From a virus, in the IMG/VR virus record IMGVR_UViG_3300049259_000090, positions 1 through 27,692 of that record: 27,692 nt of DNA; one strand, given 5' to 3'. The position numbers and the translations under genes were made by a program. Positions 1-27,692 of the stretch are shown piece after piece. The notes beneath the pieces were generated by a model, which saw only the letters and a list, made by a program, of their open reading frames with translations, did not search any database and was not told the origin of the DNA. Within the stretch, counting starts at the first letter, position 1; each line of letters starts with the position of its first letter.

Positions 1-1415
1 CCGCCGGCGCCCAGGGCGCGAGCGCGGTGCTCGGGGCGGCCGGGTCGCTGGCTGCGGCGGCTGTCCAGGGGGTCCAGGGCACGGCACTGAACGGGACCGG
101 ACAGCTCACTGCCCTGGCCACCCAGCTCGCCGGCGTCACGCTGCCCGGTACCGGCTCGCTGTCCGCCGCAGCCGGCGGTTCCCAGCCGGGCGCGGCTGCG
201 CTGTCCGGTACCGGCTCGCTGACCACGGCAGCTGTCCAGGGCGCCATCGCTACGCTGGGGGCCGCAGGGTCGCTGGCCATAGCGGCTACCCAGCTCGCCG
301 GCGCCACGCTGGGGGCCGCGGGCTCGCTGGCCGCGCTGGTCACTGAACGCCCGGCAGCCGTCACCCTCGGCGGGGCCGGGTCGGTCGGCAACCTGGATAT
401 CACGGGAGCCCCGGCCACGCTGGGCGGCGCGGGCGCACTGGCCACGGCAGCTGTCCAGGGTGTCCAGGGCACGGCACTGAACGGCACCGGGCAGCTCATC
501 TCCCTGGCCACCCAGGCGGCGGGCGCGACGCTGGGAGCAGCGGGCTCGCTGACGTCCCCGGGCACCCTGGCGGCCACGGCCGCCCTGAGCGGCACCGGGC
601 AGCTCACCGCGTCGGCTGGCGGGTCCGCGGGCGGCTCCGCAGCACTGAACAGCGCGGGCTCCCTGAGCACGGCGGCGGTCCAGGGGATTACCGCTGCCCT
701 CGGCGCGGCCGGAAGCCTGGCTACGGCCGCCACGATCGCGTCTGCAGCCATCCTGGGCGGCGCAGCCTCGCTGACTGCCCCGGCGATGACACGGAGCAGC
801 ACCACGCTGGGAGCTGCGGGCTCGGTCGGCAGCCTGGACATCACCGGGGCGCCGGCCGTGCTGGGAGCCGCAGGCTCGCTGGCCGCAGCCGCCGTCCAGG
901 GCGCGGCTGCGGTCCTGGCCGGGGCCGGGTCGCTCGGCGCCACCGCCGCGAACGGGTCCGTGCTCGGCGGCACGGGCTCGCTCACGACAGCTGGCACGCT
1001 CCAGGTGCCGTCTGCGCTGGCCGGCACGGGCTCACTGGCCGCGGCAGGAGGCCCGGCCGGGGCTGCTGCACTGGCCGGCACGGGCTCGCTTACGGCAGCT
1101 GGCACGGTCCGCGTGCCAGGCGCGGCCACGCTGGCTGGCACGGGCACCGTGATCGGGACTGGCACGCTCAAGGCCGCCAGCACGCTGGCCGGCACGGGCT
1201 CGCTGGCCGGGGCGCCTGTCATCCGCGCCGGGACCATCCTCGGCGGGGCCGGCTCGCTGGACGCGAGCGCGATCACCCATCCCCCGCAGATCAAGGGGTT
1301 CAGCCAGGATTACGCCGTGACCGAGCCGGTGCAGGGCTCGTCCGCGGTAGCCGAGGCAGCCGGGATGTCAGCCCTCGTCAGCGCTGGGGCGGCCAGCTCC
1401 TCCGGCGTATCCTGA
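1..1415 (+). CDS. Gly/Ala-rich repeat protein, possible capsid fibre or decoration protein (5' partial)
   Basis: The frame is open to the left edge, so the true start lies upstream; the first internal GTG is at 27. About 470 visible residues are nearly all tandem repeats of 14-19 residues with the core L-x-G-x-G-S-L-x-x-A, typical of a beta-solenoid or extended fibre. The repeats include whole duplicated blocks, for example the segment around VQGVQGTALNGTGQL, seen twice. The last 45 residues leave the pattern and contain the only clusters of charged and aromatic residues (QIKGFSQDY), so they may form a folding or attachment domain. The gene ends 49 bases before a head-tail connector-type gene, which suggests a structural role on the head or neck. 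No catalytic motif is visible. The function is inferred from repeats and position only; a tail-fibre role or an unrelated surface repeat protein is possible. Confidence 0.7.
   Translation, partial: AGAQGASAVLGAAGSLAAAAVQGVQGTALNGTGQLTALATQLAGVTLPGTGSLSAAAGGSQPGAAALSGTGSLTTAAVQGAIATLGAAGSLAIAATQLAGATLGAAGSLAALVTERPAAVTLGGAGSVGNLDITGAPATLGGAGALATAAVQGVQGTALNGTGQLISLATQAAGATLGAAGSLTSPGTLAATAALSGTGQLTASAGGSAGGSAALNSAGSLSTAAVQGITAALGAAGSLATAATIASAAILGGAASLTAPAMTRSSTTLGAAGSVGSLDITGAPAVLGAAGSLAAAAVQGAAAVLAGAGSLGATAANGSVLGGTGSLTTAGTLQVPSALAGTGSLAAAGGPAGAAALAGTGSLTAAGTVRVPGAATLAGTGTVIGTGTLKAASTLAGTGSLAGAPVIRAGTILGGAGSLDASAITHPPQIKGFSQDYAVTEPVQGSSAVAEAAGMSALVSAGAASSSGVS
61..515 (+). repeat. Long direct DNA repeat inside the repeat-protein gene (61-125 and 451-515)
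   Basis: Two 65-base stretches 390 bases apart are nearly identical, differing at only a few positions, and both begin ctgtccaggg and end cctggccacccag. A second repeated pair encodes the GSVGxLDITGAP segment (about 385-424 and 826-862). They show recent internal duplication of whole repeat blocks and could allow length change by recombination. Confidence 0.75.
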
Positions 1416-1438
1416 TGGCAGCGGAGCGCTAACCGGCC

Positions 1439-1463
1439 GGCCGCCTCTCGGAGGGAGGTGGCC
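1439..1463 (+). promoter_or_regulatory. Hairpin burying the ribosome binding site of the connector gene
   Basis: GGCCGCCTC at 1439-1447 can pair with GAGGTGGCC at 1455-1463: nine pairs including one G-U, with a 7-base loop. The right arm is the Shine-Dalgarno sequence GGAGGTGG, and the arm ends two bases before the ATG at 1465. Comparable structures precede the genes at 9434 and 12691. The pairing is seen directly; translational control is inferred. Confidence 0.5.
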
Positions 1464-1464
1464 G

Positions 1465-2407
1465 ATGACCGCTACGGTCTTTTTTCGATAACGTCAACGA
1501 GATCGCGCTGATCTCCAACACGTTCACTAACGCCTCGGGCGTCGCCGCCGACCCGACCACGGTCTCCTGCATCGTCACCGACCCGTCGAACACGTCCGTC
1601 GCGCATTCCTACGCCGGGACGCTGCCCGCTGACATCACCAAGATCGGCACCGGCAAGTACACCCTGGCCGTACCGTGCTCCCCGGCCCTGGCGGGAATCG
1701 ACGGGCTGTGGGGGTACGAGTGGATCGGCACGGGCGCGGTCTCTGATGTCCAGCCGGGCACCTGGCGTGTCCTGCCGGCCGGCCTCTCCCAGCTGTTCTA
1801 CGTCGGGCTAGAGGAGATGAAGGACCGGCTCGGGATCACTGACAGCAGCACCGACTACGCGCTGCAGACCGCCATCGCGTCGGCGAGCGGGTGGGTCAGC
1901 GAATATTGCGGCCGGCACTTCTACCGGATCACCGAGACGCGCACCTTCGTGCCGTACGACATCTACAGCCTCGCGGTCGATGACCTGGTGACGGTGACGG
2001 CGCTCAACGTGGACTATGACGGCGACGGGATCTACGAGCAGGTCTGGACCCAGGGCACCGACTACCAGCTGCTTTTCGGCAAGGACCGGTACAACCTGGG
2101 CTCGCTGGGCGTGGCCCGGCCGTACGAGAAGATCCGGGTGATCACCTCGGGCCGGACCTTCCCGTTCACCTGGCCGTTCTCGCCCGCCAACCGGGTGCAG
2201 ATCGCCGGCACCTGGGGCTGGCCGGCCGTGCCGCCGATGGTGGCCGAGGCGACGCGCATCCTGACGGCGGACGAGTTCAGAATGAAAGACGCCCCCTTCG
2301 GAGTTGCCGGGGTCAGTGATCTGGGTTTGGTCCGCATACAATCGAACCCTTGGCTGGTAGAGAACCTGGCCAGGTACATCAAAGGCGGCCGGAAGGTCGG
2401 AGTATAA
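1465..2407 (+). CDS. Head-tail connector-type protein with an N-terminal extension; frame broken near codon 6
   Basis: The C-terminal part (from ATG 1817, MKDRLGITDSSTDYALQTAI onward, about 196 residues) resembles the HK97 gp6-like head-tail connector family, an all-helical protein that joins the neck ring to the portal. The same frame is open back to 1469 without any ATG, GTG or TTG, and encodes about 110 further natural-looking residues (DNVNEIALISNTFTNASGV...). The only start with a strong ribosome site is ATG 1465 (MTATVF), in another frame that stops at 1489. Joining the two needs a +1 shift, or removal of 4 bases, at the T6 run 1480-1485, giving 312 residues. Either the small N-terminal head protein and the connector are fused, or 1817 is a separate start; GAGGAG directly abutting 1817 is too close to serve as a normal ribosome site. 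An HNH gene follows 7 bases downstream. Confidence 0.72.
1480..1486 (+). other. Frame break A: T6 run in codons 6-7 of the connector gene
   Basis: Reading from ATG 1465 gives GTC TTT TTT CGA TAA. The conserved frame resumes at TTC GAT AAC (1484). TTT at 1480-1482 and TTC at 1484-1486 are synonymous. Removing 4 T's restores a product starting MTATVFDN; removing one T gives MTATVFFDN. It could be a homopolymer indel, a mutation, or a site of +1 shifting or hopping. Confidence 0.75.
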
Positions 2408-2414
2408 TAAGTGC

Positions 2415-3206
2415 GTGATAGATGACCAGACAAAATGCACCTGGAAAAAGTGCCCCCGGCCTCTCAGGTACAAGAAGCAGAAGCTGTGTTCAGCGCACTA
2501 CCAGCGGCAGCGTGACGGCCGGGACATGGATGCCCCGTTCAAGGGCAGCCAGCGAGGTTGCGCCCATCCTGGATGCGGCCGGCCTCATGCGGCTAAAGGC
2601 TGGTGTGCGGCGCATTACCAGCGCAAGCTGCGCGGCGATGACATGGACGCCCCGCTCGGGGAGCCGAGAACGTGCTCGCACCCGGGCTGTGGTCGCCCGC
2701 ACAGTGCCCGGGATTACTGCTCGGCGCACTACCACCGGAAGTTCGTCCTGCATTCCGACATGGACGCCCCGATCCGGGACCGCCGGCGCAAAGGCGAGCC
2801 GCCGCCTGAGTGCGCCTGGACTGGCTGCCGTAAGCTGCGCCGGTTCACGAGCGGCCTGTGCCCGCGGCACGAGCGCCGACGCAAGGCCGGTAACCCGATG
2901 GACGGGCCGGCTTACTATCACGACACTCGCGGCTGGATCACGGACAAGGGCTACCGGAAAATCAAAATCGACGGCCGGAACGTCTTCGAGCACCGGCTGG
3001 TCATGGAGGAGATCCTGTGCCGTCCGCTGCTGCGGCAGGAGGAAGTCCATCACAAGAACGGCATCAAAGACGACAACACGCCCGGCAACCTGGAACTCTG
3101 GGTGTCATGGAAGGGCCAGCGCGTAGATGACTTGATCGAGTTCGTCGTGGCGAATTACCGGGACCGACTGATTAATGAGCTGGCCAGAATACGGAGTGTG
3201 ACATGA
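2415..3206 (+). CDS. HNH endonuclease with four tandem zinc-binding modules
   Basis: Likely a free-standing homing endonuclease. GTG start 7 bases after the connector gene; 263 residues. Residues 8-160 carry four modules of the form C-x4-C-x11-C-x2-H, with variations in the last, each followed by a conserved D-M-D-A-P or P-M-D-G-P tail. These probably bind zinc and DNA. The C-terminal part is an HNH_3-like domain: EHRLVMEEIL, then EVHHKNGIKDDNTPGNLELW, with the paired histidines, the Asn of the N-position and the NLELW end of the fold. The spacing and motif order match phage HNH homing enzymes. It sits between the connector and a group of tiny accessory genes, in the same direction as the late genes. 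The upstream neighbour has a frame break at ~1480. Confidence 0.88.
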   Translation: MIDDQTKCTWKKCPRPLRYKKQKLCSAHYQRQRDGRDMDAPFKGSQRGCAHPGCGRPHAAKGWCAAHYQRKLRGDDMDAPLGEPRTCSHPGCGRPHSARDYCSAHYHRKFVLHSDMDAPIRDRRRKGEPPPECAWTGCRKLRRFTSGLCPRHERRRKAGNPMDGPAYYHDTRGWITDKGYRKIKIDGRNVFEHRLVMEEILCRPLLRQEEVHHKNGIKDDNTPGNLELWVSWKGQRVDDLIEFVVANYRDRLINELARIRSVT

Positions 3207-3358
3207 CAGTAAGCGAGAACGAGGAAGCCCGGCAGTCAGCGGACCAGATCACCAGGCCCGGTGCCGTCCTGGTAACGGAGACGGTGCGGGCCGAGCGAGC
3301 CGGGCCGGAACCGGTGGATGACGAGGACATCAGGAGGGAGCCGGGATGTTCGTCCTGA
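3203..3358 (+). CDS. Small acidic protein, 51 residues
   Basis: The ATG overlaps the TGA of the HNH gene (ATGA). The product starts MTVSENEEARQSADQ and ends EDIRREPGCSS. It is mostly charged, with no membrane segment or known motif. Start-stop coupling on both sides and good codon use support it as a real gene. Function unknown; small proteins of this kind between neck genes of actinophages are common and mostly uncharacterised. Confidence 0.55.
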   Translation: MTVSENEEARQSADQITRPGAVLVTETVRAERAGPEPVDDEDIRREPGCSS

Positions 3359-3435
3359 CGACGGCCAGCTGCAGCGCGCTGGTACCGGTGATCATCCCCA
3401 GGGCGGGCGGATCACGCGGCGGGCGCGGCCGGTGA
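3346..3435 (+). CDS. Very small protein, 29 residues
   Basis: ATG 3346 is preceded by AGGAGGGAG at a suitable distance. It reads MFVLTTASCSALVPVIIP followed by a Gly/Arg tail and stops at 3433-3435. It overlaps the end of the previous gene by 13 bases, and its TGA overlaps the GTG of the next. The hydrophobic first half could touch a membrane, but it is short. Kept mainly for its ribosome site and coupling. Confidence 0.4.
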   Translation: MFVLTTASCSALVPVIIPRAGGSRGGRGR

Positions 3436-3539
3436 GGACCCGGAGATGCTGGATATGCCACGTGCTCGGCCAGGTGCCGTGCGGGCCTCCCTACTGGGCT
3501 CTCCGGCGGCATCTAAGGCGGATAGCCGGAAGCGCATGA
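3432..3539 (+). CDS. Small basic Cys-containing protein, 35 residues
   Basis: GTG 3432 overlaps the preceding TGA (GTGA). It reads MRTRRCWICHVLGQVPCG and continues with a strongly basic tail (WALRRHLRRIAGSA). The C-x2-C plus a later Cys suggest a small metal-binding fold. Its stop overlaps the ATG of the next gene. No function assigned. Confidence 0.45.
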   Translation: MRTRRCWICHVLGQVPCGPPYWALRRHLRRIAGSA

Positions 3540-3778
3540 AGATCAGCATCCTGATCGAGAAGCGGCGGCTGATCATCCAGGCGGCGGGGTGGTCCCTGGT
3601 CGACATCGACGTCCTGTCCCGGCTGCGTGCCACCCCGGTCCGGACGGTCCCGGACGTTCCCGGGCATGACCCGCACGGCACCCTGGCCGCCCAGGTGGAG
3701 CAGGCCAGCGAGCCATCCCCCGGTTTCGGCTTCGCCGGTTCGGTGGCCCCGGTCGTGGCCCGGAAGGATCAGCCATGA
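3536..3778 (+). CDS. Hypothetical small protein, 80 residues
   Basis: The ATG at 3536 overlaps the TGA of the previous gene, which makes it the natural start, although the frame is open further upstream. The product starts MKISILIEKRRLIIQAAGWS, with a compact predicted alpha/beta first half, then a Pro/Gly-rich second half ending VVARKDQP. No recognised domain. The stop at 3776-3778 overlaps a further ATG that opens a 9-codon reading frame (3775-3801), and that in turn overlaps the start of the phosphoesterase. The whole chain 3203-3801 therefore looks translationally coupled. Confidence 0.6.
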   Translation: MKISILIEKRRLIIQAAGWSLVDIDVLSRLRATPVRTVPDVPGHDPHGTLAAQVEQASEPSPGFGFAGSVAPVVARKDQP

Positions 3779-3797
3779 CCAAGGCAAAGAGGGGCTC

Positions 3798-4430
3798 ATG
3801 ACCACTAAGATCGCCGTCGTCGGGGACCTGTCATTCGGAGACCCGGACAACCTGGCCAAAGTACTGGATGCCGCCCTGCTGTCCGCTGACCTGGTGATTC
3901 AGGTGGGTGACCTCCATCCGGCCTACCCGCAGGTGACGTCCCGGTGGTCTACGAGCGGGCACAAGCTGCTCCCGCTCCCCGGTAATCACGATACTGATTA
4001 CGACTCGATCGGCTGCCCGCGCACCTGGAACCGCACATCGGACGACGGCCTGGTGACGCTGCTCGGGCTGGACAACTCAGCCGGGAGCCTGACCCAACCG
4101 GGGAAGAACCTGTTCGGGCAGCCGAAATCGACGCCGTTCGAGTTCGCGTTCGCCCACATGCCGCCGGTCGACATGGTGCTCCCGGACGGGAATCTCAACA
4201 GCCATAACATGGCCGAAGCCGGCGGCGGTGCGGATGCCGAGTGGCTGACAGGCCAGCTCAGCGGCCGGGCGGACATGATGGCCTGCGGTCACTACCACGG
4301 ATTTACCTACCAGCAGGCCAGGTTCGGCCCGCTGATTGTCGACGGCAGGGGCGGGGCCGGCGGGGTCACGGCCTACACCCTGATCACCGTTACCGAAGAC
4401 GGCTGGGTTCTCCACTCGGTGCAGGTCTGA
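3798..4430 (+). CDS. Calcineurin-like metallophosphoesterase
   Basis: 210 residues from ATG 3798, with GAGGGG upstream. The metal-binding motifs of the calcineurin-like fold appear in order: GD at 9-10, GDLH at 37-40, GNHD at 62-65, AHMPP with H120, and GHYH at 164-167. The first motif is normally D-x-H; here it is D10-L-S12, so one metal ligand is replaced by Ser. These enzymes hydrolyse phosphomono- or phosphodiesters using two metal ions. The natural substrate cannot be told from sequence; nucleotide or nucleic-acid substrates are usual for phage versions. It lies among accessory genes between the connector and the tail terminator and is not needed for a minimal tail, so it is probably a cargo or takeover function. 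Confidence 0.85.
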   Translation: MTTKIAVVGDLSFGDPDNLAKVLDAALLSADLVIQVGDLHPAYPQVTSRWSTSGHKLLPLPGNHDTDYDSIGCPRTWNRTSDDGLVTLLGLDNSAGSLTQPGKNLFGQPKSTPFEFAFAHMPPVDMVLPDGNLNSHNMAEAGGGADAEWLTGQLSGRADMMACGHYHGFTYQQARFGPLIVDGRGGAGGVTAYTLITVTEDGWVLHSVQV

Positions 4431-4431
4431 C

Positions 4432-4494
4432 ATGGCCGCCCAGCCCGCTGTTTCCAAGGTCAGCGCCAAGGCCGGCGCGGCCGGGCCGAGCTGA
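4432..4494 (+). CDS. Possible 20-residue micro-ORF
   Basis: ATG 4432, one base after the phosphoesterase stop, reads MAAQPAVSKVSAKAGAAGPS. It resembles the Ala/Lys-rich start of the following gene in composition, so it may be a leader peptide or a decayed copy. There is no clear ribosome site. Confidence 0.25.
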   Translation: MAAQPAVSKVSAKAGAAGPS

Positions 4495-4505
4495 GGTGAT
4501 GAGCC

Positions 4506-5174
4506 ATGTCCGCTGCACCCAAGCACGCCAGGCGGAGCCCGGCCCAGGTCACGGCATCCAAGCGGTTCGCGGCAGCCGGGCGGGCCAGCCAGGCGGCTGC
4601 CAGGTCGGCGGCGATCGCCAAGACCGGCAAGCCGCCGCCGCGCAGCAAGAAGCAGCAGGCGGCGTCCCGGGCCTGGGCCTCGGCCGGGCGCGCGGCGCAG
4701 AAGGCCCGGCGCTCAGGCAAGCAGCCGGTCAAGCCCAAGGCCGCGGCGGCACGCTACCCTCAGCCGGGCCTGGAACTGCCCCCCGCAGGTCCAGGCGAAA
4801 GCCGGTTCTCGCTGCACCTCCTGCCCGCATGCGGCCCGGTGGCCCTGGCTGAGCACCTGGCCATGTTCACCGGGATTCACCTGCCGGACGAATCCGTGCT
4901 GGCGCTGCACAATCAGGCCGGGGTCGTCAGCCTCGCTGAGCTGCTGGAACGTGCCGCAGCGGAAGGACTGGCCGGACCCGGCACGAAACTAGCCTGGTTC
5001 GAGCGCTGCGACCCGGACACCGCCGTGCCGGGGCTGATCTGCGGTATCGAGCTGCCCGGCATCGGCTACCACGCGGTGCTGCTGCGCGAGGCCGGGATGC
5101 TGAGCTGGGGCCGGGTGCTGCCGCTGGCAGGCCGGCCGGACGAAGCCTGGTGGCTGGAGTGGGAGGCAGAGTGA
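4506..5174 (+). CDS. Fusion of a histone-H1-like basic tail to a C39/papain-like cysteine peptidase domain
   Basis: 222 residues. Residues 1-85 are Ala/Lys/Arg/Ser-rich with almost no acidic residues (SPAQVTASKR, PPPRSKKQQAASRAW), like a histone H1 or actinobacterial nucleoid-protein tail. After a Pro-rich hinge the C-terminal part looks like a C39/C1-type cysteine peptidase fold: PACGPVALAEHL with Cys109, then GIGYHAVLL with His189, followed by LSWG at 199-202. The Cys-helix and G-x-H-A-V-L-L strand are what one expects for this fold, but activity is unproven. It could be a DNA-associated protease, a packaged internal protein, or an inactive relative. The next gene's GTG overlaps its stop, so they are coupled. 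Confidence 0.65.
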   Translation: MSAAPKHARRSPAQVTASKRFAAAGRASQAAARSAAIAKTGKPPPRSKKQQAASRAWASAGRAAQKARRSGKQPVKPKAAAARYPQPGLELPPAGPGESRFSLHLLPACGPVALAEHLAMFTGIHLPDESVLALHNQAGVVSLAELLERAAAEGLAGPGTKLAWFERCDPDTAVPGLICGIELPGIGYHAVLLREAGMLSWGRVLPLAGRPDEAWWLEWEAE

Positions 5175-5398
5175 GCGAGGAGCCAGAGGAGCCGGAAGTG
5201 CCGGACCTGGAGACGATCTTGCGGGCCAGCCAGGGCATCTCGCCGGACATGGGCGGGGCTATCCAGGCTATGGCCCAGATCCACGCCGACTGGCGCCAGG
5301 CGTGGGAGGCCACAGGCCGGTTCAGTTCCGAGGAGGCGTTCGAGCTGGTGCGCATCCTCGTCGCGTCATCCGCCGGGGGGATCCGGTCACTCGGGTAG
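5171..5398 (+). CDS. Small acidic helical protein, 75 residues
   Basis: GTG 5171 overlaps the TGA of the previous gene, so it is preferred over a GTG 21 bases upstream. It starts MSEEPEEPEVPDLETILRAS and ends SSAGGIRSLG. It is mostly helical with an acidic N-terminus, similar in style to small phage proteins containing QIHADWRQAWEATGRF. Function unknown. Its last 12 bases overlap the end of a convergent minus-strand gene. Confidence 0.7.
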   Translation: MSEEPEEPEVPDLETILRASQGISPDMGGAIQAMAQIHADWRQAWEATGRFSSEEAFELVRILVASSAGGIRSLG

Positions 5399-5668
5399 GG
5401 ACGAGGCCGGGAGCGAGCGCGGCAGGGCCTGGACGAGCCGGGCCAGGAACTCGGTCACCGTCTCGCCCTCATCCCACTGCTGGTCGTCGGTGATGATGAC
5501 CCGCAGGTAGCCAGGCGCGTCCGGATAGCTCTCCCTCCAGTTATCCCCTGCCCACTGACTGACGATGACGTTTTCGAGGATAGCAGCGGACGGGCTCGCC
5601 GCGCGGACCGGGACGTACCGGGTGCCGTCGATCAGCACGGTCCGGGGCGGGGGTTCCGGGTTGCTCAT
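5387..5668 (-). CDS. Hypothetical protein on the minus strand, 93 residues
   Basis: ATG start (MSNPEPPPRTVLIDGTRYVP). A Pro-rich N-terminus is followed by a compact alpha/beta region with acidic patches (ITDDQQWDEGETVTEFLARL). The amphipathic pattern and codon use fit a real protein. It opposes the surrounding late genes and overlaps the preceding gene tail to tail by 12 bases, which suggests an independently transcribed cargo gene. No domain recognised. Confidence 0.6.
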   Translation of the reverse strand: MSNPEPPPRTVLIDGTRYVPVRAASPSAAILENVIVSQWAGDNWRESYPDAPGYLRVIITDDQQWDEGETVTEFLARLVQALPRSLPASSLPE

Positions 5669-5754
5669 GGCTCACCAGGGTATCCGGGCGCTATCCTGAT
5701 CTGGCAGCGGGCCGGAGGGACCGGACCCAGGGCAGAGGCTAGCGGAGCACCTGT

Positions 5755-6081
5755 GTGCACCACCTCTGGCTGGAGTTCCTCCACTGGCTCGGCCTGGACA
5801 GCGCCTCGGGAACGGCTTACCTGTTCTGGAGCGGCTTCGCAGGCGACATCACGCTGCTGTTCGCCATCCTGGCTGCTCCCTGGATTCAGTGGAAACGGCA
5901 CAGCTGCCAGGTCCGGCGGTGCTGGCGGTTCGGCCGTCACCCGTTCGCCGACCCGGACGAGCGCACGATCCGGCAGCTGTGCTGGAAGCACCACCCGGGC
6001 GTGGAAGTCAAGCAGCTCACCGTCCGGCACCTGCAGGAACAGCACCACCTCTACCTCGGCAGGAAACCAGGACGAGGCTGA
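5755..6081 (+). CDS. Single-pass membrane protein with a basic His-rich tail
   Basis: 108 residues from GTG 5755 (a second GTG lies at 5753 in another frame). An N-terminal amphipathic segment MHHLWLEFLHWLGLDSASG is followed by one hydrophobic span (about 22-44, YLFWSGFAGDITLLFAILAA), then a cytosolic-looking basic domain with WRFGRHP, CWKHHPG and VKQLTVRHL. I recognise this as a widespread actinophage membrane-protein type, with the pattern H-WL-E-(short)-SG-x-Y-FWSGFxxDI and a C-terminal RxGRHP..CRKHHP. No function is established. A holin accessory or a superinfection-related role is possible. The intergenic region 5669-5754 upstream may hold the promoter for both this gene and the divergent minus-strand gene. 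Confidence 0.75.
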   Translation: MHHLWLEFLHWLGLDSASGTAYLFWSGFAGDITLLFAILAAPWIQWKRHSCQVRRCWRFGRHPFADPDERTIRQLCWKHHPGVEVKQLTVRHLQEQHHLYLGRKPGRG

Positions 6082-6122
6082 CAGGCGTTACGGCGCGCAT
6101 GACGGCGGACCGGAGGGCGAGC

Positions 6123-6506
6123 ATGGCTAAGACCACGCTGACCGGGCCGCGCGGCGAACTCGTCATCGAGCGCGAGGTCATCCCCGTGCACTACCTGTCC
6201 GATATCAACGCGGACTGGGAATTCACCGACGCCGCCGGGCATAGGCATCACTGCGCGTACAAGGCTGCCGACCACTATCCCACCTTGATCCGCGTGACCT
6301 ACGAGACCTACTGGTGCGGCGAGTGCGACGACGAGCACGAGCTGGCGCACCTGGAGTGCCGCCAGTGCGGGGAGGTCATCCGGCCGGGCACCACCGGCCC
6401 CGGCACTAAGTACATCCCGGGCCTGCTCACCTGCACGCTGGACGGCGAGCTGATCACCCAGGAGCAGGCCATGGCACTGGCCGCGGAATGGGGGAACCAT
6501 GGCTGA
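6123..6506 (+). CDS. Zinc-ribbon-like small protein, 127 residues
   Basis: ATG 6123 is chosen because GGAGGG lies about 5 bases upstream; an ATG at 6099 without a ribosome site would add 8 residues. It starts MAKTTLTGPRGELVIEREVI. The middle contains WCGECDDEHELAHLECRQCG, two C-x2-C pairs typical of a zinc ribbon, within an otherwise beta-rich protein. Such small zinc proteins in phages often bind nucleic acid or partner proteins; nothing more specific is visible. It overlaps the next gene by 8 bases. Confidence 0.68.
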   Translation: MAKTTLTGPRGELVIEREVIPVHYLSDINADWEFTDAAGHRHHCAYKAADHYPTLIRVTYETYWCGECDDEHELAHLECRQCGEVIRPGTTGPGTKYIPGLLTCTLDGELITQEQAMALAAEWGNHG

Positions 6507-6717
6507 CCTGACGCTCGGGCCGGGGCCGATCTGGATCAGCCCGGAACCGCGCTGCCCCGTGCACGGGCAGATGCGCGAGGATCTTGCGGCCAGCGCCTGG
6601 ACCTGTGCCGGGTGGGACGGCGAAGGCTGCGATCACGTCGTCAGGAACGAGGACCGGGAGCCGGTGCTTATCGGCATCGCCGGGCCGATGACGATCCGGG
6701 GAGTGACCCGTGGCTAA
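6499..6717 (+). CDS. Small Cys/His protein, 72 residues
   Basis: ATG 6499 overlaps the end of the zinc-ribbon gene. It starts MADLTLGPGPIWISPEPRCP and carries C-P-V-H-G, then C-A-G-W-D-G-E-G-C-D-H, a likely single zinc site. The fold resembles a short treble clef or zinc ribbon. It overlaps the start of the tail terminator gene by 8 bases. Function unknown. Confidence 0.65.
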   Translation: MADLTLGPGPIWISPEPRCPVHGQMREDLAASAWTCAGWDGEGCDHVVRNEDREPVLIGIAGPMTIRGVTRG

Positions 6718-7135
6718 CCTGACCGCCATCAGGAACGCGATCGCGGCAAGCATCACGAAGTACACCGGGCTGCGGGCGGACGGCCAGGCCCGGGACGCGA
6801 TCACGCCGCCGTGCGCGGTGGTGCTGCCGGGTAACCCGTACATCAGCTACGGCGTCTCCATGGACGGCGCGCTGAACTTCAACTTCATCGTGCTGGTCGT
6901 GATCTCCGACGCCGCCCCGTCCGAGCAGACCCAGCGGGCACTGGATGCCTACCTCGGTGCCGACACCAGCCCGGTAGTCGGCTCGTCAGTGCCCGAGGCG
7001 ATCGAGGAGGAGAATACCCTCGGCGGCCTGGTCCACTTCATCCAGGTGCAGACGGTCACCACGTACGGCCGCATCGACTACGCAGGCGTTACGTATTTCG
7101 GGGCAAGGCTGAACTGCTTCGCAGGCGGGCAGTAG
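6710..7135 (+). CDS. Tail terminator-like protein
   Basis: 141 residues from GTG 6710 (MANLTAIRNAIAASITKYTG). It matches the pattern of actinophage tail terminator/tail completion proteins: an N-terminal helix with LTAIRNAI, a strand ending in VVLPG, a central beta sheet with FNFIVLVVISDAAPSEQTQRALDAYL, and a final strand giving a variable Tyr/Phe-rich segment. In siphoviruses this protein caps the tail tube and joins it to the neck. Length and the location between connector and major tail protein agree. The assignment is by pattern; no active site is involved. Confidence 0.7.
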   Translation: MANLTAIRNAIAASITKYTGLRADGQARDAITPPCAVVLPGNPYISYGVSMDGALNFNFIVLVVISDAAPSEQTQRALDAYLGADTSPVVGSSVPEAIEEENTLGGLVHFIQVQTVTTYGRIDYAGVTYFGARLNCFAGGQ

Positions 7136-7188
7136 CCGGCCAGGATAAGATCATCCCGTACTGCTCTCGCCTGCGGCCTGGTTACTCA

Positions 7189-7215
7189 GGAGCCGGGCTC
7201 CCCGATCAAAGGGAG
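7189..7215 (+). promoter_or_regulatory. Palindromic leader GGAGCCGGGCTCC overlapping an anti-SD/SD pairing before the peptidase gene
   Basis: GGAGCC-G-GGCTCC (7189-7201) is a perfect inverted repeat. CTCCC at 7198-7202 can also pair with GGGAG at 7211-7215, the probable ribosome site of the gene at 7223. The GGAGCC...CTCC start resembles the leaders at 9389 and 12090. A weak -10-like TAAGAT lies at 7146-7151. The pairings are seen; regulation is inferred. Confidence 0.35.
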
Positions 7216-7222
7216 TCCCCGC

Positions 7223-8128
7223 ATGGCCCCGAACGTCCTGGACACCTGGACTGTCACCCGCCGCCGGATCGAGCAGGATCACCTGCCCGGCATGTTCCTC
7301 GGCCGGAATGTCCTGCATGACTCCAGGAACCTGGCCTACCCGTGGCGGCGGCAGGACCGGACCCTGACCAGCCAGCTGTGGACCCGGCGTATCCCGGTCC
7401 TGGATCAGGGCAGCGTCGGGTCGTGCACGGGTAACGCGGAAGTAGGCGCGCTCGGCACTGATCCGGACTTCGGCTCGCTCGCGGCCGGCTACCCGGCCCT
7501 GGACGAGACCCTGGCGCTCAAGCTCTACTCCGCGGCTGAGACCATCGACGGTGACGGGCCGTACCCGCCGAACGACAACGGCAGTTCCGGCCCGTCTGCG
7601 GCCAAGGCCGCGAAGAACCTGGGCCTGATCTCCGGTTACGTGCACTGCCTGAGCCTGGCGGACCTGCTGGACGCGCTGGAGGAGCACCCGGTCTGCATCG
7701 GCGCCAACTGGTACGACAGTTTCGACCGGCCCGACAGCAGCGGGCACGTCTCGATCAGCTCCGGCGCCTCCGTGCGCGGCGGGCACGAGTTCCTGTGCCG
7801 GGGCAAGGACACCGACTCCCGGGTCGTCATCTGCGACAACTCCTGGGGCCTGTCCTTCGGCAGGCAGGGCATGTTCGAGTTCTCCTGGGACGACCTGGAC
7901 CGGCTGCTGCACGAGCAAGGCGACGGCACGGTCTCGCTGCCGCTGTCCGTCCCCGCGCCCGCGCCTGTGCCGGTACCCGCGCCTGTACCAGTGCCAGTGC
8001 CAGCTCAGGATGACGCGGACATCACCCTGTACCGGCAGGCCGGCGCCTGGGCGCGCGAGCATCACGTCGGCGCTGCCCGGCACGTCGCCGACGACCTCAA
8101 GGCGTGGTTCACGGCCAAGGGCTTCTGA
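7223..8128 (+). CDS. Papain-family (C1-like) cysteine peptidase
   Basis: 301 residues from ATG 7223, preceded by GGGAGTCCCCGC. The papain signature is complete: Q62 in DQGSVGSCTGNA with nucleophile Cys68, His188 in RGGHEFLC, and Asn206 in CDNSWG. A Pro-rich linker (about 243-262, alternating P-A-P-V) leads to a short helical C-terminal domain (ITLYRQAGAWAREHHVGAAR...), probably a targeting or binding module. There is no signal peptide. Peptidases of this type recur in actinophage structural regions; whether they cleave virion proteins, host proteins or peptidoglycan peptides is not known. It stands first in an operon with three small genes. Confidence 0.85.
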   Translation: MAPNVLDTWTVTRRRIEQDHLPGMFLGRNVLHDSRNLAYPWRRQDRTLTSQLWTRRIPVLDQGSVGSCTGNAEVGALGTDPDFGSLAAGYPALDETLALKLYSAAETIDGDGPYPPNDNGSSGPSAAKAAKNLGLISGYVHCLSLADLLDALEEHPVCIGANWYDSFDRPDSSGHVSISSGASVRGGHEFLCRGKDTDSRVVICDNSWGLSFGRQGMFEFSWDDLDRLLHEQGDGTVSLPLSVPAPAPVPVPAPVPVPVPAQDDADITLYRQAGAWAREHHVGAARHVADDLKAWFTAKGF

Positions 8129-8131
8129 CCG

Positions 8132-8347
8132 GTGCGCGCCATCCGGCCTGGCCGGCTGCCCTCCCGGGCCGGGGCTCTCCTGCCGCACGTCCGGGCGCAC
8201 TGGCCTGAACTGGGCCGCCGGGTCCTGATCGACTCCCACGACCTGCGGCTCGGCGTGTTCTACGTCCCGGGCGAGTCCGCCTGGCTGCACCTGCCGGGCG
8301 TCGTCATCCAGCTCAAGGGGCCTTGCCGCCAGGCGGATCCGCCGTGA
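8132..8347 (+). CDS. Hypothetical protein, 71 residues
   Basis: GTG 8132, three bases after the peptidase stop; starts MRAIRPGRLPSRAGALLPHV. A basic N-terminal third is followed by a beta-rich part (RVLIDSHDLRLGVFYVPGESAWLHLPGVVIQL). No domain recognised. It is coupled to the next gene by a GTGA overlap. Confidence 0.6.
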   Translation: MRAIRPGRLPSRAGALLPHVRAHWPELGRRVLIDSHDLRLGVFYVPGESAWLHLPGVVIQLKGPCRQADPP

Positions 8348-8529
8348 TCGAGCTGGTCCGGCAGGAACTGCGGCTCCGGCAGGAGATCGCCGCTCACGAA
8401 CTCCGGTGCCTGATGGATGACGGGGCAACCGGCGAGGAACTCGACGCGAAGCTGGACGAGTGCCTGGCGATCGAAGCCCGGCGCGATGCCCTGGAACGTT
8501 ACCTGGACCGGATCCAGGGGGCAGCATAA
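8344..8529 (+). CDS. Small coiled-coil protein, 61 residues
   Basis: GTG 8344 overlaps the preceding TGA; starts MIELVRQELRLRQEIAAHEL. Nearly the whole protein is charged helix with heptad-like Leu/Ile spacing, probably a helical hairpin around the GATGEEL turn. It ends in TAATG, which shares a base with the next start. Function unknown; it may be a scaffold or chaperone-like adaptor. Confidence 0.6.
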   Translation: MIELVRQELRLRQEIAAHELRCLMDDGATGEELDAKLDECLAIEARRDALERYLDRIQGAA

Positions 8530-8771
8530 TGCGCCGCTTCCAGGTCTACCGGCCCGCGCCGCCCGCGGGATACCGGGAGCAGGGTGCCGCCAACGCGCCG
8601 GACGAGGTGCAGTTCGAGGGCGTGGTGTTCAGCGACGGCCGCGTGTCCGTGCGATGGCTGACGCAGTTCGGGTCGACCTCCAACTGGGACAGCCTGGCTG
8701 ACCTGGAAGCGATTCACGGCCATCCCGAGTACGGCACCATCTGGCGCTGGCTCGACGGGGAAACCGCTTAG
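8529..8771 (+). CDS. Hypothetical protein, 80 residues, recurrent actinophage type
   Basis: The ATG at 8529 shares its A with the stop of the previous gene. It starts MRRFQVYRPAPPAGYREQGA and contains FEGVVFSDGRVSVRWLTQFGSTSNWDSLADLEAIHGHPEYGT, a small beta-sandwich-like pattern I recognise from many actinobacterial phages and prophages, where it is unannotated. Its 3' end overlaps by 4 bases the end of the convergent endonuclease gene, so the endonuclease inserted with almost no loss of sequence here. Confidence 0.68.
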   Translation: MRRFQVYRPAPPAGYREQGAANAPDEVQFEGVVFSDGRVSVRWLTQFGSTSNWDSLADLEAIHGHPEYGTIWRWLDGETA

Positions 8772-9295
8772 GCGATATGAGCCCAGGACTGGCGCAAGAC
8801 GATCCGGCTGACGTGCGCCTGACTGATCCCGAACACGTCAGCCAGGTCCTGTTCCGGCTCCCCGCTGGCCCGGCGGCGCCTTATGGCCAGGACGTCCTCG
8901 GCGGTGAGCATAGCGTTGCCCTGCCGCTCGCCGCGGGCCATCGTCCCGTCCCGGTACTTGTCGTCGCTGTTCTCCTGGATCGTGCCCCAGCACAGGTTCG
9001 CGAACCGGTTATCTCGCCTGCCGCCAGGGCCATGGCGTCCCTGCTGACCGGGCTCGGGCAGTCCCGCGAACGTCAGCAGGACGATGACGTGAACCGGGAT
9101 GCTGTGCACCACGCCGAGGCGGCTGAGGTTGACCCGGAGGTAACCGTCCGAGTCCAGGAACGGCCTGAGTACCGTGCCCCCGCGCCAGCCTGCAGCTGTC
9201 ATGTGCCGGGTACTGCACACCAGGCCGAGATCACTAGCCTCGTAGAACCCCTCGTAACCCGGGACAGGCAGCCAGCATCCGGTAGTATCAGTCAC
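8768..9295 (-). CDS. NUMOD4/HNH homing endonuclease with C-terminal HTH
   Basis: 175 residues from GTG at the high-coordinate end (MTDTTGCWLPVPGYEGFYEA). Order of parts: a NUMOD4 DNA-binding motif (W-L-P-V-P-G-Y-E-G-F-Y-E-A-S), an HNH_3 core (H-V-I-V-L-L-T-F, then RHGPGGRRDNRFANLCWGT), and a C-terminal helix-turn-helix (LTAEDVLAIRRRRASGEPEQ and FGISQAHVSRIV) that fits the DNA-binding tail of intron-type endonucleases. It is opposite in strand to the late genes and overlaps the neighbour's stop by 4 bases. The divergent gene, starting 139 bases from its start codon, has a frame break about 250 bases away. No clear ribosome site precedes the GTG. Confidence 0.88.
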   Translation of the reverse strand: MTDTTGCWLPVPGYEGFYEASDLGLVCSTRHMTAAGWRGGTVLRPFLDSDGYLRVNLSRLGVVHSIPVHVIVLLTFAGLPEPGQQGRHGPGGRRDNRFANLCWGTIQENSDDKYRDGTMARGERQGNAMLTAEDVLAIRRRRASGEPEQDLADVFGISQAHVSRIVLRQSWAHIA

Positions 9296-9297
9296 AG

Positions 9298-9314
9298 CGC
9301 AGATCCGATCTGCG
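9298..9314. promoter_or_regulatory. Perfect 8+1+8 palindrome in front of the endonuclease gene
   Basis: CGCAGATC-C-GATCTGCG is a perfect inverted repeat with a single central base. It sits 3 bases upstream of the endonuclease start, where its mRNA would load ribosomes. A one-base loop disfavours an RNA hairpin, so a protein operator is more likely; it may also be the target of the endonuclease's HTH. Inference only. Confidence 0.35.
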
Positions 9315-9388
9315 TCAGAGCCCGGTCACTGCCCTGGACGGCACGGCCGGGCTGTTACCTGAACTTTACCGTACGGCTGCGGCCCCCG

Positions 9389-9421
9389 GGAGCCAGCCTC
9401 TCTCGTTTTCACGGAGGGAGG
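9389..9421 (+). promoter_or_regulatory. Leader with GGAGCCAGCCTC and SD-pairing hairpin
   Basis: GGAGCCAGCCTC (9389-9400) is identical to 12090-12101 upstream of the major tail gene. Within it, CCTCTCTC (9397-9404) can pair with GAGGGAGG (9414-9421): eight pairs, one of them G-U, with a 9-base loop. The right arm is the ribosome site of the gene at 9434. The identity and pairing are direct observations; a role in start control is inferred. Confidence 0.45.
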
Positions 9422-9433
9422 TGGTACTTAAAA

Positions 9434-10507
9434 ATGCGTATTCTGGTAGTGCACCCAGGACCCGATTTCTCAGTTCACGATGTTTACGCCGGGTGGGTCG
9501 GGGCTTTCAAGAGCCTCGGCGTCGAGGTAGCCGAATACAATCTTTTAGGCCGTTTAACGACCGGCTTATCTTTTACAACATGGCGCTGATCGACACAGGC
9601 GAGAAGGACGAGGGCGGTCACCCGATCGTCCGCAACGCGATGACCCGCGAGCAGGCATGGAATGCTGCCGTGCAGGGCCTGTCCCATGCCTGTTACACGT
9701 TCTGGCCCGACGTCGTGTTCATTGTCAGCGCTTTTTTCCTCAGCGCGGGCACGCTCCAGCTGCTGCGCGAGCGGCGGCACAAGATCGTCATCCTGCACAC
9801 GGAATCGCCTTATTTACCAGGACACCGAGCAGCTGATGCGCGGCCAGTTCGCCGATCTCAACCTGCTCAACGACCCGACCAATCTCAAGCTGTTCCGCGA
9901 GTGGGCGCCGGCTGAGTACATGCCGCACGCCTACCGGCCGGACGTGCACTACCCGCGCTCCGGCCCGGCCGACCCGGCCCTGGCCAGCGACCTGGTGTTC
10001 ATCGGCTCGGCGTTCCGGTCCCGGATCGAGTTCTTCGAGGCGATGAACCTGACCGGGCTGGACGTGCTGCTGGGCGGGGCGGACTGGGGCTCGATCGAGC
10101 CGGGCTCGCCGCTGGTGCCGTTCGTCGGCACGCTGCCCGGCGCCCCGGATTGCGTTGACAACCCGCAGGCCGCCGGGCTGTACCGGCACGCCAGGGCGGG
10201 CATCAACTTCTACCGGCGCGAGGCCGAGGAGACCTGGACCGGGCACGGGGTCGCAATGGGGCCGCGCGAAGTGGAGATGGCGGCGTGCGGGCTGTTCTTC
10301 CTGCGTGACCCACGACCGGAGTCCGACGAGGTGTTCCCGATGCTGCCCTCGTTCGACGGGCCGGAAGACGCGGCTGAGAAACTGCGGTGGTGGCTGACCC
10401 GGGACGGCCTCCGGGACAAGCGCGCAGCCCAGGCGCGGGAGGCGATCGAAGGCCGGACGTTCGAGGCCAATGCGAAGCGGTTCCTGGAGCTGGCCGCGGA
10501 CCTGTGA
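9434..10507 (+). CDS. Glycosyltransferase-like (CgeB/GT4-type) protein with two frame breaks
   Basis: ATG 9434 (MRILVVHPGPDFSVHDVYAG) has GGAGGGAGGTGG upstream. The protein runs in three pieces: 9434-~9544 in one frame, ~9556-9813 in a second (NDRLIFYNMALIDTG ... FWPDVVFIVSAFF ... KIVILHTESPY), and 9818-10507 back in the first (QDTEQLMRGQFADLNLLNDP to FLELAADL). Joined it is about 352 residues. HTESPY-QD and LNLLNDPTNL, then FIGSAFRSRIEFFEAM, and the C-terminal GPREVEMAACGLFFLRDPR are the pattern of glycosyltransferases in which a late Glu/Met-rich loop binds the donor sugar. It may glycosylate virion or host structures. Both breaks compensate each other, so the ends stay in one frame. The minus-strand HNH gene at 8768-9295 is its immediate upstream neighbour. 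Confidence 0.72.
9539..9558 (+). other. Frame break B1 in the glycosyltransferase-like gene
   Basis: The first frame reads AAT CTT TTA GGC; the next piece reads ... TTT AAC GAC CGG. A 1-base loss of T would give NLFRPFNDRL. Removing 11 bases after CTT gives NLNDRL, which is the spacing I recall for relatives. CTT (9542-9544) is followed by an in-frame TTA. AAT 9539-9541 and AAC 9556-9558 are also frame-compatible synonyms. Confidence 0.7.
9811..9817 (+). other. Frame break B2 in the glycosyltransferase-like gene
   Basis: The middle frame reads TCG CCT TAT TTA CCA; the last frame reads TAC CAG GAC ACC. Removing 4 bases gives HTESPYQDTEQL, the expected motif; removing one base gives a second Tyr. 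TAT (9811-9813) is followed by in-frame TTA, and TAC (9815-9817) is synonymous with TAT. Confidence 0.75.
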
Positions 10508-10509
10508 GG

Positions 10510-10522
10510 CCCCGCGCCGGGG
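10510..10522 (+). terminator. GC hairpin after the glycosyltransferase-like gene; start of a 213-base gap
   Basis: CCCCG-CGC-CGGGG begins 2 bases after the stop codon, where the plus-strand late genes meet two minus-strand genes. There is no T-run, so it is at best a GC-type actinobacterial terminator. The rest of the gap to 10720 holds no gene I can support. One GTG-started frame from about 10530 has mediocre third-position GC and runs into the opposite gene. Confidence 0.25.
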
Positions 10523-10720
10523 AGTGCGCGGTGGTGTCTGGGCAGTGTCCCGGCCGGGAGCGGTACCCGGGCGGATACACCGCCCCCGGCGGGAATGGCC
10601 CCTGTTCAGCTGTGCCCTCGGGGGTCGTCAGGCCCCTGCAGGCTCCCCGGCGGCTTACGGGTCCTCCTGGCCGCACGGCCAGCGTCCTGCCGTCAGTCAT
10701 GCAGCCCTACCGTAACCCGG

Positions 10721-11200
10721 CTACGGAGCGGCATCAAGAGGTAACGCGGGGGATCCTGGCGGCAGGCCGAGCGCGTCCCTGACCTCATCCGCCGACATCA
10801 GGCCCCTCGCGGCATCCCGCTGTACCTGCAGGCTGAGCCGGGTGATATCCATGAACATCCTGGCCTGCGCGATCCGCCCGGCATAAGCCTTCATCGCACC
10901 GGACACCGAGATGATCAGCTCACCCGGCATGCGCAGGGCCAGGATCGTGCCAGGGTCCGGCTCCGGGCCGGGCATCGGCTCCAGGACGACGCGGAGCGGC
11001 ACCGGGCGGCGGCGGGTCCGCCAGCCATCCGGGGCCTTCTCGCACTCGCGGACCAGCCAGTAGTCCCCGGTCCCGGTACCGTAGGGGCAGATCACGCAGC
11101 TGCCGCGGGAGCAGAACCGGCAGGTCATGTACGGCCTGCACCCCGGCGCGTCCCAGTCCATCCGCAGGTCGTGGGACGGGTGCGCGTCACTGCGGTCCAC
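10721..11200 (-). CDS. Hypothetical protein with N-terminal zinc-binding Cys cluster, 159 residues
   Basis: GTG start (MDRSDAHPSHDLRMDWDAPG). CRFCSRGSCVICPYG (about 27-41) gives four Cys in two C-x2-C pairs, a compact zinc site. The middle part is beta-rich with PVPLRVVLEPMPGPEPDPGT and ELIISVSGAMKAYAGRIAQA. The C-terminal helical segment VQRDAARGLMSADEVRDALG resembles a small helical tail. No enzymatic motif. It starts 1 base after the stop of the upstream minus-strand gene, so the two form an operon read against the late genes. Confidence 0.65.
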   Translation of the reverse strand: MDRSDAHPSHDLRMDWDAPGCRPYMTCRFCSRGSCVICPYGTGTGDYWLVRECEKAPDGWRTRRRPVPLRVVLEPMPGPEPDPGTILALRMPGELIISVSGAMKAYAGRIAQARMFMDITRLSLQVQRDAARGLMSADEVRDALGLPPGSPALPLDAAP

Positions 11201-11201
11201 G

Positions 11202-11594
11202 TCAGTCTTCGCTGAATGTCACGGTCATGGCGTCGGGGCCGTCTTCCAGGAAGCGGAACTCGCTCCTGGTCTCAGGGTAGTGCTCCTGCACCCACTCCGG
11301 CGTGACATCGATGACGGCTACCGTGCGCTCGCGGGAGAACGTGATGCCGCAGGACAGCCACTGCCCGGCCCGGAACATCAGCCAGCCCAGGCTCCGGCTG
11401 GTCCAGCCCTCGTCATCGACCGGACCCCAGCGGATGCGGCCGGCCCACTCCGGCACCCGGCAGCACAGCAGGTGCCCGGTAGCAGCCAGGACCAGTTCCC
11501 CGGCCTTTCCGGCGGCCAGCCACCGGAACGGGACGTCGGTGATCTCCAGCCGGTAGCCGTGATCACGGCTGTGACTGACCGAGACTGTTTCCAC
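11202..11594 (-). CDS. Hypothetical beta-rich protein, 130 residues
   Basis: GTG start with AGGAGGG upstream (METVSVSHSRDHGYRLEITD). It alternates short strands with aromatic-rich loops (VPFRWLAAGKAGELVLAATG, WLMFRAGQWLSCGITF), ending FRFLEDGPDAMTVTFSED. The pattern suggests a small beta-barrel or sandwich. Not recognised. First of the two-gene minus-strand unit; the HNH gene at 11646 lies just upstream in the same direction. Confidence 0.65.
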   Translation of the reverse strand: METVSVSHSRDHGYRLEITDVPFRWLAAGKAGELVLAATGHLLCCRVPEWAGRIRWGPVDDEGWTSRSLGWLMFRAGQWLSCGITFSRERTVAVIDVTPEWVQEHYPETRSEFRFLEDGPDAMTVTFSED

Positions 11595-11645
11595 GAGCCT
11601 GCCCTCCTGTCTGCTGCAGTATACAAGCCGGCAGCAATGACGTGA

Positions 11646-11945
11646 TCACGCCCAGGTCAGGTTCTCAAGCGAGTCATCCGCCTTGCCGCGTTTCCCGTGC
11701 CTGGCGCGGCGACCGCCACCGGGACCGCAGAACGCCGTCAGTACGAGACTGGCCACAGTAACTGTTTTGACCCGGCCGTACTTGCTCAACCGCACCACCC
11801 GGTAACCCCGGCTGTTGACCTGGACCGCGAGCAGGCCGCCGGCCGTAGCGGCCCTGGCCAGGCTGCAGACGCGCCCGCAGCAGGACACCTCGTACCAGGC
11901 CGCGTACCGGGGCACCGGCAGCCACCGTTCGTCACCTGCGCACAA
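11646..11945 (-). CDS. Short NUMOD4/HNH endonuclease, C-terminally truncated
   Basis: The NUMOD4-like motif ERWLPVPRYAAWYEVS is followed by GRVCSLAR, a beta unit ending GYRVVRLSKYGRVKTVTVASLV, and an HNH core LVLTAFCGPGGGRRARHGKRGKADDSLENLTW. It then stops right after LTWA, where the related gene at 8768 continues for about 70 more residues with an HTH. The start is unclear: the TTG at 11945 is the only initiation codon in frame and has no ribosome site, and the frame is open further upstream to a TGA near 12030 without ATG or GTG. It may therefore be a decayed copy or have a damaged N-terminus. The gene beyond it (major tail protein) has a frame break about 310 bases away. Confidence 0.65.
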   Translation of the reverse strand: MCAGDERWLPVPRYAAWYEVSCCGRVCSLARAATAGGLLAVQVNSRGYRVVRLSKYGRVKTVTVASLVLTAFCGPGGGRRARHGKRGKADDSLENLTWA

Positions 11946-12089
11946 AGGCCCGTACCACGCCGCTTCCTCGGAGCACTGCCGCTCCCAGCACGGGCCGGGC
12001 CTAAGTCTTCCAGGATACGCGCGAGTTCATAAACTAGGCGGTTACGCTGGACGGGAACGCGGCTGCGGCCTGAACCGCCCGATGCGCTT

Positions 12090-12150
12090 GGAGCCAGCCT
12101 CCCCTGATCGTCTCGTATCCCCGGGACCTTCACATGGCAGGAGGTGGTAG
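12090..12150 (+). promoter_or_regulatory. Leader of the major tail gene with the shared GGAGCCAGCCTC element; in the gap 11946-12152
   Basis: The 207-base gap 11946-12152 is less GC-rich than its surroundings around 12025-12040 (gttcataaactagg), which may hold a promoter, though no convincing -35 is visible. GGAGCCAGCCTCC at 12090-12102 matches the leader at 9389. CCTCC can pair with the ribosome site GGAGG at 12140-12144, but over a loop of about 35 bases. The site AGGAGGTGG lies 5-6 bases before the ATG. Confidence 0.35.
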
Positions 12151-12152
12151 CT

Positions 12153-12607
12153 ATGAGTCGTATTCACGGACGAAACGGCGTGGCTTATGTCAGCGTCGAT
12201 CCCATCGGTGGCGCTAACCCCGTCGCAAGCCCGATGGCGTTCCTGAGCGACTGGTTACCTGGTCCATCAACTTCGTGGTGGCCAAGGTCGACGTCACGGC
12301 CATGCTGGACACCAACCTGATCTACGTGGCCGGCCTTCCTGACGCCTCGGGCGACTTCACGGGCTTCTACGACACCGCAACGGCTCAGACGTACGTCGCA
12401 GCCACAGACGGTCTTCCGCGCAACTTTTATCTTTACCCGTCCAACCTGGCAGCCCAGATGTCTCCTGTCCCGCAGTACTTCTTCGGCACCATCCTTCCTG
12501 ACTACTCCCTGTCAGGCGGCGTGTCCGCTGCGGTGTCGCTCAAGAGCACCTGGAACGCTTCCAGCCGCATTTCCCGGTACCCGGTTTACGGCCTTCCGGG
12601 CACCTGA
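12153..12607 (+). CDS. Major tail tube protein, frame broken at codon 34
   Basis: Strong ribosome site AGGAGGTGG before ATG 12153 (MSRIHGRNGVAYVSVDPIGG). The second part, in another frame, runs from about 12263 (SINFVVAKVDVTAMLDTNLI ... YVAGLPDASGDFTGFYDTAT ... FYLYPSNLAAQMSPVPQYFF, to YPVYGLPGT). The pattern W-x-I-x-F ... DVTAM.D(T/S)N ... YVAGLPDASG.F.GFYD ... Y..A.DG..R.FYLYP matches actinophage major tail proteins, the subunits of the tail tube. Read without interruption the frame ends at 12320; joined after removing 8 bases the protein is 148 residues. Codon use differs from its neighbours (more CTT, GCA, TTT), as expected of a highly expressed gene. A functional virion needs this protein, so the break must be an artefact, a recoding site, or a lethal scar. 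Confidence 0.82.
12252..12262 (+). other. Frame break C in the major tail protein gene
   Basis: The first frame reads AGC GAC TGG TTA CCT; the second reads TGG TCC ATC AAC TTC. Removing 8 bases gives LSDWSINF, the expected spacing; adding one G gives LSDWVTWSINF. The two TGG codons (12252-12254 and 12260-12262) are identical and flank TTACC, and TTA is the in-frame codon after the first TGG. It is not a homopolymer, so a sequencing slip is a weaker explanation here than at the other breaks. Confidence 0.8.
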
Positions 12608-12609
12608 TC

Positions 12610-12625
12610 TTCCGGTCGACCGGAA
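12610..12625 (+). terminator. Perfect palindrome after the major tail gene
   Basis: TTCCGGTCGACCGGAA begins 3 bases after the stop codon. It forms a 6-pair stem with a TCGA loop. There is no T-run after it. A partial terminator or mRNA-stabilising hairpin behind the most highly expressed tail gene would fit. The palindrome itself is certain; the role is not. Confidence 0.35.
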
Positions 12626-12659
12626 CAGCCTGACCTGGCACGGCCCGCCGCCCGCGGGA

Positions 12660-12689
12660 GCTGCCTCCGAACCACTGACAGGAGGCAGC
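12660..12689 (+). promoter_or_regulatory. Strong hairpin sequestering the ribosome site of the chaperone gene
   Basis: GCTGCCTCC (12660-12668) pairs perfectly with GGAGGCAGC (12681-12689): nine pairs with a 12-base loop, ending 1 base before ATG 12691. The right arm contains the only ribosome site, AGGAGG. The structure should hold translation of the tail-assembly chaperone low relative to the major tail gene just upstream. Confidence 0.55.
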
Positions 12690-12690
12690 C

Positions 12691-13251
12691 ATGCCCGAGG
12701 ACGCGAAGCTGGACATCGATTTCGACCAGGAGCTGGCCGCGATCCAGGGCCAGGTGGCCGGCGTGCCCCGGCCCGGTCCCGAGCCGGTGGAGACAGTGGC
12801 AGGCACGGTCGTCACCTCCGAGCGCACCGTGGAGTTCCTGGGCGAGCGGTTCCGGATCGCCGACAAGATCGGCCTGATGCCGCTGCTCAAGTTCTCCGCG
12901 TACGCGGACATGAGCACGAACGATCCCGGTGCCATGGCCGCCATGTACTCGATGATCCGGGACTGCATTCATCCCGGTGAGCCCGGCTGCGGGAAATGCC
13001 CGGCATGCAAGGCCGGTGACGAGAACTCGTGCAAGGAATTCGACCCCGGCGACTGGCGGCGGTTCGAGCAGCACGCCATCGACACCAAGGCCGACGCGGA
13101 CGAGCTGCTGGACGTCATCACCAAGACGATCGAGCTGATCTCAGGGCGCCCTACCGAGCAGCCCTCATCCTCCTCGGATGGGCGGCGGTCCATGCGGGAC
13201 GGCTCGATGGCACGCTCCTCCGCACGTCGGGCAAGGGGCTCGAAGCGCTGA
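12691..13251 (+). CDS. Tail assembly chaperone, short (G-type) product
   Basis: 186 residues from ATG 12691 (MPEDAKLDIDFDQELAAIQG). It follows the major tail gene and precedes the tape measure, and is overlapped by a -1 frame product: the classic lambda G/GT arrangement, in which the short and frameshifted forms coat the tape measure during tail assembly. The core contains VEFLGERFRIADKIGLMPLLKF, DPGAMAAMYSMIRDCIHPGE and WRRFEQHAIDTKADADELLD, typical of actinophage G proteins. An unusual stretch of five Cys (PGCGKCPACKAGDENSC, about 107-121, plus C92) interrupts the usual CI-P-DW segment and may bind metal. The end is the usual ISGRPTEQPSSSSDGRRS-type low-complexity tail. Confidence 0.85.
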   Translation: MPEDAKLDIDFDQELAAIQGQVAGVPRPGPEPVETVAGTVVTSERTVEFLGERFRIADKIGLMPLLKFSAYADMSTNDPGAMAAMYSMIRDCIHPGEPGCGKCPACKAGDENSCKEFDPGDWRRFEQHAIDTKADADELLDVITKTIELISGRPTEQPSSSSDGRRSMRDGSMARSSARRARGSKR

Positions 13252-13496
13252 CCGTCCGGCAGTGCTGCAACGTCGCGTACTCGGTCAGGGCCGAGGGGCT
13301 CAGTGACCAGGAACTGGAGGAGCTGGACTTCCAGATCGGCATGAAGGAAAGCCCGGAACGCGAGGCCCTGCGGGCGCTGCGCGAGCACCAGGAGGCGACA
13401 GGGATGCGCTTCGCGGACCCGGACGCGCCCGTCCCGGCGGCCGGCGAGCAGGACCGGGTGCCCGGCTGGATGACGACGGATGAGGAGTTCGGGTGA
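12691..13496 (+). CDS. Tail assembly chaperone, long (GT-type) product by -1 frameshift
   Basis: The -1 frame opens under the ISGRPTEQPSS segment and continues to 13496 with well-formed sequence: RAALILLGWAAVHAGRLDG, KGLEALTVRQCCNVAYSVRA, GLSDQELEELDFQIGMKESP, ending PGWMTTDEEFG. Slipping back one base at CGC CCT ACC (13147-13155) gives ...ISGRP-YRAALILLGW and a 268-residue product. No start codon with a ribosome site exists for the second part alone, so it is made only as a fusion. Both forms are expected in a fixed ratio. Confidence 0.82.
13149..13152 (+). promoter_or_regulatory. Probable -1 frameshift site of the tail assembly chaperones
   Basis: C-CCT, where tRNA-Pro on CCT (13150-13152) can re-pair with CCC (13149-13151), joins GRP to YRAALILL. 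It is not a standard X-XXY-YYZ heptamer. Slipping at GGG (13144-13146) or in the TCC TCC TCG run about 20 bases on is also possible, but would add less natural residues. Confidence 0.5.
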
Positions 13497-13864
13497 GCAC
13501 GGTCGTCCTGCACTGGTCCGACGCCGCCGAGGCCGAGCTGCTGAACTCGGTCGACGGGCCGGTCGGCCGGCTGATCATGGAGCTGAGCTACCGGGCGGCA
13601 GCCGTCGCGCGCAGCGCCGCGCCCGTGCGGGCCGTGCCCGGCACCCGGCGGACCAGGGCGGGCCGGAACTCCACCGCCCGCGCGGCCGGCTTCCTCAAGG
13701 CCGACATCCGCACCCACCTCGCCCGCGGCAGCCTCGGCGGCCTGTACGGCGGCGTCAACGCGGCGGCTGACCCGGCGATCTTCCTGGAGTACCCGGCATC
13801 TCAGATGGATCGCAAGTACCCGTTCCTGACCACCGCGCTGGACGCGATCACGGGCAGCTTCTGA
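13493..13864 (+). CDS. HK97 gp10-like neck/tail completion protein
   Basis: 123 residues from GTG 13493, overlapping the chaperone stop (GTGA). It starts MSTVVLHWSDAAEAELLNSV. VGRLIMELSYRAAAVARSAAPV (helix, then the APV turn before a basic loop), KADIRTHLARGSLGG, YGGVNAAADPAIFLEYPA and the end KYPFLTTALDAITGSF follow the HK97 gp10 pattern (helix - APVDTG-like turn - strands - FGT.. - PFLRPAL). Such proteins form a ring at the head-tail joint or tail top. The gene normally lies between the connector and tail terminator; here it follows the chaperones, an unusual order. Confidence 0.65.
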   Translation: MSTVVLHWSDAAEAELLNSVDGPVGRLIMELSYRAAAVARSAAPVRAVPGTRRTRAGRNSTARAAGFLKADIRTHLARGSLGGLYGGVNAAADPAIFLEYPASQMDRKYPFLTTALDAITGSF

Positions 13865-13872
13865 TGGCCCGG

Positions 13873-15021
13873 CTACTTCCGCCGCGGCCGGCCGGGCTTC
13901 CCCCAGCAGACGTTACCGGGCTCGTACCGGCCAGCCGGATCGATCTTGCGGAACACCGTGCCAGCCGGCCGCGAACCCAGCAGAACCTCGACACCGGCTA
14001 CAAACTGCCGGACGTCATGCCACGGCTCATGCAGCTCTCCCGGATACAGGCGGGCGATCCGCTGCCAGGTGTCATAGAGCGGGTGCCTGCATGCGCCGTG
14101 TTTCGGTTCCGGCCGGGATACGCCCCAGCGAGCGCTTTTAGCTCGCTGAATCTGCTCCCGGCCGGTCACCCAGGCTACGTTGCCGGGTTCGTAAAGGCAC
14201 CCATTATCAATCCGGTGAAACCGGTGGCCTTCCGGTCGCGGGCCGATCAGCTTGCTGACGTCCCCGGAAAAGCCGATCCAGTCGTGCCAGGGCGCGCAGA
14301 CCTCAGCGGGGCGCTGCCGCATGAGCCGCCACCATGTCTGGTACAGCGACCCGTTGCGAGCCTGGCTGACAACTCGCTGCGAACCGGGATTCCGCTTAGC
14401 CTGACCGCCCTTGTAGCTTCGGGAGTTCCGGACTTGTTCTGCGGGCGTAGCCCATCGAACGTTCCCGGGTTCGTAATTCCCGTTGTTATTCGGGTAACGG
14501 TCCAGGGTCAGCCCCGGCGGGCGCGAGCCGATCAGGCGTTCGATATCCTCGATGAACAACTGCGGATTATGCCAGCGCTCGCAGACAGCGATCCCGCGGC
14601 CCCCGTAGTCCTTGAACTGCCGGAAGTTCGGGTTGTAGCACCGGGTCATCATGTTGCCCCAGGTGCCGTACAACGGGGTCGTGCGTGTCAGGCCGTGCGT
14701 ACGCTTAGTCGCCGCATTGAACATGGCGGTAACGGCGCGGCCTTCCGGCGACCGTGCATACGCAGCCAGCCGGGCAATATTTTCCGGGCGGCTCATCGTG
14801 GCGGCGGCGGTTTCGCGCATCAGGCACCCGCACGACCGGGTTGGCTTAGCGGGCTTGAGCAGGTCAGCCAGCCGAGTGTCGTAGACCGTCTTACAATCGC
14901 ACAGGAGCCTCACCCAGCGAGTCACCTTACCGCGATTGTCACGGATTCGTGCCTCGCTGAGCACCACGCCTCGCCCGAACCGGTCCCCAGGCTGAACGTG
15001 CAGCCGCGGTTTACCGCTCAA
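13873..15021 (-). CDS. Homing-endonuclease-like protein with a triplicated domain
   Basis: 382 residues from a TTG start with AGGAGGAGCC upstream (MSGKPRLHVQPGDRFGRGVV). The N-terminal part holds a C-x-C ... SCGC zinc-like pattern (41-66) found in phage HNH-associated proteins. Residues 117-192 form a complete copy of a domain seen in phage endonuclease-like proteins: LYGTWGNMMTRCYNPNF, YGGRGIAVCERW, LTLDRYPNNNGNYEPGNVRW. Residues 226-285 and 315-373 are two shorter copies that keep YxTW, PWHD, GxRPxG and YEPGNVxW but lose RCYNP and YGGRGI. Probably one catalytic and two DNA-binding copies. It sits opposite the late genes, 8 bases from the gp10-like gene and 76 bases from the tape measure start, whose frame is broken 98 bases from this gene's start codon. 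Confidence 0.78.
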   Translation of the reverse strand: MSGKPRLHVQPGDRFGRGVVLSEARIRDNRGKVTRWVRLLCDCKTVYDTRLADLLKPAKPTRSCGCLMRETAAATMSRPENIARLAAYARSPEGRAVTAMFNAATKRTHGLTRTTPLYGTWGNMMTRCYNPNFRQFKDYGGRGIAVCERWHNPQLFIEDIERLIGSRPPGLTLDRYPNNNGNYEPGNVRWATPAEQVRNSRSYKGGQAKRNPGSQRVVSQARNGSLYQTWWRLMRQRPAEVCAPWHDWIGFSGDVSKLIGPRPEGHRFHRIDNGCLYEPGNVAWVTGREQIQRAKSARWGVSRPEPKHGACRHPLYDTWQRIARLYPGELHEPWHDVRQFVAGVEVLLGSRPAGTVFRKIDPAGRYEPGNVCWGKPGRPRRK

Positions 15022-15033
15022 TGGCTCCTCCTA

Positions 15034-15047
15034 ATGCAGTGCTGCAT
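15034..15047. promoter_or_regulatory. Palindrome between the divergent endonuclease and tape measure genes
   Basis: ATGCAG-TG-CTGCAT lies in the 76-base divergent region, 12 bases upstream of the endonuclease start. It is a candidate operator. The same gap contains CTCCTG (15059-15064), which can pair with CAGGAG (15084-15089) at the tape measure ribosome site. Confidence 0.35.
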
Positions 15048-15097
15048 ACGGGATATCACTCCTGAATGTATCACAATTGCAGGCAGGAGGTGGTGCC

Positions 15098-18000
15098 ATG
15101 CCTAGAATGCTAGGCGATTTAAGACGCCTTCATTGTAATCAGCCCGGAGACGCGGGGCTTCCGGCTGCGCGCCGACGCCGAACTCAAGAAGGCGATGGCC
15201 GGCATCAACCCGGTGGTCAAAATCGAGGCGGATACCAAGGGCATCGACATCGCCATCGTCGGGCTCAAGGGCAGGGTCAAGGCGATGGCCGACACGCTGT
15301 CCAAGATGCGGATGGACGCGGACTCCAAGGCCCTGGAAGCGAAGATCGCCGGGGTGCAGGGCCGGCTGCTGGGAGTGGCCAAGCAGGCGGCCAGCCTGAC
15401 CATGGCGGGGGACACCAAGAGGCTCGATGCCCAGATCGCCCGGGAGAAAGCCAGCCTGAGAAATCTCCAGCAGCAGATGTCGAGCCTGCAGGCAGACGCC
15501 GACACCAAGGCCGCCGCGGCCAAGATCGCGGGCCTGGAGCTGCAGGAATCCCGGCTGTCCGAGCGCCTCAAGACAATGAAGGGCGTCCTCAACATCGCGG
15601 ATGCCAACGCCAAGCTGGCCTCTATCCGGGCACAGCTGGAGGTGCTCAAATCCGACGCCCTGGCAGTCAAGCTGAACGCCGATAGCAAGGCCTTCCTCGC
15701 CCAGATCAAGGTGGTGAAGGCCAGCATCGCCCAGTTGCGCGAGGAGGCAGCCCGGATCAGGCTGAATGTCGACCCGCAGGGGCTGATGGCGGCTGACACG
15801 GCCCTGCTCGGGATCGAGGCGACCGTCCAGGCGCTGGGCAAGAAAGACGTCCCCGCCGCCGATACCGCGCTGGGCGCGTTCACCTCAAGCCTGGCCAGCG
15901 CGGGGACCAGGGGGGCCTTCGGCTGGAAGCTGCTGACCGGTGACGTGGCCCTGTTCGGCGGGGTGTTCAACAAGGTGCTGCCCGTCGTGCTGTCCTCGGT
16001 CAAGGTCTGGCACGTGCTGTCCGACGCGATCATCGAGATCGGCGCGGTCTGGATTCCGGCCACCCTGGCGGTGGGCGCGTTCGCCGTCGCCGCCTCTGAC
16101 GCAGCGGTGGAAGTCCAGCGCCGGCTGCAGGCCATGCACACGGAACTGGACGCGACGGGACGGTCTATCCCCAGGCTGACTTCCGGCATGGAAGCCCTGC
16201 ACAGGTCGGTCCGGCCGCAGGTCTACCAGCTGTTCGGTGACGCGATGATCGTCATGAAGTCCAGGACGGGGACATTCGCGCAGGTAGCCAAGCAGACCGG
16301 GACCGTCATCGACCAGCTCGCCGCCCGGATGGTATATGCCGTTACCTCGGGTAACAAGCTCGGCACCAGCACCACTCAGCTCAGCGGGTTCTGGAAGACC
16401 GCCATCACTGACGTGTCCAAGCTGGGCGATTCTATCGGCAACCTGTTCGGCGTCTTCGCGAACCTGTTCAAGGCGCTGCCTGGTTTCGCGGCAGCGCTGC
16501 TCACTATCGGTGATGACTTCACCAAGATCCTGGAAGCGGCCTCGGCCGCGGCCGTTCCCGTGCTCAAGTGGATCCTGCTGCTGCACGGCTACATCCTGTA
16601 TACCGGGCTCGCGGTCACCGTCTCGCTGGCGTTCATCGGCGGCCTCGCCAACCTGGCCAAGCTGTTCGTCACCTTCGCCAAGGACTCGGTGCTGGCCGGG
16701 GTCGGCGCGATCAAGGCATTCGCCCTGGCCCTGTGGGCCGGGATCGGCGCGATCATCGAGTACGGCGCCGCGGTAATCGCCCTGGCCGGCGAGGAGGGCG
16801 TCCTGGTCGCCGCCCTGACTGTCCTGCAGGACGTCCCGATCGTGGTCTGGTTCGCCCTGGCCGCGGCGGCCGTAGCCGGGCTGATCTACGTGTTCCGGTC
16901 CGGGAACAGCGCCACCAAGGATTTCACGGACGGGCTGAATAAGACCATCCAGGCGGCCTCGCTGTCCCAGGTGGTCCCCACGATCATCGCGTCACAGGCA
17001 GAGGCCGCTGCCAGGCTGTCCGCCGCACAGGCCACCCTGGCCCGCACGACCGAGTTCGTCACGGGAACGATCGGGACGAACGGGGCCGCCGTACAGCAGC
17101 TCAACCCCGCCTACCAGCGAGCCCAGGACGCCGTAAATGCCCTGATAGCCACCAACAAGGACCTGAGCGCGCAGTACCAGCGGGTAAACAGCCGCGTCGG
17201 CGGGCTGGCCAGGACCTACGGCGGCACCACCCAGGCGCTCGGCGCGCTGAACCTGGCGGGCATCACCACTGCCCAGATCACCGACAAGAACAGCGAGCAC
17301 TGGAAGCAGGCGCTGATCCAGGTACAGGCCACCACCGACGCCTTCCAGGCGATGGGCGTCCAGGGCGGGCAGCTGGGCAACGACCTGGACGTGCTCGGCC
17401 GCACCGTCACCGACCAGTACCAGTCCGTGCAGAAGCTGAACCAGGCGTGGGGCACCTTCATCGGTGACGTAACCGGCACCCAGGGCGCGTTCGACACCGT
17501 GGCCCAGGGGTTCAATACCCTGTCGGATCACTCCGGCAAGCTGACCTTCACCCTCGGCAAGCTCAAGGTCAAGTACGCCGACGCCAACGTGGCCATCGAC
17601 TCGCTGACCCCGGCCGGCATCGCGCTCAACCAGGCGTTCGGCGACCAGGTGACCAACGTCGACAAGCTGTTCGGCAGCTGGCGGACGGCGGGCCTGGCCA
17701 ACAACCTGTTCACTCAGGGGGTCAAGGACGCTATCGCCCCGCTGACCAGGTACGCCAACGGCAGCCAGGAAGCCACCGCCCAGCTCGTCGCGCTGGCCCA
17801 GGAGGCCGGGTACCAGGGGCCGATCTCGATGCAGGCCCTGTCCAAGTGGCTGGGCAACACGCACGGCGCGACCAAGCGGCTCAAGGACATCACCAACCAG
17901 GCCACGGTCCAGGAGGCCCTGCTCACCGGGGCGATGCAGTCCCAGGGTTCGTTCATCGCCGACAAGCTGCTCGGGGACATCAACCAGGCCATCCTGTCCT

Positions 18001-20813
18001 ACTCCGGGGTATCCAAGGCCGTCAGCGCATACGGGACCGCCGTCGCCCGGTCCGGCAAGGACAGCGACGACGCGCGGGGCAAGATGACCAAGGCGATAAC
18101 GGCCATCGTCACCGCCGAGCTGGCGATGGGCGACAACACCAACCAGATGGCCGCCATCGTCGCCAAGACCTTCGGCATCTCCATGCCCGACGCGATCGGC
18201 CTCGTGAAGCGCTCGCTGGGCGACCTGGCGGCCAAGACCCTGCCCGGCGCGCAGGGCGCGTTCCTCACCTTCGCGGAGGTCGGCCTGGGCAAGACCACGA
18301 GCAAGGCGCACGACCTGTGGAACGAGGTCGTCGCCCGGCTCGGGCCGAAGCTGGACGACCTGGGCAGCCTGGCCGGCGGACCGGCGAAGAAGAAGTTCAT
18401 CGACTGGGCCGAGAACGGGCTGCACCTGAGCAAGGACAAGGCGACCGAGCTGTGGAAAGAGCTGGTCACCCTCCAGAACCACATCGATTCCCTGCACGGC
18501 AAGAACGTCGGCGTCAACTTCGTCGGGACCGGTTCCGGCTCGATCGCGTTCAAGGAATCCATCCCCGGTGTCACGACCGGCCCCAGCAGCACGGGCATCC
18601 TCGGGTTCCACGCCGCGGGCGGGTTCATCTCCGGCGGGATCCCCGGGAAGGACAGCGTGCTCAGCATGCTCATGCCCGGCGAGGTGGTCGTCCCCACCAG
18701 CATGGTCCGCGAGGGCGCGGTCGACCACCTGCGCGGGATGCTGCCGGGATTCGCGTCCGGGGGCGTGGCCGGGTCGACCGGATCGGCTAAGTTCACCGGC
18801 CTGACCGGCCCAGGCGGCGTCCTGACCGCAGGCCAGCCGTACATGGGAAAGGTAGAGGCCGCTTTCGGGCAGGCCGTGGAAGCGGCATTCGCCAAGGCCG
18901 TGATCGCCAAGTTCAAGAGAGACATGAACTCCCTCGGCGGCGACGGCCCGGCCATCGTCCGGTACGCGCGCAGTTTCCTCGGCCAGATCCCTTACGTATT
19001 CGGCGGTAACAGCCTGTCCGGAGGAATCGACTGCTCCGGGTTCACCCAGCAGATCTACGGGAAGTTCGGCATTCACGCGCCGCGCACGTCCGAAGCGCAG
19101 TACGCATGGGTTACGCGTTCCGGCCCGGTTCCCGGCGCGCTGGCATTCTACGTATCGCCGGCTGGCGGCGCCCCGCCCGGCCATGTCGCCATCGTGCAGA
19201 ACGGCAATAGCGTCATCTCCCAGGGCGGCGGGATGGGACCGACGATCGAGTCCCTGAATTTCCTGCCGCTGATGGGTACCGGCGTCCCCAAGGGCGGCTT
19301 TCCCAGTATCAGGGGAGGCCCCGGGAACCAGGCTATCGGGGGCGGGGCGCTCCAGGCCATCGCCATGGCCCTGCTGCGGCAGTACGGGTGGGCGAACCAG
19401 TGGAACTCATTCAACGCCCTGGAGAACTCCGAGGCGGGCTGGCGGCTGACCGCGAAGAACCCCGGCAGCGGCGCATACGGCCTGGCCCAGTTCATCAACG
19501 GCCCGAGCGAGTACTTCCAGTACGGCGGGAACCCGAGCACCGGGCTGGGCCAGCTCACCGCGATGATGAACTACATCGCGAGCAGGTACCCGTCCGGGCC
19601 GAACGAGGCATGGGCCTTCCACCAGCGCAACAACTACTACGGCAAGGGCGGCCAGGTCCCCGGCATGGCGGCAGGCGGCCAGGTCCCCGGCATGGCGGCA
19701 GGCGGCCAGGTCGCCGCGTGGCACTCCAGGATCAGGGCGGCCCAGGCCCGCGAGTACAAGGACTACCTCGGGTTCCGCAAGGCCGAGCTGGCCAGCCTGC
19801 ACTCGGCCAGGCCGGGTTCGTACCTGTCCGGGCACAAGGCGACCATCACGAGCGAGCTGGGCACCCTGGCCAGGCGCCAGTCGGCCGAGGAGGCCGCCTA
19901 CGACGCGGTGTTCAACAAGGGCGCGACCAAGGCCGTCATGTCCCGGCTGAACACCCGGCTCAAGGCTGTCATGACCACCACGCGGGACAAGGGGCTGTCC
20001 TACTCCGGCCCCGGCGGGCACCCCGGCTGGCTGCACGAGATGCAGCGCCAGCTCGCCGCGCTGGAGAAGATCGCCACCGGCCCGGTACCGGCCGGGGCAC
20101 GGACTCCTCCCCACGGCCCGAAGCTGACCCAGGCCGCGTTCATGGCGAAACTCAAGAGCCTCCAGCGGGCCGAGTACCACGACTACCTCGGCCTGGCCCA
20201 CGCTTTCAAGGCCGGGCTCCGGCACCCCGCCAAGGGCTCCTGGCTGTATGCCCACCGAGGCCAGCTCGGCAAGGACATGGCCCGGCTCAGGACACTCCAG
20301 TCGGCTGAGGAAGCGGGCTACGACAACCTCCTGCACCACGGCACGTCGCTGCCTAACCTGGCGAAGGAAATGGGCCGGATCAACGCCGAGCTGGGCGCGC
20401 TCAAGGCCAGCGAGCTAAGCCACCTCCCTGGCGGGCACCCCGGCTGGGTCAAGGGCCTCAAGAACCAGCTCACCGCCCTGAACAAGCTGCTGGCGGTGCA
20501 GCCGTTCAACGCGCCGTGGACGCCGGGGAAACTCGGCCCGGTGCACACCGTGCTGCCCGGTGTCGAGCGGTTCAGGAACGGCGGGCGCGTATTCGACCGT
20601 GGCGGCGTGCTAGCGCCTGGGTGGAACGGTCCTCTCTACAACGGCACCGGCCGGCCTGAGCACCTGACCCCGGCCGGAACCGGCGGCACGATCACGCTGG
20701 AGGTCGTCAGCGGAGGCGGCAGCGACTTCGACCAGTTCATGCTGGCAATGATCCGGAAGTACGTCCGGGTCCGCGGCGGCGGCAGCACCCAGGCCGCATT
20801 CGGGAAGCGCTAG
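15098..20813 (+). CDS. Tape measure protein with NlpC/P60 and transglycosylase-like domains; frame broken at codon 8
   Basis: The uninterrupted part runs from ATG 15195 (1,872 residues), but the same frame encodes DAFIVISPETRGFRLRADAE just before it. The strong ribosome site AGGAGGTGG belongs to ATG 15098 (MPRMLGD), joined by removing 7 bases at ~15119, giving 1,902 residues. The tape measure sets tail length and passes into the host. Order (numbered from 15195): coiled-coil ~40-residue repeats 1-220; hydrophobic spans near 285-300, 425-560; long helical body; NlpC/P60-like domain ~1255-1375 with C1280 (DCSG) and H1330; SLT-like lysozyme domain ~1390-1480 (ENSEAGW, YGLAQFING); a GGQVPGMAA repeat; two related ~120-residue helical repeats at ~1512-1630 and ~1650-1770; C-terminal GGxxFDxGGxLxPGxxxxYNGTGRPE motif usual for actinophage tape measures. 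Confidence 0.9.
15116..15125 (+). other. Frame break D at the start of the tape measure gene
   Basis: The first frame reads GGC GAT TTA AGA CGC; the tape measure frame reads GAC GCC TTC ATT. Removing 7 bases gives MPRMLGDAFIVIS; removing one A gives LGDLDAFIVIS. GAT (15116-15118) and GAC (15123-15125) are synonymous, and the in-frame codon after GAT is TTA, followed by the rare codon AGA. No alternative start codon exists in the tape measure frame between the TAA at 15120 and ATG 15195. Confidence 0.75.
19647..19712 (+). repeat. 27-base tandem repeat, 2.4 copies, in the tape measure gene
   Basis: Two perfect 27-base copies (19647-19673, 19674-19700) plus a partial third encode GGQVPGMAA twice and GGQV. 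It forms a flexible linker between the lysozyme-like domain and the C-terminal helical repeats. Exact identity at the DNA level points to recent slippage. Confidence 0.9.
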
Positions 20814-23800
20814 GTGGCCGTCTTCCCCGGCTCCCCGCCGAACCCGCTGGGCTTCAAGGCCGAGCTGCTGCTGGCAGCTGTGTGGACCGATATTACCTCC
20901 TACGTGATGCTGCGCGACTTCGTGACGATCTCGAACGTGGGCCGTCCCGACGAGGCATCCGGCATCGGGCCGGCCGAGCTGACCCTGACGCTGCGGAACG
21001 ACGGCCGGTTCACGCCCAAGAACAGCGCCGGGGCCTACTACCCCAACATCGTCCGGAACTGCCAGATCCGCATCTCGGTCAACGCCACCTCTTCCACCGG
21101 GGTCGCCTACAGCGGGTTCCGGTTCTTCGGGGAGGTGGCGAGCTGGCCGCCTAGCTTCGACATCAGCCAGCGGGACACCTACGTCCAGATCACCGCGGCG
21201 GGGATCTGGCGCCGGATCAGCCAGTCGGTCGTGCCGATCGGGTCCTGCTATTGGCGTTACGTCAACCTGCTCACCGGCACCTCGGTCCCGGCCGCCTACT
21301 GGTCGATGGAAGACGGCACCAATACCGCCGGGTTCGTGCTCAGCGTCGGCACCGGCACGAACATCGCGGCCACCGGCACGCCCGGTTACGCGGCCGACAA
21401 CACCTCGTTCCTGGGCAGCTCGGCCATCCCGTCGATGAACGGCGCGCGGCTGGCCGCCAACGTCTCCTCGGCCGCCACCCCGGCGAATAACGTATTCCGG
21501 TTCGCCCTGTCGGTCCCGGCCCAGAACGACAGCGCCATGACCGCGTTCACCTCCATCGAGATCGCCAAGATGATCTCTGCCTCGGGCGGGATCAAGATGA
21601 TCACCGTCAGCCTGAGCAACGCGGGCCAGCTCACCATCAACGGGTACACGTCCACGGCCGGCGGCACCGCCGCGTTCTCCGGCACGATCACGGCCAAGGT
21701 AACCGGCGTCCCGGTCCTGGTCAGCGCCGAGCTGACATCCACGACCTGGGCGCTGCGGATCATCAAGCCGAACGCCGGGGCCGTGCTGGACCAGGTGACC
21801 GGATCACGCAGCCAGACGGTCGCGGCGGTCACCCAGGTCCAGGTCAACGAGCAGGGCCGGCTCCAGGACACCGCCATCGGCCAGGCCGGGGTCTGGTACA
21901 CCATCCCCGCCCTGACCACTGCCGCGTCCATGATCGGCGGCCTGGTCGGGGAACTGGCCGCCACCCGGTTCTCCCGGCTGTGCACCGAGTCGAACATCCC
22001 GGTCACGATCACCGGCTCGGGCGGCGCGGCCATGGGACCGCAGCTTTCCGACACCATGGCCAACGTGCTCCAGACGATCGAGGACACGGACGGCGGGCTC
22101 ATCTTCGAGACCATCAGCCAGTTCGGCCTCGGCTACCGGACCCTGGCCTCCATCCAGAACCAGGGCGTGGCGGCCACCATCAACTTCGCGGCCGGGCACC
22201 TCGGGGCGCCGCTGAGCCCGACCTACGACGACGCCCTGATCCGCAACCAGGTCTCGGTCTCCAACTACACGGGATACGTGGCCACGGCCCAGCTCAACTC
22301 CGGGGCCATGTCGGTCGCGCCGCCGCCCAACGGGGTGGGAGCGGGCTACGCCTCATCCAGATCGATCAACGCCCAGGCCGACTCCCAGGCAAACACCATC
22401 GCCACCCAGCTCCTCATGCTCGGCACCGTCGATGACGTCCGCATCCCCGTGGTCACGATCAACTTCCAGCGCCGCGCGGCCGGGTCGCTGTTCGCCGTCA
22501 TCCCCGCCCTGGACCCCGGGGATTACTTCCAGATCACGAACATGCCCGCCTACCTGGGCGGCGGCACCTCCAAGCAGGTCTGCTGGGGCTATACCGAGCG
22601 GATGGGCGGGGAGATCCCGCTCTGGCAGTTCGACATCAACGCCATCCCCGAGCTGCCGTTCGAGACCACGTTCAACCCCGGCTCGTTCACCGTGGGGCAG
22701 ACGACAGGCGGCGCGGTGCCGAACGGCAGCTCGGTCGGCAGCACGGTATCCGGCTCCCAGATCAGCCCCGGCTCGGTCGGCGGGAACCAGGTCGCCCAGA
22801 CCCTGGCGGCCCGCACCATCGGCGGCATCACCCAGTTCATCGCCGCCGCGACCCCGTACGACTGGTCGTTCGCCGTCACCGGCACCCCCGCTGATAACTC
22901 GTACTTCTCCTGCACGCCGGTCCAAGCGCTGCCCATCGCGGTGGGCGACACCTTCTCCAGCACCGCGGGGCTCGGCAGCCCGTTCACGGTGACCTCGCTG
23001 GAGCAGGTCAGCGCGACCGTGACCAACGTGCACTTCACCCCGGACGCTACGAGCGTCATGAGCACCGGCACCGTGCAGGGCGGCAAGAACGGCGACACCT
23101 GGGTCAATACCAGCGCAGGCAACCAGGTCAACCAGTGGCAGAACGGCACCTGGAACGCCATCACCTGGAACGCCGCGAGCGTGCTCGTCGCATCCTCCAT
23201 CACCGCCGCCCAGGTCGCGGCCGGAACCGTCATCGCCGGGGTGGTCGACGGCACCACCATCATGGGCGCTACCCTCATCGCGGACGGCACCTCCGGCGAG
23301 ATCCTGGTCTACTCCGGCACCCCGGCTTCCGGCAACCTGATCGGCTCGTGGTCGGGAGCGAGCGGCACGGACGGTTCCGGTAACGTCTTCCCGGCCGGCC
23401 TGGCGGTGGAGCAGGGCGGCCTGGTCCTGTACAACCAGGGCTCCCCGCCGGCAGCAGTCAGCGGAGCCAGCGGGCTGTATTCCAGCACGGCCGGCCGGCT
23501 CCGCTACCTGTCCTCGGCCGGCGCCGATGTCCCTGTCGACCGGTCCGCTGTCAACGTCGCCCAGTTCACGATCGGCAACACCGCCACCCGGACCCTGATC
23601 GGGGCCGCGATCAGCTACCTGGCCGGGGAGGGCACCCAGTCCAGCGAGTACGAGATCGAGATCGACGGCATCATCTCGGCCGGCAGCGGTGCCTCCCAGA
23701 CCGTGACGTTCGACTACGGCCTGGACGGGGTGGCGGGGGCACAGTTCACGATCGGCGCCGCGTACCTGGCGACTAACGGGTCTTTCACGTACTCGATCCG

Positions 23801-24056
23801 GTTCCGCGCGTGCATCCTGATCTCGGGTGCCAGCGGCTCGGTGTTCATGGCGTCGGAAGGCGTCACCACGAACCAGGGCGGCGGCAACCAGGCTAACACT
23901 GCTATCACGTACCCGCTCGGCGCGAACTCCGGCGGCATCACGAAAAGCTTCGACACCACGATCGCGCACACGCTCCAGCCGTTCGCGAAATGGGGCGGCA
24001 CGAACACCGGCCAGGGCATCACCACGTACCGGACGAGGACGACGAGGAGAATGTGA
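20814..24056 (+). CDS. Distal tail / minor tail protein with concanavalin-like domain
   Basis: 1,080 residues; GTG 20814 follows the tape measure stop with no gap. The N-terminal ~150 residues (AELLLAAVWTDITSYVMLRD, ELTLTLRNDGRFTPKNSAGA-YYPNIVRNCQIRISV) are the actinophage minor tail/Dit-like pattern that forms the ring below the tube. From about residue 160, YWSMEDGTNTAGF opens a LamG/concanavalin-like jelly roll to about 350. A second tail-hub-like part (SRLCTESNIPVTITGSGG, ... VWYTIPALTTAASMIGG, LSPTYDDALIRNQVSVSNYT, ~370-640) resembles gp27/gpJ-type hub proteins. The Gly/Ala/Ser/Thr-rich C-terminus is fibre-like and ends in a beta-rich knob. It probably contacts the host surface. Position right after the tape measure supports this. 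Confidence 0.78.
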   Translation: MAVFPGSPPNPLGFKAELLLAAVWTDITSYVMLRDFVTISNVGRPDEASGIGPAELTLTLRNDGRFTPKNSAGAYYPNIVRNCQIRISVNATSSTGVAYSGFRFFGEVASWPPSFDISQRDTYVQITAAGIWRRISQSVVPIGSCYWRYVNLLTGTSVPAAYWSMEDGTNTAGFVLSVGTGTNIAATGTPGYAADNTSFLGSSAIPSMNGARLAANVSSAATPANNVFRFALSVPAQNDSAMTAFTSIEIAKMISASGGIKMITVSLSNAGQLTINGYTSTAGGTAAFSGTITAKVTGVPVLVSAELTSTTWALRIIKPNAGAVLDQVTGSRSQTVAAVTQVQVNEQGRLQDTAIGQAGVWYTIPALTTAASMIGGLVGELAATRFSRLCTESNIPVTITGSGGAAMGPQLSDTMANVLQTIEDTDGGLIFETISQFGLGYRTLASIQNQGVAATINFAAGHLGAPLSPTYDDALIRNQVSVSNYTGYVATAQLNSGAMSVAPPPNGVGAGYASSRSINAQADSQANTIATQLLMLGTVDDVRIPVVTINFQRRAAGSLFAVIPALDPGDYFQITNMPAYLGGGTSKQVCWGYTERMGGEIPLWQFDINAIPELPFETTFNPGSFTVGQTTGGAVPNGSSVGSTVSGSQISPGSVGGNQVAQTLAARTIGGITQFIAAATPYDWSFAVTGTPADNSYFSCTPVQALPIAVGDTFSSTAGLGSPFTVTSLEQVSATVTNVHFTPDATSVMSTGTVQGGKNGDTWVNTSAGNQVNQWQNGTWNAITWNAASVLVASSITAAQVAAGTVIAGVVDGTTIMGATLIADGTSGEILVYSGTPASGNLIGSWSGASGTDGSGNVFPAGLAVEQGGLVLYNQGSPPAAVSGASGLYSSTAGRLRYLSSAGADVPVDRSAVNVAQFTIGNTATRTLIGAAISYLAGEGTQSSEYEIEIDGIISAGSGASQTVTFDYGLDGVAGAQFTIGAAYLATNGSFTYSIRFRACILISGASGSVFMASEGVTTNQGGGNQANTAITYPLGANSGGITKSFDTTIAHTLQPFAKWGGTNTGQGITTYRTRTTRRM

Positions 24057-24479
24057 ATGGCTACCAGCCTGCCGGCGCTGGACGCCACGATGCACGTGGC
24101 CAGCGTCACCTACGACTGCACGTTCGGGCTCACCCAGACTAGCGGCGGCCTGGTCACCTTCGTGGTCCCCAAGCCAGTGCAGTTCCTGTTCACCTTCGAT
24201 ACCGGGCAGGTTCAGCCGGACCCCGCCACCGACCTGTACGACGTCACCACGGACTCCTCGTGGTTCAGCCAGAGCACGACCGAGGACAGCATCAAAACCG
24301 CGCTCAACGGCATCTGCGGCCTGATCGCCACCATGCTCGGCGTCACCCAGGCCGCCGTCCAGGCCACCGTCTCGGTCAAGCGGACCTGGCGGATCTCCCC
24401 GGACCAGACGGGCACCGCGGCCCCGGTCCAGGTCCCGTCCGCTCCCGTGGTCTACGCCGAGACGATGGCCTACCCGTAG
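24057..24479 (+). CDS. Small tail-associated protein, 140 residues
   Basis: ATG 24057 directly follows the stop of the distal tail gene. It starts MATSLPALDATMHVASVTYD. An N-terminal beta-rich part (FGLTQTSGGLVTFVV, PVQFLFTFDTGQVQPD) is followed by a helical part (EDSIKTALNGICGLIATMLG) and a Pro-rich end. Last gene of the plus-strand tail block before the minus-strand trio. I do not recognise the family; the position suggests a fibre tip or fibre-associated protein. Confidence 0.65.
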   Translation: MATSLPALDATMHVASVTYDCTFGLTQTSGGLVTFVVPKPVQFLFTFDTGQVQPDPATDLYDVTTDSSWFSQSTTEDSIKTALNGICGLIATMLGVTQAAVQATVSVKRTWRISPDQTGTAAPVQVPSAPVVYAETMAYP

Positions 24480-24482
24480 CGG

Positions 24483-24653
24483 TCAGTACCAGCGCCGCCG
24501 GTACAGGGGCCGGGGACCGCCTGCTGTGCCGCCGCCGAACGACAGCACCATCAGGATCAGGCCGATGACGAGCACGATAATGCCGAGCGTCCACAAGATG
24601 GCGATGCCGGTCAGGAAACCAAGCAGCAGCAGGACGATTCCGGCGATGATCAC
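24483..24653 (-). CDS. DUF6131-like small membrane protein, 56 residues
   Basis: GTG start with AGGAGG ideally spaced upstream. It reads MIIAGIVLLLLGFLTGIAIL, then WTLGIIVLVIGLILMVLSFG, then a Gly-rich turn and a basic tail RPLYRRRWY. Two closely spaced transmembrane helices with a GFLxGIxILWTxGIIxLVIG core match DUF6131, common in actinobacteria and their phages. Function unknown. Last gene of the minus-strand membrane trio. Confidence 0.8.
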   Translation of the reverse strand: MIIAGIVLLLLGFLTGIAILWTLGIIVLVIGLILMVLSFGGGTAGGPRPLYRRRWY

Positions 24654-24682
24654 GGTTCCTCCTAGTCCGGGAGCAGGACCCC

Positions 24683-25204
24683 TCAGTTGGCCGGCAGGTG
24701 GTAGAACTTCGCCCCGGTCACGAACGACGGGTCTGGCCGCGGCAGCTTCCCCGGGCAGCCATGGCCGCGCCAGGCACCCCGGGAGTCTGAGATGATCTTG
24801 ACGCCCAGCTCAGACGGGTGCCCGCTAGCCGTGTTCGTCAGCGGCAGCCCGGCCAGGTCCTTGTAGAAGCCGCAGTCAGCGTGGATCTGCTGCCGGAGAA
24901 CGGCGTTGGCCCGTTTCAGGTCCTCGCTGTTCTGCTGGGCCTGGGAGCTGGCCTGCCGGACGCTGTGCACCTGCCTGGTCGTGAACAGCAGGTTGGCCGT
25001 GCCGATCGCGATGACGAACAGGAACAGGACGCCCAGGGCGTAAGCCAGGTAGAGAGCCTGGCGGCGGGATCCCGGTGACTGGACGATGGTGGCCTGGCTC
25101 ACGTCGATAGTCGCCTGGCCGACATCCACGTGCTCAGATTCAACATGCGGGTTACGGGACGGGCCGTCGTACCCGTCCCCCGGAACTGGCCTGTCAGTGC
25201 TCAC
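24683..25204 (-). CDS. Membrane protein with coiled coil and Cys pair, 173 residues
   Basis: GTG at the high end, overlapping the stop of the upstream gene's alternative frame (GTGA). It starts MSTDRPVPGDGYDGPSRNPH. An acidic cytosolic part is followed by one transmembrane helix (~52-74, LYLAYALGVLFLFVIAIGTA), a coiled-coil segment (RQVHSVRQASSQAQQNSEDL...), then CGFYKDLAGLPLTNTASGHP and GAWRGHGCPG with two Cys that may form a disulphide outside. A common prophage-associated architecture in actinobacteria. A role in lysis (spanin-like) or exclusion of other phages is possible; neither is shown. Confidence 0.7.
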   Translation of the reverse strand: MSTDRPVPGDGYDGPSRNPHVESEHVDVGQATIDVSQATIVQSPGSRRQALYLAYALGVLFLFVIAIGTANLLFTTRQVHSVRQASSQAQQNSEDLKRANAVLRQQIHADCGFYKDLAGLPLTNTASGHPSELGVKIISDSRGAWRGHGCPGKLPRPDPSFVTGAKFYHLPAN

Positions 25205-25481
25205 CGGACGCCCCCCGCGAGGTAGATGATGGCGATGACCCAGACGGCGGCGGTGAGGAGGAGCCAGATGACCGCCCGATAAACCCGCCAAGAATCGCGC
25301 CAACGTGAAAGCTGGCCCCGATCCCCGACATGGCCAGCCCCGTGATGATCACGGCCTCGTTCGGCTCCCGCACCGCGAAGACTTCCACCATGATCAGGGT
25401 CAGGCCGCCAGCGGTGAGGATCACGTCCTTGATGATCGTCCATGAATCCAGGAAACCGCCGAGCCATCGGCTCACTGTCAC
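25194..25481 (-). CDS. Membrane protein with an uncertain C-terminus (two overlapping frames)
   Basis: GTG 25481, with GGGAGCAG upstream, reads MTVSRWLGGFLDSWTIIKDV and continues with two hydrophobic segments (VILTAGGLTLIMVEVFAV, VIITGLAMSGIGASFHVGAI). In this frame it ends with a Ser/Pro-rich tail at 25194. From about 25275 to 25201, however, a different frame (-1 relative to it) has GC in every third position and encodes VIWLLLTAAVWVIAIIYLAG, a perfect transmembrane helix. That frame ends with TGA overlapping the next gene's GTG, and has no start codon of its own. Either the true product switches frame near 25280, or two products overlap. Confidence 0.6.
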   Translation of the reverse strand: MTVSRWLGGFLDSWTIIKDVILTAGGLTLIMVEVFAVREPNEAVIITGLAMSGIGASFHVGAILGGFIGRSSGSSSPPPSGSSPSSTSRGASGEH

Positions 25482-25574
25482 CTGCTCCCGGTCCGGGCCG
25501 TAACGTCAGGCCGGCTCCGGGCTCAGGTTTCCCAGGGCGCTCCGTGCTCCCAGCATAACCCGCAGCTCGCGGCG

Positions 25575-25580
25575 TATGAT
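25575..25580 (+). promoter_or_regulatory. Possible -10 element for a leaderless holin-like transcript
   Basis: TATGAT fits the -10 consensus and ends 7 bases before ATG 25588. There is no ribosome site, so transcription could begin at or next to the ATG, as is frequent in actinobacteria. It lies in the 106-base divergent gap between the minus-strand trio and the plus-strand lysis-like genes. No clear -35 at the expected distance. Confidence 0.35.
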
Positions 25581-25587
25581 CGTGAAC

Positions 25588-25911
25588 ATGCCACTGCCTG
25601 GACTGGCCGGATGGGCCGCCGGCCACCGCAAGCTGCTCGTCGTCGTATTCGGCGCCCTGGTCACCGTCGCGGTACAGGTCTGGGGCACGAGTAATCCCCT
25701 GGTATCACTCGCCGTGCTGGCCGCGACCTCGCTGGGCGTCTACCGCGTCCCGAACATCGCCGCCACCGCGACCGCCAGGGGCCGTCCCGCGGCTGCGCCT
25801 GCCCCCGCTGCCCCGGCTCTCCCGGCTGCCGGCAGCGGGGGCGCCGCGGGCACGGGCTCCGCAGGCGCGGCCGGGACACCGCCGAGCGCCTTTCACTCCC
25901 CGCTGCAGTGA
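25588..25911 (+). CDS. Holin-like membrane protein with Ala/Pro-rich tail
   Basis: ATG 25588 (MPLPGLAGWAAGHRKLLVVV); an in-frame ATG at 25576 would add four residues but lies within the TATGAT box. Two hydrophobic segments are separated by a short polar turn (LLVVVFGALVTVAVQVWGTS, NPLVSLAVLAATSLGVYRVPN), followed by about 50 residues of Ala/Pro/Gly. The pattern (RK-hydrophobic ... LVSLAVLAATSLGVYxVPN) matches actinophage holin-type proteins. It heads a coupled group with a small protein and an NlpC/P60-like protein. Confidence 0.7.
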   Translation: MPLPGLAGWAAGHRKLLVVVFGALVTVAVQVWGTSNPLVSLAVLAATSLGVYRVPNIAATATARGRPAAAPAPAAPALPAAGSGGAAGTGSAGAAGTPPSAFHSPLQ

Positions 25912-26117
25912 CCTATCTCGTAACGCTAGCCGAGGACGCGGGCGGAACAGGCGCAGAGCACACGCTGAACGCGTTGCGGATGGTCAAGGGCGTGATCGCG
26001 GTGGAGCCGGTGGAATCCGGCTACGATCAGGTGATCGCCAGGAACCGCCGCGACACGGCCTGGGAGAACGCGCTGCTGGCCCTGATACGCGAAGGTCCCC
26101 CGAGGAGGGAACCGTGA
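25908..26117 (+). CDS. Hypothetical small protein, 69 residues
   Basis: GTG 25908 overlaps the preceding TGA and the next gene's GTG overlaps its stop. It starts MTYLVTLAEDAGGTGAEHTL. A ferredoxin-like beta-alpha-beta pattern (TYLVTLAE ... LNALRMVKGVIAVEPV) ends in an acidic-basic helical tail. Often found next to lysis genes in actinophages; function unknown. Confidence 0.6.
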   Translation: MTYLVTLAEDAGGTGAEHTLNALRMVKGVIAVEPVESGYDQVIARNRRDTAWENALLALIREGPPRREP

Positions 26118-26695
26118 ACACGCCCGTCAGCACCCTGCAGCCCGGGGTATTCGGGGTCAGTCATGGCGGCGGCATGGCTGGTGAGATCATCCGACATGCG
26201 ACAGGTTCGTGGGCCGGGCATGCCTTCCTTTACCTCGGCAGCGGCCAGCTGGTGGAAGGCGCCCCGCCCGAGGCCCGCATCCGGCCCGCGGGCACCTACG
26301 ACGACGCCATCTGGGCGCACCGGATGTGGCACCGCCTGGGGGAAACCGGCGGATGGACTGACGTGGCCGTCCGGGAAGCCCAGGCGAAGGTGGCAGCCCG
26401 CGGGCACGCCCTGGTGGGGTGCGCGTACGACTGGCCCGCCTACGTGGCGTTCACGCTGGAAGTCCTCAAGCTGCGGAGCCGGCAGCAGCTTGACCCGGTG
26501 TTCGCCCATGACGGGTACCGGGTATGCAGCGCGCTGGTCGCGGACGCGGAGACCTTCGGCGGGGTAGCGCTTGATTTCGTGCCCGAGGACGGCCCGGGAC
26601 TGGAGAGCAACCCGGATGCCAAGGTCGTCATGCCGCCGAACCTGGTGGCGCCGGGCATGCTCCTGGGCCTTGCGCAGCGGCTTGACTGGATCTGA
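26114..26695 (+). CDS. Permuted NlpC/P60-like (YiiX-type) cysteine peptidase or amidase
   Basis: 193 residues from GTG 26114. The order is His first, Cys last: GHAFLYLG with H36, LVEG with E48, then YRVCSALVADA with C138. This circularly permuted papain fold is typical of YiiX/lecithin retinol acyltransferase-type proteins. Such enzymes cleave amide or ester bonds; a peptidoglycan peptide is one possible substrate, given the neighbouring holin-like and LysM genes. There is no signal peptide. It could equally act in the host cytoplasm. Confidence 0.7.
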   Translation: MNTPVSTLQPGVFGVSHGGGMAGEIIRHATGSWAGHAFLYLGSGQLVEGAPPEARIRPAGTYDDAIWAHRMWHRLGETGGWTDVAVREAQAKVAARGHALVGCAYDWPAYVAFTLEVLKLRSRQQLDPVFAHDGYRVCSALVADAETFGGVALDFVPEDGPGLESNPDAKVVMPPNLVAPGMLLGLAQRLDWI

Positions 26696-26709
26696 CGAGC
26701 GCCCCCCTG

Positions 26710-26726
26710 AGCTGGGAACCCCGGCT
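26710..26726 (+). terminator. Possible terminator after the NlpC/P60-like gene
   Basis: AGCTGGG-AAC-CCCGGCT forms seven pairs (one G-U) with a 3-base loop and is followed by TATTT. It lies 15 bases after the stop codon. An outer repeat AGCGCCC/GGGCGCT (26698-26704, 26734-26740) brackets it. Confidence 0.4.
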
Positions 26727-26777
26727 TATTTCCGGGCGCTGGCCCGCTGGACGGATGGCACGGGGGATACTGTCTGC

Positions 26778-27062
26778 ATGTCCACTGCCGCAGATACGAA
26801 AACCGTACCCCTGGACCCCGGGGCGGGCGTACTGGATACCGGCCCTCTCGCCGTCCTCGAACTCGCCGAGCAGGGCCTGCCCCAGCGCACCATCGCTGAC
26901 CGGCTGCACATCTCCCAGGCGACTGTCTACCGGCGCATCCGGGAGGCGGTGGAAACCCGCCAGGCCCAGCGCCGGGCCATCCTCATCAACGCGATGCTGG
27001 CCTACCTGACGCTGCTCGCGACCGTTGCGACCATCGCCCTGGCAGCCCTGGCCTGGGGCTGA
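26778..27062 (+). CDS. Small membrane-anchored HTH protein, 94 residues
   Basis: ATG 26778 (MSTAADTKTVPLDPGAGVLD); no ribosome site, but codon use changes here. The middle LELAEQGLPQRTIADRLHIS, then QATVYRRIREAVETRQAQRR, is a clear helix-turn-helix of the resolvase/HTH_7 or LuxR-tail type with a positively charged recognition helix. The C-terminus (ILINAMLAYLTLLATVATIALAALAWG) is one transmembrane helix. A membrane-tethered DNA-binding protein could sense the membrane or localise phage DNA. It lies next to repeats of TGATTCAGG that may be its operators. Confidence 0.65.
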   Translation: MSTAADTKTVPLDPGAGVLDTGPLAVLELAEQGLPQRTIADRLHISQATVYRRIREAVETRQAQRRAILINAMLAYLTLLATVATIALAALAWG

Positions 27063-27171
27063 TTCAGGCCGGGCGGGTCGCCGGTCCCGGCTGATTCAGG
27101 CTCCCGCGGATCAGGGACGCGAGCCGACCCGCCAGCCGGCGAATCACCAGCGGGCCTGATTCGAATCAGGC
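27057..27171. repeat. Repeated GGCTGATTCAGGC element ending in a large palindrome
   Basis: GGCTGATTCAGGC occurs at 27057-27069 (partly inside the HTH gene's end) and 27089-27101. GCCTGATTCGAATCAGGC at 27154-27171 is a perfect 18-base palindrome built from the same half-site. GATCAGG and GAATCA between them are partial copies. The spacing and palindromic half-sites fit binding by a dimeric HTH protein, or an attachment/recombination region. The 27063-27241 gap has no gene. Confidence 0.6.
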
Positions 27172-27180
27172 GTTTTATTG
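27154..27180 (+). terminator. Palindrome followed by a T-run: probable intrinsic terminator
   Basis: GCCTGATTCGAATCAGGC is followed by GTTTTATTG, the most T-rich stretch nearby. It would form a 7-8-pair stem with a tiny loop, ending the HTH transcript before the LysM gene. The dual use as operator cannot be excluded. Confidence 0.5.
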
Positions 27181-27241
27181 CCTTGTGATGCTGGCGCATG
27201 CCAGGCTCCGGCTTGTCTGATAGCCACTGCCAGGAGATCAC

Positions 27242-27692
27242 ATGCGCCACTGCGCCACGGGCCGGCATGCGCGTTACCGGTCACGCAACCCGCTGCTGCC
27301 CGCCCTGCTCGCCGCGATCGCCGCGACCGTCCTGTTCCTCGGGATCGGGACCGTCACCGGGACCTTCGCCAGCGCGTCAGCTGTCACGCCCGCCCGGGTG
27401 CTGGCTGACCGCGGAGCCGAGAACCCGGTCTACGTGATAAGCGACAGCGACATCAGGACCCGGCTCGCGCAGGTCGCCGTGCAGGCCCGGATGACCGCCG
27501 CCGCGCACGCCGCCGCTGTCCTGGCCGCGCGCACCTACACCGTGCGGTCCGGCGACTCGATCAGCACCGTCGCCATGAAGCGCTGCGGCACCGCGCGGGA
27601 CTGGACCGGCATCTACGCCGCCAGCCGGGCGCACCGCTGGACCGGCGTCAATGCCAACAGCCTGACCACCGGGCAGCACCTGTACCTGTCCT
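27242..27692 (+). CDS. Secreted or membrane-bound LysM protein (3' partial)
   Basis: ATG 27242 with AGGAGA upstream; the frame is open at the right edge, so the C-terminus is missing. Basic N-terminus MRHCATGRHARYRSRNPLLP, a hydrophobic segment (~19-40, ALLAAIAATVLFLGIGTVTG) that is a signal peptide or membrane anchor, a spacer, and a LysM domain at ~100-150 (YTVRSGDSISTVAMKRCG, WTGIYAASRAH, TTGQHLYLS). LysM binds peptidoglycan. In actinobacteria and their phages it is often followed by a lysozyme or transglycosylase domain, which would lie outside the window. It could be the lysis enzyme or a host protein. Confidence 0.8.
   Translation, partial: MRHCATGRHARYRSRNPLLPALLAAIAATVLFLGIGTVTGTFASASAVTPARVLADRGAENPVYVISDSDIRTRLAQVAVQARMTAAAHAAAVLAARTYTVRSGDSISTVAMKRCGTARDWTGIYAASRAHRWTGVNANSLTTGQHLYLS

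Follow-up and report, generated by a model that had tools for sequence, protein, structure and literature searches.

How can a phage make its major tail protein from a gene whose reading frame is broken by a handful of extra bases? The stretch analysed here (the window) is a linear IMG/VR virus contig of 27,692 nt (IMGVR_UViG_3300049259_000090), possibly a fragment. On its plus strand, MSRIHGRNGVAYVSVDPIGGANPVASPMAFLSDW begins at the ATG at 12153 and its frame stops at TGA 12318-12320, while the downstream part of the protein (SINFVVAKVDVTAML...) uses a different frame that runs from TGG 12260 and stops at 12605-12607. Measured against intact relatives, the major tail protein gene carries 8 extra bases at 12255-12262, with a net frame change of +2.

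We compared the gene with 80 IMG/VR relatives of its downstream part. Nearly all of them read unbroken through ...SDW-SINF, encoded as GAC TGG TCN ATC/ATT AAC or near variants. As the intact relatives have no bases between GAC TGG and TCN, the 8 bases in the window are extra; the remainder of the gene is undamaged. Three claims of the sequence-only reading thus held, namely that 8 bases interrupt the gene at LSDW-SINF, that the frame-0 reading ends at 12320 and that the interruption is not a homopolymer. The sequencing error it kept as an alternative was not upheld. Loss of a single G is unlikely, because adding it back gives LSDWVTWSINF and the VTW is absent from every relative.

Short frame-breaking inserts in the tail gene were found only in the window and in two relatives. 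L008 has 7 extra bases at the window's site but one codon on (GAC TGG TCC-TTAG-TCC ATC), and L029 has 7 extra bases a few codons upstream (TTC CTT-TTAG-CTC AGC). The other disruptions of this gene in relatives are group I introns, which occupy several positions (L050, L058, L060, L028, L029, L036 and L072). A search of IMG/VR for the exact tail junction of the window gave no replicate, the insert at 12255 being present in one contig only. The tail and glycosyltransferase proteins had no matches among annotated phages, and no relative was found with the tail alignment in GTDB genomes; the relatives seen in the host look-up, in Acidimicrobiia MAGs and Klenkia, were all distant. No credible Rfam element was detected in the window.

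The tail junction of the window is arranged as TGG-TTACC-TGG. The 5′ ORF (12153-12254, plus strand), assigned by homology to the 80 relatives and to the PHROG major tail protein, runs through TGG (Trp) at 12252-12254, identified as the take-off codon from the sequence and from the junction set described below. The next codon in frame is TTA (12255-12257), whose UUA is the proposed starved A-site codon that would set off the hop. The 5-nt coding gap TTACC (12255-12259) and the landing codon TGG (12260-12262) were placed by comparison with relatives and by the junction set, and the resumed reading, recognised by homology, runs from 12263 to its stop at 12607. With the gap between take-off and landing codons skipped, the protein restored after the landing TGG is the ...LSDW-SINF... 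of the family. In the proposed hop, the ribosome would translate to Trp 34 and pause at UUA because little or no cognate tRNA is available for the A site. The peptidyl-tRNA-Trp would then release, move 8 nt forward and re-pair with the landing TGG, and decoding would restart at TCC in the wild-type frame. The insert, the in-frame UUA and the landing codon that restores the family protein are all present, and their grammar is common to many genes and phages; efficient hopping by the ribosome and a fused protein in vivo are inferred. Expression of the tail gene by UUA-triggered programmed translational bypassing is likely, a conclusion reached from sequence alone, without protein or ribosome-profiling data.

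We surveyed frame breaks by an all-vs-all search covering related contigs (about 1.75 Mb) and shorter loci. The survey resulted in 49 distinct frame-break clusters, many of them weak or antisense. By our own count, 13 of the 15 clusters backed by at least 4 homologs have an in-frame TTA at the break, even though no codon is rarer in these phages (13 of 50,301). TTA sits in inserts at 8 of 17 well-aligned sites, compared with 1-2 % for CTA, TTG, CTT, ATA, AGA, TTT and CTG. Nearly every well-supported break follows a shared grammar: a codon X, an in-frame TTA, a short gap and a codon that can pair with the tRNA of X, after which the wild-type reading resumes. The recoding idea of the sequence-only reading is supported by the recurrence of this grammar across genes and phages, still without protein data. 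The two TGG codons it had flagged are the take-off and landing codons, but it missed the common denominator, which is the in-frame TTA right after the take-off codon together with a matching landing codon.

Plausible genes of the window comprise 7,557 codons, in which TTA stands in frame at 12255, at 9814, in the first break of the glycosyltransferase-like gene described below (9545 and 9554) and at two other places. Of these two, the TTA at 10744 belongs to an unconserved ORF on the minus strand, 8 codons from its end, and the one at 25282 precedes the likely start of another such ORF. In a homology-free test for frame changes TTA was shifted in 9 of 10 cases. Several of these are TTATG gene overlaps, so we relied on the homology-based survey. 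A test for clade-specific depletion showed that GC-rich relatives all have few TTA codons. Most TTA codons that looked plain turned out to come from pairs of nearly identical contigs or from frames likely to be antisense, and one real-looking exception remains, in the distant relative L252.

We then characterised the codons on both sides of the gap in 29 distinct junctions, with the resume point set by similarity to intact homologs and the landing codon not used. Take-off and landing codons are synonymous in 16 of the 29, whereas permutation gives 2.9 (never more than 11 in 20,000 runs). Five of these pairs are identical and 11 differ at the third base (TAT/TAC, CTT/CTC, GAT/GAC, CGA/CGC, CCT/CCC, AAT/AAC). 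One junction (WIN GT38b) represents a second way of reading an insert already in the set, and without it the synonymous pairs number 15 of 28; same-site junctions in related phages are not fully independent. When G-U pairs are allowed, the landing codon fully pairs with the take-off tRNA in 23 of 29 junctions (5.0 expected), and the recurring pair GAT to GGC belongs to this class. Six landing codons lack full pairing (e.g. AAT to TAC, GAT to TAC). The last base is T in 19 of 29 take-off codons and C in 17 of 29 landing codons, a pattern of weak take-off and strong landing. TTA is in frame 0 at every junction examined and inserts measure 1-11 nt. The shift is +1 in 14 junctions, 0 in 8 and +2 in 7. 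Since all three occur, the common feature is UUA and not frame restoration.

The window contains two more TTA-associated frame breaks in a glycosyltransferase-like gene of the PF13524 family (9434-10507, plus strand). The first, at 9542-9558, reads CTT-TTAGGCCG-TTT followed by AAC GAC CGG; it is less regular and has a second in-frame TTA at 9554. The second, at 9811-9817, reads TAT-T-TAC (TAT TTA CCA in frame 0) and resumes at CAG GAC, and the same site is present in other contigs. The glycosyltransferase genes of relatives are broken at the same residues, and similar inserts occur in glycosyltransferase, portal and small-protein genes of related phages. The CCTTATTTACCA junction is present in 6 contigs and CCT TTA CCC in contigs from many samples, the latter being one of the TTA inserts that keep the frame (CCT-TTA-CCC, giving VHPGP[LP]DFSVHD). 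All hops fall within about the first third of their gene. In the glycosyltransferase (about 352 residues) they lie at residues 10-124, in the tail protein (147 residues) at about 27-34 and in the portal (548 residues) at about 23-31. As many related phages show the pattern in key genes, ribosomes most likely skip the extra bases and still produce the normal protein, possibly with the hop acting as a translational switch.

Regarding the supply of tRNA, five large arrays (32-40 tRNAs) contain Leu tRNAs with the anticodons CAA, GAG and CAG, but UAA is absent. Arrays of this size with similar gene order are seen in the related phages L099, L107, L121, L133 and L137. The arrays also lack a tRNA reading CTA, though CTA is a normal codon in these phages. 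As CTA is used normally without a phage tRNA, a host tRNA could still read UUA. In vegetative Streptomyces, bldA supplies the sole UUA tRNA. Poor decoding of UUA in the infected cell is inferred by analogy with that state, and the host of these phages is unknown. We found no stimulatory RNA structure at the junctions (mean fold z about 0), and inspection by eye of the 24 nt preceding 16 junctions revealed no obvious Shine-Dalgarno-like sequence.

Very few natural systems of ribosome bypassing are known. The closest is the terminase gene of Streptomyces phage phiHau3 (JX182369), for which UUA bypass has been proposed (PMC5009743) and which reads AAG GGT TGG GGC-TTACTCC-GGT AAG GAC. As in phiHau3, the window has a take-off codon, an A-site UUA directly 3′ of it, a short gap and a synonymous landing codon (GGC-TTACTCC-GGT in phiHau3), and the frame of an essential actinophage gene is broken early. 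Unlike phiHau3, which is one proposed case plus a prophage, the present set comprises many junctions from other phages. They lie in genes for the tail, portal, glycosyltransferase and small proteins, shift by 1-11 nt and include versions that stay in frame. The SD-like sequence 5′ of the gap is a proposed helper in phiHau3, not part of the core definition, and none is visible here. T4 gene 60 has a 50-nt gap, a stop codon in the A site and nascent-peptide and stem-loop stimulators. The window instead has UUA and a 5-nt gap, no such stimulators were found, and fold z-scores are centred on zero. The byp elements of Magnusiomyces capitatus mitochondria resemble our set in their many short inserts in many genes, the unused A-site codon and landing codons sometimes matched only two-out-of-three, yet they belong to yeast mitochondria, while here we deal with phages, UUA and gaps of a few nt. 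The hungry-codon hops and stop-hops of E. coli (PMC5009743) likewise combine A-site starvation with re-pairing at a matched downstream codon; those reporter hops are artificial or starvation-induced, whereas the hops here are proposed to be natural and recurrent. According to a 2016 review, the best candidates for regulatory bypass are the UUA codons of Streptomyces and its phages (PMC5009743). The wider UUA-bypass set was not described in the open-access literature that we searched (preprints and most subscription papers were outside its scope). As phiHau3 shows the same grammar and the wider set is undescribed in that literature, we class the system as a likely case of programmed bypassing of the UUA type, the novelty being the multi-gene, multi-phage set; this, too, is judged from sequence alone. 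About 28 distinct natural junctions form a panel with a simple grammar, the mechanism of which could be tested directly by reporters. Gene finders mislabel such phage genes as broken.

Could the inserts have arisen, or be dealt with, in some other way? An error of sequencing or assembly, or a dead phage gene in decay, gains some support from the single contig with unknown read support, and a net loss of one base alone could account for the frame. However, the breaks are TTA-specific and in frame, with synonymous landing codons, they recur in independent samples (see CCTTATTTACCA and CCT TTA CCC above), in-frame cases exist and the rest of the tail gene is intact, which leaves this explanation very little room. 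Hardly more plausible are DNA micro-insertions with short duplications, i.e. end-joined scars of endonuclease cuts without any recoding. The take-off and landing codons do resemble short target duplications, and the tail inserts lie at or near an intron insertion site. Duplication, though, would not yield the third-base differences seen in 11 of the 16 synonymous pairs, which one tRNA would tolerate, nor does it fit TTA in frame 0 in all junctions examined, and it would leave essential genes dead. Removal of the inserted bases from the mRNA, by a mini-intron or RNA processing, would also result in wild-type protein. This we regard as very unlikely, as inserts of 1-11 nt share no constant splice signals, and neither the in-frame TTA nor the examples that keep the frame would be explained.

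The purpose of the hop is more difficult to determine. A gate dependent on UUA tRNA, protection from homing endonucleases and inserts that are merely tolerated, as in Magnusiomyces mitochondria, are three possible roles among which we cannot decide. A translational gate on essential genes is possible but inferred. TTA codons of Streptomyces are biased to gene starts and the bldA UUA tRNA is dispensable for growth, and the bias is absent from other actinobacteria (PMC4255298). The early position of the hops and the Streptomyces bias fit an expression gate without proving it, since the host is unknown. In the protection reading, also possible, the hop is the same, but inserts were selected for destroying intron targets or homing-endonuclease recognition sites within conserved genes. 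UUA and its landing codon would then serve only to keep the gene functional, a scheme already proposed for T4 gene 60. In its favour, L050 has a group I intron after D32, adjoining the window's hop at the following Trp codon, introns interrupt the tail gene of other relatives too, break sites fall in conserved motifs, and in many relatives the tail gene is closely preceded by NUMOD4/HNH genes. The window has such a homing-endonuclease-like gene adjoining its tail gene (11646-11945, minus strand), whose link to the insert is possible but not shown. On the other hand, the NUMOD4/HNH gene is as common beside intact tail genes, so that a perfect association between neighbour and insert was rejected, the glycosyltransferase hop sites showed no introns, and hops occur only in the first third of genes, where cleavage targets need not be. 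Returning to the gate, a bolder reading would be that, in a large uncultivated actinophage clade, UUA is a hop signal and not an ordinary leucine codon. Late or essential genes would repeatedly have acquired UUA and a matched landing codon close to their 5′ end, both with and without a change of frame, making their expression dependent on a scarce UUA-reading tRNA as a phage-side counterpart of bldA control. We stop short of favouring this reading as a whole.

Several further features were noticed. Four HNH/NUMOD4-like genes lie among the structural genes of the window, at 8768-9295, 11646-11945, 13873-15021 (minus) and 2415-3206 (plus); the one at 11646-11945 encodes only 99 aa, ending NLTWA. 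The portal gene of L101, L133, L162 and L170 carries a large insertion at about residue 300-318 (intein, intron or endonuclease gene). A break without TTA, CCG TAG TCC, supported by 11 homologs, is located on the minus strand of L089 near 3529, in what corresponds to the tail assembly chaperone region of G001. Another break that is not of the TTA type lies at 1465-1495 of the window, at the start of a conserved gene (MTATVF-FDNV, GTC TTT TTT CGA TAA). The relative G016 (L123 near 7600) has GTC TTC TTT TGA C at this position, which resembles the +1 frameshift site of prfB. At 12691-13496, past the tail gene, two overlapping frames resemble the usual frameshifted pair of tail assembly chaperones.
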